NCBI RefSeq assembly: GCF_003859805.1
Contig: NZ_RQZG01000012.1
Coordinates: forward strand, 45,290 to 109,289
DNA length: 64,000 nucleotides
Source of the DNA: Arachnia propionica
GTDB lineage: Bacteria > Actinomycetota > Actinomycetes > Propionibacteriales > Propionibacteriaceae
Direction of reading: 5' to 3'
Shown here: piece after piece, positions 1-64,000 of the stretch
Position numbering within the stretch: position 1 is the first letter of the stretch
Layout: every line of letters begins with the position of its first letter
Notes under the pieces: model-generated
Seen by the model: only the letters and a program-made list of their open reading frames with translations
The model's database searches: none
Told to the model about the DNA's origin: nothing
Program-made: the position numbers and the translations under genes

Positions 1-1
1 G

Positions 2-3000
2 CGGGTGGAGTCCTCCGGGCGTTCCCGTGCCGTCGGGTTGCGCACCGACGGCACCACCTACTCCGTGATCGTCGGGGTGTTCAGCAACGACGGTTTCGAC
101 GAGACCATCTCGTTGGCCCAGGTGTTCCAGCAGCGTGACCCGAAGGGGCAGCCGTACCGGTTCTTCGTCACCGCCACCAGGGCGTTGGACGTCCACACCG
201 ACTTCGGGCACTTCGGCACCGACCTGAAGGCCCTGCGGAAACGGCTGCGCTCCGACCCGGAGGTCACCCTCTTCGACGACTACCCGAAGTACGCGTCGTC
301 ACTGCGACGGCTGCTCGGGATCCGCTCCCAGCAGGCCCTGGAGCTGTTCCACCAGACGGTGTCGATGAAATCGGTGGGGAACCTCAACGAGTTCGTCCGG
401 GACCACATGCTGGAGCCGGCGGACGCCTCGGGTCGGGTGGCGGGCATCCTCAGCCATTTCGACGACCTCACCAAGGCCCACGACGCGGTCAGACGGGCCC
501 GGGAGCAGCTCGAGGTCCTGACCCCGCTGGTGGCCACCAGTCAACGCTACGACACGGCGCTGAGCAGCCGTGAGGCCGGTCAGGCGCAGCTGGAGGCGGT
601 TCGGCTGTTCGTCGCCGAGCATCGCGCCCAGCTGCTCGCCGACGAGGTGGCGGCCTGCGTCGTCGAGGAGACCCGGCTGGAGTCGCAGTGCGATGTGGAG
701 CGGCAGCGTCGCAAGGCCCTGGAGCGGGAACGGGAGACCCTCATCGAGGAGCGCAGTGAGGCGGGCGGCAACCGTATCGGGGAGCTGGAGCGTCTCGCCC
801 GCGACGCCCGCACCGAGGCCGGGACCAGACTGCGATGGCGGGGCGCATTCGACGACGCCGTCGGCAAGGCCGGCCTGGCGCCGGTCGGTGACGCCGACGC
901 CTTCGCGGCCCTGCTCGCGACCACCGGTGAGCTCACCGCCGGGCTGGTGAGTGCCCGGCAGCAGGTCGAGGCCCGGCGTGGTGACGCGGAGGCCCGGGTG
1001 CGTGACCACCGTCGTGGCCTGGCGGAGGTGGCGCGGGAGGTCGAGAGCCTGGAACAGCGCAGCAGCAACCTCCCCGCTGAGCAGGTGATGCTCCGTGAGC
1101 TGCTCTGCGACGACCTGGGCTTGACCACGGACCAGCTGCCGTTCGCCGGGGAGCTGCTGGACGTGTCACAGGAGCACGGCCAGTGGCGGGGAGCTGCGGA
1201 GCGGGTGCTGCGTGGTTTCGCGCTGTCGCTGCTGGTGCCCGACGAGCACTACCGTGTGGTGTCGGCGTGGGTGAACGAGCGTCGTCTGGAGCTGCCGGGG
1301 CGGGACGGTCGACGGGTCGGAGCCCGGCTCACCTACGAGCGGGTCTCGACGCGACGCATCCGCAGCCAGGCGGAGCCGTCGCCGTGGCTGCGGTTGGCGG
1401 ACTGCCTGGAGGTCCGTGACGGACCGTTCGCGGCGTACCTCGAGCAGGAGCTGCAGCGGCGTGCCGACCATCGCTGCGCCGAGGACCTGGCCGAGTTCCG
1501 TGACTTCCACGTGGCCAGGGCCGTCACCCGCCAGGGGCAGGTGAGGAACGGGGACCGGCACGTCAAGGACGACCGGCACCGTGCCGATGATCCACGACGG
1601 TGGGTGCTCGGCTGGGGCAATGAACGCAAACTGCAGGTGCTGCAGCAGGAGGTCGCGGAACTGCAGCAGGCGGTGCGGCACGCGGAGCAGGAGGTGTCGG
1701 CGGCCCGGGGTGAGCTGGAGCAGATCCAGGGGCAGTTGGACGCCCTGAACCGGCTGGGGGAGTACCGTTCCTGGACCGATCTGGACCACGAGGAGGCGAC
1801 GGCCCGTGCCCAGGCGGCCGAGACCGAACGGGCACGGCTTGAGGGGGCGTCGTCGCGGCTGGTGGAGATCACCCGTCAGCTGGAGGCCAACTCCGGGCGC
1901 ATCGCGAGGACCGATGCGGTGATCGAGGAACTCACCAAGAAGGTGGCCCGGTTGGAGGGGGAGCGGGTCAAGGCGGAGCAGGCGAGGGCGGCTGACGACG
2001 CCCGCGTCGCCGCGCACCCCGATCCGGAGCGGGCCAGGGCCAGCTACCCGGCGCTCATCACGCAGCTCGGGACGATGCCCGCCACCTCGGCGGCATGGGA
2101 ACCGGCCAGGGAGCAGCTGGAGGACGACCTCGGGCGTCGGATCGAACGGCTGCACCGGGAGCTCGGCGGGTTGGGGCAGGGTCTGCTCGCCGGGATGAAC
2201 GAGGTGCTGCGGCGCTGGCCGGAGCTGAGGGTGGACCTGGACCCGGCCGTCGAGGCGCGGGACGAGTTCGTCGCGCTGCACCGGCAGGTCAGCGACGACG
2301 ACCTGCCCCGTTTCGAGGAGGAGTTCAAGCAGCAACTCAACACGAACACGGTGCGGGAGTTGGCGCAGTTCAACGCGTGGTTGCGGCGGCAGGCCGAGCA
2401 GATCGACGACCGGGTGGCGCACATCAACGAGGCGCTCGGGGCCATCGACTACAACCCGGGTCGCTATGTGCGGCTGGAGAAGCAGAACACCAACAACAGC
2501 GACGTGATCGCCTTCCGGGAGGACCTGCGGCGTGCCGTCGATCACGCCCTGTCGGGGGACCACTACTCGGAGCAGCGGTTCCTGGACGTCAAGGCCATCA
2601 TCGAGCGGTTCCGGGGTCGGGAGGGGCATGCCGAGGCGGATCGGGCGTGGACCCGTCGCGTCACGGATGTGCGGAACTGGTTCGTGTTCTCCGCCTCGGA
2701 GCGGGATCACGACACCGACGAGGAGTGGGAGCACTACTCCGACTCCGACGGCAAGTCCGGCGGTCAGAAGGAGAAGTTGGCCTACACCATCCTGGCGGCG
2801 TCGCTGGCCTACCAGTTCGGGCTGGAGTGGGGGGTGGAGCGCTCCCGGGACTTCCGGTTCGCCGTGATCGACGAGGCCTTCGGGCGGGGCTCGGACGCCT
2901 CGACGCGGTACGCGTTGACGTTGTTCGCGAAGCTGGGGTTGCAGTTGCTCATCATCACGCCGTTGCAGAAGGTGCAGGTCATCGAGCCGTACGTGCGGGC

Positions 3001-3097
3001 CATCGGGTACGTGGACAACCCGGGTGGCACCAATTCGCGGCTGCACACCATGACCATCGAGGAGTACCGGAGCAGACGAGGCAGGCGTGAGCGATGA
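2..3097 (+). CDS. jetC: Wadjet system SMC-like ATPase JetC (5' end outside window)
   Basis: This is the SMC/MukB-like motor of a Wadjet (JetABCD) anti-plasmid system. The frame is open at the left edge, and the N-terminal Walker A segment that the family carries is absent, so the start lies upstream and the GTG at position 5 is only an internal codon. About 1030 residues remain. Long charged helices of coiled-coil type (roughly residues 150-350 and 530-700) flank a central hinge-like part. The C-terminal ATPase half has the ABC signature SGGQKEKLAYT (about nt 2758-2790) and a Walker B, FAVIDEAFGRGSD (about nt 2859-2897). Its stop overlaps the jetD start as ATGA, and jetA and jetB are expected to the left of the window. 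The assignment rests on the signature motifs plus the jetD neighbour. A general SbcC/MksF-type ATPase is the alternative, but the neighbour makes it unlikely. Confidence 0.88.
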   Translation, partial: RVESSGRSRAVGLRTDGTTYSVIVGVFSNDGFDETISLAQVFQQRDPKGQPYRFFVTATRALDVHTDFGHFGTDLKALRKRLRSDPEVTLFDDYPKYASSLRRLLGIRSQQALELFHQTVSMKSVGNLNEFVRDHMLEPADASGRVAGILSHFDDLTKAHDAVRRAREQLEVLTPLVATSQRYDTALSSREAGQAQLEAVRLFVAEHRAQLLADEVAACVVEETRLESQCDVERQRRKALERERETLIEERSEAGGNRIGELERLARDARTEAGTRLRWRGAFDDAVGKAGLAPVGDADAFAALLATTGELTAGLVSARQQVEARRGDAEARVRDHRRGLAEVAREVESLEQRSSNLPAEQVMLRELLCDDLGLTTDQLPFAGELLDVSQEHGQWRGAAERVLRGFALSLLVPDEHYRVVSAWVNERRLELPGRDGRRVGARLTYERVSTRRIRSQAEPSPWLRLADCLEVRDGPFAAYLEQELQRRADHRCAEDLAEFRDFHVARAVTRQGQVRNGDRHVKDDRHRADDPRRWVLGWGNERKLQVLQQEVAELQQAVRHAEQEVSAARGELEQIQGQLDALNRLGEYRSWTDLDHEEATARAQAAETERARLEGASSRLVEITRQLEANSGRIARTDAVIEELTKKVARLEGERVKAEQARAADDARVAAHPDPERARASYPALITQLGTMPATSAAWEPAREQLEDDLGRRIERLHRELGGLGQGLLAGMNEVLRRWPELRVDLDPAVEARDEFVALHRQVSDDDLPRFEEEFKQQLNTNTVRELAQFNAWLRRQAEQIDDRVAHINEALGAIDYNPGRYVRLEKQNTNNSDVIAFREDLRRAVDHALSGDHYSEQRFLDVKAIIERFRGREGHAEADRAWTRRVTDVRNWFVFSASERDHDTDEEWEHYSDSDGKSGGQKEKLAYTILAASLAYQFGLEWGVERSRDFRFAVIDEAFGRGSDASTRYALTLFAKLGLQLLIITPLQKVQVIEPYVRAIGYVDNPGGTNSRLHTMTIEEYRSRRGRRER

Positions 3098-4230
3098 GGA
3101 CGGCATGGTCCGGGCCGGAGGCGGTCCGGGTGGTGGTGCAGCGTCGCTGGAACAGCGGTGAGCTGTTGCGTGCCCACGCCGCCGGGGAGGAGTTGGTGCC
3201 GATCCGGGTGCCGTTGAAGGGGCCGCGTGCGGCGGAGGTCGCGGACCAGTTGGCGCGGATCGAGGCGTGGATCAGCAGGCTGGAGAAGGCCTCCGGGGGT
3301 GGGGACTGTTTCGAACTGGTGTGGAAGCAGGTCGGTGGGCGGCGGTTCCAGCGGGAGCGGCTGCCCAGCCACGCCGTCGTCACGAGCCTGGAGCAGGCGT
3401 GGCGGCTGCTGGGGTCGCGGGCGGAGGTGGACCGGTTCGACGAGGTGCTGGCGCTGGTGGCGGGGGTCCCGACGGTGCGGGCGTGGGTGCTGGAGCATCC
3501 GCTGCGGGCGTTGCGGATCGACGACTGGCGGGCGCTGCTGGCCACCTTCACCTGGCTGGACGGGCACCGGGGATCGGGACGGCACCTGCGGGAGATGAGT
3601 GCGCCGGGGGTGGACACGAAGTTCGCGGAACGGCACCGGGGTGTGTTGGCGGAGCTGCTGCGGGTGCGGGGCTCAGCGACGGGTTTCCTCGACGATCTGG
3701 GGCTGGGGCGTCGCCCGGAGCTGGTGCGGTTGCGGCTCGGGTCGGGGCTGGGGTGGCTCGGGCTCAGTGAGGTGGCGGTGCGGGCCGAGGAGCTGGCCCG
3801 GCTGGAGTTGACGCCGTCGCGGGCCCTCATCGTCGAGAACGAGGTGACGTATCTGAGTGTGCCGGTTCCGGATGACGGGGTGGTGCTGTGGGGACGCGGT
3901 TTCGACGTGGACCGGGTGGGGCGGTTGCCGTGGCTGGCGGGTGTGGAGGTGACGTACTGGGGTGACATCGACACGCATGGTTTTGCGATCCTGAACCGGT
4001 TGCGTGGCTGGCTGCCCGAGGTGCGTTCGGTGCTGATGGATCGGGAGACGCTGCTGGAGCACCGTGACCAGTGGGTGCGTGAGGGACGCCCGACGGTGGC
4101 GTCGCTGTCCAGGCTGAGCCCTCAGGAGGGGTTGCTGTACCGCGAGCTGGTGGAGGACCGGTTGGGGAGCAGGGTCCGGTTGGAGCAGGAGTTGATCTGC
4201 TGGCCCTGGGCCCTGGAGCGGCTGGGCTGA
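3094..4230 (+). CDS. jetD: Wadjet system TOPRIM nuclease subunit JetD
   Basis: JetD is the DNA-cleaving subunit of Wadjet; with the JetABC motor it recognises and cuts small circular DNA such as plasmids. The 378-aa length and two-part layout (DUF3322-like N-terminal half, DUF2220 C-terminal half) fit the family. The TOPRIM-like acidic residues are visible: E248 and E250 in IVENEVTYL, and D291 and D293 in YWGDIDTHGF. The metal-binding site therefore looks intact and the protein should be active. The start ATG lies inside the jetC stop (ATGA overlap), so the two are translationally coupled. A perfect hairpin follows 18 bases after the stop. Confidence 0.9.
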   Translation: MRTAWSGPEAVRVVVQRRWNSGELLRAHAAGEELVPIRVPLKGPRAAEVADQLARIEAWISRLEKASGGGDCFELVWKQVGGRRFQRERLPSHAVVTSLEQAWRLLGSRAEVDRFDEVLALVAGVPTVRAWVLEHPLRALRIDDWRALLATFTWLDGHRGSGRHLREMSAPGVDTKFAERHRGVLAELLRVRGSATGFLDDLGLGRRPELVRLRLGSGLGWLGLSEVAVRAEELARLELTPSRALIVENEVTYLSVPVPDDGVVLWGRGFDVDRVGRLPWLAGVEVTYWGDIDTHGFAILNRLRGWLPEVRSVLMDRETLLEHRDQWVREGRPTVASLSRLSPQEGLLYRELVEDRLGSRVRLEQELICWPWALERLG

Positions 4231-4247
4231 GTCCTGCGCAGGTGTTC

Positions 4248-4289
4248 GGTGGTTGGCAACAGTCGCTTTGGCGACTGTTGCCAACCACC
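4248..4289. terminator. Perfect 19-bp hairpin between convergent genes
   Basis: The arms at 4248-4266 and 4271-4289 are exactly complementary around a TTTG loop. It sits between the jetD stop (4230, plus strand) and the stop of the lipoprotein gene on the minus strand (4295). No long T run follows on either strand, so it is probably a bidirectional hairpin terminator of the U-poor actinobacterial kind. Confidence 0.8.
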
Positions 4290-4294
4290 TTGAG

Positions 4295-5674
4295 TCATGA
4301 CCATCCGATGGCCGGGTAGAACAATGTCTCGTTGGCCAGTCCCCAGGACGTGACCGCGAGGGCCTCCGCATTCCCCAGCAGAGGTAGTTCGGCGATGATC
4401 GTGCCGGAGCCCAGGTTCCGCAGGTGGAGGGTCGCGTCATCGCTCAGGGTGTCCTTGTCGTTGGGGCCTGAGTACAGGACATTGCCGAAGATGGCCCTGG
4501 CCCGAGGAGGACGCTCATCCAGACCGGCCGTGACCCTGAAGTCGGGCGCTGGGGCTCCCACCCGCCACACCCACAACGAGCCTCCCTTCTCGTGGTCCGC
4601 GGATCCGATCAGTGCCCGGGACTCCGACCAGATCTGTGGGGGCCTGAAACTGACCGCGCCATGGCTGGTGATGTCCTGCAGATCAATGGTGGCGTCATGA
4701 CGCAACGACGTGACGTGGACCGCCTCGTGGTTCCACTGCTCGGTGTCGTCGTCCACCAGATCCGCGAAGTACAGCCATTCACCCGCCACGAACAGCGGCA
4801 TCCAGGCACCCACCTCGACCACGCTTCCCGTCAGCGGAGCCACCACGACCCGGGTGCCGTCCTGGCGGGTCAGCACGATGGCCTCGCCGAGGACGTGGTT
4901 CATCACCGGGGTGGCGTCCGCGACGACGTCGTGGGCATCGAACCGCACGGAGAGATCGCTCGTGACGAGCCGGACCGCCACGTGATCCCCGGGGGCCTTG
5001 AGCGTCGTGGTCCCGACCAGCACCAGTTCTCGTCCCGTCTCGTCGAGGCTCAGGGTCAGGGCGCGGATGGCGTGCGGGTCGATCCCCTCCCGGATCTTCA
5101 CGGTGGCCGCGACGGCGCCGTCGCCCAGCCCCACCTTGACCACGTGCAGGGCGTACCGGGACGCTGCTTCCTGCACCCCCACCACGAGGTAGGCGTGTTG
5201 CTCGTCCAGCACCGCCCGACCCGCGGTGAGTGGCCGACCGCGTCCGTCCTCCTCGACGGGGGCCCCGGGCGACGGTGTGACCAGGGCGTCGAGCTCCACC
5301 TTCTCGGTGGCGAAGGTGCCGGAGTCATCGAGCTGGAGGATCCAGGTGCTCGGCCCCTTGACGTTGACGACCGCGGGAAACCATGCCTCCTCCTGCCCCC
5401 TGGGGTCCTTCTCCCCTCGCAGCACTGCACCGCACAGCCAGTGGTGCCTCACGGCGGTGATGCGGGTGGCCACGGGAGCGGTTGGCCACGTCGGCGCATG
5501 TCGGAACGAGGTGGGGACGACGAAGGAGCCCGGCGGTTCCGGAGGCGGGGAGGTGGAGGCCGACGGTGCCGGTGGGATGTTGGGCGTGGGAACGGTCTCG
5601 GGAATGGCGGGGGTGTCGGCGCAGGCCGACAGGGCGGAGACGGCCCCCACCCAGAGGAAGTGACGACGACGCAT
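4295..5674 (-). CDS. Lipoprotein, tandem paralogue A, function unknown
   Basis: A predicted 459-aa secreted lipoprotein. The start was placed at 5674 rather than at the far upstream end of the open frame because MRRRHFLWVGAVSALSAC is a typical twin-basic signal peptide with a lipobox Cys at residue 18, and GAGGAG lies just upstream of that ATG. A Pro/Ser/Thr-rich linker (about residues 22-45) leads into a beta-rich domain with repeated WIL, YLVVG and LVLVG strands, possibly a beta-propeller. It is clearly related to the next gene (about 5683-7095): both share a D(E/D)xHAY motif after a Gly-rich turn and a hydrophobic xxVKV strand. The 8-base gap to that gene implies co-transcription. I recognise no enzyme motif, so the function is unknown. 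Confidence 0.75.
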   Translation of the reverse strand: MRRRHFLWVGAVSALSACADTPAIPETVPTPNIPPAPSASTSPPPEPPGSFVVPTSFRHAPTWPTAPVATRITAVRHHWLCGAVLRGEKDPRGQEEAWFPAVVNVKGPSTWILQLDDSGTFATEKVELDALVTPSPGAPVEEDGRGRPLTAGRAVLDEQHAYLVVGVQEAASRYALHVVKVGLGDGAVAATVKIREGIDPHAIRALTLSLDETGRELVLVGTTTLKAPGDHVAVRLVTSDLSVRFDAHDVVADATPVMNHVLGEAIVLTRQDGTRVVVAPLTGSVVEVGAWMPLFVAGEWLYFADLVDDDTEQWNHEAVHVTSLRHDATIDLQDITSHGAVSFRPPQIWSESRALIGSADHEKGGSLWVWRVGAPAPDFRVTAGLDERPPRARAIFGNVLYSGPNDKDTLSDDATLHLRNLGSGTIIAELPLLGNAEALAVTSWGLANETLFYPAIGWS

Positions 5675-5682
5675 GATGCTCC

Positions 5683-7095
5683 TCAGGAAGGACTGGACGT
5701 GGGGGACGGCGTGGCTGCCCCCGGTAGCCACTGCGTGGCGCGGTAGAACCGTGGGCCCTTGATCGTGTCCGCGTCGAGGACGCCCCAGGCAGTGACGTGC
5801 ACGTCGTTCAAGGGAGCATCGGCGGACCACTCGAGCGGGAGTTCCTGATCGCTGCCCAGCGGTTGGATGACCAGGAGGTTCTTCGTCTTCTGCTGTGCAT
5901 CCGTCTCCCGGTGCCAGAGGTAGAGTGCTCCTTGGTGGAAGCCCGCGGACAGCAGGTCCCCGTACGACTTCAGGGTGACGGTCCGGGTGGGGGTGTCGGA
6001 GTCCGGCTGATGGATGGTCAGCGGCATTCCACTGAGGTCCCTGACCGACACCAGCGGATCGATGAACACGCTCGGCCAGGAGGGGTACGGCAAGGACGTG
6101 CCGCCCAGGTGGGCTGGGAGGGACTTCTCCTGCCCGGTGAGCACGTTTCGCATCACATGGGTCTCCCCGCCGCGGGTGCCGGTGGTCTCATACGACCAGC
6201 CACCCATCACCCGACCCACCCTGCGGTCCGGCTTCTGAAGGGTCTCACCGTTGGTCAGGAAGACCACGAGTCGTGCCTGATTCGCTCCCGTGTGCACCGC
6301 GATGGCCTGGCCCAGAGGAGTGACGATCGGGTCCCGCTGGTGTCGCAGGAGTGAATGGGCGTCGAACTCGACCCCCAACGTCCCGGCACTGACCCGCAGC
6401 CCCAGCCAGTCGGCCCCGTCGGTCAGCCTGTTGTCGTGGGCGACGAGCAGTGCGGTGCGGTCCTCGTTGAAGGACAGCTGCAGTTCCTCGTGGAGTTTCT
6501 CGCCGGTCCTGCAACGCTCGCCCAGGGTCACCGACCCGACCACGGCCCCGTCGGCCAGGTGGATCTTGAGCAGCACCAGGGCAGAGCCCTTCTCGAGGAC
6601 CTCGGTGATGTCCTGGTCAGGCCTCTCGAGGGGGACCACACCCATCGTCACGTACGCGTGGGTGTCGTCCATGACAGCGGGTCCGGGGAACAGCACGGTA
6701 CGGGCGGTTCCCGGGGAATCCCCGTGCCCGTCGGGGCTCTGCGGGGTCACCTTGACGGTGGTCCAGGAGCCGTCCTCGGTGAGGGAGACGGCCCGCGTCG
6801 TCGGTCCTGTCACATCGACGACCACCGGGGTCCACCCATCGCGGAAGATGTGCCTCAGCTCCGGAATGACCATGGCTGCCGTGAGGTACTGGTTCCTGAT
6901 CCCGGTCATGACCACGTCCGCCTTGGCCCCGGGCCATGCGGATTTCTTCTCGAATCCCCAGGGGAGACGGCCAGCGGGGTCCGAGGAGCCCCACCCGAGC
7001 CACGAGCAGCCGCTGAGGCCTGTCAGGGCCGTCCCGGCGAGGGCCAGGGTCGTGAGGAACCTCCGGCGGGGGAGCAGGGGCCGTGCCGTCGTCAT
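5683..7095 (-). CDS. Lipoprotein, tandem paralogue B, function unknown
   Basis: A 470-aa predicted lipoprotein with an Arg-rich N-terminus (PRRRFLTTLALAG), a hydrophobic stretch and the lipobox LSGC with Cys at residue 30. The body resembles the downstream gene: VVVDVTGPTTRAVSL matches that protein's VVNVKGPSTWILQL, and MDDTHAYVTMG matches LDEQHAYLVVG. It is therefore a product of tandem duplication, probably a surface-anchored beta-structured protein. The start codon ATG at 7095 has only a weak upstream purine stretch (AAGGG). A broken third copy lies upstream. No catalytic motif is seen. Confidence 0.72.
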   Translation of the reverse strand: MTTARPLLPRRRFLTTLALAGTALTGLSGCSWLGWGSSDPAGRLPWGFEKKSAWPGAKADVVMTGIRNQYLTAAMVIPELRHIFRDGWTPVVVDVTGPTTRAVSLTEDGSWTTVKVTPQSPDGHGDSPGTARTVLFPGPAVMDDTHAYVTMGVVPLERPDQDITEVLEKGSALVLLKIHLADGAVVGSVTLGERCRTGEKLHEELQLSFNEDRTALLVAHDNRLTDGADWLGLRVSAGTLGVEFDAHSLLRHQRDPIVTPLGQAIAVHTGANQARLVVFLTNGETLQKPDRRVGRVMGGWSYETTGTRGGETHVMRNVLTGQEKSLPAHLGGTSLPYPSWPSVFIDPLVSVRDLSGMPLTIHQPDSDTPTRTVTLKSYGDLLSAGFHQGALYLWHRETDAQQKTKNLLVIQPLGSDQELPLEWSADAPLNDVHVTAWGVLDADTIKGPRFYRATQWLPGAATPSPTSSPS

Positions 7096-7542
7096 CGTCG
7101 CCCTTGCCTGTTTGCCTGGAAGAAGGCGCCGTGTCCCCGGGAGGTGATCGCGACAGGACCGGTCGGCGGGTGCTCGGTCTCGGGCAGGACCCCGGGCTCG
7201 GTGTGGGTGAGGGTGTGGAAGGTGCGACGGTGCATGAGACCCCTGTTCTCGGGCCCGACGTCGGTCGTGGGCCTTTCAGGCATTCTAGGGAACCAGGAGG
7301 TCACCTCGACGCCCGGTCACCATCGCCATGTCTCCGCGGAGAGGCAGTGGCCGTTGAGGGCGATGTTCGTGGAGTTCTCGAGGGGTGGCGGCTGGTTCGC
7401 GGAGCAGCCCCCATGGACGGCGGCACTCCACGGGACGGGGCGTTCCTGCGCCGCCCAGAGGGCCTTCGTGGTCCTCTCCTCGGGTGCCCGCAGCGCGATC
7501 CTCCCGTCAGTGTCGTGCTCCTTCAGGACCAGGTGGGGGTCC

Positions 7543-8226
7543 TCAGGTGCTCCCACGCGATGCAGCGAGTTCCCCCGTGATGTCCTCGGGAACCGTCGCA
7601 GGATCGATCACCTCGCCGGTGAGGACGTGACGCCCGTGACACCCCGCCCCCATCAACAGGCCGGAACCGTCGGCAGTGAGGCTGAGGGTGGGGCTGACGG
7701 CCTGGAACCCCCCGATGCTCCGACCGACCTCGACGTGTGCCACGACAGTGACATCGCTGAGCCGTACCGTGACGAGGTGGGCAAGGCCCCGGACCTGCTC
7801 CGGCTTCGTGCCGGTGGGCATCCCTGCCACCACGAGGAGGAAGGCGTGGGTGTCGTCGAGCAGGGCGCCGGTGGGTGCCAGCGCCTCGCCCATGAAGGGG
7901 TGGTGCTTCTCCGGGCCCCAGCGGCCCTGTGCACCTGGTCGAGTTGTGTGAACAGGTCGGGGAGATCAGTTCTCCCCATCCGGGAACCGCCAGCCGGATC
8001 CTTGATCAGGAGCCATGTCGTCGGTTCATCGAGGTCGACCAGCGCGGGGCCACGACGTCCTGTATCCGGCTGCTGCCCAGCGGCATCCAGCCGATGCCGC
8101 CACACGGACGGTCCCGTCGAGGGGCGTTGCTGGTGGGGTCGGCGCGGACCTCCGGTCACAGTGGGGGTCGTCCCGCAACCGCATCATGTCGAACGCGTAC
8201 CCGGCCGGGATCGGCGACGTGTGCCC
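7543..8226 (-). pseudogene. Decayed third copy of the tandem lipoprotein family
   Basis: Fragments in different frames line up in order with the two intact lipoproteins. AFDMMRLRDDPHC (near nt 8185) matches ADVVMTGIRNQYL of paralogue B. LVDLDEPTTWLLI (near nt 8030) matches VVDVTGPTTRAVSL. After a frame change, LLDDTHAFLLVVAGMP (near nt 7860) matches MDDTHAYVTMGVVP and runs on to a stop at 7543. At least two frameshifts are needed, and no signal peptide or lipobox remains, so the 5' end is lost. A further open stretch at 7317-7556 may be more of the same gene, but I could not match it. Bases 7096-7542 otherwise show no convincing gene. Confidence 0.65.
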
Positions 8227-8242
8227 AGGATGTGCTGCCGAC

Positions 8243-8278
8243 GGCCCCGATCCGGGGTGAGACGACCGGATCGGGGCC
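8243..8278 (-). terminator. Hairpin terminator after the isomerase gene
   Basis: Complementary 13-base arms at 8243-8255 and 8266-8278 enclose a 10-base loop. The hairpin begins 16 bases beyond the stop of the minus-strand isomerase gene and separates it from the decayed lipoprotein copy. Confidence 0.7.
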
Positions 8279-8293
8279 AGCAGGGGCGAAGGA

Positions 8294-9292
8294 TCAGAGG
8301 TTGGCGGCAGCGGCGAGCAGCGTCCTCGCGCTGACAGCGAGCCCCTCCTCCTGGCCGAGGGAGGAGTCCTCGTGCTCGATGTTGACGTTGAGGTCCGGGT
8401 TGACCCGCTGCAGGGCCTGCAGGAAACGGGTCCAGTAGTCCACGTCGTGGCCGTTGCCGACGGCGACGAACCGCCACGCCGGGTCCTCGGGCCAGGCGTT
8501 GCACCAGAACCCGATGCCGGTGGGGACCTTGCCCGGATCGTCGGCGGGGACCCGGGTGAAGGAGGTGTCCAGCACACCCCGGTAGCTGGCCCCGGGGAAG
8601 ATCTTCGTGTCCTTCGCGTGGACGTGCCCGATGTGGGCTCCCAGCCGCTCGATCACGTCGATGGGTTCCATCTGCTGCCAGAACAGGTGGGAGGGGTCCA
8701 GGTTGACGTGGATGTTCGTCGTCCCCGCCTCCGCGATGAAACGCTCGAAGGTCGGGGTGTTGAACACCACGTTGTGCGGGTGCAGTTCCCAGCACACCTT
8801 CACCCCGCGCTCGGCGGCGAACCGGTCCACCTGCTGCCAGAACGGGACGAGCACCGACCACTGGTGGTCGAGGATGTCCAGGTCCACCCCGTTCCACGGG
8901 TTGACCACCCACGACGGGTACTTCGCATCCGGGTCGGACCCGGGACAGCCGGACATCGTCACGATCTCCGCCACCCCCAGCTTCGATGCCAGGTCGATGG
9001 CCTTGTACACGTCCTCGGCATGCTTCGGCCCGACCCCGGGAAGCGGGGAGAGCGGGTTCCCGGAGGCGTTCAACCCGGACAGGGTCATGCCCCGGGAGGC
9101 GAACTTCTCCAGGTACTCCTGCCGGGCCGTCTCGTTGCCGAGCAGCAGATCGACGTGGGCGTGCGGGCTGGGGATGAAACCGCCGACGTTGACCTCGGCC
9201 CCGCTCAATCCGTTGGCGGAGAGGATGTCGAGGACCTCGTCGAGGTTCCGGTCCTGCAGGCAGGCGGTGTAGGCACCGTAGGTGAAGGCCAT
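8294..9292 (-). CDS. Sugar phosphate isomerase/epimerase-family TIM barrel protein
   Basis: A 332-aa member of the AP-endonuclease-2-like TIM barrel family, which includes inosose isomerases and dehydratases and sugar epimerases. The expected metal ligands of the barrel are visible in order: WELHPHNVVF (Glu/His strand), NLDPSHLFWQ, GHVHAKDT and NIEHED near the C-terminus. The start at 9292 (MAFTYGAYTAC) is preferred because AGGAG precedes it, and upstream codons in the frame are Pro/Ser-rich noise. It lies 13 bases after the oxidoreductase gene in the same direction. The pair probably oxidises and rearranges one polyol or sugar. The substrate cannot be read from sequence; inositol derivatives are plausible given the shared promoter motif and the divergent iolA. 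Confidence 0.8.
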   Translation of the reverse strand: MAFTYGAYTACLQDRNLDEVLDILSANGLSGAEVNVGGFIPSPHAHVDLLLGNETARQEYLEKFASRGMTLSGLNASGNPLSPLPGVGPKHAEDVYKAIDLASKLGVAEIVTMSGCPGSDPDAKYPSWVVNPWNGVDLDILDHQWSVLVPFWQQVDRFAAERGVKVCWELHPHNVVFNTPTFERFIAEAGTTNIHVNLDPSHLFWQQMEPIDVIERLGAHIGHVHAKDTKIFPGASYRGVLDTSFTRVPADDPGKVPTGIGFWCNAWPEDPAWRFVAVGNGHDVDYWTRFLQALQRVNPDLNVNIEHEDSSLGQEEGLAVSARTLLAAAANL

Positions 9293-9305
9293 GGGATGCT
9301 CCTGA

Positions 9306-10493
9306 TCAGTCGATGGTGATGGTGAGGCCGTCAGCGGCGGCACTGCGGGCGATGGCGTCGGCGATCCGCAGCTCACGGTGGCCGTCGGCGAACGACGCGC
9401 AGGGCGGCAGCGCGCCGTCGGTGACCCCCGCCACCTGCTGCAGGAAGGCGTGGGCCTGATAGGTGAACTGTTCGATCTGGGTGAAGCCGACCCCCTGGAA
9501 GGCCATCGACGACCCGTTGGCGAAGTACGGGAACGACGGCCCGACCAGCACCTGGCGAGGCCCGCCGAGACCTACCGGGGAGGAGGAGTCGGTGAGGGTG
9601 ATCTCCCCGGCCCGGGCCATGTCGAAGTCGGCGCGGCCCTCGGTGCCGATCACCTCGAAACGCAACGAGTTGGGGGTGCCGTGGGCGATGCGGGAGACGG
9701 AGAACGTCCCCACCACCCCTGACGCGAAGCGTGCGGTGAACGTGGCCACGTCGTCGTTGGTGACGGGCACCAGTTCACCCCCGGAGGCAGCGGTGACCCC
9801 GCGACCACCCATCACCACCCCTGACGGGGTCGGGCGTTCGGTGATGACGGTGGACAGGATCGCGCCACTGACGGAGACGATCGGGCCGCAGACCAGCTCG
9901 GCCGCGTCGATGAGGTGGGAGCCGACGTCCCCGAGGGCGCCGGAGCCCATCGGGCCGGTGTAGCGCCACGCGATGGGGGTCAGGGGATCGACACCGTAGT
10001 CACAGAAGTAGGAGCCGTTGAAGTGGCTCACCGTCCCGAGGGTGCCGTCCTGCACCAGTTCCGCGATCCGCGCGATGCCCGGGTTGCGGCGGTAGCAGTA
10101 CCCCAAACCGGTCACGACGTCGTGGCCGGCCTCCAGCTCCGCCATCGCGGCGGCGTCGTCGAGGGTGTCGGCGAGGGGTTTCTCGCACAGCACGTGCTTA
10201 CCGGCCCTGACCAGGGCCTCGGCCATCTCACGGTGCAGCGAGTTCGCCACCACGATGGAGACGATGTCGATGTCGTCATCGGCGACGATGTCGCGCCAGT
10301 CCGCGGTCGCGTGCTCGTAGCCGTAGGCCTTCGCCGCCGATTCGGCGAACGGCAGGTGCTGGTCGGCGATGGTGGCCAGTCTCAGCCGGGGGAGGTCGGA
10401 GTCGTAGATGGTGTTGACCTGCCGCCACGCGTTGGCGTGGGTGCGGCCGGCCATGCCGGCGCCGATGACGGCGACCGAGAGCGTGGGGGACAT
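9306..10493 (-). CDS. Gfo/Idh/MocA-family NAD(P)-dependent oxidoreductase
   Basis: A 395-aa dehydrogenase. The Rossmann fingerprint VAVIGAGMAGRTHA is at the N-terminus, and VLCEKPLADT contains the EKP lysine typical of the family. The C-terminal half has the family's GSGALGDVGSHLIDAAELV stretch with the catalytic His-bearing helix. The start at 10493 follows GAGAGG; about 36 upstream codons in the same frame are not protein-like. Likely role: oxidation of a cyclitol or sugar hydroxyl, feeding the adjacent isomerase-like protein. Its promoter region contains an IolR-like motif (10568-10577), which ties it to the distant inositol-type cluster at 44-48 kb. Confidence 0.85.
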   Translation of the reverse strand: MSPTLSVAVIGAGMAGRTHANAWRQVNTIYDSDLPRLRLATIADQHLPFAESAAKAYGYEHATADWRDIVADDDIDIVSIVVANSLHREMAEALVRAGKHVLCEKPLADTLDDAAAMAELEAGHDVVTGLGYCYRRNPGIARIAELVQDGTLGTVSHFNGSYFCDYGVDPLTPIAWRYTGPMGSGALGDVGSHLIDAAELVCGPIVSVSGAILSTVITERPTPSGVVMGGRGVTAASGGELVPVTNDDVATFTARFASGVVGTFSVSRIAHGTPNSLRFEVIGTEGRADFDMARAGEITLTDSSSPVGLGGPRQVLVGPSFPYFANGSSMAFQGVGFTQIEQFTYQAHAFLQQVAGVTDGALPPCASFADGHRELRIADAIARSAAADGLTITID

Positions 10494-10567
10494 GGGAACC
10501 TCTCTCGACGGTGAGCGCTGGGGCTGTGCCACCATCATCCACCCGGGATGGGCAAAGTTCAACTGGA

Positions 10568-10577
10568 TGTTCGGACA
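10568..10577 (-). promoter_or_regulatory. IolR-like motif upstream of the oxidoreductase gene
   Basis: Read on the minus strand the site is TGTCCGAACA. Very similar decamers lie upstream of iolA (10670) and of three transcription units in the 44-47 kb cluster. It fits the IolR consensus KGWCHTRACA that I recall for Corynebacterium glutamicum at nine of ten positions. A site for a GntR-type inositol regulator is inferred. Confidence 0.45.
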
Positions 10578-10669
10578 AACTTTGAGATGCGCGCCACGCA
10601 TCTCAGATGGTCACCTGCTCCTCCCCGTGGGGTGGGGGAGGGGATGCCATGTCAGCAATCCGGTGGTAT

Positions 10670-10679
10670 TGTATGGACA
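10670..10679 (-). promoter_or_regulatory. IolR-like motif upstream of iolA
   Basis: On the minus strand the site reads TGTCCATACA, about 70 bases before the iolA start. It matches eight of ten positions of the recalled IolR consensus and resembles the site in front of the divergent oxidoreductase gene. Confidence 0.4.
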
Positions 10680-10749
10680 AAGCTTCAGGTGTGAGGTGTG
10701 CCCCGACGCCGGGGTCACCCCAGGCTGAACCACCTTCGAGAGGAAACCC

Positions 10750-12246
10750 ATGCCCACCATCTCCCACTGGATCGACGGCGCTCCGTACGAGGGCCAGCCC
10801 GACCACACGATCCCCGTCGAGAACCCCGCCACCGGCAAGGTGACCGCCGAACTGCTGTCGGCGAGCAGGGCTGATCTCGACCACGCCGTCGCCTCCTCCC
10901 GCGCCGCCCAGAAGAAGTGGGCCAAGTACTCGCTGGCCAAGCGCACCGCCATCATGTTCAAGATGCGTGAACTGGTGCTGGCCAACCAGGACGAACTGGC
11001 CCGCGCCATCGTCGACGAGCACGGCAAGGACTACTCGGACGCCATCGGAGAGATCCAGCGTGGCCGCGAGACCCTGGACTTCGCCTGCGGTATCGCCGCC
11101 GCGCTGAAGGGCGAGTACTCCTTCGACATCTCCAGCGGCGTGGACATCCACACCATCCGCCAGCCCGTCGGCGTGGTGGCTGGCATCTGCCCGTTCAACT
11201 TCCCCGTGATGGTGCCGATGTGGATGCACCCCATCGCCATCGCCACCGGCAACGCGTTCCTGCTCAAGCCCGCCTCGCCGACCCCCACCGCGTCGCTCAT
11301 CATCGCGCGCCTCTACAAGGAGGCGGGGCTGCCCGACGGCGTGTTCAACGTGCTGGCCGGTGACCGCCAGCTGGTCTCCGACATCCTCACCCACTCCGGC
11401 ATCGACGCGATCTCCTTCGTCGGCTCCACCCCGGTGGCGCACATCGTGCAGGACACCGGTGTGTCCCACGGCAAGCGGGTCCACGCCCTGGGCGGGGCCA
11501 ACAACCACGCCATCGTGATGCCCGACGCGGACCTGGAGTTCGCCGCCCAGCACATCTCCGCCGCCGCCTTCGGTGCCGCCGGTGAGCGTTGCATGGCGCT
11601 GCCCGTGGTGGTCGCCGTCGGTGGGGTCGGTGACCGGCTGGCTGAGCTCGTCGCCGCGAACGGCGCGAAGATCAAGGTGGGCTACGGCATGGATGAGGGG
11701 GTCCAGATGGGCCCGGTCATCACCGCCAAGGACCGCGACCGCATCGTCGGGCTCATCGACGACGGTGAGGCGCGCGGTGCGAAGGTGGTGCTCGACGGTC
11801 GTGGATGCAAGGTCGAGGGCTACGAGGACGGCTTCTGGGTCGGCCCGACGGTGCTGACGAAGGTGCCGCTGGACGCCCCGGTCTACAAGGACGAGGTGTT
11901 CGGGCCGGTGCTGTGCATCGTCGAGGCGGAGAACTACGCCGAGGCCATCGAGATCGTCAACGCCTCCGAGTTCGGCAACGGTGCGGCCATCTTCACCAAC
12001 GACGGTGGCTACGCGCGTCGGTTCCAGCTGGACGTGGAGGCCGGCATGGTGGGTGTCAACGTGCCGATCCCGACGCCGGTGGCGTACTACTCCTTCGGTG
12101 GGTGGAAGGAGTCGCTGCTGGGTGACACCCACATCCACGGCCCGGAGGGTGTCCACTTCTACACGCGGGCCAAGGCCATCACCAGCCGGTGGCCCTCGGA
12201 GTCCGGCGCCTACGCCGCGACGATGAGCTTCCAGCGCGAGGAGTGA
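10750..12246 (+). CDS. iolA: CoA-acylating methylmalonate-semialdehyde dehydrogenase
   Basis: A 498-aa aldehyde dehydrogenase that oxidatively decarboxylates malonate or methylmalonate semialdehyde to acetyl-CoA or propionyl-CoA; it is the last step of myo-inositol degradation and also acts in valine breakdown (also called mmsA). The length matches the family. The nucleophile Cys281 sits in GAAGERCMALP, a hallmark of this subgroup; the cofactor strand GICPFNFPVMVPMWM and the C-terminal FGGWKESLLGD also fit. The start ATG follows GAGAGGAAACCC. It is monocistronic, closed by a hairpin at 12258-12293 and divergent from the Gfo/isomerase pair. The shared upstream motif favours the inositol role. 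Confidence 0.9.
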   Translation: MPTISHWIDGAPYEGQPDHTIPVENPATGKVTAELLSASRADLDHAVASSRAAQKKWAKYSLAKRTAIMFKMRELVLANQDELARAIVDEHGKDYSDAIGEIQRGRETLDFACGIAAALKGEYSFDISSGVDIHTIRQPVGVVAGICPFNFPVMVPMWMHPIAIATGNAFLLKPASPTPTASLIIARLYKEAGLPDGVFNVLAGDRQLVSDILTHSGIDAISFVGSTPVAHIVQDTGVSHGKRVHALGGANNHAIVMPDADLEFAAQHISAAAFGAAGERCMALPVVVAVGGVGDRLAELVAANGAKIKVGYGMDEGVQMGPVITAKDRDRIVGLIDDGEARGAKVVLDGRGCKVEGYEDGFWVGPTVLTKVPLDAPVYKDEVFGPVLCIVEAENYAEAIEIVNASEFGNGAAIFTNDGGYARRFQLDVEAGMVGVNVPIPTPVAYYSFGGWKESLLGDTHIHGPEGVHFYTRAKAITSRWPSESGAYAATMSFQREE

Positions 12247-12257
12247 GCCAGAGCTGA

Positions 12258-12293
12258 GAGCGCCGGGGAGGTCGAGAGGCCTCCCCGGCGCTC
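12258..12293 (+). terminator. Hairpin terminator after iolA
   Basis: Perfect 14-base arms at 12258-12271 and 12280-12293 begin 11 bases after the iolA stop, followed by a weakly T-rich tract. Confidence 0.75.
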
Positions 12294-12306
12294 TGTCGTC
12301 CTCCCA

Positions 12307-12438
12307 GCTGGTCGAGCCGCGAAGCTGAGCGATCGTGTCGAGGCCTCCGGGACCCGGTGCCGGAACTCAGGTGGAGCGGAGACCTCGCCGGGTCTCGGCA
12401 CGGTTTCCTTCGCAGGTTCGCGGCCCGGCTCGACCAGC
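12307..12438. repeat. GGTCGAGCC-type inverted repeat element
   Basis: The left arm (12307-12323, GCTGGTCGAGCCGCGAA) is repeated in reverse at 12417-12438 with a five-base insertion, giving a 130-bp element. It also holds the string GTGTCGAGGCC at 12335-12345. Related GGTCGAGCCG / GTGTCGAGACC sequences occur at 19628-19641 and 21556-21602. It fills most of the 450-bp gap between iolA and the glucoside operon, in which I see no gene. Confidence 0.6.
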
Positions 12439-12635
12439 GGCGGGAAGGTGCCGTGGCTGGTCGTGGGTCGGCTTCGTGGGGGCGATGGTGGGTGCGGCAG
12501 GTGGGGTGCCGGGTGGGCGACCGATGGGTCGGGCAAAGGTCTCGAATCGGTAACGTTTTCCGCCCGGAGAGGGGCCACTGAACTTGGCTCTGGCTACTGC
12601 AGATGCCGTCGATGAGAGGTTCTTGAGCGGGTTTG

Positions 12636-12649
12636 TGAGAGCGCTTCCA
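12636..12649. promoter_or_regulatory. CebR-like LacI-family operator
   Basis: TGAGAGCGCTTCCA differs at two positions from the 14-bp palindrome TGGGAGCGCTCCCA bound by CebR, the cellobiose repressor of Streptomyces. It lies 50 bases before the first gene of an operon laid out like cebEFG-bglC (binding protein, two permeases, GH1 glucosidase). No lacI-type gene is in the window, so the repressor must be encoded elsewhere. Confidence 0.6.
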
Positions 12650-12699
12650 TCCTGGCGAGAAGTGCGGTACTGTCTCCTCAACACACACGAGGAGGTGGC

Positions 12700-13737
12700 A
12701 TGACCAGAGTTCCCGCCCCGGGCGTCGATCACGGCATCCCGGCCAGCAAGCGGTGGCGCTACGGCGAGACCCCGTGGCGCGACGTCCCACCGTGCCCGCC
12801 TGCCGCCCGCGTCATCGTCGACAACGACTTCGCCGGTGACCCGGACGACCTGTACCAGCTCGTCCACCACCTGCTCTCGCCGAGTGTGGAGGTCGTCGGC
12901 GTCGTCGCCTCCCACCTGCGCGACGGCGACCCCATGACCGATTCATCCCACACCGCCACCGACGCCGAACTCATCGCGCTGGACCTGCTGGCCCGCATGG
13001 GGTGCGAATCCACCGAGCTCATCTGGCGTGGCGCCGAGCAGGCCCTGGCGGACTGCGAGACCCCGCAGGACTCGCCCGCCGCCCGCCGCATCATCGCCGA
13101 GGCCCTGAGGGACGATCCTCGCCCGTTGTACTACGCGGCCGGTGGTGGGCTCACCGATCTGGCCTCGGCCATCCTCATCGAACCCGAGGTGGCCGAACGC
13201 CTCACCCTGGTGTGGGTCGGAGGTTCCGAGTACGCCGGGCTCGGCGACCCGCCGCCCGGTGCGATGCCGATCGAGTACAACCTCATGATCGACGTCAACT
13301 CCGGCCGTGTCTGCTTCGACGCGCAGGACCTGACCATCTGGCAGGTGCCGCGCGACACCTACCGGCAGGCCATCATCTCCGAGTCGGTGCTGCGGATCCG
13401 GCTCGGCCAGAGCGGACCGTTGGGCGCGTACATGTACCGCGAGATCAAACAACTGCTCGACGACTGCGCCGCCGCCGGGCAACCCGTCACGGGTGGCTAC
13501 GACATCGGCGACAACGCCCTCGTGCTGCTCACCGCGCTCCAGACGGTCTACGAGGCCGACACCTCGTCGTCGCGATGGATCGTCAAACCAACACCTCGGA
13601 TCATGGAGTCCGGGGACTACCGACCGATGCACGGCACCCGGCCCATGCGGGTCTACACCAGCATCGACATGCGCCTGATCGTTGAGGACCTGTGCCTCAA
13701 GATCGAGGAATTCGCCAAGTGGCAGGCCGACGTCTGA
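12700..13737 (+). CDS. Nucleoside hydrolase-like protein
   Basis: A 345-aa protein of the inosine/uridine-preferring nucleoside hydrolase superfamily. The N-terminal calcium-binding signature appears as VIVDNDFAGDPDDLYQL, a variant of DTDxGxDD; residues in the middle (LYYAAGGGLTDLASAI and EYNLMIDVNSG) match the family's second strand set. GAGGAGG lies five bases before the ATG. It is the first gene behind a CebR-like operator and precedes the sugar ABC genes by 119 bases. Hydrolysis of an N- or O-glycosidic bond of an imported compound is likely. The unusual DNDFAGD signature makes a non-nucleoside substrate possible; its presence in a glucoside operon supports this only by inference. Confidence 0.7.
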   Translation: MTRVPAPGVDHGIPASKRWRYGETPWRDVPPCPPAARVIVDNDFAGDPDDLYQLVHHLLSPSVEVVGVVASHLRDGDPMTDSSHTATDAELIALDLLARMGCESTELIWRGAEQALADCETPQDSPAARRIIAEALRDDPRPLYYAAGGGLTDLASAILIEPEVAERLTLVWVGGSEYAGLGDPPPGAMPIEYNLMIDVNSGRVCFDAQDLTIWQVPRDTYRQAIISESVLRIRLGQSGPLGAYMYREIKQLLDDCAAAGQPVTGGYDIGDNALVLLTALQTVYEADTSSSRWIVKPTPRIMESGDYRPMHGTRPMRVYTSIDMRLIVEDLCLKIEEFAKWQADV

Positions 13738-13856
13738 AACCCCGGACGACAGCACTGTCGAGGAAGTGAATCCACCACGGTTCCCCGGTGACACCATCGG
13801 GAAATCACCAGACAAGAAAACCAGCGGAAACAATCCACTGAACAAGGGAGTTCCCA

Positions 13857-15128
13857 ATGACAATCAGGAAGAAGGCACTCGCGCTGGCCGCGACCACCGG
13901 CGTGCTGCTCGCGATGACCGCATGCGGTGGCTCACAGAGCGGAGACGGCGACGGCGGACAGGTCACCCTCACCATCTCACTGTTCAACGACTTCGGGTAC
14001 GAGGAGCTGTACAAGGAGTACATGAAGCAGAACCCGAACATCAAGATCGAGGAGCAGCGCACCGCCCAGGCGACCAACGCCCGCGACGACCTGAACACCA
14101 AGATCGCCGCCGGGTCCGGGCTGGCCGATGTCGTTGCCGTCGAGGGTGACTGGATGCCAGAGCTGGTCCAGTACGATGACCAGTGGGTCGACCTCAGCGG
14201 CGACGACGTGAAGGACCGCTGGTTCGACTGGAAGGCCCAGAAGGCCACCTCCCCGGACGGCAAGCTGCTCGGCTACGGCACCGACTCCGCCCCCAACGCC
14301 ATCTGCTACCGCGCCGATGTCTTCGCCGAGGCCGGGCTGCCGAGCGACCGCGAGGAGGTCGCGAAGCTGCTGGAGGGCGACTGGGAGAACTACTTCAAGG
14401 TCGGGGCCGACTTCAAGGCCAAGAAGCCCGATGTCGCGTGGTTCGACTCCAGCTCGGTGGTCTTCCAGGGCATGATCTCGCAGATGCCGAACGCCTTCGA
14501 GAACAGCGACGACACCCCCATCCCGCTGGACCAGAACGCCGACATGAAGAAGGTCTACGACCTCATCAGCGCCAACATGGACCAGTCGGCCCACCTCGTC
14601 GCCTGGACCGATGACTGGACCGCTGCCTTCCAGGGTGAGCCGAAGTTCGCCACCACGATGTGCCCGAGCTGGATGGCCGGTGTCATCAAGGACCAGGCCG
14701 CAGGCGTCACGGGCTGGGACATCGCCCCGGTCTTCCCCGGTGGCCCCAGCAACTCCGGTGGCTCCTACCTGATGGTCCCCACCCAGTCGAAGCACCAGGA
14801 GGAGGCCAAGAAACTGGCCGACTGGCTGACCGCGCCCGAGCAGCAGCTCAAGGCCTACAAGGTGAAGGACACCTTCCCGAGCCAGAAGAAGGCCGTCGAG
14901 TCCCCCGAGATCGCTGACTCCAAGAGCGAGTTCTTCAACGACGCGCCGGTCGGCAAGATCTACGGTGACATGGCCTCCAAGATCACCGTCCAGCCCTTCA
15001 CCGGCAAGCGGTACGCCCAGATCCGTGGCATCGTCGGTGACGCCCTGGGACGCGTCGACACCGGTGCTGCCAGTGCTGAGGACTCCTGGCAGCAGGCCTT
15101 GGAGCAGTACAAGAACGAAGTCAAGTGA
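13857..15128 (+). CDS. ABC sugar transporter, lipoprotein substrate-binding protein
   Basis: A 423-aa family-1 extracellular solute-binding protein (CUT1 type, for oligosaccharides or glycosides). The signal peptide MTIRKKALALAATTGVLL ends in the lipobox MTAC with Cys23, then a Gly/Asp-rich linker. The mature part shows the family's NPNIKIEEQ strand, SGLADVVAVEGD, and a C-terminal helix rich in Gln/Lys. AAGGGAG precedes the ATG. Two matching permeases follow; the ATPase is not encoded here, as usual for actinobacterial CUT1 systems that share an MsiK-type ATPase. A hairpin directly after the stop probably keeps this gene more abundant than the permeases. Confidence 0.9.
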   Translation: MTIRKKALALAATTGVLLAMTACGGSQSGDGDGGQVTLTISLFNDFGYEELYKEYMKQNPNIKIEEQRTAQATNARDDLNTKIAAGSGLADVVAVEGDWMPELVQYDDQWVDLSGDDVKDRWFDWKAQKATSPDGKLLGYGTDSAPNAICYRADVFAEAGLPSDREEVAKLLEGDWENYFKVGADFKAKKPDVAWFDSSSVVFQGMISQMPNAFENSDDTPIPLDQNADMKKVYDLISANMDQSAHLVAWTDDWTAAFQGEPKFATTMCPSWMAGVIKDQAAGVTGWDIAPVFPGGPSNSGGSYLMVPTQSKHQEEAKKLADWLTAPEQQLKAYKVKDTFPSQKKAVESPEIADSKSEFFNDAPVGKIYGDMASKITVQPFTGKRYAQIRGIVGDALGRVDTGAASAEDSWQQALEQYKNEVK

Positions 15129-15146
15129 CCATCGTCCACCAACACG

Positions 15147-15178
15147 GCTGAGGGCACCCCGCCCGGGGTGCCCTCAGC
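15147..15178 (+). terminator. Intra-operon attenuating hairpin after the binding-protein gene
   Basis: Perfect 14-base arms (15147-15160 and 15165-15178) with a four-base loop start 18 bases after the binding-protein stop. The next gene's AAGGGGAA site follows at once. Partial termination or 3'-end mRNA protection would give excess binding protein. Confidence 0.7.
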
Positions 15179-15190
15179 AAGGGGAATGAC

Positions 15191-16210
15191 ATGACAGTGA
15201 CATCCAAGGAGCAGCCGGAGCTGGCAACGCAGTTCCCGGCCCCGAGACTGCGCATGACCGGCAGCGAGCGGTTCAACCGCCTCGACATGAAGGTCAGTCC
15301 CTATCTCTACGTGGCCCCGTTCTTCATCATCTTCGGGCTCACCGGGCTCTTCCCGATGCTCTACACCGCCTTCATCTCTGTCCATGAATGGCATCTCATC
15401 AAGGGAAATCAGGGTTTCGTCGGATTCGAGAACTTCTCCTCCGTGCTGGGGCAGCCCAACTTCTGGAAGTCACTCGGCAACACCTTCTCCATCTTCGTCC
15501 TGTCCTCGATTCCCCAGCTCATCGCGGCGGTGCTCATCGCCGCCGCACTGGATGCCAACCTGCGCGCCAAGACCTTCTGGCGGCTGGGGGTGCTCATGCC
15601 CTACGTCGTCACCCCCGTCGCGGTCTCGCTCATCTTCGGCAAGCTGTTCGCCGACCAGAGCGGCCTGGTCAACGCCCTGCTGGCCGTCGTCAACCAGAAT
15701 CCCGTCGGATGGCACGTCGACCCACTGGCGGCGCACTTCGCCATCGCCACGATGGTCAACTTCCGCTGGACCGGCTACAACACCCTCATCATCCTGGCCG
15801 CCATGCAGGCCATCCCCCGCGACCTCTACGAGGCCGCCATCATCGACGGGGCCAGCCGGGTACGGCGATTCTTCTTCGTCACCATCCCGATGATCCGCCC
15901 CACTCTCATCTTCATGGTGCTCACCTCCACCATCGGTGGACTGCAGATCTTCGACGAGCCCAAGACCTTCGACTCCAGCGGTCGGGGAGGGCCTGATCAG
16001 CAGTGGATGACGTTGACGATGTACCTCCACGACATGGGGTGGGGTGCGACACGTGACTTCGGCCGGGCCGCTGCCATCGCCTGGCTGCTGTTCCTCATCG
16101 TCATCGCCCTGGCCGCCGTCAACTACCTCATCGTCAGGCTGATCTCCTCGGAGGAACCGGGGGCGAACAAGCGCAGGAACACCCGTCGCACCAAGGAGGT
16201 CTCCGCATGA
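15191..16210 (+). CDS. ABC sugar permease, MalF/UgpA-type
   Basis: A 339-aa integral membrane protein with about six hydrophobic segments, the first at about residues 35-60 (PYLYVAPFFIIFGLTGLFPML). The EAA loop that contacts the ATPase is near residues 216-235 (EAAIIDGASRVRRFFFVTIP). It pairs with the MalG-type permease whose start overlaps its stop as ATGA. Together with the preceding binding protein it imports a glycoside, most likely a beta-glucoside given the GH1 enzyme in the same unit. Confidence 0.88.
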   Translation: MTVTSKEQPELATQFPAPRLRMTGSERFNRLDMKVSPYLYVAPFFIIFGLTGLFPMLYTAFISVHEWHLIKGNQGFVGFENFSSVLGQPNFWKSLGNTFSIFVLSSIPQLIAAVLIAAALDANLRAKTFWRLGVLMPYVVTPVAVSLIFGKLFADQSGLVNALLAVVNQNPVGWHVDPLAAHFAIATMVNFRWTGYNTLIILAAMQAIPRDLYEAAIIDGASRVRRFFFVTIPMIRPTLIFMVLTSTIGGLQIFDEPKTFDSSGRGGPDQQWMTLTMYLHDMGWGATRDFGRAAAIAWLLFLIVIALAAVNYLIVRLISSEEPGANKRRNTRRTKEVSA

Positions 16211-17157
16211 GCCGCGACCAGATGTCGGCCCCGGCCATCGAACAGTTCGCCGGGAAGGGAGCGGCACGGGCCGCCCGCCGTCGCGCCATCCGCAACGGTG
16301 AGGTGCCGCAGTCCAGGGGCGCCGCATTCGGGGTGGATCGTCGGCCGGGGATCTTCACCTACCTCTTCCTCGCCATCGTCGTGGCGGCCTGCTTCGCCCC
16401 GCTCTACTACTCCCTCATCCTGGCCTCCCACACCGGTGCCGAGGTGGCCCAGAAATCGCTGCCGTCACTGTTGCCCGGTGGAGAGCTGCTGGTGAACCTG
16501 CAGCGGGTCTTCGAATCCGACATCAAGATCTGGCAGGCGGTCTGGAACTCCGTCATCGTCGCGGTGGTCACCGCCGTCTCGGTGATGCTCACCTCCACCC
16601 TGGCCGGCTTCGCCTTCTCCAAGCTGCGCTTCAAGGGAAGCAACGCTCTGCTGGTCTTCATCATCGCCACCATGGCCGTCCCCGCCCAGCTGGGCGTGGT
16701 GCCGCTGTTCATGATCATGGCCAAGCTGGGCTGGGTCGGTGAGCTGCAGGCCGTCATCGTGCCCGGTCTGGCCTCGGCCTTCGGGGTGTTCTGGATGACC
16801 CAGTACCTGCGCGGTGCCCTGCCCTACGAGCTGGTGGAGGCCGCCCGTGTCGACGGCTGCTCCATGATCCGCACCTTCTGGCACGTGGCCCTGCCCGCCG
16901 CCCGCCCCGCCATGTCGATGCTCGGCATGTTCACCTTCGTGGGCTCGTGGACCAGCTTCTTCTGGCCCTTCATCGTCCTGGGCTCGAAGAACCCGACGCT
17001 GCCCGTCGCCCTGACCCTGCTGCAGGGTCGCTACTTCACCGACTACTCACTCGTCATGACCGGGGTCCTCATCACGACCGTCCCGCTCATGATCCTGTTC
17101 ATCTTCGCCGGTCGGCAGCTCGTCGCCGGTGTCATGCAAGGAGCTGTCAAGGGATGA
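16207..17157 (+). CDS. ABC sugar permease, MalG/UgpE-type
   Basis: A 316-aa membrane protein, the partner of the preceding permease. An Ala/Arg-rich cytoplasmic N-terminus (about 45 residues) precedes the first membrane segment (FTYLFLAIVVAACFAPLYY). The EAA loop is VEAARVDGCSMIRTFWHVALP. Overlap with both neighbours (ATGA upstream and ATGA into the glucosidase start) shows tight translational coupling. Confidence 0.88.
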   Translation: MSRDQMSAPAIEQFAGKGAARAARRRAIRNGEVPQSRGAAFGVDRRPGIFTYLFLAIVVAACFAPLYYSLILASHTGAEVAQKSLPSLLPGGELLVNLQRVFESDIKIWQAVWNSVIVAVVTAVSVMLTSTLAGFAFSKLRFKGSNALLVFIIATMAVPAQLGVVPLFMIMAKLGWVGELQAVIVPGLASAFGVFWMTQYLRGALPYELVEAARVDGCSMIRTFWHVALPAARPAMSMLGMFTFVGSWTSFFWPFIVLGSKNPTLPVALTLLQGRYFTDYSLVMTGVLITTVPLMILFIFAGRQLVAGVMQGAVKG

Positions 17158-18566
17158 CCACCTACGAATTCCCCGAGGATTTCCTCTTCGGGGCCGCCAC
17201 CGCCGCCTTCCAGATCGAGGGCGGGGACGTCGACGGGCGCGGCCGCTCCGTGTGGGACGCGTTCTGTGAGCAGCCCGGCCGCATCCTCGACGGCAGCAAC
17301 GGGCTCATGGCCTGCGACCACTACAACCGGATGCCCGAGGACGTCGCCCTGATGAAGGAGCTGGGGCTGAACGCCTACCGCTTCTCCACCTCCTGGGCCA
17401 GGGTCTGCCCCGACGGGAGGACCGTCAACCCCAAGGGAGTGGACTTCTACTCCCGGCTCGTCGACGAGCTGCTCGCCGCCGGGATCACGCCCTGGGTGAC
17501 GCTGTTCCACTGGGAGACCCCGGAGGCGCTGGAGCTGGAGGGCGGCTGGACCAACCGGGAGACCGCCCACCGGTTCGCCGATTTCACAGGCGTCATGGCC
17601 GAGGCCCTCGGTGATCGCGTCGAGACCTTCACCACCCTCAACGAGGCCTGGTGCGCCTCCTTCCTGTCGTATGCGGGTGGGGTGCACGCGCCCGGCCGGG
17701 TGGAGCCGCGCGCCGCCGTCGCGGCCGCCCACCACCTGCTGCTCGCGCACGGACTGGGGGTGAAGGCGCTGCGGGCCGCCGGTGACTTCCAGGTCGGCAT
17801 CACCGTCAACACCACCTACTCGCACCCCCACGACCCCGACAACCCGGCCGACGTGGACGCCGCCCGTCGCGTCGACGGTGGGTTCATGCGATTCTTCCTC
17901 GACCCGATCTTCAGGGGTTCCTACCCCGCCGACGTGCTGGAGGACATGGCCGAGGCCGGGCTGAAGGAACTGGCCACGCCCGAGGACCTCGCGATCATCC
18001 ATCAACCCATCGACGTGCTCGGTGTCAACTTCTACAACGGCTCGGTCCACGCCGGGGCCGAGCCGGGCGCGGTCCGCGAGGTCACCGTCGATGAGCACGG
18101 GTACGAGCACGCCTCTCCCATGGTCGGCAGCGAGACGGTGCAGCCGAAGCTCCGCGACCTGCCGCAGACCTCGATGGGCTGGGAGGTCCTGGCCGAGGAC
18201 TTCCGGCTCACGCTGGAACGCATCCACCGCGACTACACCGGTCCCGCCGGGATCCCGATCGTCGTGACGGAGAACGGGGCCGCCTACCGGGACGTCCCCG
18301 ACGAGAACGGCTTCGTCGACGACACCGACGATCGGCTGGCCTACATCCGGGACCACCTCGTCGCGCTCCACCAGGCCATGGCCAACGGTGCCGACGTGCG
18401 CGGCTACCTGGTGTGGTCGTTCCTCGACAACTTCGAGTGGGCGATGGGCTACACGGAGCGGTTCGGGATCGTGCGTGTCGACTACGACACCTTCACGCGC
18501 ACCCCGAAGGCCAGCGCCCTGTGGTACGCCGATGTCGCCCGCACCCACCGGTTCGAGGTGCCGTGA
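17154..18566 (+). CDS. GH1 beta-glucosidase
   Basis: A 470-aa glycoside hydrolase family 1 enzyme that releases glucose from cellobiose or other beta-glucosides inside the cell. The start was set at 17154, inside the permease stop (ATGA) and after AAGGAG; the open frame extends further left only across the permease gene. The family N-terminus FLFGAATAAFQIEG is present. The acid/base Glu164 is in TLNEAWC (Ala replaces the usual Pro) and the nucleophile Glu373 is in VTENGAAY. YLVWSFLDNFEWAMGY forms the aglycone-site end. No signal peptide is seen, so it is cytoplasmic and acts on the imported sugar. It corresponds to bglC of Streptomyces ceb operons. Confidence 0.92.
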   Translation: MTTYEFPEDFLFGAATAAFQIEGGDVDGRGRSVWDAFCEQPGRILDGSNGLMACDHYNRMPEDVALMKELGLNAYRFSTSWARVCPDGRTVNPKGVDFYSRLVDELLAAGITPWVTLFHWETPEALELEGGWTNRETAHRFADFTGVMAEALGDRVETFTTLNEAWCASFLSYAGGVHAPGRVEPRAAVAAAHHLLLAHGLGVKALRAAGDFQVGITVNTTYSHPHDPDNPADVDAARRVDGGFMRFFLDPIFRGSYPADVLEDMAEAGLKELATPEDLAIIHQPIDVLGVNFYNGSVHAGAEPGAVREVTVDEHGYEHASPMVGSETVQPKLRDLPQTSMGWEVLAEDFRLTLERIHRDYTGPAGIPIVVTENGAAYRDVPDENGFVDDTDDRLAYIRDHLVALHQAMANGADVRGYLVWSFLDNFEWAMGYTERFGIVRVDYDTFTRTPKASALWYADVARTHRFEVP

Positions 18567-19588
18567 GTCGCGCACTGTTCCTGGGTGGGCCGGGCAACAT
18601 CTCCGAGTCCACCATCGCGCGACTGCTGGAGCTGGGCTGGGAGGTCGCGGTGCTCAAGCGCAGCCCCGGCGGGCTGCTGGGATTGGACGTCCGGGTCTTC
18701 CAGGGGGATCGCGACGACGAGACGGCGCTGACCGAGGCCTTGACGTCGTTCACCCCGGATCTGGTGGTGGACTGCACCTGCTTCACCGTGGAGCAGGCGG
18801 CGACGGTGATCCGGGCGCTCGGCGCGCACCCCGTCGCCCGGCTGGTGTTCATCAGCACGGCGGATGTCTACGGATATCCGTTGAGCCGGCTCCCGATGCG
18901 CGAAGAGGACCCGTGGCGGCCGCCGACCAGCGAGTACGCGGCGTCGAAGAAGGCCATCGAGGAGCTGTACCAGCGGGCCTGTGAGGAGATCGGGGCCCGG
19001 TTGACCATCGTGCGGCCGGGATACTCGATGGGCAAGTCGTTCGCGCTGACGGCCTTCAGTCTGAAGGCGACGGGGCTCGTCTCCCGGCTGCGGCAGGGGC
19101 TGCCGGTGTTCTCGCCGGGTGACGGCACGACGCTCATCGACGCGGGAGCGGCCCACAACACGGGGCTCATGGTGGCGAGGCTGTGCGAGGTGGAGCCGCA
19201 GGAGCTGGCCTACAACTGTGCACACCCCACTGCGGTCACCTATGACGAGTACCTGCGGGTCTTCGGCGAGGCCGTCGGGGTGGAGCCGAGAATCGTGCAC
19301 ATCCCCACGGACGTGCTGTACGCCCTGGACCGGCCCGAGGTGGAGCAGAGCCTGCTGCGGGACCTCACCAGCCACCACCTCTACTTCAGGGTCGACCGCT
19401 TCCGTGAGGAGTTCCCGGACTTCCGTTGGGAACACTCGCTGGTCGATGCTGCCCGCGACCACATCACCCACCAGGAATCCCTCGGGGCCTTCGCGGAGCC
19501 GATTCCGCCGGGCTTCGAGGACCGCGTCGTCGACGCCTGGCTGGCGGGCTTCGACGACCTGCGCTCAGGCCTGCTGGCACGGGTCTGA
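18563..19588 (+). CDS. NAD-dependent epimerase/dehydratase (extended SDR)
   Basis: A 341-aa extended short-chain dehydrogenase. The cofactor loop is ALFLGGPGNISEST. The active-site Ser and Tyr/Lys appear to be in VFISTADVYGYPL and SEYAASKKAIEELY. The GTG start overlaps the glucosidase stop as GTGA, so it is the last gene of the operon. The sequence FLGGPGNISESTI resembles atypical SDRs related to chloroplast RNA-binding or mRNA-binding homologues, but substrate and product cannot be named. A role in changing the released sugar or aglycone is inferred from context. Confidence 0.75.
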   Translation: MSRALFLGGPGNISESTIARLLELGWEVAVLKRSPGGLLGLDVRVFQGDRDDETALTEALTSFTPDLVVDCTCFTVEQAATVIRALGAHPVARLVFISTADVYGYPLSRLPMREEDPWRPPTSEYAASKKAIEELYQRACEEIGARLTIVRPGYSMGKSFALTAFSLKATGLVSRLRQGLPVFSPGDGTTLIDAGAAHNTGLMVARLCEVEPQELAYNCAHPTAVTYDEYLRVFGEAVGVEPRIVHIPTDVLYALDRPEVEQSLLRDLTSHHLYFRVDRFREEFPDFRWEHSLVDAARDHITHQESLGAFAEPIPPGFEDRVVDAWLAGFDDLRSGLLARV

Positions 19589-19597
19589 CCCAAGGCT

Positions 19598-19641
19598 GCG
19601 CCCGGCTCGACTTCTCTGCCCCCCTCGGTCGAGCCGGGCGC
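19598..19641 (+). terminator. Hairpin terminator of the glucoside operon
   Basis: Complementary 14-base arms at 19598-19611 and 19628-19641 around a 16-base loop. The arm contains the GGTCGAGCCGG core shared with the repeat elements at 12307 and 21556, so a repeat may have been recruited as terminator. Confidence 0.6.
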
Positions 19642-19689
19642 TCTGTGCCGGGTTTTGGCGCCCGGGACAGACTGGGACCGGGAGGAGAC

Positions 19690-20880
19690 ATGTTCCGAAG
19701 ACGTGGAGCCGAGGCCCGAGACCTGCTCGTCGTGGTGCCGACGGTGCTGGTGCTGTGGGTTCTGCCGTTGGTGTCGGCCCGCCTGACCGGGAGGTCCTGG
19801 CAACTCCACCTCGGTGATCAGAGGGTGGAACCGGTGCCGACCCCGGAGTGGTTGTTCTGGCTCGGGGTGCTCCTGGCCGCAGCTGCCGCCGTCTCCGCCT
19901 TGTTGCGGCGACGCTTCCCGATCCCGTGCTTCGCCGTCGCCCTGACCGCGACCCTCCTGGCCGGGGTGCTGTGGCTGTCCTCCGATGTCGGGGTGCTGTT
20001 CGGGCTGTGCTTCGCGACGGTGGCTGAACACCATGGCCGACGCAGCATGTCACGCTGGTCCGTGGCCGGATGCGTTGCGGCGCTGGTGCTGTGTGTGGCG
20101 CAGGCCCTCCACATGATTCAAGCGTCCAACCTGTACTTGGCGCTGACCGTGCGTTGGGGGGATGTGTACCTCTGGTTCGCCTCCGATCACCTGATGCTCG
20201 CGGTCCTGGTGCTGGTCGGTTCGTGGCAGCTGGGGGTGCGTTCCCGCTTGCTCAAGGAACAGGTGGCGCGGGAGGCGGTGCTGGCCGAGCGGCTGCGACT
20301 CCGACGCGAGATCCACGACGTGCTCTCCCATTCGCTCAGCACCATCGGGGTGCGGGCCGGGGTCGCGGTGCAGGTTCCGGGACAGACGAAGGAGACGCTT
20401 CTCAGTCTTCTCGGCGAGATCGAACATGACGCCCGGGAAGGGCTCCGACAACTCCGGGAGATCCTCGATGAGGACACCTGCGCTCCTGATCGAACCTTGC
20501 GGCCAGCCCTCGACCAGGCGATGCATCAGGTGCGGGCCACAGGTGCAGTGGTCCTCCTCGAGGACGGGGACAAGATTGCGGACCGGGCGTTGCCACCCGC
20601 CGTCGCCCTCACGGCACAACGGCTCATCCAGGAGTCCCTGACCAACACCGTGCGTCATGCCCGAGCCCAGCACTGCTGGATCACCCTGGCGAGTTGGCCG
20701 GGTGGGATCACCGTCCGTGTCGTCGACGACGGTGTGGGAGTTGCGGACCTGAGGCCCGGCCATGGGATCAGCGGGATGCGGGAGCGCGTCGAGCAGTGCG
20801 GTGGGAGAGTCAGTTTCAGCAATGTGTCCGAAGGGACCGGTTTCCAGGTGGAGGCACGGATCCCGGTGGGGAGGCGGTGA
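19690..20880 (+). CDS. Two-component sensor histidine kinase, NarL/DesK type
   Basis: A 396-aa membrane kinase. The start at 19690 follows GGAGGAG; the frame upstream overlaps the preceding gene. Around five hydrophobic segments occupy residues 10-190. The dimerisation/phosphoacceptor helix (HisKA_3) has H209 in REIHDVLSHSLS. The HATPase N-box is QESLTNTVRHARA and the G boxes are VDDGVG and GHGISGMRERV. Its stop overlaps the response regulator start by one base. No extracellular sensor domain is visible, so the stimulus is probably sensed in or at the membrane. The DUF418 protein downstream is a candidate target. Confidence 0.88.
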   Translation: MFRRRGAEARDLLVVVPTVLVLWVLPLVSARLTGRSWQLHLGDQRVEPVPTPEWLFWLGVLLAAAAAVSALLRRRFPIPCFAVALTATLLAGVLWLSSDVGVLFGLCFATVAEHHGRRSMSRWSVAGCVAALVLCVAQALHMIQASNLYLALTVRWGDVYLWFASDHLMLAVLVLVGSWQLGVRSRLLKEQVAREAVLAERLRLRREIHDVLSHSLSTIGVRAGVAVQVPGQTKETLLSLLGEIEHDAREGLRQLREILDEDTCAPDRTLRPALDQAMHQVRATGAVVLLEDGDKIADRALPPAVALTAQRLIQESLTNTVRHARAQHCWITLASWPGGITVRVVDDGVGVADLRPGHGISGMRERVEQCGGRVSFSNVSEGTGFQVEARIPVGRR

Positions 20881-21524
20881 TGAGCCTGAGGATCCGAGTC
20901 GGTCTCGTGGACGACGAGGCGGCCCTGCGCGGGGCGATGCGGATGCTGGTGGACAGCGACCCCGGCATGGTGGTCGTCGGGGAGGCCAGCGACGGGGCAG
21001 CTGCCCTGGAGCTGGCGCGGGAGACACATCCCGATGTGCTGCTCATGGACGTGCAGATGCCCGGCATGGGTGGCCTGGAGGCGGCGCGCAGGCTCGGAGA
21101 GTTGTCCCGCGGGCCGCGCATCATCATGCTCACCGTCTTCGACCTGGATGAGTACGTCCAGGCCGCGCTGGCAGCCGGGGTGGCGGGGTTCCTGCTGAAG
21201 AACAGTCCGCCGGTGGAAATCCTGCACGCCATCCGGGTCGTCCATGCCGGGAATGCGCTGCTGGCTCCGGAGGTGACACGACGACTCATCGGTCGGATGG
21301 CGCCACGCGATCCAGCGGTGGCTGAGCGGATCGCCGCGCTGACCCTCCGGGAGCGTGAAGCGCTCCGGCTCGTCGCGCAGGGCCTGTCCAACGACGAACT
21401 GGCGGCTGGGCTCCACGTCACCCCTGCGACGGCCCGCACCTATGTCGGGCGGCTGCTCGGCAAACTGGGGGCCAGGGATCGCGCCCAGCTGGTGGTGATC
21501 GCCTACGAGGGTGGGCTGATGTAG
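20880..21524 (+). CDS. LuxR/NarL-family response regulator
   Basis: A 214-aa regulator: receiver domain at residues 1-120 with VGLVDDEAALRG acidic pocket, the phosphoacceptor D57 in LLMDVQMPGM and the conserved Lys in GFLLKNSP; then a LuxR-type helix-turn-helix (LTLREREALRLVAQGLSNDE). The ATG begins on the last base of the kinase stop. It is the cognate partner of the kinase just upstream. The regulated genes are not shown by the sequence. Confidence 0.9.
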   Translation: MSLRIRVGLVDDEAALRGAMRMLVDSDPGMVVVGEASDGAAALELARETHPDVLLMDVQMPGMGGLEAARRLGELSRGPRIIMLTVFDLDEYVQAALAAGVAGFLLKNSPPVEILHAIRVVHAGNALLAPEVTRRLIGRMAPRDPAVAERIAALTLREREALRLVAQGLSNDELAAGLHVTPATARTYVGRLLGKLGARDRAQLVVIAYEGGLM

Positions 21525-21555
21525 TCGCTCCTGTCGGTCGACCCCGTGTTCCGGT

Positions 21556-21602
21556 GGTCGAGCCGGACCGCGAGTGCCAGTGGACAGTCCGTGTCGAGAC
21601 CC
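21556..21602. repeat. GGTCGAGCCG...GTGTCGAGACC repeat
   Basis: A 47-bp element that begins GGTCGAGCCGGA and ends GTGTCGAGACC, with an inner inverted pair (GGAC / GTCC). Similar termini occur at 12309-12345. It lies in the gap between the two-component genes and the DUF418 gene. Confidence 0.5.
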
Positions 21603-21748
21603 CTGCGCCGTGTGCAGGGAATCGGGCCAAGATGTCATCATCTGACGACAGTGATCGGTTTTTGACCACCGGTTTTGTCGCTCCTGCGGGACTGTGTACC
21701 TGCGTCGTCGCTGCTGGGATGGATTCCTGACGAAAGGACAGCCAGCCC

Positions 21749-22942
21749 ATGCAGCAGACGACATCAGCGGCCCAGGAGCGGATCAGGGTTCTTGACGTGC
21801 TCCGGGGGATCGCGATCCTCGGCACCTTGGCGAGCAACATCTTCGTCTGGGTGGTGTTGCCCGGGGACGAGGTCCTGTTCGCCGAGAACGTGCAGATGGT
21901 CACGGTGGACCCCCTGCGGGCCGTGCTCGGGCAGTTCAGCAACGGGAAGTTCCTGGCGTTGCTCACCTTGATGTTCGGCATGGGGTTGTTGATCCAGCAC
22001 GACTCGGCGCGGAGTCGTGGCAGGCGGTGGCCCCAGGTCTACATCTGGCGCGCGGTGCTGCTGTTCCTGGACGGGGTGCTCCATTACGTGCTGGTCTTCC
22101 AGTTCGACGTGCTGATGTCCTATTCGCTGACCGGGATGGTCGTCGCCCATCTGCTGCTGACCAGTCCGCGCACCCAGCGCGTGGTGTGGATCGTGGCGAC
22201 CTCCATCCATCTGGCCATCGTCGTGACCTACGACTTCCTGACCTATTTCCGCAAGGACGTCCTCGAGGCGATGCTGGGCGCCGAAGGGGAGGCGGAGAGG
22301 CACATTCCAGCCACCTGGTGGGAGGGGGTGGTGGATCGGGCCACGAATCTGCTCCACAACCGGATGGAGGCCTTGATGATCCTGCCGATGACCTTCTCGA
22401 CGTTCCTGCTCGGGGCGTATCTGCTGCGGCGCGGGCTCTTCCGGCCGGAGGGGGCCAGGATGAGGCGTTGGCTCATGACGGTCGGAGCCCTGGTGTTCGC
22501 CCTCGACATGTTCCTGGTGGTGGCTCCCGTCGTCACCCCGCTGCCCTTCGCCCCGACGCTGAGCCACCGCTACCTGCTGCCGGTGTTCGTGGCGCTCGGT
22601 GTCGCAGCCGCGGCAGCGCAGTTCTACCTGACCCGGGAACCGGGCTGGGTGGGTCGTCGCCTGGAGGACGTGGGGCGGATGGCGCTCAGCTGCTACGTGG
22701 GCCAGAACGTGGTGTGCATGTTCCTGCTCAGCGACTGGGCACTGAACCTCGACGGCCGGTTCCCGGCCTCCTTCGGGGCGGGCACCATCGTGTCCTGCTT
22801 CCTGCTGGTGGCCCTGATCCTGCTGGTCTTCGCCCACCTCTGGCGACGGCTCCTCGGCCAGGGACCGCTGGAACGCCTCTGGGCGGTGAGCTACCGGGCG
22901 GCCATGCGTCTGACGCCGGGATGGGGTGCCTCGAGGTCCTGA
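21749..22942 (+). CDS. DUF418-family integral membrane protein
   Basis: A 397-aa protein with about ten hydrophobic segments. The N-terminal signature RIRVLDVLRGIAILGTLASNI is the typical opening of DUF418/acyltransferase-3-like membrane proteins. The segment RRWLMTVGALVF and the C-terminal DUF418-type block (GRMALSCYVGQNVVCMFLL) match the family. The family's biochemical role is unknown; membrane acyl transfer has been suggested because of fold similarity. GAAAGG precedes the ATG. It is preceded by a two-component pair, which may regulate it. Confidence 0.82.
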   Translation: MQQTTSAAQERIRVLDVLRGIAILGTLASNIFVWVVLPGDEVLFAENVQMVTVDPLRAVLGQFSNGKFLALLTLMFGMGLLIQHDSARSRGRRWPQVYIWRAVLLFLDGVLHYVLVFQFDVLMSYSLTGMVVAHLLLTSPRTQRVVWIVATSIHLAIVVTYDFLTYFRKDVLEAMLGAEGEAERHIPATWWEGVVDRATNLLHNRMEALMILPMTFSTFLLGAYLLRRGLFRPEGARMRRWLMTVGALVFALDMFLVVAPVVTPLPFAPTLSHRYLLPVFVALGVAAAAAQFYLTREPGWVGRRLEDVGRMALSCYVGQNVVCMFLLSDWALNLDGRFPASFGAGTIVSCFLLVALILLVFAHLWRRLLGQGPLERLWAVSYRAAMRLTPGWGASRS

Positions 22943-23072
22943 GGCGTTCTCAGTCAAAGGGGGCACGAGCTCTGTGGTCCGGCGATGTCAGTGCCGAACG
23001 CCTTCCCCGCCACGTCGCTCGGGCAGAATGGCGATACATGTCGTCGAGCGTTCCGGAGTGAGGTTCACACTG

Positions 23073-23978
23073 ATGCGGGTCCCAGCTGATTTCTCGACCA
23101 TGATCCTCGGTAGGGAGGGCGAGGCTGCCCGGGAGTGGTTGGAGTCGTTGCCGGGTGTCATCGAGGACCTGCTCGACCGTTGGTACCTTCGCCGAGCAGG
23201 TTCACCGTGGTACGGGATGTGCGCCGTCGTCGTGCCGGTTGTTGGTGAGGACGGTCGTCGCTGTGTGTTGAAGGTGACCTGGGTCGACGACGAGACCCGG
23301 CTCGAACCCGTCGCCCTGCGCGAGTGGGATGGACGTGGGGCGGTCGCGTTGCTCCGTGCTGACGAGGAACTCGGTGCCATGTTGCTGGAGCGATTGGATG
23401 AGCGCCGAGTCCTGCTGGAGGTCCCGGTCCAGGAGGCGCTCGACATCGCCGCCGAGCTTCTTCGCGCACTGCGTGTCCCTGCTCCCCCTGAGCTCACCGG
23501 CATCGGTGACATCGCCGCCCGGTGGGGCGCTGAGTTCCGCAAGAAGTGGCGGCGACTCGGTCGACCATGCCCGGAACGGCTCCTGTCCTCGGCTGTCGAG
23601 GTGTGCGGGGAACTCGCCGGTTTGGCGTCGGAGTCCTGGCTGCTGCACGGGGACTACCACTACGGCAACATCCTCGGTCGTGGTGACGACGCGTGGGTCG
23701 TCATCGACCCGAAGCCGCTCAAGGGAGACGCCGCGTACGAGGTGGTGCCGCTGCTTCGCAACCGCTGGAGCGAGATCCGGGGCGGTGGCGGGACGACGAC
23801 CACGGTGCGGCGACCGCTGGAACGGTTCGCGGACGTGGCCGAGCTGGAGTCGTCGGCCGTCAGTCGTTGGTGTCTGGTGCGCAGCATCGGTGACGCGATG
23901 TGGTTCCGGGAGCAGGGGTTCCAGGATCGGGAGGAGATCTCGTGGGACATCGCCGGGACGATGTTCGCGGATCTGTAG
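23073..23978 (+). CDS. Aminoglycoside/hydroxyurea phosphotransferase-like protein (StrB/APH6 family)
   Basis: A 301-aa kinase-like protein of the APH(6)/hydroxyurea kinase family, which transfers phosphate from ATP to a small molecule. The catalytic loop is WLLHGDYHYGNIL and the metal-binding segment is VVIDPKPLKGDAAYEV, both intact. The start at 23073 (MRVPADFST) is preferred: GTGAGG lies nine bases upstream and a possible -10 (GATACAT) lies at about 23033-23039. Chromosomal members often have unknown substrates, so the presence of the gene does not prove resistance. Confidence 0.8.
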   Translation: MRVPADFSTMILGREGEAAREWLESLPGVIEDLLDRWYLRRAGSPWYGMCAVVVPVVGEDGRRCVLKVTWVDDETRLEPVALREWDGRGAVALLRADEELGAMLLERLDERRVLLEVPVQEALDIAAELLRALRVPAPPELTGIGDIAARWGAEFRKKWRRLGRPCPERLLSSAVEVCGELAGLASESWLLHGDYHYGNILGRGDDAWVVIDPKPLKGDAAYEVVPLLRNRWSEIRGGGGTTTTVRRPLERFADVAELESSAVSRWCLVRSIGDAMWFREQGFQDREEISWDIAGTMFADL

Positions 23979-23984
23979 GTGTCG

Positions 23985-24310
23985 CTCGTGGCACCGAGAT
24001 GCGAAGCGAGGGTCGTGGAAGGGGCGCGGTCGTTCCAATCGCGCCACGGCTTCGGGTCCAACGGTGTCGCCCACACCTGCTCAGGGGGTGCCGCGATGAA
24101 TCGTCGATGGGTGAGCCCGGCCTCCGGCGAGGGCGGTTCCGCGTCGTGGAACTCCAGGCTCTCGGGGTTGACGTCGAGGGCCGACAGCACCTCTGCGATG
24201 CGCCCGGAGGGTTCCTTGAGGAGGGCCGAGAGGAGGGCGACGTCCGGCCGAGGAGCGGTCGCGGCCCGCTCCAGCAGGTGTCGCACACCGTACCGGTGGC
24301 AGAACTCACC
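23985..24310 (-). pseudogene. Truncated copy of the Clp-N/SRPBCC gene
   Basis: On the minus strand, RHLLERAATAPRPDVALLSALLKEPSGRI and QVWATPLDPKPWRDW correspond to RATLERAASQTLPDVALLQLLLQDPSERV and TVWAVVSDPTRLHEW of the intact gene just upstream. Only the second half of the Clp-N domain and the first strands of the SRPBCC domain remain. The 5' part and the 3' two thirds are missing, and the 3' break lies at the end of the phosphotransferase gene. It is the remains of a tandem duplication. Confidence 0.7.
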
Positions 24311-24354
24311 GCGGTTGGGACCGCGATGTGACGGGCCTCAAGCCGGGCCGGGGG

Positions 24355-25257
24355 TCATGAGGTCTGCGCTGCGCTGGCGATGTCCGTGGCGAAGGTCTTC
24401 AGTTGCTTGGTCACCACCCGACGGATGTACCACATCGCAGCGGGGAGGACGATCTTGCGGAAGGCGAAGTTGGTCGGCAGCTCAGAGGTGTCGAAATCGG
24501 TGAGCTCCAGCGTCAGGGTCAGGTCGGTTCCCTGCTCGTGGGGGTCGAGGGTGAGACGCAAGCGGTGGGGAGGCGTCGTGCGGTCCTCCGGGTCCACGGT
24601 GTCCCACCGGAGTTCTCGCACAGGTTTCTCAACGATGAGCAGGTGCTCGCTCCTGGTGTCGTGCGTGGTGACGGTGACCAGCCAGCGACGTTCAGTCCGG
24701 GGGTCGTTCCAGGTGATCGGCACGCCCATCGGGTCCAGCTCGCAGTGATCGAAGAAGGAGCTGGCCCACTCGTGCAGGCGGGTGGGGTCGGAGACCACGG
24801 CCCACACGGTCTTGGGCGAGGCAGGTATGACGCGCTGGTGGGTGAACTGCACCTCGTGGGGAATCCCCTTCAGGGCGGGGAGCCGCAGGTTCTCGTAGGT
24901 GATGTGAAGCTCCTGCAGCACCTGCTTGACCCGCTCGGATGGGTCCTGGAGCAGGAGCTGGAGCAGGGCGACATCGGGGAGCGTCTGGCTGGCGGCCCGC
25001 TCCAAGGTGGCGCGGATCCCGTCCCGGTACCTGGCCTCGCCAGGTGAATCCTCCTCGTGGTGGGGCGTGTGGATGCGTTCGCACGCCTGACGGGCTGCCT
25101 CGAGGGTGACGCCCTGCTGTCGCAACGCATCGCTGACCGCACCGTCGAGGCCCAGCAGGGCCAGCAGCAGGTGGTCGGCATCGACCTCTGGGTGGGTGGA
25201 GCGCTGCTGTTCCTCCTCCGCCAAGGCGCTGATCCGCTGCGTCCAGTCCGTGCTCAT
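24355..25257 (-). CDS. Clp N-terminal domain fused to an SRPBCC (START-like) domain
   Basis: A 300-aa protein of two parts. Residues 1-120 hold two Clp-N repeats of the sort found in ClpA/ClpC (HPEVDADHLLLALLGLDG and LPDVALLQLLLQDPSERV). Residues about 135-290 form a ligand-binding SRPBCC fold (FTHQRVIPASPKTVWAVVSDP, ending in a long helix). There is no AAA+ ATPase. Clp-N domains bind substrates or adaptors, so the fusion could present a ligand-bound protein to ClpCP; this is inference. GGAGG-like purines are weak before the ATG at 25257. A truncated copy lies directly downstream. Confidence 0.72.
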   Translation of the reverse strand: MSTDWTQRISALAEEEQQRSTHPEVDADHLLLALLGLDGAVSDALRQQGVTLEAARQACERIHTPHHEEDSPGEARYRDGIRATLERAASQTLPDVALLQLLLQDPSERVKQVLQELHITYENLRLPALKGIPHEVQFTHQRVIPASPKTVWAVVSDPTRLHEWASSFFDHCELDPMGVPITWNDPRTERRWLVTVTTHDTRSEHLLIVEKPVRELRWDTVDPEDRTTPPHRLRLTLDPHEQGTDLTLTLELTDFDTSELPTNFAFRKIVLPAAMWYIRRVVTKQLKTFATDIASAAQTS

Positions 25258-25269
25258 TCGATGCCTTCC

Positions 25270-25331
25270 GTGTTCTCCGCCATTCTTCGTGCCGGGGAGG
25301 CCCCGTGTGGCCCAAGAATGGCAGAGAACAC
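25270..25331. repeat. GTGTTCTC-GCCATTCTT palindromic repeat, copy 1
   Basis: Arms at 25270-25287 and 25314-25331 match at 17 of 18 bases around a 26-base centre. A second copy with the same core (GTGTTTTCTGCCATT) is at 38715-38780. Here it lies between divergent genes, so it is not simply a terminator. Confidence 0.65.
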
Positions 25332-25405
25332 CGCGCTCTCGGGCGGGGACGGAAGATGTCAGGGCTGGCTGGCATCATCTGGTGCAGTCCACGAGGAGGT
25401 ACCCG

Positions 25406-27892
25406 ATGTCCTGGGGTCCAGATGAGTTCCTCGCCCTCGTCGGTGGGACGGGGATCGATGAGGCCATCCGCGCTGTCCGTCAGCTGTCCGACGACGACCG
25501 TTCGGCTGCCGCCACGGGGCTGAGGAGGGCGCTGCCCCGGCTCGTCGAGGACATCGAGCCCGCCGTGCTCATGGTGGTGGCCGCTGGCATCGGGGCCAGC
25601 CCGGCCGAGGTCGTCCCGATCATCAGGACGGGCCTGCTCGGGTACCTCATGGACGACCCCGAGCACCTGGACCTCGTCCGGGATTCCTTCGCCGCACTCG
25701 GTCCTGACTGGGCGTTGGAGCTGCAGCGCAGGCTGCCCGGTCGCGACGTGGACTGGTTCCATGTCTGGTTGCTCGATGAGCTGATCCTCGCCCACGACCT
25801 GCCGCTGCCGACCCACCCCGGGTTCTGGCGGGAATGGCACTTCGGCGACGTGACCCCGCGGCCTGGCCGACGCTGGCAGGAGCACTTCATCGCCGCCTGT
25901 GCCGTGCCGAATGGCCTCGGCTGGAGGGACACCGACGCCTCCGGGTTCCTCGCCCGGCTGCGGGAGCACATGGCGGTGCTCCGTGCCGCGGAACCAGTCG
26001 ACGACGAGGCTCTGCTGCGGGCGCTGATCGAGGTCATCGCTCGCGGGGACGCGCGTGGCCCGCAGCGCACGGCACTCATCTGGGCGGAGGGGCTGGGGCT
26101 CGATCAGCTGTTCTGGGAGCGCCCCGACCTGTGGCTGCCTGCTCTCCCCGGTGCCGACGCGGCCGTCGTCGCCCGCGTCGTCGAACGGCTGCCCCAGCTC
26201 GACCTCGACGACGACCAGCTCACGATGCTGGCCACCGAGGTGCTGACCCGCCCACAGAGGACCCCGAAACGGGCCGTGGTCAAGGCCCTGGAGCGGGTGG
26301 CGGCGCCGTCGGAGCAGCTGTTGGAGGTGGTGGCGGCTGCCGCCCACGATGTGGATGCCACCGTGGCCAGTCGGGCCGCGACGTTGCTGGAGCGTTGGGG
26401 CCACGCCGCGACGACGGTGAGGCTCGGGCTGTGGCGGGAACCGACGGGGGCTGTGGTGGCGACGCCGGTGGTGCCGCTCACGGAGCCGGAGTTGTGGGCC
26501 GAGCTGGGGGACCTCCTCGCCGAGTCCGGTGAGGACGACCCGCTCCGCCACGAGCAGCTCCTGGCCGGACTCGTCGCGGTGGGGTGGGACCAGGGGCGTG
26601 AGGCGGTGTGGACCCGGTTGGGGGAGCTCCTCGAGACGGCATCCGAGAAGGTGCAGGAGCAGGAGCTGCGGTGGCTCATCCTGAATGACCGCCACGGCAC
26701 GTCGAACTTCGACGACGACCCCGACGGCGAGGGCTGCCGACAGGAGTGCTGCCACCCCAGCATCCTGGCCGACCAGATCATCAGCGTCCGCCACGAGGTC
26801 CACACCGGTGAGTTCCGGATGTGGGTGCAGCGGGCCCCGCTCAGCGAGTTCGTCGGCTGGCGCGCCCGCGAGGCCCTGGAGGCCATCGGCCGGGTGCCCT
26901 GCCTGTTGTCCACACCGACCCACACCGGGAACCGCGTGTGCTGGCAGGAGTTCCGGCAGCGGGTGGGGCGCTTCGTCGAGTGCGGCCAACCGTTGCTGCC
27001 CACCGATCTGCTCGTCGGGCTCGCCCGGATCGAGGGCATCGGGGACTGGGCGGATCTGGCGGAGGTCCCCGTCGGTGAGCAAGGGGTCGGGGTGGGGGAG
27101 GTGCTGGAGCTCTGGCTGCAGTTCCATCCGCCTGCCGAGCTGCGGTTCCGGGACGCGGTGGGGACCGTGACGCAGGCGCCGCGACGAGGCGTCGAGATCG
27201 AGGGCGATGAGCTGCGGGCCGCGGACCTGGTGGGCAACGGCAGCTCGTGGAGTCGTACCTTCTGGCCTCGCCCGAGGGTGCACGGTGAACATGCGGCGGC
27301 GATGGGATTCCTGCCCGCCCATCCATCGCGCCCGGCCGTCGAGGTGCTGACCCGACTTCCCGAGGTGGGGGCCGCGACCACCACCTCTCACCTGGAGCTA
27401 CTGCTCGGTTCCGCGTTCCAGTGTGGGCCGGTGACGGCCCTGGCTGCCGTGGCCGCCGTCGATCACGTGACCCCTGCCCACCGGGACCGGATCGCCGGTG
27501 CCCTGTTGGCGGCCTGGGATGAGGGCCGGCTCTCCCCGGAGGACCTCGCGGAACCGTGGCGGTGCGGCTGGGCCGACGAACTGCGCCTCGGCTCCCATCA
27601 GCGTCAGGTGGCCCTGCTCGTCGCGCTGGCGGAGGCGACGGGGTTGGCGCTGGTCTGGCCGTCGTTGGTGGCGCTGGCGGAGCGCGTCGCGGCCCCGGAA
27701 CGTCCGCCGAGCAGCGCCGGGCTGATCCTGGAGACGCTGCTGCGCTTCCTACCGGAGGTAGCCGGACACGTGACGGTCGATCTCCCGAGCGTCGCCGCGC
27801 TGGCCGGACGCAAGGGCAGCTCGAAGGCGATCAGGACAGCGCGTCTGGTTGCCAATGCGGTGCAGATGAGGGAGGAGACGGAAGAATCCTGA
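25406..27892 (+). CDS. Large HEAT-like helical protein, possibly DUF6493 family
   Basis: An 828-aa cytoplasmic protein with no signal peptide. The start ATG at 25406 follows GAGGAGG; the frame upstream is open but unlike a protein. The sequence is a long series of Leu/Ala/Arg-rich amphipathic helices like HEAT repeats. The C-terminal part (DRIAGALLAAWDEGRLSPED and ARLVANAV) resembles actinobacterial DUF6493 proteins, an assignment made from memory. DUF6493 genes often accompany SWIM zinc-finger or MoxR genes, which are absent here. A Cys/His group (CRQECCHPSI, near nt 26740) could bind metal. The function is unknown. Confidence 0.6.
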   Translation: MSWGPDEFLALVGGTGIDEAIRAVRQLSDDDRSAAATGLRRALPRLVEDIEPAVLMVVAAGIGASPAEVVPIIRTGLLGYLMDDPEHLDLVRDSFAALGPDWALELQRRLPGRDVDWFHVWLLDELILAHDLPLPTHPGFWREWHFGDVTPRPGRRWQEHFIAACAVPNGLGWRDTDASGFLARLREHMAVLRAAEPVDDEALLRALIEVIARGDARGPQRTALIWAEGLGLDQLFWERPDLWLPALPGADAAVVARVVERLPQLDLDDDQLTMLATEVLTRPQRTPKRAVVKALERVAAPSEQLLEVVAAAAHDVDATVASRAATLLERWGHAATTVRLGLWREPTGAVVATPVVPLTEPELWAELGDLLAESGEDDPLRHEQLLAGLVAVGWDQGREAVWTRLGELLETASEKVQEQELRWLILNDRHGTSNFDDDPDGEGCRQECCHPSILADQIISVRHEVHTGEFRMWVQRAPLSEFVGWRAREALEAIGRVPCLLSTPTHTGNRVCWQEFRQRVGRFVECGQPLLPTDLLVGLARIEGIGDWADLAEVPVGEQGVGVGEVLELWLQFHPPAELRFRDAVGTVTQAPRRGVEIEGDELRAADLVGNGSSWSRTFWPRPRVHGEHAAAMGFLPAHPSRPAVEVLTRLPEVGAATTTSHLELLLGSAFQCGPVTALAAVAAVDHVTPAHRDRIAGALLAAWDEGRLSPEDLAEPWRCGWADELRLGSHQRQVALLVALAEATGLALVWPSLVALAERVAAPERPPSSAGLILETLLRFLPEVAGHVTVDLPSVAALAGRKGSSKAIRTARLVANAVQMREETEES

Positions 27893-27894
27893 GA

Positions 27895-27937
27895 TGAAAC
27901 GTTGTCAGATATAGTTGTCTATGCGCGATTTGTTTCA
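27895..27937. promoter_or_regulatory. abiE promoter region with inverted and direct repeats
   Basis: TGAAAC (27895) and GTTTCA (27932) flank two direct GTTGTC copies at 27901 and 27914, and GATATAGT could serve as -10. AbiEi antitoxins repress their own promoter through repeats, so these are likely operator sites. Confidence 0.4.
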
Positions 27938-27951
27938 CCAGGGAGATGGTC

Positions 27952-28506
27952 ATGAGTGTGGTGACTCCAGCCTCGGCGGCAAAGAACGGCCTGTCTCGCA
28001 GTGGCCTCTACCGTGCTGCACGGGCAGGGAGGTATGACCGGATCGCTCGGGGTGTCTATCTGTCCTCGGCAGCTGTTGCGGACTGGGACCTCGTCGAAGC
28101 GGCGGCGCGGCGCCCAGATGCGACGATCTGCCTCATCTCGGCGCTCGTGCAGCACGACCTGAGTGATGCCATCCCTGAGAGCCTTGATGTGGCGATCCCC
28201 CGTGGGGCTCGGCCTCCGGCGACCAAGGCTGCCATCGCCTGGCATCACTTCGATGTGGCCAGCTTCGAGCTCGGGCGCGTGGACATGGTGATCCCCGGTG
28301 TGGACCTGTCGATAGGTATCTACTCCCCTGAGCGCTGCATCGTGGATGCCTTCCGGTTGCGCGGCCAGTTCGGGTACGAGACAGCACGCGACGCGCTCAA
28401 GGAGTGGCTGCGGCGCGGTGGCAAGCCAGCTGACCTGATGGATATCGCGCAGCAGCTGCCGAGGGCAAGAACTCCTGTCCTGCGAGCCTTGGAGTTGTTG
28501 GCGTGA
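27952..28506 (+). CDS. abiEi: AbiEi-type antitoxin (type IV toxin-antitoxin)
   Basis: A 184-aa protein with an N-terminal winged-helix (SRSGLYRAARAGRYDRIARGVYL) and a C-terminal AbiEi domain (ICLISALVQHDLSDAIPESLDVAIPRG). This is the standard layout of antitoxins that repress their own operon and counter the AbiEii nucleotidyltransferase toxin. The start at 27952 is chosen over the ATG two codons earlier because GGGAG stands five bases before it. The stop overlaps the AbiEii GTG start as GTGA. The domain structure is complete, so the antitoxin can be functional although its toxin partner is not. Base composition is lower in GC than the neighbours, which hints at transfer. Confidence 0.85.
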   Translation: MSVVTPASAAKNGLSRSGLYRAARAGRYDRIARGVYLSSAAVADWDLVEAAARRPDATICLISALVQHDLSDAIPESLDVAIPRGARPPATKAAIAWHHFDVASFELGRVDMVIPGVDLSIGIYSPERCIVDAFRLRGQFGYETARDALKEWLRRGGKPADLMDIAQQLPRARTPVLRALELLA

Positions 28507-29292
28507 CCCGAGGGGAAGAAGTGTTCCGTGCCTTTCAGGCGAAGGCACGCTCTGATGCTGCCAGACAAGGCGGTCCGACTCCGACGCAGGAGTACTTGAC
28601 CCGTCATCTCTTGGAGTCTTTCCTTGACCGACTCAGTCACTCCGCGCACGGCGAGGGACATTGATGCCAACGCTGTCGGCGCAGAAGTTTCTCCTGAGTA
28701 CTTGGCGCATGTGCTTGTTGACCTGGCGCGGATGTCAGAAGAGGACGGCGTGGAGTTTGATCTGGGCTCCATGAGTGTTCAGGAGATTCGTGAGCAGGGT
28801 GAGCATCCTGGCTGCAGGGTCCGCCTACGGGCTACCATCGGCCCATGGCAGGGAGTGGCTGCATGGGACGTCACCACAGGAGCCCCGATCATCCCTCCGC
28901 CACGGCTAGTGACGATTGATCGCCTGCTTGGTGATCCCTTTCGAGTGCGCGGCTACGCTGTGGAAGGCATCATTGCGGAAAAGGTTGTCACCATCTTTGG
29001 GCGTGGAATCTCCAGCACCAGATGGCGAGATCTGGTTGACATCGTGCGGCTCTGTGAGCGTGGTTTTGATTCCGGAGAACTGCGGCGCTCGGTCGAGAAG
29101 GTGGCTCAATTTCGTGGAGTTCTCGTGGGAAGCGTTGCTGAAACTCTCAAGGGATACGGAATGGCGGGACAGCGAAAATGGGCGGCATGGCGGCGTAAGG
29201 AGGGGCTTGAGGCTGTCAGTCAAGCCAGTCTGGAAGATCAGGCCATGCTGGTGGCGGGGTTCATGGACCCGATCCTCGGAAAGCAGGCGTAG
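28503..29292 (+). pseudogene. abiEii: AbiEii nucleotidyltransferase toxin, broken by deletion and frameshift
   Basis: From GTG 28503 the frame reads a normal AbiEii N-terminus (EYLTRHLLESFLDRLSHS) but stops at about 28663. The rest of the toxin continues in the +1 frame from about 28640 (PRTARDIDANAVG) to 29292, including the helical C-terminus. Between SHS and PRTARDID the usual KGG-containing segment (the GS/GG motif of the nucleotidyltransferase site) is missing, while the DID metal-binding pair remains. A small deletion has removed the nucleotide-binding motif and shifted the frame. The TTG at 28624 could start a 222-aa product, but it would lack the motif and should be inactive. Confidence 0.75.
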
Positions 29293-29358
29293 GGGGCGTG
29301 AGGGCCTCTCGGCGGAAATGCTGACAGATGGGTGGTGCCTGTGGGTGAAGTTGTTGAG

Positions 29359-29411
29359 CTCAGCTGATCCCCCTGCTCGCCAGGTGGGCGTCGATGACGG
29401 TGCCGAGGTTC
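29359..29411 (-). pseudogene. 53-bp remnant of a tetR gene 3' end
   Basis: This stretch matches bases 38791-38842, the last codons of the intact TetR gene, with about five differences in 53 positions. Nothing else of a TetR gene is recognisable in the 197-bp gap between the AbiE pair and the ROK gene. Confidence 0.6.
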
Positions 29412-29489
29412 TTGGGTGCCCCTCGCGCCCGGTCGGTGAGGTGCTGACCCGGCCGCCCTGGACTGGGGTGGTTGTTGCGTGCCGTGGCG

Positions 29490-30770
29490 TCAGTCCTCCT
29501 GCGTCCAGTCCTTGAGGGTGGTCGGGGTGCCCTGGGCGAGCCACTTCGACAGCATCTCCGGGGCCAGGAGCTCGTCGATGACGGTGAAGGCCAGGCCGAT
29601 CAGTCCGGCCCGGTCCCCGAGGGGTGAGGTGACGATGAGGAGCGAGCGGGTGGCCAAGGGCAGGGAGCGCGCCAGCACGGCCCGTCGGATGGTCGCCAGG
29701 TACAGGTCGAGCGAGCGGCCCACCCGCCCGCCGACGACGACCACCGACGGGTTGAACATGCTCACCATGCCTGCGAGCGCCTCCCCGACGGCCAGGGCGG
29801 ATCGGGACAACATGTCGATGGCGACGGGATCGCCGAAGAGCGCGGCCTCGACGATGAGGCCCACGTCGAGGGGTCGGTCGGCCTCGAGGGCACTCCGGAG
29901 ATGGGTGCTGCGGTCATCCCGGGCCAGGGTCCGGGCGTCCCTGACCAGCGCGCCACCCCCGGCCAGGGCCTCCAGGCAGCCGTTGTTCCCGCACCGGCAG
30001 ACGACGTCGGTCCGGGTGCCGACGGCCAGGTGCCCGATGTCGCCCGCAGCGCCCTGCGCGCCCCTATGGATCCGGCCTCGTGAGAACAGCCCGGAGCCGA
30101 TGCCTGTCCCGACCTTGACGTAGATGACGTCCTGGTGCCCTTGGGCCACCCCGGCACGCACCTCGCCGGTGGCCATCGCGTTGACGTCGTTGTCGACCCA
30201 CGCGGCACACCGATAGCGTGCCTCGAAGAACTCCCGGACGTCGAAACCGTCCCACCCCGGCATGATCGGTGGGGCCACCGGCTTCCCGGTCGCCCATTCG
30301 ACGGGGCCGGGCAGGCCGATTCCCACGCCCCACACGGATGCGGCGGGTAGATCGCCCAGCAGCCCGTCCAGCAGCGCACCGACATACCCCAGGGTGGCCA
30401 CCGGGCCCTCCTTGACGTCCACCGGGGCCTCCAGCGTCGAGACGAGGTGGCCGGAGAGGTCGGCGACGCCGACCTCGCACGTCGTGGCCCCGATCTCGGC
30501 CACCAGGATGTGTCCCGCGTCGGCCTTGAACCGGAGTTCCCGAGGGGCGCGCCCGCCCGTGGAGGCCCCCAGCTGCCCTTCGGCCAGCAGGCCGGCCTGG
30601 ATGAGCTGATCCACCCGGTCGGCGACCACGTTGCGGGCGAGCCCGGATTGGCGGCTGATCTCGGGACGGGTCCTGGCGCTGCCCAGACGGACCAGGTTCA
30701 GGACGTCCGTCAGGGTTCGCATCTGCTCGGACACGGTGCTGAGAAGGGGTTTTGGGTCCACTGCGCTCAC
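29490..30770 (-). CDS. ROK-family transcriptional repressor
   Basis: A 426-aa NagC/XylR-type regulator: N-terminal winged helix (PEISRQSGLARNVVADRVDQLIQAGLL, residues about 35-62), then a ROK sugar-kinase-like domain with the phosphate-binding strand LVAEIGATTCEVGVADL and the zinc motif CRCGNNGCLE. The GTG at 30770 touches its purine stretch; the GTG at 30761, preceded by AAAGGTGAG, is an equally good start. It is divergent from a ribose-type ABC/dehydrogenase operon, and the two start codons are only 138 bases apart, so it very likely controls that operon by binding the imported sugar or its product. Confidence 0.85.
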   Translation of the reverse strand: MSAVDPKPLLSTVSEQMRTLTDVLNLVRLGSARTRPEISRQSGLARNVVADRVDQLIQAGLLAEGQLGASTGGRAPRELRFKADAGHILVAEIGATTCEVGVADLSGHLVSTLEAPVDVKEGPVATLGYVGALLDGLLGDLPAASVWGVGIGLPGPVEWATGKPVAPPIMPGWDGFDVREFFEARYRCAAWVDNDVNAMATGEVRAGVAQGHQDVIYVKVGTGIGSGLFSRGRIHRGAQGAAGDIGHLAVGTRTDVVCRCGNNGCLEALAGGGALVRDARTLARDDRSTHLRSALEADRPLDVGLIVEAALFGDPVAIDMLSRSALAVGEALAGMVSMFNPSVVVVGGRVGRSLDLYLATIRRAVLARSLPLATRSLLIVTSPLGDRAGLIGLAFTVIDELLAPEMLSKWLAQGTPTTLKDWTQED

Positions 30771-30843
30771 CTTTCAGGTCATCCGTCCGGAGGTGCCCTG
30801 GCTATGACTCACTCGTGCAACACGGCCCGGAGTCTACCAAGAG

Positions 30844-30872
30844 TTGACTTTGGTCTTTCAGATACTTAAGAT
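30844..30872 (+). promoter_or_regulatory. Promoter of the ROK-linked ABC operon
   Basis: TTGACT (30844-30849) and TAAGAT (30867-30872) are separated by 17 bases, a good vegetative promoter for this group. It lies 36 bases before the binding-protein start. The surrounding CCAAGAG...CTTTGG imperfect inverted repeat overlaps the -35 box and could be the ROK operator. Confidence 0.65.
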
Positions 30873-30908
30873 CGCATGACACAAGCCAAAGCAAGCCAAA
30901 GGAGTCAC

Positions 30909-32075
30909 ATGCTTAGGTTCATCAGTCCCCTCATTCGCCCCCTGGCCGTGGTCGCGACGTTCGCGGTGCTGCTCACGGGGTGCTCCACGAAGGGCGGGGC
31001 CACCTCCACCTCCAACAGTGAGGTCGACGCCAAGGTCGATGCCGCGCTCAAGAAGCTCGAAGGTACGGTCCTCAGCAAGGGGCCGCACGACGAGGAACCT
31101 GCCACGGCCGACACCGCAGAGCTCAGCGACGACGAGATCGCCGAGGTCAAGGCACTGGGGGCGACGGCGGCCATCGTCATGCACTACGGCGGAAACGACT
31201 GGTCCAACGCCCAGGTGGATGGTCTGCGCGCCGAGTTCGAGAGGCTCGGGATCGAGGTCGTCGCGGTGACCGACGCGAACTTCAAACCCGACAAGCAGGT
31301 GTCCGACATCGAGACCGTCCTGAGCAAGGAACCGGACATCATCGTCTCGATCCCCACTGACCCGGTGGCGACCGCGTCGGCCTACAAGAAGGCAGCCGAC
31401 GCCGGGGTGAAGCTCGTCTTCATGGACAATTCGCCCCAGGGTCTGAAGGCAGGCGAGGACTACGTCTCCGTGGTGTCGGCGGACAACCACGGCAACGGGG
31501 TGGTCTCCGCCCATCTCATGGCCAAGGCGCTCGGTGGAGCGGGCAAGATCGGCGTGATCCATCACGAGGCCGACTTCTTCGTCACCACGCAGCGTCACGA
31601 CGGGTTCACCTCGACGATCAAGGCCGAGTACCCCGACATCGAGATCGTCGCCGAGCAGGGCATCGCAGGCCCCGACTTCGCAGGAGACGCCCAGGCCGCT
31701 GCCAACGCGATGCTGAACCGGCACCCCGACCTGGCCGGGATCTGGGCGGTGTGGGACGTGCCCGCGGAGGGCGTGATGGCCGCGGCCCGGGCCTCAGGCC
31801 GCAAGGACCTGAAGATCGCCACCCAGGACCTCGGGAAGAACGTGGGCATCGGGCTGGCCAAGAACGAGCTGATCGTCGGGCTCGGGGCGCAGCGTCCCTA
31901 CGACCAGGGGGTCACCGAGGCCAGGTTGGCGGCCGGGGCGCTGATCGGGAAGGAGGCGGCCCCCTACGTCGCCCTGCCCGCCCTGCCCGTGCAGCACGCC
32001 AACGTGCTCGAGGCCTGGAAACAGGTCTACCAGAAGGACGCCCCGGAGGACCTGGCCGGTGCCTTCGAGCAGTGA
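30909..32075 (+). CDS. Ribose-type ABC sugar-binding lipoprotein
   Basis: A 388-aa periplasmic-binding-protein-like lipoprotein (RbsB fold, CUT2 class). The start at 30909 has AAAGGAG directly upstream. The signal peptide ends with LLTGC, Cys25. The mature domain shows PEDIIVSIPTDPVATASAYKKA-like strand order (PDIIVSIPTDPVA), VVSADNHGNG and GIWAVWDVPAEGVMAAA, typical of sugar-binding proteins. A linker of about 90 residues rich in Lys/Glu after the Cys is longer than usual. It is the first gene of a seven-gene unit with ATPase and permease. Confidence 0.88.
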   Translation: MLRFISPLIRPLAVVATFAVLLTGCSTKGGATSTSNSEVDAKVDAALKKLEGTVLSKGPHDEEPATADTAELSDDEIAEVKALGATAAIVMHYGGNDWSNAQVDGLRAEFERLGIEVVAVTDANFKPDKQVSDIETVLSKEPDIIVSIPTDPVATASAYKKAADAGVKLVFMDNSPQGLKAGEDYVSVVSADNHGNGVVSAHLMAKALGGAGKIGVIHHEADFFVTTQRHDGFTSTIKAEYPDIEIVAEQGIAGPDFAGDAQAAANAMLNRHPDLAGIWAVWDVPAEGVMAAARASGRKDLKIATQDLGKNVGIGLAKNELIVGLGAQRPYDQGVTEARLAAGALIGKEAAPYVALPALPVQHANVLEAWKQVYQKDAPEDLAGAFEQ

Positions 32076-32125
32076 GGCCGACGCGACGGTGAACACACCA
32101 TCTCGTCAGTGACAAGGAGGAAGTG

Positions 32126-33661
32126 ATGACTGTTCGTCCAGACCCCGAACCGGCTCCCGTCGAGCCATCCCCCCTCGTGCAGATGCGTGGTATCAGCAAG
32201 TCCTTCCATGGTGTCCCTGTGCTGGTCGATGTCGATCTCGAGATCCTGCCCGGAGAGGTCCACGCACTCGCCGGTGGCAACGGCGCGGGCAAGTCCACGC
32301 TGATGAAGATCCTCCAGGGGGTCCACCCCCGGGATGCCGGTGAGATCGAGATCGACGGGCGGCACGTGGAGCTGAGGTCGATCCATGACGCGAGGGCGGC
32401 CGGAATCGGGATGGTCTTCCAGGAGTTCAGCCTGGTTCCCAGCCTGACCGTGGCCCAGAACATCTTCCTCACGGCGGAGCCCACCGGGACCGCTGGGCTG
32501 ATCGACGACAAGGAGGCACGACGCCGAGCGGCCCGGCTCTTCGAGGACATGGGGGTGGCCATCGACCCCGCGGCCACCGTGGAGAGCCTGCCGACCGCCC
32601 TGTGGCAGCTGACCGAGATCGCCAAGGCCCTGTCCCGGGAAGCACGGGTGCTGATCATGGACGAGCCCACGGCCAGCCTCGCCAGGCATGAGGTCGAGGC
32701 GCTGTTCGAGCTGATCGAACGCCTCAAGCAGCGGGGCATCTCCACCGTCTACATCTCCCACCGCATGGACGAGGTCTACCGCATCGCCGACCGCATCACG
32801 ATCCTTCGGGACGGGAAACGGCTTCTCACCGAGCCCCTGAGCTCCGTGACCCCGGAAGAGATCGTCGAAGGGATCGTGGGGCGACGTGTCGAGGGGGCCC
32901 TCGAGTACCGGGAACGGGAGCAGGCCGTCGGCGACGACGTCCTGCTGGAGGCCGTCGACCTCCGGGCGGGCAACCGGGTCAACGGGGTCTCGTTCCAGCT
33001 GCGTCGCGGGGAGATCATCGGGTTGGCGGGCCTCATGGGCAGCGGCCGGACGGAACTGGCCCGCTGCCTCTTCGGCATCGACCGCCCGGACTCCGGGGAG
33101 ATCCGTGTCGACGGCCACGCGGTGGATGTGCAGAGTCCCCGCGCAGCGGTGGCGGCAGGCATGGCCCTCATCCCCGAGGACAGACGCGACCAGGGCCTGG
33201 TGCTCGATCACTCGATCCGAGAGAACATCCTGCTTCCCCTCCTCGACCGCGTCCGCTCCGGTCCACTGCTGGATCACGGCGCGGGGAAACGGCTCGCCGC
33301 CGACCTCATCTCCCGGTTCTCGGTGAAGGTGGTGGATGCCGACAAACCGGTTCGGACCCTCTCCGGCGGCAACCAGCAGAAGGTGGTGATCGCCAAATGG
33401 CTCGGTACCGAACCCAAGGTTCTCATCATGGATGAACCCACGGCCGGTGTGGACATCGGGACCAAGTCCGAGATCGTCACCATCATCCGCGGGCTGGCGG
33501 ACTCCGGGTGCGGTGTCATCGTCATCTCATCCGAGTACCCGGAGCTCCTTGCGGTCAGCGACCGGGTGCTGATCCTGCGCGGAGGTCAGATCGTGAGGGA
33601 ACTCGAGCGATCTGAGATCCCGGACGAAGAAACTCTTCAACTCGCTGTACTAGGAGTCTGA
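32126..33661 (+). CDS. Ribose-type ABC transporter ATPase (RbsA/MglA-like, two domains)
   Basis: A 511-aa tandem ATP-binding protein. The first domain has Walker [12 protein letters not shown] and Walker B VLIMDEPTASL. The second has a degenerate Walker A (LMGSGRTELAR), as is usual in this family, the signature [15 protein letters not shown] and Walker B VLIMDEPTAGVDIG. The ATG at 32126 follows AAGGAGG; a GTG three bases earlier is the alternative. It energises uptake by the binding protein upstream and the permease four bases downstream. Confidence 0.92.
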   Translation: MTVRPDPEPAPVEPSPLVQMRGISKSFHGVPVLVDVDLEILPGEVHALAGGNGAGKSTLMKILQGVHPRDAGEIEIDGRHVELRSIHDARAAGIGMVFQEFSLVPSLTVAQNIFLTAEPTGTAGLIDDKEARRRAARLFEDMGVAIDPAATVESLPTALWQLTEIAKALSREARVLIMDEPTASLARHEVEALFELIERLKQRGISTVYISHRMDEVYRIADRITILRDGKRLLTEPLSSVTPEEIVEGIVGRRVEGALEYREREQAVGDDVLLEAVDLRAGNRVNGVSFQLRRGEIIGLAGLMGSGRTELARCLFGIDRPDSGEIRVDGHAVDVQSPRAAVAAGMALIPEDRRDQGLVLDHSIRENILLPLLDRVRSGPLLDHGAGKRLAADLISRFSVKVVDADKPVRTLSGGNQQKVVIAKWLGTEPKVLIMDEPTAGVDIGTKSEIVTIIRGLADSGCGVIVISSEYPELLAVSDRVLILRGGQIVRELERSEIPDEETLQLAVLGV

Positions 33662-33664
33662 CAC

Positions 33665-34648
33665 ATGTCCAATTCAACAACCGCGTCGCCCACGACCGAG
33701 GGGGTGCCGCTGCTGGCGCGAAGGCTCAGTTCGCTGGACTGGCGTCGCTACATCATCTACATGGCCTTCGCCGTGGTGTTCCTGCTGTTCGCGGTGACCC
33801 TGGGGAACTCCGGTTTCCTCTCCCAGAACAACCTGCTCAACATCTTCCGTCAGACCGCGACGATCTCGGTGATCGCGGTGGGCATGACCTTCGTGATCGC
33901 CTGTGCCGAGATCGACCTGAGCGTCGGGTCGGTGGCCGGGTTGTCGAGTGTGGTCAGCGCGATGACCATCGCGTCCTACGGGCTGATCCCGGGGATCATC
34001 GCCGGACTCGCCGTCGGGGCCGTCGTCGGAGCGACCAACGGTGCGCTGGTCAGCCTCCTGGGGATCCCGTCGTTCCTCGTGACCCTGGGCATGCTGGGCA
34101 TCGCCTTCGGTGTCGCCCAGTGGATCACGGCCTCGGCCCCGCAGCCCATCCTCGACGACACCTTCAACACGATCTTCGGTGGCGGCGACATCGGTCCGAT
34201 CCCCGGACTGATGATCTGGATGATCCTCGCGGTGACGGTCGGTGCGATCGTCCTCAACCGCACCAGGTTCGGGCGCCAGGTGCTGGCCACCGGAGGGAAC
34301 CGCACCGCAGCGGAGTTCACCGGGATCAACACCAGGCGGATCAAGTTCTCCGTCCTCCTGATCTCCGGAGTCGCGGCATCCCTGGCGGGCATGCTCTACG
34401 CGGGACGACTCCAGTCGGGGCGTTTCCAGTGGGGCGCCGGTGATGAACTCTCCGCGATCGCCGCCGTCATCCTCGGAGGAACGAGCCTCTTCGGTGGTTC
34501 CGGCGCCATCGTCGGGACCCTGATGGGAGCCCTGCTGATCGGACTCATCAACAACGGACTGATCCTGGCCGGTCTCGACTCCAGCCAGCAGCAGGTGATC
34601 CGTGGCGTCATCATCATCCTCGCCGTCGCCCTGGCCCGGAAGAAGTGA
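33665..34648 (+). CDS. Ribose-type ABC permease (RbsC-like)
   Basis: A 327-aa membrane protein with 8-10 hydrophobic segments. The family signature FVIACAEIDLSVGSVAGLSSVV is at residues about 75-98, and RTRFGRQVLATGGNRTAAEFTGI is the cytoplasmic loop. It starts three bases after the ATPase stop. It is probably a homodimeric pore for the same unknown sugar or polyol. Confidence 0.92.
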   Translation: MSNSTTASPTTEGVPLLARRLSSLDWRRYIIYMAFAVVFLLFAVTLGNSGFLSQNNLLNIFRQTATISVIAVGMTFVIACAEIDLSVGSVAGLSSVVSAMTIASYGLIPGIIAGLAVGAVVGATNGALVSLLGIPSFLVTLGMLGIAFGVAQWITASAPQPILDDTFNTIFGGGDIGPIPGLMIWMILAVTVGAIVLNRTRFGRQVLATGGNRTAAEFTGINTRRIKFSVLLISGVAASLAGMLYAGRLQSGRFQWGAGDELSAIAAVILGGTSLFGGSGAIVGTLMGALLIGLINNGLILAGLDSSQQQVIRGVIIILAVALARKK

Positions 34649-34652
34649 TCCC

Positions 34653-35726
34653 ATGACCAGAGAGAAGATTCGTTCCGGCATCATCGGGGCCGGGTTCATC
34701 GGAGGCGTGCATGCCTATGCGGTACGGGCCGCCGGTGGGCGACTGACCCGCATCGCCGATGCAACCTTGGAGTCCGGCCGGAAGGCCGCCGGGCGGCTCG
34801 GTGCCGAGGAGGCGTCGGCCTCCCCCGAGGAACTCATCGCCTCCGACGACGTCGACATCGTCCACATCTGCACCCCCAACGTCACCCATGCCGCGCTCGC
34901 GCAGCAGGCCATCGCCCACGGCAAGGCCGTCATCTGTGAGAAACCGCTGGCGACGACGGTCCCGGATGCCGAACGGCTCACCGAGCTGGCCCGTGAGGCC
35001 GGAGTCCTGACCGCCGTCCCCTTCGTCTATCGCTTCCATCCGCACGTGCGGGAGACCCGGGCCCGGATCGCCGCAGGTGATGCCGGTCGGCTGTGGATGC
35101 TGCACGGCTCCTACCTGCAGGACTGGCTGTCGCGCAGCGACGACACGAACTGGCGGGTCGACCCTGCAGTGGGGGGCGTCTCCCGGGCCTTCGGGGACAT
35201 CGGTGTGCACTGGTGCGACCTCATGGAGTTCGTGACCGGACAACGGATCGTCCGGCTCTCGGCCCGAACGGCGCAGGCCTTCGACAACCGTTCCGGGACC
35301 GAGGACGGGGCGGTGGTCATGTTCGAGACCGACGGTGGTGCCTCAGGATCGCTGGTGGTCAGCCAGGTCTCACCGGGGCGGAAGAACCGGTTGTGGTTCT
35401 CCTTCGACGGCACGGACGCGTCCTTCTCCTTCGACCAGGAGTCACCTGAATGGCTGTGGGTCGGACGGCGTGAGGAGAGCTGCATCCTGCCGCGGAACCC
35501 ACTCACCGAACACCCGGGGGCCGGGAGGCTGTCCCGCCTTCCAGCCGGTCATCCGCAGGGCTACCAGGATGCCTTCAGCGCCTTCGTCGCTGATGTCCAC
35601 GAGGCATTCCGAGGAGGTACCCCTGATGGCTTGCCCACTTTCGACGACGGCCTGCGTGCGGCCCGGATCACCGAGGCCGTGGTGGCCTCATCCGCTGAAT
35701 CAACGTGGAAGGAGCTGATCCCATGA
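34653..35726 (+). CDS. Gfo/Idh/MocA-family oxidoreductase (ROK operon, first)
   Basis: A 357-aa NAD(P)-dependent dehydrogenase: Rossmann motif SGIIGAGFIGGVHAYAV, EKPL in ICEKPLATT, and the C-terminal GGVSRAFGDIGVHWCDLMEF with the conserved Asp/His set. The start at 34653 follows GGAAGAAG. Its stop overlaps the isomerase start as ATGA, which suggests the two products act in sequence. The substrate is not readable. Confidence 0.87.
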   Translation: MTREKIRSGIIGAGFIGGVHAYAVRAAGGRLTRIADATLESGRKAAGRLGAEEASASPEELIASDDVDIVHICTPNVTHAALAQQAIAHGKAVICEKPLATTVPDAERLTELAREAGVLTAVPFVYRFHPHVRETRARIAAGDAGRLWMLHGSYLQDWLSRSDDTNWRVDPAVGGVSRAFGDIGVHWCDLMEFVTGQRIVRLSARTAQAFDNRSGTEDGAVVMFETDGGASGSLVVSQVSPGRKNRLWFSFDGTDASFSFDQESPEWLWVGRREESCILPRNPLTEHPGAGRLSRLPAGHPQGYQDAFSAFVADVHEAFRGGTPDGLPTFDDGLRAARITEAVVASSAESTWKELIP

Positions 35727-36643
35727 AACTGGGATTCCTGACAGCATGTCTGCCCGACCGATCCCTGGCGGAGATCGTGTCCTGGGCGGCCGACGAGGGT
35801 TTCGAGGCCCTCGAGGTGGCGGCCTGGCCGGCGCTCGGCCACAGACCGTTCACCGCAACGCACATCGTCGCCGAGAACTTCGGGACCGAGCAGGTCGATC
35901 AGGTGCAGGAACTGCTCGCCGACAAGGGGGTCGACATCTCCTCCCTCGCCTACTACGACAACAATCTGCACCCCGACCCCACCGAGCGGCAGGCGATCAA
36001 CACCCACGTCCTGGCCTGCATCGACGCGGCCGCGCTGCTCGGTGTGCCCACCGTGGGCACGTTCATCGGGAGGGACTGGACCAGGTCGGTCCGGGAGAAC
36101 CTCAGCGAGGCCGAGGAGGTTTTCCGGCCGCTCGTGGACCGTGCCGGTGAGAAAGGGGTCAAGCTCGTCATCGAGAACTGCGTCATGGAGGGCTGGCACC
36201 CGGACGGCTACCCGGGCAACCTCGCCTATTCGCCGGAGCTGTGGGAGTGGATGTTCTCGCTCGGCCTCCACCTCAACTTCGATCCCAGTCATCTGGTGTG
36301 GATGGGCATCGACCCGGTGACGGCGATGACGCCCTACGTGGATCGCATCGCCCACGCCCAGGCCAAGGACATCCAGCTCTTCCCGGATCGGCGTGACCGT
36401 TACGGCTGGCCCGGTGTCACCGTCAATCGGCAGGACCCCTGGGACGTCGGCTGGTGGCGGTACCGGGTGCCGGGACTGGGCGAGGTGGACTGGAGGCGAG
36501 TCGTCGACGCCCTCTACGAGCACGGATTCGACGGTGTGCTCTCGGTGGAGCACGAGGACCCCGTCTGGGGAGGCACCGAGGTGAAGGTCAAGACAGGACT
36601 GCAGATCGCGCACCAGACCCTGCGACCACTGATGGTCGCGTGA
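35723..36643 (+). CDS. Sugar phosphate isomerase/epimerase family protein (ROK operon, first)
   Basis: A 306-aa TIM barrel of the AP-endonuclease-2 superfamily. Metal ligands appear in LVIENCVM, NFDPSHLVWMG, AHAQAKDIQ and VLSVEHEDPVW. Of the five isomerase-like proteins in the window it most resembles 8294-9292 (same NFDPSHL and EHED blocks). It is translationally coupled to the dehydrogenase before it. Confidence 0.82.
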   Translation: MKLGFLTACLPDRSLAEIVSWAADEGFEALEVAAWPALGHRPFTATHIVAENFGTEQVDQVQELLADKGVDISSLAYYDNNLHPDPTERQAINTHVLACIDAAALLGVPTVGTFIGRDWTRSVRENLSEAEEVFRPLVDRAGEKGVKLVIENCVMEGWHPDGYPGNLAYSPELWEWMFSLGLHLNFDPSHLVWMGIDPVTAMTPYVDRIAHAQAKDIQLFPDRRDRYGWPGVTVNRQDPWDVGWWRYRVPGLGEVDWRRVVDALYEHGFDGVLSVEHEDPVWGGTEVKVKTGLQIAHQTLRPLMVA

Positions 36644-36664
36644 ACAATCAGGAAAGGAAACATC

Positions 36665-37504
36665 ATGAAACTGGGCTACTGCTCAATCACCTGGGGCGGA
36701 GTGGTGGGCCACCCCGCCGGGGTCACCAGCGTCAAGGACCTCTTCTACCGGGCCAACGGGGACACACTCCAGGCGGTCCGGGAGATCGGCGAGGTGGGGT
36801 ACCGGGGTGTCGAGATGTTCGACGGCAACGTCGCCGAGTTCGAGGGTGACCCGCGTGTCCTCACCGATGCCCTGCAGGCGGCGGGACTGGAACTCGTCAG
36901 CGTCTACACGGGGGCCAACTTCATCTACGCCGACATCCTTCCCGACGAGCTGCACCGGGTGCGTCGTGCGGCCCAGCTGGCTGCCAGCTTCGGCGCGAAA
37001 CGGCTGGTGGTCGGGGGTGGTGCCCGCCGGGCCGCAGGCACCACCGATGAGGACTACGCCCGGCTCGGCGAATCGTTGGATGTCGTGTGCGACATCGCGG
37101 AGGAGCACGGTCTGGAGGCCAGCTACCACCCGCACCTCGGCACCATCGTCGAGAACCCCGATGAGATCGAGAGAGTGCTCGGCAGGAGCCGGATCGCCTT
37201 CTGCCCTGACACCGCGCATCTCGCGGCCGGTGGTGGGAACCCGGCCGAACTCATCCGGAGGTATCCCGATCGGGTCAGACACGTGCACCTCAAGGACTTC
37301 CGGCCGGACCCCTTCGGGTTCCTGCCGCTGGGGGCCGGGGTGCTGGATCTGCCCGACATCATCTCCGCCATCGCCGAGGCCGACTACGACAGCTGGCTCA
37401 TGGTGGAGCTCGACGAGTACGACGGCGACCCGCAGGAGGCCGCCCGCATCAGCAAGGACCACCTGACGAAGGTGTTGGCCGAGGCCGGCATCCCACTCGA
37501 CTGA
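36665..37504 (+). CDS. Sugar phosphate isomerase/epimerase family protein (ROK operon, second)
   Basis: A 279-aa TIM barrel, shorter than its neighbour and of a different subgroup (N-terminus KLGYCSITWGGVV; ligand strands ASYHPHLGT, FCPDTAHLAAGG, HVHLKDF and MVELDEYDG). The HPHxGT...DTAHL pattern is typical of IolE-like inosose dehydratases and 2-keto-myo-inositol isomerases, so a cyclitol-type or keto-sugar substrate is likely. AGGAAAGG precedes the ATG. Confidence 0.8.
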   Translation: MKLGYCSITWGGVVGHPAGVTSVKDLFYRANGDTLQAVREIGEVGYRGVEMFDGNVAEFEGDPRVLTDALQAAGLELVSVYTGANFIYADILPDELHRVRRAAQLAASFGAKRLVVGGGARRAAGTTDEDYARLGESLDVVCDIAEEHGLEASYHPHLGTIVENPDEIERVLGRSRIAFCPDTAHLAAGGGNPAELIRRYPDRVRHVHLKDFRPDPFGFLPLGAGVLDLPDIISAIAEADYDSWLMVELDEYDGDPQEAARISKDHLTKVLAEAGIPLD

Positions 37505-37533
37505 CGGACAAGAACGGACAAGGAGCAACAGAC

Positions 37534-38706
37534 ATGCAGGAACTCAACGTGGGACTCATCGGCGGCGGTTTCATGGGCAAGGCCCATTCGCTCGCGTACG
37601 CCGCGATGCCGATGTTCTTCTGGCCGGCACCGGCCATCCCGGTGCGCAGGATCGTCGCGGAGGCCGACGCGGAGCTGGCGGCCACGGCGGCCAGGCGATT
37701 CGGGTTCGAGCGCTCGACCGCTGACTGGCGTGAGATCATCGAGGACCCGGACATCCATGTCGTCGACATCGCCACCCCGAACAACCTGCACGCGGAGGCG
37801 GCCATCGCGGCAGCCCGGGCCGGCAAGCACATCATCTGTGAGAAGCCTCTGGCCCGGACCAGTGAGGAGGCCAAGGCGATGTACGACGCGGTCAAGGATG
37901 CGGGCATCGTCCACATGGTCGCCTTCAACTACCGCCGCACGCCCGCGGTGATGCTGGCCAGGAAGTACATCGAGGAGGGGGCCATCGGGAAGATCCTGAG
38001 CTTCCGCGGGACGTATCTCCAGGACTGGAGCGCCGATCCCGACTCCCCGCTGTCGTGGCGGTTCCAGAAGTCCATCGCGGGCTCCGGCACACTGGGTGAC
38101 ATCGCCACCCACGTGATCGACATGGCGCGGTACCTGGTGGGTGAGATCGCGTCGGTCAACGCCATGATGACCACGTGGATCCCGGATCGCCCGGTCCAGT
38201 CCGGAGGGGCTGACCTGCTCGGGACCAGCAAGGATTCTGACGGTCCCCGCGCCGAGGTCGATGTCGATGACGAGGTGATCACGATGCTGAGGTTCGCGGA
38301 CGGTGCCATCGGATCGCTGGAGGCGACCCGGAATGCGTACGGGCGGAACAACTTCATCACCTTCGAGATCCACGGAACCGAGGGCTCGATCCACTTCAAC
38401 TACGAGCGACGTGACGAGCTCCAGGTCTGCTTCGCCGCCGACGATCCGGACCGTCGGGGATTCCGTACCGTCTACACGGGCCCGGCGCATCCCTGTGGTG
38501 ATGCCCTGTGGCCGATTCCCGCGCTGGGGATCGGGTACGGGGAGACGAAGATCATCGAGGCGCACGACTTCTTCAAGGCGATCGTCGAGGGTGGTGCCGT
38601 CAGTCCCAACTTCGCCGATGGCTACCAGATCGCGTTGATCGACGACGCCATCGTCGAGTCGGCGGCGTCGGGCAGCTGGGTCGAGGTGCCCACGGTCGAG
38701 GGCTGA
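37534..38706 (+). CDS. Gfo/Idh/MocA-family oxidoreductase (ROK operon, second)
   Basis: A 390-aa dehydrogenase, last gene of the ROK-linked operon. It shows VGLIGGGFMGKAHSLAY, IICEKPLART, and SGTLGDIATHVIDMARYLVG with the catalytic Asp/His. It carries the extra C-terminal region of the larger subgroup (about 40 aa longer than the first paralogue in this operon). AAGGAG lies just before the ATG. It is followed by the palindromic repeat at 38715-38780, which probably ends transcription. Confidence 0.87.
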   Translation: MQELNVGLIGGGFMGKAHSLAYAAMPMFFWPAPAIPVRRIVAEADAELAATAARRFGFERSTADWREIIEDPDIHVVDIATPNNLHAEAAIAAARAGKHIICEKPLARTSEEAKAMYDAVKDAGIVHMVAFNYRRTPAVMLARKYIEEGAIGKILSFRGTYLQDWSADPDSPLSWRFQKSIAGSGTLGDIATHVIDMARYLVGEIASVNAMMTTWIPDRPVQSGGADLLGTSKDSDGPRAEVDVDDEVITMLRFADGAIGSLEATRNAYGRNNFITFEIHGTEGSIHFNYERRDELQVCFAADDPDRRGFRTVYTGPAHPCGDALWPIPALGIGYGETKIIEAHDFFKAIVEGGAVSPNFADGYQIALIDDAIVESAASGSWVEVPTVEG

Positions 38707-38714
38707 CCCAGGTG

Positions 38715-38780
38715 CGGTGTTTTCTGCCATTCTCCCTGCTCGACGGGTCCCTGTCGGCGAGAAAATGGCAGAAAACACCG
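38715..38780. repeat. GTGTTTTCTGCCATT palindromic repeat, copy 2
   Basis: The left arm 38715-38734 and right arm 38759-38780 are complementary apart from a two-base bulge. It lies between convergent stop codons (38706 plus, 38792 minus), so here it can act as a bidirectional terminator. The same core forms the palindrome at 25270-25331. Confidence 0.7.
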
Positions 38781-38791
38781 GTGGTCGGCCC

Positions 38792-39388
38792 TCAGCTGAT
38801 CCCCCGGCTGGCCAGGTAGGCGTCGATCACGGTGCCGAGTTCGGCGATGTCGGCCTGCTCGTCTCCCGTGACGGTGCCGAGCAAGGGGAGGGTGCCCCGG
38901 AACAGGGCCGTGGCCTGGCGGGCCGCCAGCTCCAGTTCGGCGCGGGGGAGGGTGGGGTTGCGAGCGGCCAGCAGGTCGACCAGGCGGGTCGCGAAGGCCT
39001 GGTTCGCGCCGTCGACCTCCTCACGCAGCTCCTCGGGCAGGTTGGGGTGGGCGTAGATCATGGTGAAGGTCGCATTGGCACGTTTGAACTCGGCCAGGGG
39101 GGCCAGGAGCGCTGCGATCATCCCGTCGCGGGGGGTCGTGGCGTCGATGGTGGGCCACACCTGGCCGTAGACCTCGCCCAGCCGTGTGAGGTAGTCCCGG
39201 ACGACGGCGTGCAGGATGTCGGTGCGGTCGCTGAAGTACTGGTACAGCGAGCCGGGTGAGATCCCGGCCTCCGCAGCGATCGCGTTGGTGGTGGCCCGGT
39301 CCACGCCGTCGCGGGCGAAGACCACGACGGCGGCCTCGATGATGGCGGCCATCCGGGCCAGGCCGCGGGCGGAACGCTGGGTCGCCAC
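38792..39388 (-). CDS. TetR-family transcriptional regulator
   Basis: A 198-aa regulator. The open frame extends far upstream, but the GTG at 39388 is the start: AAGGAGG stands five bases before it, and residues upstream run through the divergent promoter and gene. The N-terminal helix-turn-helix is TTNAIAAEAGISPGSLYQYFSDRTDIL. The C-terminal all-helical half binds an unknown ligand. It is divergent from an aldo/keto reductase; two similar inverted repeats lie in the 75-bp gap. A 53-bp piece of its 3' end is duplicated at 29359-29411. Confidence 0.87.
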   Translation of the reverse strand: MATQRSARGLARMAAIIEAAVVVFARDGVDRATTNAIAAEAGISPGSLYQYFSDRTDILHAVVRDYLTRLGEVYGQVWPTIDATTPRDGMIAALLAPLAEFKRANATFTMIYAHPNLPEELREEVDGANQAFATRLVDLLAARNPTLPRAELELAARQATALFRGTLPLLGTVTGDEQADIAELGTVIDAYLASRGIS

Positions 39389-39402
39389 AGTTCCTCCTTG
39401 TG

Positions 39403-39449
39403 AATGCAAGCAAAAGCTCGTACAGTGAATGCGAGTTGATGCTCGCATT
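39403..39449. promoter_or_regulatory. Probable TetR operators between the divergent genes
   Basis: An exact inverted repeat AATGCGAG-6-CTCGCATT occupies 39428-39449, and a weaker version (AATGCAAG-6-CTCGTA) occupies 39403-39422, 25 bases apart. Both are 20-22 bp, the usual TetR operator size, and cover the only space for promoters of both genes. Confidence 0.65.
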
Positions 39450-39463
39450 GAGAGGATAGCGCA

Positions 39464-40426
39464 GTGAACCGCACCATCGGCACCCTGGAGACCTTCCCCA
39501 TCGGCCTGGGCTGCATGGGCATGACCATGTCCTACGGCCCCGTGGACAAGGCGGAGGCGGCGGCGACGCTGCAGGCCGCCGTCGACGCCGGGGTCACCCT
39601 CTTCGACACCGCCCAGATGTACGGTGGTGGTCGCAACGAGGCCTTCATCGGCCCGCTGCTCGCCCCGTACCGCGACCGGGTCATCCTGGCCACCAAGACC
39701 GGCATCCGCACCCGACTGGGTGGGCTCCCCACCGGCCTGGACGGGCGCCCCGAATCCATCCGCAGGGGACTCGACGGCTCGCTGAAGCGGCTGCGCACCG
39801 ACCACATCGACCTGCACTACCTGCACCGCGTGGACCCGAAGGTGCCGCTGGAGGACAGCGTCGAGGCCCTGGCCGACGGTGTGCGGGCGGGCAAGGTCCG
39901 CCACATCGGGCTCAGCGAGGTCACCGGCGACCAGCTGCGCCGCGCGCACGCCGTCCACCCCATCGCCGCGGTGCAGATGGAGTGGTCGCTGTTCTCCCGC
40001 TCCCTGGAGGACGACGTGCTGCCGGTCGCCCGGGAGCTGGAGGTGGCGGTCGTCGCCTACTCGCCGCTCGGGCGGGGGATGCTCACCGGCTCGGAGGCCG
40101 CGACGACGAAGCTCTCGCTCCTCGACTACCGTCGTTTCCTGCCACGCTGGCGCAAGGAGAACCTGACGGCGAACCTCCAGGCCGTGGAGCTGATCCGGCA
40201 GATCGCTGCCCGCCACGACGCCACCCCCGGGCAGGTCGCCCTCGCCTGGGTGCTGGCCCAGGGCGACGACGTGATCCCGATCCCCGGTTCCAAGCGTCGC
40301 CGTCACCTCAAGGAGAACCTCGAGGCCCTGCAGCTCGGGCTCGGCCCGGACGACCTGGCCGGGCTCGACCGGATCAGGGCCCAGGGTGACCGGTACGGGC
40401 GCCTCGGGGTGAGCGCGGAGGAGTGA
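39464..40426 (+). CDS. Aldo/keto reductase
   Basis: A 320-aa NADPH-dependent oxidoreductase of the AKR superfamily. The conserved opening IGLGCMGMTMSYG, the catalytic tetrad residues in FDTAQMYGGGRNE (Asp, Tyr), LATKTG (Lys) and LHYLHRVD (His), and the cofactor strand IPIPGSKRRRHL are all present. GTG start after GAGGATAG. It is probably induced when the TetR repressor releases the shared operator; a toxic aldehyde or quinone is a common ligand for such pairs, but here this is inference. Confidence 0.88.
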   Translation: MNRTIGTLETFPIGLGCMGMTMSYGPVDKAEAAATLQAAVDAGVTLFDTAQMYGGGRNEAFIGPLLAPYRDRVILATKTGIRTRLGGLPTGLDGRPESIRRGLDGSLKRLRTDHIDLHYLHRVDPKVPLEDSVEALADGVRAGKVRHIGLSEVTGDQLRRAHAVHPIAAVQMEWSLFSRSLEDDVLPVARELEVAVVAYSPLGRGMLTGSEAATTKLSLLDYRRFLPRWRKENLTANLQAVELIRQIAARHDATPGQVALAWVLAQGDDVIPIPGSKRRRHLKENLEALQLGLGPDDLAGLDRIRAQGDRYGRLGVSAEE

Positions 40427-40433
40427 AACGCAA

Positions 40434-40459
40434 CGGGGCCCGGATCGCTCCGGGCCCCG
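40434..40459. terminator. Hairpin between convergent genes
   Basis: Arms 40434-40444 and 40449-40459 pair perfectly around a TCGC loop, between the aldo/keto reductase stop and the stop of the minus-strand permease gene. Confidence 0.75.
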
Positions 40460-40475
40460 CAGTGCTGGTTGAGGA

Positions 40476-41468
40476 TCAGCGTCTACGGTTCTTCCGCTCG
40501 TCGATGATGATCGCGACGACGATGATCGCGCCCTTGACCACCCACTGCCAGTAGGTGGAGACACCCATGAGGCTCAGACCGTTGTTGATCACACCGATGA
40601 TCATGGTGCCGGCCATCACACCCCAGACGGTACCGATGCCGCCACTGAAGGAGGTGCCGCCGATGACTGCGGCGGTGATGACGTCGAGCTCCATGACGAG
40701 ACCGTAGGTGGGCGCACCGGCACCGGTGCGTGCGGTGAGGATGATGCCCGCCACACCTGCCAGGAGACCGATCAGGGCGTAGATCTTGAACTGGGTCTTC
40801 GGCACCGAGATACCGGAGACCTTCGCCGCCATCTCATTGCCACCGATGGCGTAGATGTGACGGCCGAAACGCGTGCGGTTGAGGACGAACCACATGATGA
40901 CGGCGGCCAGCACCAGGATGAAGATGGGAGTGATCCCCGCACCGATCAGGTTGAACTTCCAGGCCACGTTCGAGATGGGGCGGCCGTCGGAGTACAGGTT
41001 CGCAGCGCCACGTGCGGCGGTCATCATGCCGAGGGTCGCGACGAACGGCGGGATGCGGAAGATCGCGACCAGGCTGCCGACGACACCGCCGACCAGGGTG
41101 CCGACGAGCAGGGCGGCGATCACGGAGACGAAGATCGGCAACCGTGGCAGCCCGGCGAAGAAGGTGCCCTCTCCCGGGACTTGGGCGAGTGAGGCCGCGA
41201 CCACGGCCGCCAGCGCAGCGGTGGAGCCCACGGACAGGTCGATGCCCTTGGTGATGATCGCTGCCATCATGCCCAGACCGATGATGCCGATGGGGGCCAC
41301 CTGCACCACCACGTTGAGCAGGTTGGTCGGCTGCAGGAACCGACCACCCGTGATGATGCCGAACAGGATCACCATGCCGAGCAGGATGAACAGGATCGAG
41401 TAGGTGCGCAGGAAGTTGCCCCAGTCGAATCGGGCGCTGGGGTGGGAGATGCTTGCGGTGTCAGACAT
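40476..41468 (-). CDS. Ribose-type ABC permease (cyclitol cluster)
   Basis: A 330-aa RbsC/AraH-type membrane protein with about nine hydrophobic segments; [19 protein letters not shown] is the family signature and [22 protein letters not shown] the cytoplasmic loop. The start at 41468 follows AAGGAAA and lies eight bases inside the ATPase gene, so translation is coupled. It is the last gene of a binding-protein/ATPase/permease unit, closed by the hairpin at 40434-40459. Confidence 0.92.
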
Positions 41469-42984
41469 TGGTGTTTCCTTCGAACGCGGCGGCGTCATCG
41501 CCTCCGGTGGCCAGGTGCATGACGGATTCCTGGTTCGCCTCCTCGCGGGAGAGCTCACCGGAGATGCGCCCCTCGTGCATGACGAGGATGCGGTCGCTCA
41601 TCCCGAGGACCTCGGGGAGCTCGGACGAGACCATGATGATTGCCTTGCCCTCCTGGGCCAGCAGGCACATCAGACGGTGGATCTCGGACTTCGCACCGAC
41701 GTCGATGCCTCGCGTCGGTTCGTCGATCATGAGCACCTCGGGCAGGGTGAGCAGCCAGCGGGAGATCAGTGCCTTCTGCTGGTTGCCGCCCGAGAGGTTC
41801 TGGATCAGTTGGTGCAGCGACGGCGTCTTGATGCGGAGCTTCTCACGCTGCTCCTCGGCGTCGGTCCTCATCCTCGAGACGTTGAGGATGCCGCTCGGGC
41901 TGTACCGGGGCAGGGCCGCGGCGGTGATGTTGTCACTGACCGACAGCACCCCCATGATGCCGTTGAGCTTTCGGTCCTCGGTGAGCAGGGCTATCCCGGC
42001 CTTGATCGCGTCCGCGGGCTGTTTGATGTCCAGCTTCTTGTCGTCCAGCCAGACCTCACCGGAGTCGGCCCGTTCGATGCCGAAGATGGTCTCCAGCACC
42101 TCGGTGCGCCCGGCCCCCATGAGACCGGCCAGACCGAGGATCTCGCCTCGACGCAGCTCGAAGCTGACGTCACGCACCAGCTTGCCCCGGTTGAGCCCCC
42201 GCACACTGAGCACGACCTCCCCGATCTCGGCCTCCAGCTTCGGGAACAGGTCCGTCAGCTCGCGCCCGACCATCAACTGGATCAGCTTGTCACGGTTCAG
42301 CTCCTTGGCCTCGTACGAGCCGACGTGCTGGCCGTCGCGGAAGACGGTGATGTCGTCGGAGATCTTGAAGACCTCGTCCATCTTGTGCGTGATGTAGATG
42401 ATGGCGACACCGAAGTCGGTGAGCCGTTTGATCATCCTGTGCAGGTGCGCCACCTCCCGCTCCGGGATGGCGGAGGTGGGCTCGTCCATGATGATGATCT
42501 TCGCGTCGTAGCTGATGGCCTTCGCGATCTCGACCATCTGCTGCTTCGCCACCGTCAGGTTCTTCATCCGAGTGCGTGGGTTGATGTCGATCTCCCACTC
42601 GTCGAACAGCTCCTGGGTCTTGTCGATGATGGCCTTCGGGCTGAGCAGCCCGAACCGTCCGCGTTGCTCACGACCCAGCCAGATGTTCTCCGCCACCATC
42701 ATCTCGGGAACGGGGGAGAGCTCCTGGTGGATCATCGAGATCCCGTGCTCCAGCCCGTCCTTGGTGTTCTTGAAGTTGACGATGTCGCCGGCCAGCTCGA
42801 CGATGCCCTCGTCGGGGGTGTACATCCCGATCAGGCACTTCATGAGCGTCGACTTCCCGGCCCCGTTCTCCCCCATGAGGGAGTGGACGGTACCGCTGCG
42901 GACGTCAAGGTCCACGTTGTCCAGGGCCACGACGCCCGGAAAGGTCTTGCGGATGCCCTGCATCCGCAGAATCACCTCGTGCAT
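41461..42984 (-). CDS. Ribose-type ABC transporter ATPase (cyclitol cluster)
   Basis: A 507-aa two-domain ATP-binding protein: Walker [13 protein letters not shown], Walker [12 protein letters not shown], second-domain [11 protein letters not shown], signature [15 protein letters not shown] and Walker [13 protein letters not shown]. This composition is the MglA/RbsA type. AAGGAG precedes the ATG. It drives uptake with the binding protein encoded 43 bases upstream. Confidence 0.92.
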
Positions 42985-43027
42985 GTGTTCTCCTTCGAAG
43001 ATGGAGTCTCAGCTACCTGAGGCCTGC

Positions 43028-44059
43028 TCATCGGTTCCGGTACTGGTCCATGTTCTCGGGCGTCACCAGCTGGTAGGGGACGTTGATGACATCGTCGACG
43101 CGGTCCTTGTTGATCATCGTGATGGCGGTGTCGACGCTGGCCTGACCTTGCCCCTTGGCGTCCTGGAAGACGGTGACCTCCAGTTTCCCCGCCTCCATGG
43201 CATTGAGGGCATCCCCGGTGGCGTCGACCCCACCGACGACCACGTCGTTCAGCTTCCCGGCGTTCTCAAGGGCGGTGATGGCACCGAGCGCCATCTCGTC
43301 GTTGTTGGCGCAGATCACGTTGACCTCTGCTCCGGACTGCAGCAGGTTCTCGGTGAGCTCCAGGCCCTTCTCCCGCTTCCACAGGCCGGTCTGGGAGAAC
43401 ACCACCGGCATGTTGTACTTCGCGGCGACCTCCTCGCAACCCTTGGTCCGGAGCTGGGCGGCCTCCTGGCTGGTGTCGCCCTGCAGGATGGCGACATTGC
43501 CCTTGTGGTCCACCAGTTTGGCGAGTTCCTCCATCTCCAGCTGACCGGAGATCAAGGAGTCCGAGCCGACGTAGGGGATACCGTCGGGAAGATCCTTGGG
43601 GCGGCGGTTCACGTAGATCAAGGGGATGTTCTCCGCCTGCGCCTTCTGCGTGATCTGGCTGGTGGTGGCGGTGTCCTGCGGCAGCACGATGAGGGCGTCG
43701 ACCTTGTCGGTGACGAAGGTCTCGACCTGGTTGAGCTGGACCTCGATCTTCTCGTCGGCCGAGACGACCGTCACCTGGACGACCTCCTTGCCGGCCTTGT
43801 CGTTGATCTCCTTCGCCCGGGCCTCGATGGCGTTGGCGACGTTCTGCAGGAACTGGTCCAGCAGGGGGAACGAGACGCCGATGCGGATCACCTTGTCGGT
43901 GTCCTTCGGCAGGACCGGGTTACCGGGGGCGTAGTCCACCGTGGTGGTCTGGCCGTCCGCGGCGTCGGGGGCGGGGGCGGGATCATCCGTCCAGCCACAG
44001 GATGTCAGGGCCAGGACGGCCCCCATCATCGGCGCCAGGAGCTTCAGTAGTCGCTTCAT
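43028..44059 (-). CDS. Ribose-type ABC sugar/cyclitol-binding lipoprotein
   Basis: A 343-aa lipoprotein of the RbsB fold. The start at 44059 has AAGGAAGTGAG upstream; MKRLLKLLAPMMGAVLALTSC gives lipobox Cys21. Domain strands VIRIGVSFPLLDQFLQNV, ALIVLPQDTATTSQI, ICANNDEMALGAI and VVVGGVDATGDAL are standard for sugar- and inositol-binding members. With the IolG/IolE-like genes directly upstream it is a good candidate for a myo-inositol-type binding protein, but specificity is not certain. Confidence 0.88.
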   Translation of the reverse strand: MKRLLKLLAPMMGAVLALTSCGWTDDPAPAPDAADGQTTTVDYAPGNPVLPKDTDKVIRIGVSFPLLDQFLQNVANAIEARAKEINDKAGKEVVQVTVVSADEKIEVQLNQVETFVTDKVDALIVLPQDTATTSQITQKAQAENIPLIYVNRRPKDLPDGIPYVGSDSLISGQLEMEELAKLVDHKGNVAILQGDTSQEAAQLRTKGCEEVAAKYNMPVVFSQTGLWKREKGLELTENLLQSGAEVNVICANNDEMALGAITALENAGKLNDVVVGGVDATGDALNAMEAGKLEVTVFQDAKGQGQASVDTAITMINKDRVDDVINVPYQLVTPENMDQYRNR

Positions 44060-44133
44060 GGTTCTCACTTCCTTGTGTGGCCTCCCGGCCGGGGTGCGAC
44101 CGAGCAACGGGTTGATCCTCCCCCACCGGGGCC

Positions 44134-44143
44134 ATATATGTCA
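44134..44143 (-). promoter_or_regulatory. Weak IolR-like motif and possible -35 box
   Basis: The minus strand reads TTGACATATAT just upstream of the binding-protein gene: a consensus -35 box (TTGACA) and seven of ten positions of the IolR-like decamer. It sits in the 119-bp gap after the isomerase gene, so the transporter genes may have a promoter of their own. Confidence 0.35.
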
Positions 44144-44178
44144 ATACAAATGGCCGGTTTGTTACGTCAGGGTGCCCT

Positions 44179-45045
44179 TCAGCCCTTCAGCTCCTGCTCG
44201 ATCCGTTCCCGCATCCGCACGTGGATGGCGTCGGCATCCTCCTCCCAGCCGAAGACACACACCGAGACGGGGCCGTCGTAGGAGATCTCCCGCAGGTAGC
44301 CGAACACCTCGTCCCACGGCACCTCCCCGTTGCCGATCTCGTTGTGCTGGTGGATGCGGGCGTCCACGCCGGGCGGGTTGATGATGTAACGGTTCCCGAC
44401 GTTCGCCAGGTGGTTCCACACATCCGCGATGTGGACGTGGCGCAGCCGTGGCCCGGCGTACTCCATCATCGCCCGCGGATCGCCACGGCCCTGGGAGAGG
44501 TGGAACATGTGGGGCAGGCAGAACTCGTAGTTCAGCCACGGCTTGTTGACCCCGCGCACGATCTGCACGGCCCGCTCATTCGTCTCGACGAAGTCGTACG
44601 GGTGGGCCTCGATCGTGCACTCGATGCCACGCTTCTCGAAGTCGGGGATCAACTCCTCGATGGAGCGGTAGAACTGGTGCTCCGACTTCAGCGGCTCGTT
44701 CGGGTCTCCCGAGAACTCGGTGGCGATGAGCGGCACCTCCAGCTCCTCCGCGATCTCCAGGAGGCGACGGAAGTTGCGGACCTGCGCCTGCCGCTCCTGC
44801 TCGTCGGGGGAGGACCAGTTGAACACGGGGTTGAACGTCCAGATCTTCACCCCCGACTCGCTCATGGCCTTCTTGACCTTCGCGATCTCGACGTCGTCGA
44901 CCTTCGGGTAGTGGTGCCACTCGTGGAAGTCGGCGCGCGGTGACAGCTCGATGTACTCGTAGCCCAGGTCCGCGGCCTTGAAGCACTCCTCGGCGACGCT
45001 GAGGTGCGGGTGGTACATCGACGGGTCCAGCAGGATCTTGACCAT
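44179..45045 (-). CDS. Sugar phosphate isomerase/epimerase family protein (cyclitol cluster)
   Basis: A 288-aa TIM barrel. N-terminus KILLDPSMYHPHLSVAEECFKAADLGYEYIELSP; metal ligands in ECTIEAHPYDF, HVHIADVW and an HQHNEIGNGEVPW loop near the C-terminus, a pattern often seen in IolE/IolH- or IolI-like proteins. It is the third gene of a minus-strand unit behind the IolE-like and IolG-like genes, 12 bases from the latter. GAGGAGAAGAG precedes the ATG. An isomerase of an inosose or derived keto acid is inferred. Confidence 0.8.
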   Translation of the reverse strand: MVKILLDPSMYHPHLSVAEECFKAADLGYEYIELSPRADFHEWHHYPKVDDVEIAKVKKAMSESGVKIWTFNPVFNWSSPDEQERQAQVRNFRRLLEIAEELEVPLIATEFSGDPNEPLKSEHQFYRSIEELIPDFEKRGIECTIEAHPYDFVETNERAVQIVRGVNKPWLNYEFCLPHMFHLSQGRGDPRAMMEYAGPRLRHVHIADVWNHLANVGNRYIINPPGVDARIHQHNEIGNGEVPWDEVFGYLREISYDGPVSVCVFGWEEDADAIHVRMRERIEQELKG

Positions 45046-45057
45046 GTTCTCTTCTCC

Positions 45058-46062
45058 TCAGGCGTAGAACTCGGGTTTCGGCAACATCTCGACGTCCACC
45101 CAGCCGTCGACCTCCAGGGCCTGCACCCCCGCGTCGCACACGGCGGCGGCCGCGTAGCCGTCCCAGCTGGACGAGCCGGTGTGCCGGTCCTTCGCGACGG
45201 CGGTGATCCATTCCTGCACCTCGCGCACGAAGGCGGTGCCGAAGCGCTGGTTGTGGTCCATGGTCAACCGGTTGCGCCGCCCCTGCAGGTCGGCGCGCTG
45301 CACCAGTTCCTGGTCGCCGAGCCGCACCGCACCGGTCTCACCCACCAGTTCGCACTGGATGTCGTAGCCGTACTGGCAGTTGACGAACACCTCGTCGTCG
45401 ACCCGCACCCCGGAGGTCGTCTCCAGGATGAGGATCAGCGGGTCCTGCAGGTGCGGGAACCGGTGGCTGGTGCGTTTCGGTTTGTCGACGCGGACCCGGG
45501 TGAACTCCTCACCCAGCAGCCACCGCATGGTGTCGATCTCGTGGATCGCGGTGTCGTTGATGGCCATGTCCCAGGTGTACGACTCCGGCACGGTGGGGTT
45601 GCGGTGGGCGTTGTGCACCATGAGCGCCTCGCCGATCTCGCCGGCGTCGTAGAGGGCCTTCATCTCCTGGTAGGAGGGGTCGAAGCGGCGCATGAAACCG
45701 ACGGTGACCAGGCGCTTCCCGGCGTGCTGCTCGGCGGCCATGATGCGTTGACAGGCGTCGGCGGTCGGCGCGAGGGGTTTCTCGCAGAACACGTACTTGC
45801 CCGCCTCGATCGCGGCGATGACGTCCGCCTCGTGGGCGGGGCCGTGGCTGCAGATCATCACCGCGTCCACGTCGGGCGAGGCGATGAGCTCGGCCGAGCT
45901 GCCGAAGGCCTGCCCGTCGATCATCCCCGCCACCTTGACCGCGTTGTCGGCGTTGAGGTCCGCGACGGCGACGACCCTCCCGCCCGCGATGACCGAGTGG
46001 ATGCGGTGGATGTGGGCCTGCCCCATGCCGCCGGGGCCGATCATTCCGATGCGCAGTGTCAT
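45058..46062 (-). CDS. iolG: Inositol 2-dehydrogenase-like Gfo/Idh/MocA oxidoreductase
   Basis: A 334-aa enzyme that fits IolG in length and motifs: [19 protein letters not shown] cofactor loop, [10 protein letters not shown] with the catalytic Lys, and [17 protein letters not shown] with the His/Asp pair used to oxidise myo-inositol to 2-keto-myo-inositol. It lies 9 bases from the IolE-like gene and 12 from an isomerase-like gene. It is the strongest iolG candidate of the five oxidoreductases in the window, although substrate specificity in this family cannot be fixed by motif. Confidence 0.65.
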
Positions 46063-46071
46063 GTCACAACC

Positions 46072-47001
46072 TCACTTCACACCCAGGCCGATGGAGGCCA
46101 GGTACTCGCGGACCTTGATGGCGTTGGGCAGCGGGTAGGAGGGGTCGCAGCCGTACATGTCCTGCTCGCAGATGACGTAGAGCTCCTTGTCGAGGTCGGC
46201 CAGCGCCTCCACCAGGGACGGCATGTCGGGCTCCCCCTCCGGCGGTGGCACGGAGCATCCCGCCTTGACGGCCTTGACGAAGGGCCAGTCCTCGTCGTGG
46301 GCCTGCTTGACGATCTTCGGGTCCATCGCCTTGATGTGGACGTAGGAGATGCGCTCCGGGTAGTCCTTGATGAGCTCGATGTTGTCGGCCATGCCGTAGA
46401 CGATGTGCCCGGTGTCGAGGCAGAAACCGACGTACTCGGGGTCGGTGGCCTGGAAGATCCGGTCGATGTCCTGGCGGGTCTCGATGTGGGAGTCGCCGTG
46501 GGGGTGGAGGACCAGTTTCAGCCCGTAGTCCTCCTTCATCATCCGGCCCAGCCGGTTGGCATTGGTGATGTAGAGCTCCCAGGCCTCGCCGTCGAGATGG
46601 CGGACATCGGTGAACTCGCCGGTGTGTTCGTCGCGGAACATCGGTGGCAGGTGGACGACGTACTCGGCGCCGACGGCGGCGTGGGTCTCACCGACCCGGC
46701 GGAACAGCGCCTCGGTGTCGGCCCAGGCCTCTGCCTGGTGCAGGATGCCCCAGGCGGTTCCGGCGACGACCCGGAAGCCGCGGGCCCCCATCTCCTCGGC
46801 CAGTCGCCTCGGGTCGGTGGGGAAGTAGCCGAACGGGCCGGTCTCCATCACGGAGAACCCGGCCTCGGCCATCTGGTCGAGGGCCTGCTCCCACGGGATC
46901 TGCAGCGGGTCCTCGGGGAACCACACACCCCACTGGTCGGGGCACACGCCGAGGGTGAGCTTGTGGTAGCGGGGGTCGGGGTTGCGGGACTTGTCCATCA
47001 T
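46072..47001 (-). CDS. IolE-like TIM barrel (probable inosose dehydratase)
   Basis: A 309-aa member of the isomerase/epimerase superfamily. The N-terminal LTLGVCPDQWGVWFPEDP and ETGPFGYFPTD correspond to the CPDSWGVWF and GPYGYLPTD blocks of IolE, the dehydratase that converts 2-keto-myo-inositol to a diketone. Metal ligands: LVLHPHGDSHIE, FCLDTGHIVYG, YVHIKAMDP and VICEQDMYGC. GGAAGG precedes the ATG pair at the start. It is first of the minus-strand unit, with the IolG-like gene next. A closely related isomerase with another substrate remains possible. Confidence 0.65.
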   Translation of the reverse strand: MMDKSRNPDPRYHKLTLGVCPDQWGVWFPEDPLQIPWEQALDQMAEAGFSVMETGPFGYFPTDPRRLAEEMGARGFRVVAGTAWGILHQAEAWADTEALFRRVGETHAAVGAEYVVHLPPMFRDEHTGEFTDVRHLDGEAWELYITNANRLGRMMKEDYGLKLVLHPHGDSHIETRQDIDRIFQATDPEYVGFCLDTGHIVYGMADNIELIKDYPERISYVHIKAMDPKIVKQAHDEDWPFVKAVKAGCSVPPPEGEPDMPSLVEALADLDKELYVICEQDMYGCDPSYPLPNAIKVREYLASIGLGVK

Positions 47002-47037
47002 TGGCCTTCCGGGTGATGCGCGTCTTCGGGCAGCTTC

Positions 47038-47066
47038 AGCGTAGGCAGCCCAAAATGTTCTGTCAA
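47038..47066 (-). promoter_or_regulatory. Promoter and IolR-like site of the iolE-like/iolG unit
   Basis: On the minus strand, TTGACA (47061-47066) and TACGCT (47038-47043) are 17 bases apart. The decamer TGACAGAACA (47056-47065), nine of ten positions of the recalled IolR consensus, overlaps the -35 box, a good position for repression. Confidence 0.55.
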
Positions 47067-47154
47067 TTGATCTACACGATGTGGACGCGCGGGTCCGTGG
47101 CGTCGTGGACGTGCTGTGAAACCCGGATCACGGGAGGTTGCGTGGTGCTGCTAA

Positions 47155-47164
47155 TGTGCGGACA
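47155..47164 (-). promoter_or_regulatory. IolR-like motif upstream of the plus-strand oxidoreductase
   Basis: The minus strand reads TGTCCGCACA, eight of ten consensus positions, 38 bases before the GTG start of the divergent oxidoreductase. It differs by one base from the site at 10568. Confidence 0.4.
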
Positions 47165-47201
47165 AACAGCGCCGGAGTGGGTGCACAGAGTGGAGGTCGA
47201 C

Positions 47202-48392
47202 GTGGAACACAAGGTCATCGGGGTCGGGGTCATCAGCCTGGGCTGGATGGGACGGCTGCACACCCGCAGCTATCGTGCCCTGAGGGAACGGTTCCAGGAT
47301 CTCGGGGTCGAGGTGCGGCTCGTCGCGGCCGCCGACGCCCAGGAGAGCGTGTGCACCGAGGCCGTCCGGTCCCTCGGCTTCGAGCGGTCGTACCGCGACT
47401 ACCACGAGCTGCTGGCCGATCCCGAGGTCGACGTGGTGAGCATCTGCTCCCCGAACTTCCTGCACCACGAGATGGCGATGGCGGCGATCGCAGCGGGCAA
47501 GCCGTTCTGGATCGAGAAGCCGATGGGGGTGAGTGCCGCCGAGTCCAAGGAGATCGCCGAGGCCGCGGACCGGGCGGGACTGGTGACCGCCGTCGGGTTC
47601 AACTACCGGCACACCCCGGCCATCCAGCGGGCCCGGCAGCTCATCCGCGACGGCAGGCTCGGGCGGATCACCAATGTGCGATGCTGGCTGATCGCCGACT
47701 ACGCGAGCTCCCCGACGGGGCCGCTCACCTGGCGGCACAGCATCGCCAAGTGCGGACACGGGGTGCTGGGTGACCTGCTCAGCCACGGCGCGGACCTGAT
47801 GCAGTACCTGGTGGGGCGGATCGACGCGGTGACGGCGACGACGGCGCAGTTCATCACGGAGCGTCCGATCCCCACCAAGATCGGGGTGGGGCACTCCGGC
47901 TGGGAGGTCTCCGACGAGATGGGGCCGGTGGAGAACGAGGACCTCGTGGCGGTGCTGGCGAAGCTGGAGGGCGGGGCCTTCGCCACGCTCGAGGCCAGCC
48001 GGATCGCGGTGGGGCCGCGCGCCGAGTACGTCATCGAGGTCTACGGCACCAACGGGTCGCTGCGCTGGAACTTCGAACACCTCAACGACCTCCAGGTCTG
48101 CATCGGTGGTGACCAGGAGTTCCAGGGCTACACCCGCGTGATGGCGGGTCCGGAGTTCCCCCACTTCACCACGTTCCAGCCCGGTGCGGGCACGTCGATG
48201 GGCTTCGACGACATGAAGGCCGTCGAGGCGTCGCTGTTCATCCGCTCGGTGGTCACGGGCCAGCAGCTGGCCCCGTCGGCCTCCGACTGCTGGGCGGCGG
48301 CGGAGATCGACGAGGCGGCGGTCCGTTCGGCGGCCGATGGCCAGTGGCACCGGGTTCCCGAGGTCACCGGAAGGACCACCTGGGCCGACTGA
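47202..48392 (+). CDS. Gfo/Idh/MocA-family oxidoreductase (cyclitol cluster)
   Basis: A 396-aa dehydrogenase divergent from the iolE-like/iolG unit. The GTG at 47202 is chosen because GGAGG stands five bases before it. The Rossmann loop reads GVGVISLGWMGRLHTRSY, an unusual variant in which the first Gly of GxGxxG is Ile-Ser-Leu-Gly; FWIEKPMGV holds the EKP lysine; GHGVLGDLLSHGADLMQYLVG contains the conserved acid/His. It resembles the oxidoreductase at 37534-38706 in length. A second step of cyclitol oxidation (for example of a scyllo- or chiro-isomer) is plausible. Confidence 0.85.
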   Translation: MEHKVIGVGVISLGWMGRLHTRSYRALRERFQDLGVEVRLVAAADAQESVCTEAVRSLGFERSYRDYHELLADPEVDVVSICSPNFLHHEMAMAAIAAGKPFWIEKPMGVSAAESKEIAEAADRAGLVTAVGFNYRHTPAIQRARQLIRDGRLGRITNVRCWLIADYASSPTGPLTWRHSIAKCGHGVLGDLLSHGADLMQYLVGRIDAVTATTAQFITERPIPTKIGVGHSGWEVSDEMGPVENEDLVAVLAKLEGGAFATLEASRIAVGPRAEYVIEVYGTNGSLRWNFEHLNDLQVCIGGDQEFQGYTRVMAGPEFPHFTTFQPGAGTSMGFDDMKAVEASLFIRSVVTGQQLAPSASDCWAAAEIDEAAVRSAADGQWHRVPEVTGRTTWAD

Positions 48393-48735
48393 ACAGGCTG
48401 CCCGCCTCTGGTGGGTCAACCCCTCGTGGCGCACTGGAAGCGGGAGCCCTGGCGGCCAGCCACACGGCAACCGGAACCGCAGTGCAGATGAGTCCCGCCA
48501 AGGAACCGATGGTCGGCCATGGGAGTGCGGGGTGCCCCGGCAGATTTCTCTCGTCAGCCACTGCTCCGAGCCAGATGGCGCCGGCACCCAAGCTGGTGGT
48601 GACCACTGATGACAGGATCAGTCCTCTGCCCGTCCAACGGTGGATTCTGCCTCTGTGCATGTCTCCCCGATTCTCATTCAGTTGCAGGAATTCCTGACGT
48701 GCCCCAGGTACCTCCCCCGTTTCCTCCAAGGTCAA
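48364..48735 (-). CDS. Small two-pass membrane protein (tentative)
   Basis: A 123-aa open frame with two convincing hydrophobic segments, about residues 39-60 (ILSSVVTTSLGAGAIWLGAV) and 75-95 (TIGSLAGLICTAVPVAVWLA), after a charged N-terminus. It starts with TTG at 48735, or possibly at the ATG of MHRGRIHR (about 48660), which has GGGGAG upstream. Its last 29 bases overlap the convergent oxidoreductase gene. No homologue is recognised. Codon bias is weaker than in the neighbours, so it may be an old, decaying gene. Confidence 0.4.
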   Translation of the reverse strand: MTLEETGEVPGARQEFLQLNENRGDMHRGRIHRWTGRGLILSSVVTTSLGAGAIWLGAVADERNLPGHPALPWPTIGSLAGLICTAVPVAVWLAARAPASSAPRGVDPPEAGSLFSRPRWSFR

Positions 48736-48998
48736 CGGTTCCGGGAGGCGTGTTCAGGCAAGCGCCAAAATGGCTCTGGCCAGGTACTTCACTGTTCCCT
48801 GCGACGATCCGCCCTCGCAGTGCATCCGCCAAGCCGCGACGAGGACATCACGAGGTGCCGACATCGTCCTTCGGGACGCAGCAGGCCAGTGGTGGAGCAT
48901 GGTTCGTCTCATCACGAATCGCCGAGAAAGGTGGTCGGGTGCCACAAGACGACATCGGGGGATGGTGCTTGGCCACTCCTGCGCAGGAGGTGGTGCGG
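48736..48998. other. Gap without a convincing gene
   Basis: A minus-strand open frame (48754-49002) ends in KYLARAILALA, which looks like the C-terminus of a helical protein, but it has no good start and overlaps the mycosin gene's end. I see no hairpin or repeat. Confidence 0.3.
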
Positions 48999-50201
48999 TC
49001 ACGGTTCAGCACGCCGCGATCCCCGGCGACCGGTGACCAGCCGCGCCACCAGCAGGATCCCCGTGCTGACCACCGCGCCCGCCGCGACCACCAGACCCAG
49101 GACCCGCATCCGGGCGGGCATCAGGTCGGGCGCGACGGCCGGTGGGGTGACCACCTCGGCAGGTGACGGTTCGACGACGGGGAAGCGTGGGTTCTGCGGC
49201 CCCACCATGCCACCGTCGTTGATGAGGGCCAACGCCGCGTGGGGCGCGACCAGGCCCCAACCCAGCACGTCGTCCCGCGCGCCACGGTTCGTCCGCAACG
49301 CCGTCGCGAGGATCCGGTACTCCCAGTCCGCCGGGGACTCCCCAGGATGGGCCGCCGCGACCAGGGCCGCCACCCCGCCCACGTACCCCGTCGCGAACGA
49401 CGACGCCGGTTGAGCGCCTGCCAGCACACAGTCACCCCACTCCAGGAACGTGGTGAGCACCTCTGCCCCCGGTGCCGCGACCTCCACGTGTGGGCCGTGG
49501 ACCACCGCATCCGACGGGACACCGTCGAGGGAGGTCGCGGTCACCGACAACACCTCCGGGTAGGCCGCCGGGTACCGGGGGCCCGTGCGGTCCCGGCCCC
49601 GCTCCACGTTTCCCGCAGGGGCCACCACCAGCGCGCCCAACCCGGTGGCGTGGGTGACGGCCTCGTGCAGCTCGGGTGAGTCGACGGTGGCCGCCAACGG
49701 CACCACGACCACCTGCGCCCCCTGCTCGGCCGCCCACCGGATGCCCTGCGCGGTCAGTTCCGGTGTCGGCTCCGGCACGTCGCTGTTGCGGTCGCCGGTG
49801 TAGACCCGCACCGGCAGGATCGTCGCCTCCGGGGCCACGCCCACCAGCCCCGATCCGTCGACGGCCCGTGCCGCGATCTGCCCCGCGACGGCGGTGCCGT
49901 GCCCCTGCACGTCCACCCGGGCGTCGCCCTCCCCGGTCAGGTCGAGGCCCGGCAGCACCGCCTCGCCCAGGTGCGGGTTGTCGGCCGCCACCCCGGAGTC
50001 CACGACGGCGACCGTCACCGCCCCGCGCGTGAGCTGCCACGCCCGCTCCATCCCGAGCACGCCCAGCGCGGCCGGTGGCCCCGCCACCCAGGAGGTCGTC
50101 CCCACCTGGCAGTCCTGGGGTTCCTCCGCGAACGCCGGGAACGGACAGGAGGTCGTCAGCACGGCAGCCGCCGTCCCGAGCAGCGCCGCGACCCGACGCA
50201 T
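48999..50201 (-). CDS. mycP: Mycosin, type VII secretion-associated S8 serine protease
   Basis: A 400-aa membrane-anchored subtilisin. The start at 50201 overlaps the eccB stop by one base. A signal peptide (about residues 1-25, cut near AFA) is followed by the N-terminal extension and the catalytic triad D68 (VAVVDSG), H101 (VQGHGTAVAG) and S268 (ASSFATGYV); N198 in APAGN forms the oxyanion hole. The usual GTSxAxP after the Ser is ASSFATG, with Gly for the conserved Pro. A transmembrane segment near residues 362-384 and an Arg-rich tail anchor it. In ESX systems the mycosin stabilises the membrane complex and can process substrates. The triad is complete. Confidence 0.9.
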   Translation of the reverse strand: MRRVAALLGTAAAVLTTSCPFPAFAEEPQDCQVGTTSWVAGPPAALGVLGMERAWQLTRGAVTVAVVDSGVAADNPHLGEAVLPGLDLTGEGDARVDVQGHGTAVAGQIAARAVDGSGLVGVAPEATILPVRVYTGDRNSDVPEPTPELTAQGIRWAAEQGAQVVVVPLAATVDSPELHEAVTHATGLGALVVAPAGNVERGRDRTGPRYPAAYPEVLSVTATSLDGVPSDAVVHGPHVEVAAPGAEVLTTFLEWGDCVLAGAQPASSFATGYVGGVAALVAAAHPGESPADWEYRILATALRTNRGARDDVLGWGLVAPHAALALINDGGMVGPQNPRFPVVEPSPAEVVTPPAVAPDLMPARMRVLGLVVAAGAVVSTGILLVARLVTGRRGSRRAEP

Positions 50202-51565
50202 CACCGCACCCCCACCGTCGCCCACGCCCCCTCCGGGTCGAGGGTGGTGCCCGGCGGGATCAGCCCGGTCCACTCCGCCGGGAGATCGACGATGCGTGCC
50301 TGCTCGTAGCCCAGCCGTGACAACGACTCCTCGGGGGAGTTCCCCAGCCCGTGCACCAGGCCCAGATCGGAGACCAGCATCACCTGCCCCAACTCGCCAC
50401 CAGCATTCGCCCGCACCAGCGCCCCGGACCCGCCGAGCACGGAACTGGATGCCCTGTCGGAGCTCAGTTTCTCCTCGACGGTGCCGTTGCCGGGCAGGGC
50501 GGCGGCCAGGGCGTTGCGTTCCATCGATCCCAGCAGGGTCAGCGGTTCACCGGCCGCGTCACGGCTGAGGCTGGCGCAGGGGATGGCATCCGGCGGCACG
50601 ACGTCGTGGATCTGGGTGGGCCAGTCCGCCGGGGCCAGGCCCGCATGCTCCACCTCCAGGCCGGCCATGTCACTGACCGAGGCGGTCAGTGGTGCCGACG
50701 ACGGGTACAGTTTCGCCGCGACCTGGCTCAACGGGGCCGCCCGTCCCGCCCCGGTGATGACGTAGCGACGACTCGCGGCACCGTCGCCGACCTCGACGAC
50801 GCTGCCCACCACGGCCTCGGACAGCGCCGGTGGCATGTCAGCGGCGGGCTGCCCCGCATCCGGGACGCTCAGGGGCTGCAGCACCGAGCCGGGTGGGAAC
50901 AGGGCCAGCCAGCTGGCCGGCACCGTGACCGGCGGGGTGGTCTCCAGCCCCAGTGCCAGCAGCACCGCCGTCCGGTGCTCCTGCGGGATGAGGTGCCTGA
51001 CCCCGTCGGTGACCAGGTGCAGCTGGTCCTCGGTGCTCACCACCGCCGCGTCGCGTCTGACGTGCCCGGTGGGAAGATCCGCCACCCAGGTGTGGGTGCC
51101 GGAGGTCAGGGGGCAGGACAACCACAGGTCGGAGCGCAGGTCCTTCGCCGACGGGACGTCGTCGGGCACCCCGGTCAACCCGATGGGGGCACCGCGGGTG
51201 ATGCCGTCGATGGTGTCGGCGGAGACCTCACTGGTCTGGTACCGGCCACGCTCCGCCAGCAGCTTCGCCGAGGTGATGTTGGTCACGGGGTGGAGCACCG
51301 CGTCGATGCTGTAGTAGCGCGCCCCGGAGCCCTTGACGACGATGAGGGTGGAGTTGTGCCAGTCGCGGGGCAGCTTCGGTGACAGCCAGCCGAGGATCAC
51401 CGCGACCAGCAGCATCACCGCCACCAGGGCGACACCCACCATCATCGGGGCGAAGGCCGAGCGGGGCTCCACCTCCTTGCCCTCGGGGACCCCCGAGGCG
51501 AAGGCGGTCACGAGGCGTTGCCGGTTGTACTTCTGGGCCTCCAGGATCTCCTTGTGGGAGGGCAT
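50201..51565 (-). CDS. eccB: Type VII secretion protein EccB
   Basis: A 454-aa bitopic protein: short cytoplasmic N-terminus (MPSHKEILEAQKYNRQRLVTAF, the EccB hallmark with QxxNRxRxxxAF), one membrane segment at about residues 41-60, then a large extracytoplasmic domain of repeats around a pair of Cys (LWLSCPL and IPCASL) that may form a disulfide. The open frame extends a further 1.5 kb upstream, but this is antisense to eccD and not coding. The ATG overlaps the eccD stop by one base. EccB forms part of the ESX membrane complex. Length (about 450-500 in mycobacteria) is normal. Confidence 0.92.
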   Translation of the reverse strand: MPSHKEILEAQKYNRQRLVTAFASGVPEGKEVEPRSAFAPMMVGVALVAVMLLVAVILGWLSPKLPRDWHNSTLIVVKGSGARYYSIDAVLHPVTNITSAKLLAERGRYQTSEVSADTIDGITRGAPIGLTGVPDDVPSAKDLRSDLWLSCPLTSGTHTWVADLPTGHVRRDAAVVSTEDQLHLVTDGVRHLIPQEHRTAVLLALGLETTPPVTVPASWLALFPPGSVLQPLSVPDAGQPAADMPPALSEAVVGSVVEVGDGAASRRYVITGAGRAAPLSQVAAKLYPSSAPLTASVSDMAGLEVEHAGLAPADWPTQIHDVVPPDAIPCASLSRDAAGEPLTLLGSMERNALAAALPGNGTVEEKLSSDRASSSVLGGSGALVRANAGGELGQVMLVSDLGLVHGLGNSPEESLSRLGYEQARIVDLPAEWTGLIPPGTTLDPEGAWATVGVR

Positions 51566-52878
51566 CAGAGGATCCCCCACACCAGTGCGGCCAGGGGAAG
51601 CAGCGCCAGCAGCGCCACCACGCCCACCGCGTCGACGACGCGGGCCCATGCGGGGCGGTGGGCGGGGGAGACCACGTTGACGGCCAGCACCAGCCCCGCC
51701 GTGACGAGCAGCGCGCCCAGCAGCCACGGCAACGCGGCGGGCAGGACGAGGTTCGTCGCGATCGCGGCGACGAGGGTGAGCACCATGCCGGTCAGCACCC
51801 CGATCAGCACCTCCACTGACGACCGCAGCGCCCGGGTGGCCAACATCAGCGCCACCCCGGCGGTGGCGAGCAGCGCGATCCCTCCGGCCGAGGTGCTGAG
51901 CAGTGGTGCCATGATCAGCAGACCGACGCTGCTCCCGGCCTTCAACGAGATGACCAGGGTCCTGGCCAGGGCGACGGCGCGACCGACGGTGGCGCCGTCG
52001 ATGCGGGACCGGTCGTCGCGGGTGCCGAGGGAGACCGGCAGACGTGCGATGGCGACCCACGGTGCGCTGAGCGAGATCACGACCAGCAGCGCCACGACCA
52101 GGGCGCCTGCGGATTCCGGTGGGGTGTGGCCGAGCTGGATCAGGCCACCCGCAAGCAGGAGGGAGAGTCCCGTGGTGAGCGGTGCGGCCAGGGAGGCCTT
52201 GAGTTCGGCGGGGAGGGTCAGCAGGGCCGTCGCGCCGAGGGCGAGACCTGCTCCTGCGGCCATCAGGGGGAGGGCGAACCAGGGACCGGAGGCCCACGCG
52301 AAGGCGCTGCAGCCGAGCAGGACGGGGACGGTGTGGCCGAGCGCCAGGGCGCCGGAACGGTTGGGGATGCGGGCGATGACGGCGGTGGCCAGGGTGGTGA
52401 GCCCCGCTCCTGCGATCCCGATGGTCGCGGTGAGGGTGACGTCGCGGCTGCCCGTCGCCAGCAGCACGGCCGCCAGCAGCACCAGGCACGCGGCGCAGTG
52501 GGCGGACAGCTGCACCGAGTCCTGCTCGCTCCACGGGGTGGAACGGTCGGCTACGGCGATGCCGACGGCCTCGACCAGGTCGTCGTAGCGCTGGTCGTCG
52601 GGGCTCTCGCCGGTGACGTCCAGCATCAGCAGCGCGCCGGCCCTGATGCCCTGCTCGGGCAGGGAACGTGCCTGGGAGAGGACCCGCCCCGAGGCGGTGC
52701 GCAGTGTGAAGCCCCGGGTGGCGGAGGTCGGGTCGAGGGAGCTGACCGCTCGCACCATGCCGGGCAGCAGCTCCGCGACGGCGATGTCCGGGGGCACACT
52801 GAGGTCCACCTGTTCCCCGTGGGCGGTCACGGTGATGGGCAGCAGCTGTGGCAGATCGGTGGATCTGGTGGACGACAT
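51565..52878 (-). CDS. eccD: Type VII secretion protein EccD (first copy)
   Basis: A 437-aa protein with an N-terminal ubiquitin-like domain (residues about 1-95, ITVTAHGEQVDLSVPPDIAVAELLPGMV) and about eleven membrane segments from residue 128 on. This is the standard EccD layout, forming the central channel of the ESX complex. The start follows GAGGAG. It is first in the coupled unit eccD-eccB-mycP. The other EccD-like gene (55074-56414) lies 2 kb away. Confidence 0.85.
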   Translation of the reverse strand: MSSTRSTDLPQLLPITVTAHGEQVDLSVPPDIAVAELLPGMVRAVSSLDPTSATRGFTLRTASGRVLSQARSLPEQGIRAGALLMLDVTGESPDDQRYDDLVEAVGIAVADRSTPWSEQDSVQLSAHCAACLVLLAAVLLATGSRDVTLTATIGIAGAGLTTLATAVIARIPNRSGALALGHTVPVLLGCSAFAWASGPWFALPLMAAGAGLALGATALLTLPAELKASLAAPLTTGLSLLLAGGLIQLGHTPPESAGALVVALLVVISLSAPWVAIARLPVSLGTRDDRSRIDGATVGRAVALARTLVISLKAGSSVGLLIMAPLLSTSAGGIALLATAGVALMLATRALRSSVEVLIGVLTGMVLTLVAAIATNLVLPAALPWLLGALLVTAGLVLAVNVVSPAHRPAWARVVDAVGVVALLALLPLAALVWGIL

Positions 52879-53129
52879 GGCTCCTCCTCGGGCTCCAGTG
52901 TGGCGGGTGAGGAGGCGGGGTTGCCACCCGGTTGGCCCGAAGGAATCGACACCGATCCACCGTCGCCGCGTCGTGCCTTGTCAGGGCGAGATGTGTGAGG
53001 TGTGTCGATTCCTGGGGCAGAAATCTCCCGGACAGGACTTTCGCGATGACCCCTTTTGGCCGTAAGTTCATGGCTGTCACCGCTCCAGGCCACCCCGGCG
53101 TGGACGGATCTTCGACGGAGAGGACAGCC

Positions 53130-53441
53130 ATGGCAGAACAGATGAGAGTCGTCGATCAGGCGCTGGTGTCAGCGGCCAAGCGGACCGAGGAAGTCGCGGC
53201 ATCCGTACGGACCAAGATCGATACGGTCGTGAGCCACAAGGGGGATTCGACGGCGGGTTGGGGTGGCCCGGCGGCACTCGCGATGCAGGCGACCGTGGAT
53301 CGCTGGGCGGAGGCCGCGCGGCCCATCGTCACGGCTCTTGAGGAGCTGGCGGGCAAGCTCAGGATCACGGATGCGGAGAACGTCCGCACCGAGGAGGAGC
53401 AGACCGCGGTGTACACCCAGATCCAGAGCCGGATGGGCTGA
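53130..53441 (+). CDS. WXG100-family protein, longer partner
   Basis: A 103-aa helical-hairpin protein of the ESAT-6/CFP-10 family, start ATG at 53130 after GAGAGGAC. The WxG turn is WGG in STAGWGGPAALAM, between two helices. It lies 24 bases upstream of a second WXG100 gene, the usual tandem pair of a type VII substrate heterodimer. A YxxxD/E export motif is expected in one partner; here EEEQTAVYTQIQ has Tyr without the usual acid four residues on, so the partner may carry the signal. Confidence 0.85.
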   Translation: MAEQMRVVDQALVSAAKRTEEVAASVRTKIDTVVSHKGDSTAGWGGPAALAMQATVDRWAEAARPIVTALEELAGKLRITDAENVRTEEEQTAVYTQIQSRMG

Positions 53442-53465
53442 GACGAGAAGACAGGGAGAACGAGC

Positions 53466-53759
53466 ATGAGCACTGGTGAGATCAAGGTCAACTACTCGTC
53501 GATGGAGGCCCTCCGGGGTGGTCTGCGGCAGCAGTCCGCGGAGATCCAGACGCAGCTGGACGATCTGGAGGCGACGGCCAACCAGCTCTGGGGCAACTGG
53601 GACGGCGACGCGAAGGAGGCGTTCGCCCAGGCCAAGGCGCGGTGGAGCGCCTCGATGGCGCAGATGCACGAGATCCTGGGCGACACGGAGGCGAAGGTGG
53701 GTGCCTCGGCGATGCAGTACGCCGACACCGACCGGGCCAACGCGCAGCGGATGCTCTGA
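53466..53759 (+). CDS. WXG100-family protein, shorter partner
   Basis: A 97-aa ESAT-6-like protein: helix 1, WDG turn in WGNWDGDAKEAF, helix 2, and a C-terminal Y-A-D-T-D stretch (MQYADTDRANAQ) that fits the YxxxD secretion motif (Tyr followed four residues later by Asp). AGGGAGAACG precedes the ATG. It is probably secreted with the preceding protein through the ESX machine encoded next door. A perfect terminator hairpin follows. Confidence 0.9.
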   Translation: MSTGEIKVNYSSMEALRGGLRQQSAEIQTQLDDLEATANQLWGNWDGDAKEAFAQAKARWSASMAQMHEILGDTEAKVGASAMQYADTDRANAQRML

Positions 53760-53770
53760 CGACAGGGATC

Positions 53771-53806
53771 AGGCGCGGCCCCACGTGGTGACGTGGGGCC
53801 GCGCCT
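53771..53806 (+). terminator. Perfect 16-bp hairpin terminator after the WXG100 pair
   Basis: Arms 53771-53786 and 53791-53806 pair at all 16 positions around a GGTG loop, 11 bases after the stop. Confidence 0.85.
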
Positions 53807-53817
53807 GCGTCGTGTCG

Positions 53818-53866
53818 TCGGACTGATCGAACCGACCCGTCGGACTGACCGGACCGACCCGTCGTT
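53818..53866. repeat. Short direct repeat CGGACTGA-CCGACCCGTCG
   Basis: Two 24-base units (about 53818-53842 and 53843-53866) differ at two bases. They lie directly before the GCCTG array. Nothing codes here. Confidence 0.55.
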
Positions 53867-53882
53867 TCGCCGCCCCGGGTCA

Positions 53883-54030
53883 GAAGTGCCTGTGTTGCTG
53901 CAGTTTCGCCTGCCTTGGGTGGGGTTTGCCTGCCTAAAATCGAATTGCCTGTCCAATAAGACAGGCAATTCGAAACAAGACAGGCACTTCTCCCTCAGGA
54001 CAGGCGAACCCGTCACAAGGCAGGCAAACC
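53883..54030. repeat. Symmetric eight-unit GCCTG/CAGGC array
   Basis: GCCTG occurs at 53888, 53908, 53928 and 53947, and CAGGC at 53962, 53981, 54001 and 54021. All four pairs share one centre (53956.5), with steps of 20, 20, 19, 15, 19, 20 and 20 bases. The flanks come in four types (AGTGCCTGT, TTCGCCTGCC, TTTGCCTGCC, ATTGCCTGTC), each with a reverse-complement counterpart on the other side. The central pair forms a perfect 14-bp hairpin (53940-53953 with 53960-53973). It lies between convergent genes and is non-coding. A protein-binding array, a cruciform or a mobile palindrome is possible. Confidence 0.8.
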
Positions 54031-54118
54031 AGGGGGAGGTGAGGTGGGGGAGAGGCGAGGTGGGTGAGGTGGGAGGTGGGGGAGAAGGAGGCAGGGCTGG
54101 AAGTATGGGGTGGGCCAG
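54031..54118 (+). other. G-rich polypurine stretch
   Basis: Runs of three to five G occur at 54032, 54046, 54062, 54071 and 54078 in an almost pure purine strand. A G-quadruplex is possible, though loop lengths are up to 11 bases. No gene is seen. Confidence 0.5.
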
Positions 54119-54147
54119 GTCCGTTGGGGGCCGGGCTCATCGCGGGA

Positions 54148-55077
54148 TCACGACAGGTCACCTGCGGTGATCCGCAGCAGCACCCCCTGCACCACGATCT
54201 GGGTGCCGACGCTCACCCGGGTGCGTTCGCCCGGGGCCAGGCGGTGGCGTTCGCCGTTGCGGTGACGCAGTTCGGAGCCGTGGGCGGAGACGTCCTCCAC
54301 CCACACCCCGCCCTCGGCGGGGGAGAGCACCAGATGGGTGCGCGACAGCGACTCGGGCGCCTCCGGGATGGGGACACTCCTGGCATCCGGGGCGCTGACC
54401 CGCGGGGAACGGCCGACGTACAGCGTGACGTCCACCGGGACGCGTTCCCCCGTCGGCAGCACCAGGTGCGGGACGACGGGGCGGGGCAGCATCGACGACG
54501 GCGGTGCCCAGATCGACTCCGCCGGGGCGGGGGACGCACTCCGGGACGGCCCCGGAGCAGGGGGTGCCACGGGCGTCGGGGACGGCGCCGGAGTGGGGAT
54601 GGTGGCCGGGCTGGGTATCGGGACGGGACTCCACGGCGACGGTGCCGTCGCGGCCGTCCGGGTGGGTCGGGTCACCACGGCGACCCGAGGCGGCGGGGAA
54701 GCGGTCTGCGCAGCCCGGGCCCGACGACGTTCGGCTCGCTGTTCGGCCCGCTGCCAGGCGTCACGTCGCAGATCGATCGCCTCACTGCGCAGCAACCCCA
54801 ACCCCAGACCGGGGGCGCGCGTGCTGCCCTGCCGCACCCGGGCAGCACCGACGACCAGGCCACCCGGGCTGCGACCGGAGTGGGCGACCACCAGCAGCAG
54901 CACCACCATGGCCTCCAGCGCCGTCAGGGTCACGAGCACCACCGAACGGCTCAGCCACCACGTGGTCCAGGCGACGACCCCCAGCAGCATCACGTCCAGC
55001 AACGGGCCGACCCACTGCTGCACCGTCGTCGCGGGAGGGAACTCCGGCCGCTCGTCGGGAGCGACGGCACCGGTCAT
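54148..55077 (-). CDS. RDD-FHA protein of the type VII locus
   Basis: A 309-aa protein. The start at 55077 overlaps the preceding EccD-like stop (ATGA). The N-terminal part has two membrane segments (about residues 22-70) and an RDD-like tail (SPGGLVVGAARVRQ and GLGLGLLRSEAIDLRRD). A Pro/Ala-rich linker (about residues 125-200) leads to a C-terminal FHA domain (VDVTLYVGRSPRV, SLSRTHLVL, VWVEDVSAHGSEL), in which the GR, SxxH and NG-like residues for phosphothreonine binding are present (the last as SAHGS). It could bring a phospho-regulated protein to the secretion machine. EccE, which normally completes the complex, is not found, but this protein is not EccE-like. Confidence 0.78.
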   Translation of the reverse strand: MTGAVAPDERPEFPPATTVQQWVGPLLDVMLLGVVAWTTWWLSRSVVLVTLTALEAMVVLLLVVAHSGRSPGGLVVGAARVRQGSTRAPGLGLGLLRSEAIDLRRDAWQRAEQRAERRRARAAQTASPPPRVAVVTRPTRTAATAPSPWSPVPIPSPATIPTPAPSPTPVAPPAPGPSRSASPAPAESIWAPPSSMLPRPVVPHLVLPTGERVPVDVTLYVGRSPRVSAPDARSVPIPEAPESLSRTHLVLSPAEGGVWVEDVSAHGSELRHRNGERHRLAPGERTRVSVGTQIVVQGVLLRITAGDLS

Positions 55078-56414
55078 GACATCACCCGCCACATCGTCTC
55101 GAACAGGTGCCCGGCCAGGACCGCGGCGGGCAGCACCAGCTGCAGACTCGTCCGCTGGGCGAGATCCCCGATGTGGCCGAGCCACGCGGACTCACGCCCC
55201 CGGGTCATGACCACCACGCCCAGCCCCGATGCGACCGCCAACCCGACGGCGACGGCGGCCGCTGCGTGACCGCCGAGCCCCGTCAGCACCCACGACGAGG
55301 TGAGCAGGGCCATGACGACGGCCACCGCGGCCACACGGGGCAGGATCCGGGTGAGCCGGTCGCGCGAGCCCCGCGGTGTCAGCAGCAGTCCCAGGCAGGC
55401 GCACAGCAGCAGGACCAGGCCCGCCCAGCCGGCAGGGCTGCCGGGCCGCGCGAGGGTGGCGGCGGGGAACGCGGTCACCGCGGCCACCGTGGAGGCGGTC
55501 AGCAGCAGCAACTGGCTGCGGGCCTCGGCGTCCCGGAGTGAACGCCTCACCCGGGGGCCGGTGATCCTGGCCGGGGGCAGCACCTTCGGGGCCCGCACCG
55601 TCGCGCTGGAGGTGGTCACGGCGGGCAGGTGGAGCAGTTGCGTCTCGGGTGCCCGGAACGCCAGGGTGGGCACCAGGCCGATGCTCAGCGTCGCCGCGGC
55701 CAGCAGCAGCGCGGCCAGGGTGGGCAGGTGCACGTCGGTGAGACCGGCGACGGTGAAGGTCAGGGCTGAGAGCCACCACACCACGGCCGTGGCGGCCGCC
55801 AGCCTGCTGCGGTCCAGCGCCCAGACCAGCAGGGTCGCACCCAACGCGGCCCACCCCACCAGGGCCGCGACCATGAGTGCGGTGAAGCCACCGACGAAGG
55901 GCACCACCACCACGCTGGTGACCCCCAGCAGCGCCGTGACCGTCGGGAGCCCCCACGGGCTACGGCGCAGTGTGGCGGGCAGCAGCGCGACCACCAGCAC
56001 CGGCCCACACACCACCGCCGTCGCGGCCCGGAGCCACCCCGGGACCGGCCACCAGCCCAGGGCGGGACCGATCAGGAAGGTGATCTCCGACGCCGTGACC
56101 ACGCTCAGGGTGAGGGCCGTCACGATGGCGGCCGGCACCCAGTGGTGTTCCCCGGCGGATGCGGCAGAGTGTTCAGCGGGGTCGGTGTCGCCCCGGGCGG
56201 CGACGTGCAGGAGGGTGCCGGAGGCCAGGTCGTGCCCCAGCCGCATGCTCGGGGTGACGGCACCACCGTCGGCCCGGGTGACCTGGAACGGCCCCTGCGC
56301 GGGCACAGCGCCCAGCATGTGGATGACCGAGCCCACCGTCGTGCCCTCCGGGACGGCGACGTCGAAGGTCCGGGCACCGCACCGGATGGTGGTGGACGTG
56401 AGCGTCGTCGCCAT
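55074..56414 (-). CDS. EccD-like type VII secretion membrane protein (second copy)
   Basis: A 446-aa protein with an N-terminal ubiquitin-like domain (IRCGARTFDVAVPEGTTVGSVIHML) and about eleven membrane segments. It follows the same plan as the eccD at 51565-52878 but is clearly diverged, with a longer cytoplasmic loop of about 60 residues after segment 6 (LHLPAVTTSSATVRAPKVL...). The start at 56414 follows GAGGGAGG. It is divergent from eccC, separated by 122 bases. EccD occurs as two copies in the ESX-5 complex, normally from one gene, so two separate genes could encode a hetero-pair. Confidence 0.78.
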   Translation of the reverse strand: MATTLTSTTIRCGARTFDVAVPEGTTVGSVIHMLGAVPAQGPFQVTRADGGAVTPSMRLGHDLASGTLLHVAARGDTDPAEHSAASAGEHHWVPAAIVTALTLSVVTASEITFLIGPALGWWPVPGWLRAATAVVCGPVLVVALLPATLRRSPWGLPTVTALLGVTSVVVVPFVGGFTALMVAALVGWAALGATLLVWALDRSRLAAATAVVWWLSALTFTVAGLTDVHLPTLAALLLAAATLSIGLVPTLAFRAPETQLLHLPAVTTSSATVRAPKVLPPARITGPRVRRSLRDAEARSQLLLLTASTVAAVTAFPAATLARPGSPAGWAGLVLLLCACLGLLLTPRGSRDRLTRILPRVAAVAVVMALLTSSWVLTGLGGHAAAAVAVGLAVASGLGVVVMTRGRESAWLGHIGDLAQRTSLQLVLPAAVLAGHLFETMWRVMS

Positions 56415-56536
56415 CCGTTCCTCCCTCGGGTCGTCGCGGTTTCCCACTGTGGCCGGTCAATGCTCTGACGATAGTATGTGGACACCTCCGGCACCGCCCA
56501 CAGGCGGCCGAAACGTGCGAGAGGGCGGTACGGACA

Positions 56537-59500
56537 GTGGTGCGACCCACGCGGGATGATCTGTCGAAGGCCCCTGAGCTGCCGTCGGGCACCATCGAGG
56601 TGCAGTCCCCACCGGACCAGGTGGAGGCTGCCGGGATGGGCAACGTCCTGGCGATGGCGCTTCCCATGATGGGCTCGATGGGGGTCATGGTGTTCATGGC
56701 CTTCTCCCAGACCCAGAACACGCGGATGTTGCTCATGGCGGGCGGGATGGTGTTCGCGATGCTGGGGATGGTCGGTTTCAACATCCATCGGCAGGTGGCC
56801 ACGCATCGGCGGAAGGTGGACACGACACGTCGTGAGTACCTGGCCTACCTGACGCAGACCCGCGCCACCGTGCGGACCGCTGCGAGACGCCAACGTGACT
56901 ACGTGGGATGGCACCTGCCGGAGCCGGACTCCCTGGTGCTGATCACCCAGGAGGGGAGCCGCCTGTGGGAGCGTCAGGTGTCCGACGAGACCGCGACGCA
57001 GGTGAGGATCGGCTCGTCGACGCAGCCGTTGTCGATGGAACTGGTGGAGCCGGAGCTGCCGCCGTTGGCGAAACCGGACGTGGTGTGCCTGTCGGCGATG
57101 CGTCGGTTCATCGACACCCATGCGACGGTGGAGCGGTTGCCCTTCGGGGTGATGCTGGGAGACTTCAGCCGCATCGAGGTGGCGGGTGACGCGTCAAGGG
57201 CGCGGGCCTCGATCCGCGCGATGATCGCCCATGGGGCGACGCTGAGCAGCCCGGATCTGCTCCGGGTCGCGGTGCTGTGCGATGAGGCGGCGAAGAAGCA
57301 CTGGGAGTGGGTGAAGTGGTTGCCGCACGCCCGCTCCGAGAAGGTGGGTGACGCACTGGGCGGGGCCAGGATGGTGACCTCGGACCTGGTGGAGCTGACC
57401 CGGATGCTGGGGGAGGAGTTCCTGACACGTGGGGCGTTCCAGCCGCGTGGTGAGGGCACCCCGTGGCCCCAGTTGATGCTGGTGCTGGACGGGGTTGAGC
57501 TTCCCGCGCTGCACCCGTTGGGCAGGCCCGACGGGGTGGCGGGGGTCAGCGTCGTGACACCGGTGACGTCGTGGGGAGCGTTGACCTCCCGTTTTGTGCT
57601 GCGCCTGATCCTGCGCGGTGGTGACGGTGCTGGGGCGGCGAACCTGGAGCTGCTGCTGCTGGACCAGCAGCCGATCCACGCGGTGCCCGACCTGATGGAG
57701 GTGCCGCAGGCGGAGGCGGTGGCGCGTCGCATGGTGGCGTGGACGAAGGAGTCGCGCCCGGAGACGGACTCCCCGGTGGGCAAGCCGGACCCGAAACGGT
57801 CCCAGGACCTGATGGAGCTGATCGGGTGTGGTGACATCCGTGACTTCGACCCGGAGCGACGGTGGCGTCGCCGGGAGGGCCGGGATCTGCTGCGGGTGCC
57901 GTTCGGGGTGACCCCGGAGGGGGCTGCCGTGGTGCTGGACATCAAGGAGTCCGCGCAGCAGGGGATGGGGCCGCACGGCCTGCTCATCGGGGCGACGGGG
58001 TCGGGCAAGTCCGAGGTGCTGCGCACGTTGGTGCTCGCGATGGCGTTGACGCACGGCCCGGACCAGCTGAACTTCGTGCTCGTCGACTTCAAGGGCGGGG
58101 CGACGTTCGCGGGGATGGCGGACCTGCCGCACGTCTCCGCGATGATCTCGAACCTGGAGTCGGAGCTGTCGCTGGTCGACCGGATGCAGGAGGCGCTGCG
58201 CGGTGAGATGGTGCGTCGGCAGGAACTGCTGCGCCGTGCCGGGAACTACGCCAATGTCACCGACTATGAGCAGGGTCGGCTGGCGGGGGTGCACGACGGA
58301 CCGCCGTTGCCGGTGCTGTTCATCATCCTCGACGAGTTCTCGGAGCTGCTCAGTGCGAAACCGGAGTTCGTGGAGCTGTTCGTCGCGATCGGCCGGTTGG
58401 GGCGTTCGATGGCGATCCACCTGCTGTTGTCGTCGCAGCGGTTGGAGTCCGGAAGGCTGCGCGGGCTGGACTCGCACCTGTCGTACCGGATCGGGCTGCG
58501 GACGTTCTCCGGCGCCGAGTCGCGCGAGGTGCTGGGGGTCACCGACGCCTACGACCTGCCACCGTACCCGGGGGTCGGGTATCTGAAGACCGGCACGGAG
58601 CAGATGGTGCGGTTCCGGGCGTCGTACGTCGCGGCCCCGCCCCCGGCTCGCAGGGGTGGCGGTGGTGAGGCGCGTCCGGGCGGGGCGGTGCAGATCCTGC
58701 CGTTCACGACCGGGCGGGTGGATGGACCGGAGCCGACGGCGATCCCGGAGGAGCTCCCGGTGGCGGGCGATGACGTGTGGCGTGGCCGCTCGCAGATCGA
58801 CATCGCGGTGGCACGGATGAAGGGGCACGGAACCCCGGCGCACCAGATCTGGTTGCCGCCGTTGGAGGTGCCGGCGACCTTCGACGAGTTGATGCCGGAT
58901 CTGGTGGCGGACCCGGTGCTGGGGCTGCACTCCCCGTCGTGGCGGGCGAAGGGGCCGCTCAGGTTCCCGGCCGGTGTCGTCGACCTGCCGCTGGAGCAGC
59001 GTCGTGATGTCCTGGAGTTCGACCTCTCGGGGGCGAAGGGGCATTTCGGGGTGATCGGTGGCCCGTTGGCGGGGAAGTCGACGGTGCTGCGTTCGGTGGT
59101 GATGGCGCTGAGCCTCACCCACACCCCGCAGGAGGTGCAGTTCTACATCATCGATCTGGGTGGTGGCACGTTCACGCCGTTCGAGGGGGCCGCGCACGTG
59201 GCCGGGGTGGCGTCGCGGGACCGGCGGGACGTGATGAACCGGATGCTGGCGGAGGTGGAGGCGCTCATCGATGATCGGGAGCGGTTCTTCAGGCAGCATC
59301 GGATCGATTCGATGGAGAGCTACCGGACGGGACGTGCGGAGGGCAGGTTCGACGACGGGTACGGTGACGTGTTCCTGGTGGTCGACGGCTGGGCGACGTT
59401 GAAGACGGATTTCGAGGGGATGGATGGCCGGATCATCGGGCTGATGGGCCGGGCGTTGTCGTTCGGGGTGCACGTGATGGTGGCGACGAGCCGGTGGATG

Positions 59501-60517
59501 GACATGCGGCAGCAGGTGGCGGATGCGCTCGGGTCGCGGGTGGAGCTGAGGCTGGGCGACTCCTTCGACTCCCAGTTCGACCGGAAGGTGGCCGGGACGG
59601 TGCCGCACTCGCGTCCGGGGCGGGGCCAGGATGCGGGGCACCATCATGTGTTGTCGGCGTTGCCGAGGATCGACGGTGACCCCGATCCGGGAACGTTGGT
59701 CAACGGGGTGACGCATGCGCTTGCCGCGATTGCGGAGGCGGCGCCGTCGCCGGGGCCGAAGCTGAGGTTGCTGCCGACGATGGTGTCGTTGGACGAGGTG
59801 CGGGCGCTCAGCACGGACCCCGGGCGGTTGGCCCTGGGGGTGGAGGAGACCCGGCTGGGGGCGTGGACCTTCGATCCGCGTCGTGAGGGTCACCTGTTCG
59901 TGTTCGGGGACGGCCGGTGCGGCAAGACGTCGTTCCTGCGCGGGGTGGTGCAGGAGGTGATGCGTCTTGCCACCCCGGATCAGGCGCAGTTCTTCGTGGT
60001 CGACTACCGGAGGTCGCTGCTGGGGGATGTGCCGGAGGAGTACCTGGCGCAGTACCTGACGAATCCGGATCAGACCGAGGGGTACGTCAAGGAGCTGGCC
60101 CAGTACCTGCGGAGTCGGCTGCCGGGTGCGGGGGTGACGACCAAGCAGCTGCGGGAGCGTTCCTGGTGGCGTGGCGCCGAGGGGTGGATCATCGTCGACG
60201 ACTACGACCTGGTGGCGACACAGTCCGGCAATCCGCTGGCGGTGCTGCAGCCGTTGCTGGCTCAGGCCCTGGACATCGGCTTCCACGTCGTGATCGCGCG
60301 ACGGATGGGCGGGGCGTCGCGTGCGATGTACGACCCGCTGCTGCAGGGGCTGCGGGACCTCGACGCGACGGGGTTGATGATGTCCGGGAACCCGGATGAG
60401 GGGATGTTGCTGGGGCGGGCGAAGCCGTCGAAGCTCCCGGCGGGTCGCGCCCAGGTGTTCCACCGGGATCTGGGCCATTTCATGGCTCAGTTGCCGTTCT
60501 GCCCGCCGGTGGAGTGA
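56537..60517 (+). CDS. eccC: Type VII secretion ATPase EccC (fused a+b)
   Basis: A 1326-aa FtsK/SpoIIIE-type motor. Two N-terminal membrane segments (about residues 34-75) are followed by a DUF (stalk) domain and three ATPase domains. Domain 1: Walker A GATGSGKSE (residues 485-493) and Walker B FIILDEFSEL, both intact. Domain 2: GGPLAGKST (841-849), but its Walker B is VVDGWATL, lacking the catalytic Glu. Domain 3: GDGRCGKTS (1124-1132) and WIIVDDYDLV. This is the single-chain EccCa-EccCb architecture. Domain 1 is likely the active one, the others binding ATP and substrate signal sequences. GTG start with a weak GAGGG upstream. Confidence 0.93.
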   Translation: MVRPTRDDLSKAPELPSGTIEVQSPPDQVEAAGMGNVLAMALPMMGSMGVMVFMAFSQTQNTRMLLMAGGMVFAMLGMVGFNIHRQVATHRRKVDTTRREYLAYLTQTRATVRTAARRQRDYVGWHLPEPDSLVLITQEGSRLWERQVSDETATQVRIGSSTQPLSMELVEPELPPLAKPDVVCLSAMRRFIDTHATVERLPFGVMLGDFSRIEVAGDASRARASIRAMIAHGATLSSPDLLRVAVLCDEAAKKHWEWVKWLPHARSEKVGDALGGARMVTSDLVELTRMLGEEFLTRGAFQPRGEGTPWPQLMLVLDGVELPALHPLGRPDGVAGVSVVTPVTSWGALTSRFVLRLILRGGDGAGAANLELLLLDQQPIHAVPDLMEVPQAEAVARRMVAWTKESRPETDSPVGKPDPKRSQDLMELIGCGDIRDFDPERRWRRREGRDLLRVPFGVTPEGAAVVLDIKESAQQGMGPHGLLIGATGSGKSEVLRTLVLAMALTHGPDQLNFVLVDFKGGATFAGMADLPHVSAMISNLESELSLVDRMQEALRGEMVRRQELLRRAGNYANVTDYEQGRLAGVHDGPPLPVLFIILDEFSELLSAKPEFVELFVAIGRLGRSMAIHLLLSSQRLESGRLRGLDSHLSYRIGLRTFSGAESREVLGVTDAYDLPPYPGVGYLKTGTEQMVRFRASYVAAPPPARRGGGGEARPGGAVQILPFTTGRVDGPEPTAIPEELPVAGDDVWRGRSQIDIAVARMKGHGTPAHQIWLPPLEVPATFDELMPDLVADPVLGLHSPSWRAKGPLRFPAGVVDLPLEQRRDVLEFDLSGAKGHFGVIGGPLAGKSTVLRSVVMALSLTHTPQEVQFYIIDLGGGTFTPFEGAAHVAGVASRDRRDVMNRMLAEVEALIDDRERFFRQHRIDSMESYRTGRAEGRFDDGYGDVFLVVDGWATLKTDFEGMDGRIIGLMGRALSFGVHVMVATSRWMDMRQQVADALGSRVELRLGDSFDSQFDRKVAGTVPHSRPGRGQDAGHHHVLSALPRIDGDPDPGTLVNGVTHALAAIAEAAPSPGPKLRLLPTMVSLDEVRALSTDPGRLALGVEETRLGAWTFDPRREGHLFVFGDGRCGKTSFLRGVVQEVMRLATPDQAQFFVVDYRRSLLGDVPEEYLAQYLTNPDQTEGYVKELAQYLRSRLPGAGVTTKQLRERSWWRGAEGWIIVDDYDLVATQSGNPLAVLQPLLAQALDIGFHVVIARRMGGASRAMYDPLLQGLRDLDATGLMMSGNPDEGMLLGRAKPSKLPAGRAQVFHRDLGHFMAQLPFCPPVE

Positions 60518-60615
60518 GCGCCGCGGGTCGGGGAGCTGGGGGCGGTCTTGTCCGGTGCTCCCGGGGGCCGTTACATTGGTCCTGCTGTTGGCAGCGGACT
60601 CGATGAGGAGGTGTG

Positions 60616-60972
60616 GTGTCGGATCTGGTGTTTGACCGTGATGCCGTGGGGGTCAGTGCGAAGCGGGACTGGACGGATGCGGCGACGATCGGTGAGATCG
60701 CGGGGTCGTTCGTCGGTGTGACGGTCTCCGGGGTCGCGACGCCGGTGGGTGAGTACCTGGCCTCTGGTGCCTCGGCCTTGGAGGCTGCGGTGGGTCGGTG
60801 TTTCACCACGGTGCAGATGATGGTGGCGGAGTGTTCTGATGCCGCTGCGATCCTGGGGTCCGGGCAGGAGTCGGCGATTGTGGACATGGATGCCACGGAG
60901 AGCGCCAGTTCTGGGGCGTATCAGCAGATCAGCGAGCGGATGGGAGGTCCGACGTGGGTGCAGCCGATCTGA
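60616..60972 (+). CDS. Small helical type VII-associated protein
   Basis: A 118-aa protein of mainly alpha-helical sequence with no membrane segment and no signal peptide. GGAGG lies four bases before the chosen GTG (60616); a GTG three bases earlier is too close to it. The size and helical hairpin fit an EspC/CFP-10-like partner, but the WxG turn is missing (the region around SGVATPVGEY would be the turn). Its 3' end overlaps the 968-aa gene by 19 bases, which points to stoichiometric synthesis. Probable role: chaperone or co-secreted partner of the large protein that follows. I do not recognise the family. Confidence 0.65.
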   Translation: MSDLVFDRDAVGVSAKRDWTDAATIGEIAGSFVGVTVSGVATPVGEYLASGASALEAAVGRCFTTVQMMVAECSDAAAILGSGQESAIVDMDATESASSGAYQQISERMGGPTWVQPI

Positions 60973-63860
60973 TGCCGCCGCCGGAGGGTGTGAACCACAT
61001 GCGTGCCGGAGGGGTGGCCACGATGCTGGGGCAGGTGGTGCGGCGGTTGTCGGACACCCAGGTGGCGGGGTTCCAGGGGGAGGTGCCGGGGTGGATCGGT
61101 GAGGCGGCGGATGCCTACACGGAGTCGATCCGGGCCTTGGGTGGGAAGGTGAGGGGGATTGCGGGTGCGATCGGGGTGTGTGCGTCGCACCTGGAGGAGT
61201 GGTCGGTCCAGGTGGGGGATGTGACGGTGCGGGTGGTGCCGGAGCTGCATGAGCGGTATGAAGAGGCGCAGCGCGTGTATGAACGCAGGATTCAGGCGCT
61301 GAACGACTGGATGCGTGGGAGCAAGGGCGGTGTGTTCGAGCCGCGCGACCCTGAAGAGACGTCCATCTTTGAGTGTTTCCTTGCGGATGCGGAGCGTGAA
61401 GCGGCGCAGCAGGAGGTGTTGACTGAGTACAAGAGGGTGATGACGGAGCTTGATGATCTGGCGGCTCGTGTCGCGACGGCGATGCAGGCGGTGCTGGATC
61501 AGGAGATCGGGGTGGATGGTTGGACCGAGAGTGGTGGCAGCCGGGCCGAGTTGGCATCGTTGTTTTTCGATGACATCCCGCTGGTGGATGCGCAGACGGA
61601 GTACGAGTTCGCCCGGGAGCAGGCGAGGGATGCGGCTGACTACTTCGACGATCATGAGACGGTGGACGCGGATCGGGTGGTCGAGTTCTATGACAGGTAC
61701 AAGGATCGCTTCGATGATCCGTACTTCATGACCGCGCTGAACGAGTACGTGTCACCGGAACAGATCCTGCAGTTTCTCAGTGATGCTGATCACATGCGGT
61801 GTGGGGCGCCATATGAGTTCGGGGAAGCATCGACGACTGATGAATACCGGGATGTCGTCGAGGAGTTGGCTGCTGGCCTGGGGTATGCGTTCGTGATGTC
61901 GACTGGGGGTATTGATGCGGCTGCTGACCCGAATCGATGGGAAACGTATCAGGCGTTCCGGCCGGGGTTGCTGACGTCGGGTGGACTGACGATGGAAGAG
62001 CTGTGGCAGCAGCGTGCGGAAGAGTGGAAGACAGCGGGGAACGCAAGACTGGACATGGATCGGTACAACCAAGCCATGGCTGGCAACATGAGCAGCGCCG
62101 ACATCCAGCGTGACCAGGGCTATGAATATCTTGGGCTCATGTTTGCGGCTGCGGGAAACAAGTATCAGGGCTTGGCATTTGGGCCAGACTTTTTCGAAGA
62201 GCCTGAGGCTGGGCAGTCAATTGCTGAGGACCTGTTGATCTTCGAACACCGCTACTACTCGGACATTGAGAAAGCTCAGGGGCCTGGTGTGCAGGATCAT
62301 CAGGATCGGCTCATGCCAGAGATCACGGTGGACGGTAAGCGGGTCCGTGCTGGTTTCGTGGAGGGAATGTTCTCGCTGATGGACGCACCGGTGGTCCCTG
62401 AGCATGGTCCGGCGAGGATTCCGCGGTCATGGCAGGGATTCGAGGAGGCTGATGCGAAGCGATTCGATGCGGTTCAGGAGTTCATGCTCCGTGATGTTCC
62501 GGAGGAACTGGATGTCGCGGAGACCGAGGATGATCCGATGACCATGACCCGGTACCTGACCGGACATCGCTGGAGCCCACACCACATCCCGCCGGATGGT
62601 GGGGATGCCTTGGGGAGGCTGATCGCTGAGCTCTCGGATTTCGGCACGAGACATGTCGCCACCGAGGTGATCGGGGATGAGCGGGGGGCGTGGTTCGACA
62701 GCAGGCAGCGGAAGGCTGCCGTCGTGGCCGCAGAGTTCATGGAGGGTTATCAGGACGGTCTGGAGCGCTCGGGACGCAACGCTGTCACTGGGCGGCATGA
62801 TTTTGGTGAGGGCAACAAGGCGCTTCGGAACTGGTCTGGGCAGATCCTCGCCCCGTACATCTCGGACATGGGGGAGTCGATCTCCGCTGGCGGTCTCGGT
62901 GGGGATGAAGGTGTCACCGTGGTCCGTGACGACTTGCGGGATCGTCCCAAGCTGCTCGTGTCTCGAGGCTTCTTGGAGAAGCTGCGTGGCTATGATGGGA
63001 TCTTCACCGACATTGCCCTGGATGACAGGGTCGATGTCAATTCAACTCCGGACGATCCAACGGATGATGTGATGCCCCATGGGAAGCCCCCGGCCAGTGA
63101 GGTCCTGATGCATGCAGCCTTCCAGGGGTATGAGGAAAACCTGTGGCATGCGTTCCGGGCGCCGACCAAGGATGATCCTGAACTGCTGGAAGGTGTTCTG
63201 TGGCAGGCGGGGGACAAGGAACTGAATGAAACCCGGAAACAGGATGTGGACAAGGTCATTGACGACTCCGCGAGTGTGTTGCTGCTGATGGATGCCTCTG
63301 ATTCGGATGCTGATGTCTCGATCGGAGAGGCCAAGGACGCGATGAAGCGCCGGATCAAGGCGATGGCGGAGTTCGTTGTCGGTGGCACCAAAGTTGGTGG
63401 TGCCCTTGGTTTCAGCAAATCGGCGCAGCCGTGGGTGGATCGGGCCTACCACAAGGCGGCCAACGACGCCATGACGGACATCTTTGCGGAGAATGCTGCT
63501 GCTGATGCGCGAGCCAAGAGGGCAGAGCACGATGATTCATTGGAAGATGTCATGAAATCCATCCTGGCTGGGGTCGTGTATGAGGGCGGGAGGCTGCGTG
63601 GACATCCCGCTGAGTCCGGGGAGGTCCCAGTGGACTTTGTGAAGAGGGCTCAGGTTGACCATCAAGATATCTCAGAGAATATGTTCGCCGAGAGGTGGTG
63701 GGACACCCACCCCAAGGCCCGGGAGGCCTACAGAACATATCTGAGTCAAAGGGATGGGTTTGGCGCCGGGTATGACGAGCTCATCAGCGTGGTCGATGAG
63801 AAGTTGAATGACGAGAGGCAGGAGTATGCGGAGCATCCGAGTCGTCAGAGGAGGAGGTGA
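60954..63860 (+). CDS. Large type VII secretion substrate candidate (DUF6571-like)
   Basis: A 968-aa protein with no signal peptide or membrane segments. Residues 1-110 form a WXG-like helical domain with W47-I-G49 in GEVPGWIGEAADAY. Coiled helices follow to about residue 200. The middle (EFYDRYKDRFDDPYFMTALNEYVSPEQ) is the actinobacterial DUF6571-like pattern found in proteins encoded next to WXG genes. The C-terminal 250 residues have no toxin motif I know. GTG start after GGGAGG, overlapping the partner gene. GC content falls clearly after about nt 61700 compared with eccC, suggesting a swapped or recently acquired middle/C-terminal part. Polymorphic effector or structural exoprotein are both open. 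Confidence 0.7.
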   Translation: MGAADLMPPPEGVNHMRAGGVATMLGQVVRRLSDTQVAGFQGEVPGWIGEAADAYTESIRALGGKVRGIAGAIGVCASHLEEWSVQVGDVTVRVVPELHERYEEAQRVYERRIQALNDWMRGSKGGVFEPRDPEETSIFECFLADAEREAAQQEVLTEYKRVMTELDDLAARVATAMQAVLDQEIGVDGWTESGGSRAELASLFFDDIPLVDAQTEYEFAREQARDAADYFDDHETVDADRVVEFYDRYKDRFDDPYFMTALNEYVSPEQILQFLSDADHMRCGAPYEFGEASTTDEYRDVVEELAAGLGYAFVMSTGGIDAAADPNRWETYQAFRPGLLTSGGLTMEELWQQRAEEWKTAGNARLDMDRYNQAMAGNMSSADIQRDQGYEYLGLMFAAAGNKYQGLAFGPDFFEEPEAGQSIAEDLLIFEHRYYSDIEKAQGPGVQDHQDRLMPEITVDGKRVRAGFVEGMFSLMDAPVVPEHGPARIPRSWQGFEEADAKRFDAVQEFMLRDVPEELDVAETEDDPMTMTRYLTGHRWSPHHIPPDGGDALGRLIAELSDFGTRHVATEVIGDERGAWFDSRQRKAAVVAAEFMEGYQDGLERSGRNAVTGRHDFGEGNKALRNWSGQILAPYISDMGESISAGGLGGDEGVTVVRDDLRDRPKLLVSRGFLEKLRGYDGIFTDIALDDRVDVNSTPDDPTDDVMPHGKPPASEVLMHAAFQGYEENLWHAFRAPTKDDPELLEGVLWQAGDKELNETRKQDVDKVIDDSASVLLLMDASDSDADVSIGEAKDAMKRRIKAMAEFVVGGTKVGGALGFSKSAQPWVDRAYHKAANDAMTDIFAENAAADARAKRAEHDDSLEDVMKSILAGVVYEGGRLRGHPAESGEVPVDFVKRAQVDHQDISENMFAERWWDTHPKAREAYRTYLSQRDGFGAGYDELISVVDEKLNDERQEYAEHPSRQRRR

Positions 63861-63867
63861 GTGGGGC

Positions 63868-64000
63868 GTGGCACTCCGGTTTCGATGGCCGGGTCGTGTG
63901 GTGTGGCCTGTGGTGATGGTGCTGGGGGGTGCTCTGTGTCTTGCTGGGTGTCAGGTGTTTCCGAAGGAGGAGGCTCTGCCGAACAGTTGGGCGACGCAGC
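63868..64000 (+). CDS. Lipoprotein, 5' fragment (continues beyond window)
   Basis: Eight bases after the 968-aa gene a frame begins with GTG (AGGAGGTGA upstream). Translation gives an Arg-rich start, a hydrophobic stretch VVWPVVMVLGGALCLAGC and a lipobox Cys, followed by QVFPKEEALPN. It is a secreted lipoprotein truncated by the window's end. By position it could be an immunity or accessory partner of the large substrate; this is inference. Confidence 0.7.
   Translation, partial: MALRFRWPGRVVWPVVMVLGGALCLAGCQVFPKEEALPNSWATQ

Follow-up and report, generated by a model that had tools for sequence, protein, structure and literature searches.

The locus considered here raises the question of why a short intergenic segment of Arachnia propionica should carry repeated motifs mirrored about a single point. 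The segment lies in the window, the 64,000-nucleotide stretch of DNA that was analysed, from a genome termed G000 (G numbers denote genomes and L numbers loci). The first-pass annotation had proposed eight cores with mirrored coordinates, four GCCTG and four CAGGC, and the mirror is exact, all pair sums being 107913. The spacing is also as described, about 20 bp: successive core steps are 20, 20 and 19 bp, 15 bp across the centre, and 19, 20 and 20 bp. Scrambled sequence does not approach this regularity. The best mirrored centre takes in 8/8 cores in the window but at best 3/8 in 50 first-order Markov resamples, which excludes chance for the window array.

The cores are parts of 15-bp sites whose consensus, read outward, is CAAGRCAGGCRAANC, with 5 variable bp added to each (Table 1). 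Flank variants in the order 1-2-3 and 1'-2'-3' are present in the window array, as had been noted; judging from the printed copies, the family as a whole does not keep to this order. The centre of the window array is polar, and this largely accounts for the difference between its left and right arms. GTAG and CTAC are absent from positions 53883-54030, as read by eye.

Table 1. Coordinates of the mirrored array, of its neighbours in the window and of the partner gene (window positions, except for the partner gene, which is placed on its own locus)
Feature	Position	Strand	Remarks
Whole mirrored array	53883..54030	.	4 sites per side of 53956.5; centre in the orientation termed canonical
15-bp site, outermost, left arm	53883..53897	-	core GCCTG at 53888; site frame from unit statistics
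15-bp site, left arm, no. 3 from centre	53903..53917	-	core GCCTG at 53908
15-bp site, left arm, no. 2 from centre	53923..53937	-	core GCCTG at 53928
Central palindrome (two innermost sites)	53942..53971	.	cores GCCTG at 53947 and CAGGC at 53962
15-bp site, right arm, no. 2 from centre	53976..53990	+	core CAGGC at 53981; arm-specific variant CAGGCACTTC; polarity
15-bp site, right arm, no. 3 from centre	53996..54010	+	core CAGGC at 54001
15-bp site, outermost, right arm	54016..54030	+	core CAGGC at 54021
WXG100 (ESX) gene, neighbour	53466..53759	+	3' end towards array; outside the element; Pfam PF06013, E 3.5e-17
Hairpin directly past WXG100 gene, neighbour	53767..53812	+	inverted repeat, separate from array; in G010 also a hairpin here, without array
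Convergent gene, neighbour	54148..55092	-	3' end towards array; no Pfam match
Partner gene in G000	L016:2711-3628		305 aa

G000 (3.4 Mb, 77 contigs) has at least 36 intergenic copies of this element, the window array among them. A blastn search of the region against this genome gave about 35 places after both strands were merged; 34 stretches were fetched, some with two arrays and three weak ones (L039, L041 and L042) without any, and one further place, C5:80988, came from an array-model search. The 35 arrays that were placed, including that of the window, are all between genes, 14 in convergent, 16 in tandem and 5 in divergent gaps. Nearly all other copies keep the spacing of the window array, and their arms comprise 1 to 9 units as parsed, mostly 3 or 4. 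Unit statistics and neighbour clustering are based on 33 G000 arrays; the parser missed L037 and L040, and a false match, L012:4050, was removed after the unit statistics. From the second unit outward, the common 15-bp site is followed by 5 free bases. The polar centre occurs in both orientations (15 plus and 18 minus among 33 copies), and in most copies one arm has the site variant GGCATTTCC or GGCGTTTCC and the other arm does not. An Rfam search of the array gave weak matches only, nearly all to microRNA families and far under the gathering score.

An extruded cruciform and a cooperative protein-binding array had both been suggested. The array strand folds well as DNA and RNA (z -6.4, -6.7 and -9.2 versus shuffles), but the two arms of a copy show no more pairing than do arms permuted between copies. 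With copies turned to one polarity, sites and spacers were compared at three unit positions in two genomes, and in these 12 comparisons the fraction of shuffles reaching the observed arm pairing was 0.22 to 1.0. The arms can pair because one site consensus is common to both; no pairing is conserved beyond that consensus, and a hairpin or cruciform was rejected as a conserved feature. In tandem gaps the polarity of the centre runs with transcription in six cases and against it in nine (hand count; one array not oriented). Lack of arm covariation, together with polarity that is independent of transcription, points to sites in double-stranded DNA. A cooperative protein-binding array still describes the anatomy best, in which 15-bp sites are kept, 5-bp spacers are free and the phasing is of two helical turns. 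The anatomical part of that suggestion stands, and the binding itself is putative.

The array design occurs in about half of the genus, with letters that are species-specific. A sequence-only model, R1, was made from 65 arrays (alignment A1, comprising 65 of 70 oriented arrays after five odd or duplicate ones were dropped by hand; another alignment, A2, comprises 32 of 34). Among the matches listed, R1 places arrays in 18 of 39 genus genomes, G000 included (E 0.01), five of which have 4 or fewer matches; at E 0.001 with stricter filters, again among the matches listed, arrays are in 17 of 198 family genomes, 16 from the same genus and one, G163, from another. Dozens of copies are found in Arachnia propionica OH2822_COT-296 (contigs NZ_RQYT). 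A scan of genome contigs gave 74 stretches; outside Propionibacteriaceae the matches were confined to one strand and were regarded as chance. With geometry unchanged, G004 and its kin have type I (AAGGCCAGCAAACC) and type II (AAGGCAAGCG) arrays; the arrays of G025 and G013 read GGCGGGCG, those of G028 GCAGGTGAAC and those of T. lapidicaptus AAGGCAGGCGTCG. The first-pass annotation had named absence from all relatives as a ground for rejection, and arrays are present in many of them. It had also asked about conservation of symmetry and of neighbours: the mirrored geometry is kept, whereas sequence letters and neighbour genes vary.

Clustering of the genes that adjoin 147 arrays in 18 genomes gave one neighbour that is shared by more species (six) than any other, termed here the partner gene. 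A search of 16 of the 39 genus genomes found it in 11, in 16 copies (E 1e-10). Mirrored repeats with a step of about 20 bp are beside all 16 copies and on both sides of 15, the flanks having been read by eye; the G003 copy has one large array, downstream only. Flanking repeats are short or weak, with about two sites per arm, at the three copies of G026 and the second copy of G028. The motif goes with the gene copy. In G002 the first copy has type I arrays and the second type II, and the two copies of G021 have GCCACCC arrays and GCCAACG arrays, respectively. G003, G021 and G034 are arrayless by both models among the matches listed, yet repeats flank their partner genes. No partner homologue was detected at E 1e-10 in G001, G016, G029 or G032, which have no arrays by R1 or R2, or in G062, which has 30. 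Type II arrays are present in G004, but its sole partner copy is bracketed by type I, and motif and protein tree agree in no more than the two closest pairs.

Five distant homologues (31-35% identity), from plasmid-collection records of Tsukamurella and Collinsella, are found among other inverted repeats, one of them (L294) weakly. These repeats are a GCTGCCG array with a 19/20-bp step, a GGGGGA array and a 30-bp palindrome. In Collinsella L296 (912-1273 and 2343-2612), a TGTCTCGATCTGTAAC stem is present in four copies upstream and two downstream of the homologue, and the stem repeats possibly represent a dispersed family. L297 and L295, from Tsukamurella tyrosinosolvens NCTC13231, are 400-kb "plasmids" with housekeeping genes such as tatB and polyprenyl synthetase and look like chromosome pieces. 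Further searches of plasmid records gave no additional homologue records, and among viral contigs 58 stretches match a search pattern, none encoding a relative.

Bracketing was also scored as the best local match, on either strand, between the 300 bp upstream and the 300 bp downstream of a gene, for 21 copies and 195 control genes (from G004, G005 and the window). Nineteen of the 21 copies were equalled or beaten by two controls at most; the G003 and L294 copies were not above controls. The top control is itself a gene bracketed by type II arrays, and the second, which looks like a transposase, carries terminal inverted repeats.

The partner protein is predicted to consist of an AbiEi-type half (residues 1-185), with the AbiEi fold and its N-terminal DNA-binding domain, and a C-terminal nuclease fold that resembles the catalytic domain of Vsr and the EDxHD enzyme I-Bth0305I. 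The AbiEi_4 profile is found in 43 of 50 family members (E 0.01), and the G000 protein scores 20.1 bits, under the Pfam cut-off of 25. For the C-terminal half, neither Pfam nor NCBIfam gave a match, and neither did a sequence search of the PDB. Residues E193, D226 and E237 are invariant, and D239 and K243 nearly so; these are candidate nuclease residues. The AbiEi-type half is predicted to bind the 15-bp sites and the nuclease half to cut or nick array DNA. The repeats had been called undescribed, and among the best matches listed from open-licence papers none describes such repeats in the genus or with this protein family.

Comparisons of close relatives reveal turnover of the arrays. Between G000 and OH2822, seven array pairs are between the same neighbours, six as judged by genes and L035-L108 by matching flanks; four more pairs are in a nearby gap, and the L026-L079 pair has about 2 kb extra on one side in OH2822. 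L035:2503-2618 and L108:573-688 are identical at 105/105 site positions and 23/24 spacer positions, with 180-bp flanks that are 62% alike, and we read this near-identity as recent conversion or transfer. In the L031 and L035 pairs, sites are 97-100% alike and flanks 61-62%; the L024 pair has the opposite pattern. Conservation over the seven pairs is 0.73 for sites, 0.61 for spacers and 0.67 for flanks. Array conservation can exceed or fall short of flank conservation, a mismatch that suggests replacement or conversion of whole arrays, and the difference between L031 or L035 and L024 may mean that selection holds arrays at some places.

For 13 of the 20 arrays of G004 an orthologous G005 stretch was compared. 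Seven are in both genomes, one (2675284) is partly so and five are missing in G005 (2972472, 3050378, 3145695, 3314396 and, inside a larger deletion, 3341733). The 3314396 junction is clean, the two genomes differing by about 168 bp; at 2972472 G005 lacks about 300 bp that contain two arrays; at 3050378 and 3145695 the gap sequence is replaced by 24-44 other bases in G005. Junctions were taken from blastn coordinates and direct sequence prints, MAFFT views being poor at several sites. No target-site duplication was seen, and 3314396 is the only missing array whose junction is clean in the sequence prints. With respect to MITEs, presence or absence is clean at one site, and the outer ends vary in unit number. 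In G004, L277:4670-6082 displays a gene followed by a similar stretch, each junction carrying type II arrays; the arrangement resembles a tandem duplication through the arrays.

The reading that we consider probable is that the window array, as one of these dispersed copies, is a likely recognition site of the predicted nuclease, AbiEi-headed and Vsr-like, that would spread and homogenise the arrays and whose own gene they bracket. Several AbiEi-type halves would bind the 15-bp sites on one face of the DNA, as the two-turn phasing suggests, and meet at the central dyad. The nuclease half would then cut or nick array DNA, and repair would copy arrays into one another and, rarely, into new gaps. 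Several observations speak against this reading: the 30 arrays of G062 without a homologue at E 1e-10, the G004 type II arrays without a gene copy of their own, the one-sided array of G003, the flank scores of L294 and G003, a motif that tracks the protein tree only in two closest pairs, and the single clean junction without target-site duplication. In addition, selection may hold arrays at places such as L031 and L035, the profile match of the G000 protein is sub-threshold, its C-terminal half is without profile or PDB sequence match, and a copying nuclease alone does not account for the origin-proximal bias described below. The orphan array sets (G062, and type II in G004) fit gene loss after spread and fit rival movers equally.

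Parts of this couple have counterparts in known systems. BOX elements and other modular dispersed repeats have a variable number of internal units, as do the arrays, which differ from them in mirrored 20-bp phasing and in the bracketed partner gene. Closer in arrangement is the REPtron (RAYT/TnpA_REP plus REP), which is likewise a single gene bracketed by a scattered intergenic palindromic repeat that differs with the gene copy (PMC3733652, PMC8266576). A REPtron proper was rejected: PF01797, the HUH Y1 transposase, is found in 0 of 39 genus genomes, with 5 of 14 controls matching. The repeats here are mirrored arrays of 15-bp sites, untagged (no GTAG) and without arm covariation, and the partner is an AbiEi-Vsr-like fusion. 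Because the enzyme is not that of a REPtron, the couple is classed as working like one with a different enzyme and repeat design. The C-terminal fold is that of the EDxHD homing endonuclease I-Bth0305I and of Vsr. I-Bth0305I is described as dimerising on a target of nearly 60 bp (PMC3943268), a length comparable with a mirrored array; the partner differs in its AbiEi-type N-terminal half and in the many target-like arrays per genome. Residues 1-185 share the fold of the AbiEi antitoxin of the type IV AbiE toxin-antitoxin system, and AbiEi proteins bind inverted repeats at their own gene (PMC7319586). Unlike that antitoxin, the partner has a nuclease-like domain, and its repeats are on both sides of the gene and dispersed.

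As a tentative and, in our judgement, somewhat doubtful extension, a new class of gene-repeat couple might exist across Actinomycetota. Proteins named "AbiEi family antitoxin domain" or "DUF559" would be array nucleases, each with its own fast-changing mirrored iteron array that is cut and so copied from gap to gap; this would give repeat families without a transposase that, in Arachnia and Tessaracoccus, mark the origin-proximal half. If true, scattered palindromic repeats other than those of RAYT genes would have a partner enzyme, and a large protein family whose names are vague would acquire a testable role. One whole repeat class (CGTC) is without a dedicated transposase according to PMC3733652, and a nuclease-driven route, if true, would be one answer to the spread of such repeats. 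The combination of fixed geometry and free sequence also lends itself to deducing protein-DNA recognition from genomes alone.

The arrays are unevenly placed on the chromosome. With dnaA located in seven genomes, and among the matches listed, arrays within a quarter genome of dnaA number 20/20 in G004 (p 2e-6), 30/30 in G062 (2e-9) and 25/30 in G002 (3e-4); with neighbours closer than 10 kb pooled, p is 3e-5, 6e-8 and 3e-3, respectively. G002 consists of six contigs, one of 3.47 Mb, and its position list omits two arrays of L291; all such lists rest on motif-tuned models. G005 as assembled has 8 of 13 arrays origin-proximal (p 0.58). Three of these four genomes, all complete or nearly so, have most or all of their arrays in the half nearest the origin. 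In G005, GC skew over about 0-2.0 Mb (L203-L214 and L238-L257) is positive only at the 80-560 kb samples and changes to negative somewhere between 560 and 720 kb, and four blocks sampled from 0.4 to 1.87 Mb have the opposite orientation in G004. G005 has four arrays at 1.63-1.87 Mb, two of which are orthologous, in inverted orientation, to G004 arrays at 132 and 200 kb. Either a true inversion or very lopsided chromosome, or a misassembly, would explain this. By hand count, the better-scoring array strand is towards the origin in 21/30 cases in G062 and 15/23 in G002.

This distribution is what argues for arrays as host chromosome-organising sites, with the partner as a site-binding protein that would be autoregulated through its own flanking arrays and whose nuclease fold would be structural or silent. 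Noc and SlmA sites have an uneven distribution, and their placement in the terminus delays division (PMC4726725). The arrays resemble such site sets, in that dozens of sites keep out of the terminus half in three of the four genomes examined, and differ from them as multi-site arrays, some of which are gained or lost between relatives. We regard this alternative as unlikely: the bias is not seen in G005 as assembled, although that genome has the large inversion versus G004; two distal G002 arrays at 2.29 Mb, missed by both models, are beside the second gene copy; G005 lacks 5 of 13 G004 arrays; and the likely nuclease residues are invariant. If the bias is functional, it opens the study of chromosome organisation in this bacterial group, for which we know of no nucleoid-occlusion factor. 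Identity with parS was rejected, since exact GTTTCACGTGAAAC-type sites form their own cluster near dnaA in G000, G002, G004, G005 and G062 and the arrays are other sequences elsewhere. That search used a 14-base core with up to one mismatch; G028 has 0 such GTTTCACGTGAAAC sites, against at least six matches in each of six other array-bearing genomes tested.

A different enzyme, not seen here, might move the arrays, the AbiEi/nuclease gene being a passenger or a repressor that carries two of them. The G062 arrays and the type II arrays of G004, which have no bracketing gene copy at the threshold used, are as this would have it. Bracketing of 15/16 copies with different motifs, and of distant homologues, is hardly expected of a passenger; the Y1 transposase, the one transposase family searched, is absent from 39 genomes; and no other gene is as widely common in the neighbour clustering, which covered part of the arrays. 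We hold a separate mover to be quite improbable.

A bidirectional transcription terminator, or an RNA hairpin at gene ends, would agree with folding far better than shuffles and with 53 convergent versus 18 divergent gaps (p 4e-5; 65 tandem and 11 undecided, from 147 arrays in 18 genomes). It is nevertheless very improbable, given the lack of arm-to-arm covariation, polarity that is independent of transcription (6 with, 9 against), the 18 arrays in divergent gaps and the separate hairpin that already lies past the WXG100 gene, which is probably that gene's own terminator.

The first-pass annotation had linked the array to the type VII genes next to it. This link looks incidental: of eight scanned proteins adjoining other arrays, none is WXG100 and one is DUF6177, of function not known. 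The equivalent gap in the relative G010, about 50 bp, has the hairpin but no array; both flanking genes are present, and the last 45 bases of the WXG100 gene are identical in G010 and the window. An operator array for the type VII genes, for which position alone speaks, is scarcely credible when the array sits past two 3' ends, its other copies adjoin other genes and G010 has both genes without it. Most likely, the window copy came to lie between its two convergent neighbours by chance and has no function for the type VII genes. For the convergent gene, a label as FHA protein was dropped, as it has no Pfam backing. Between the hairpin and the array, at window positions 53816-53859, there are two 22-bp direct repeats (CGTCGGACTGATCGAACCGACC-like) that are 91% alike.
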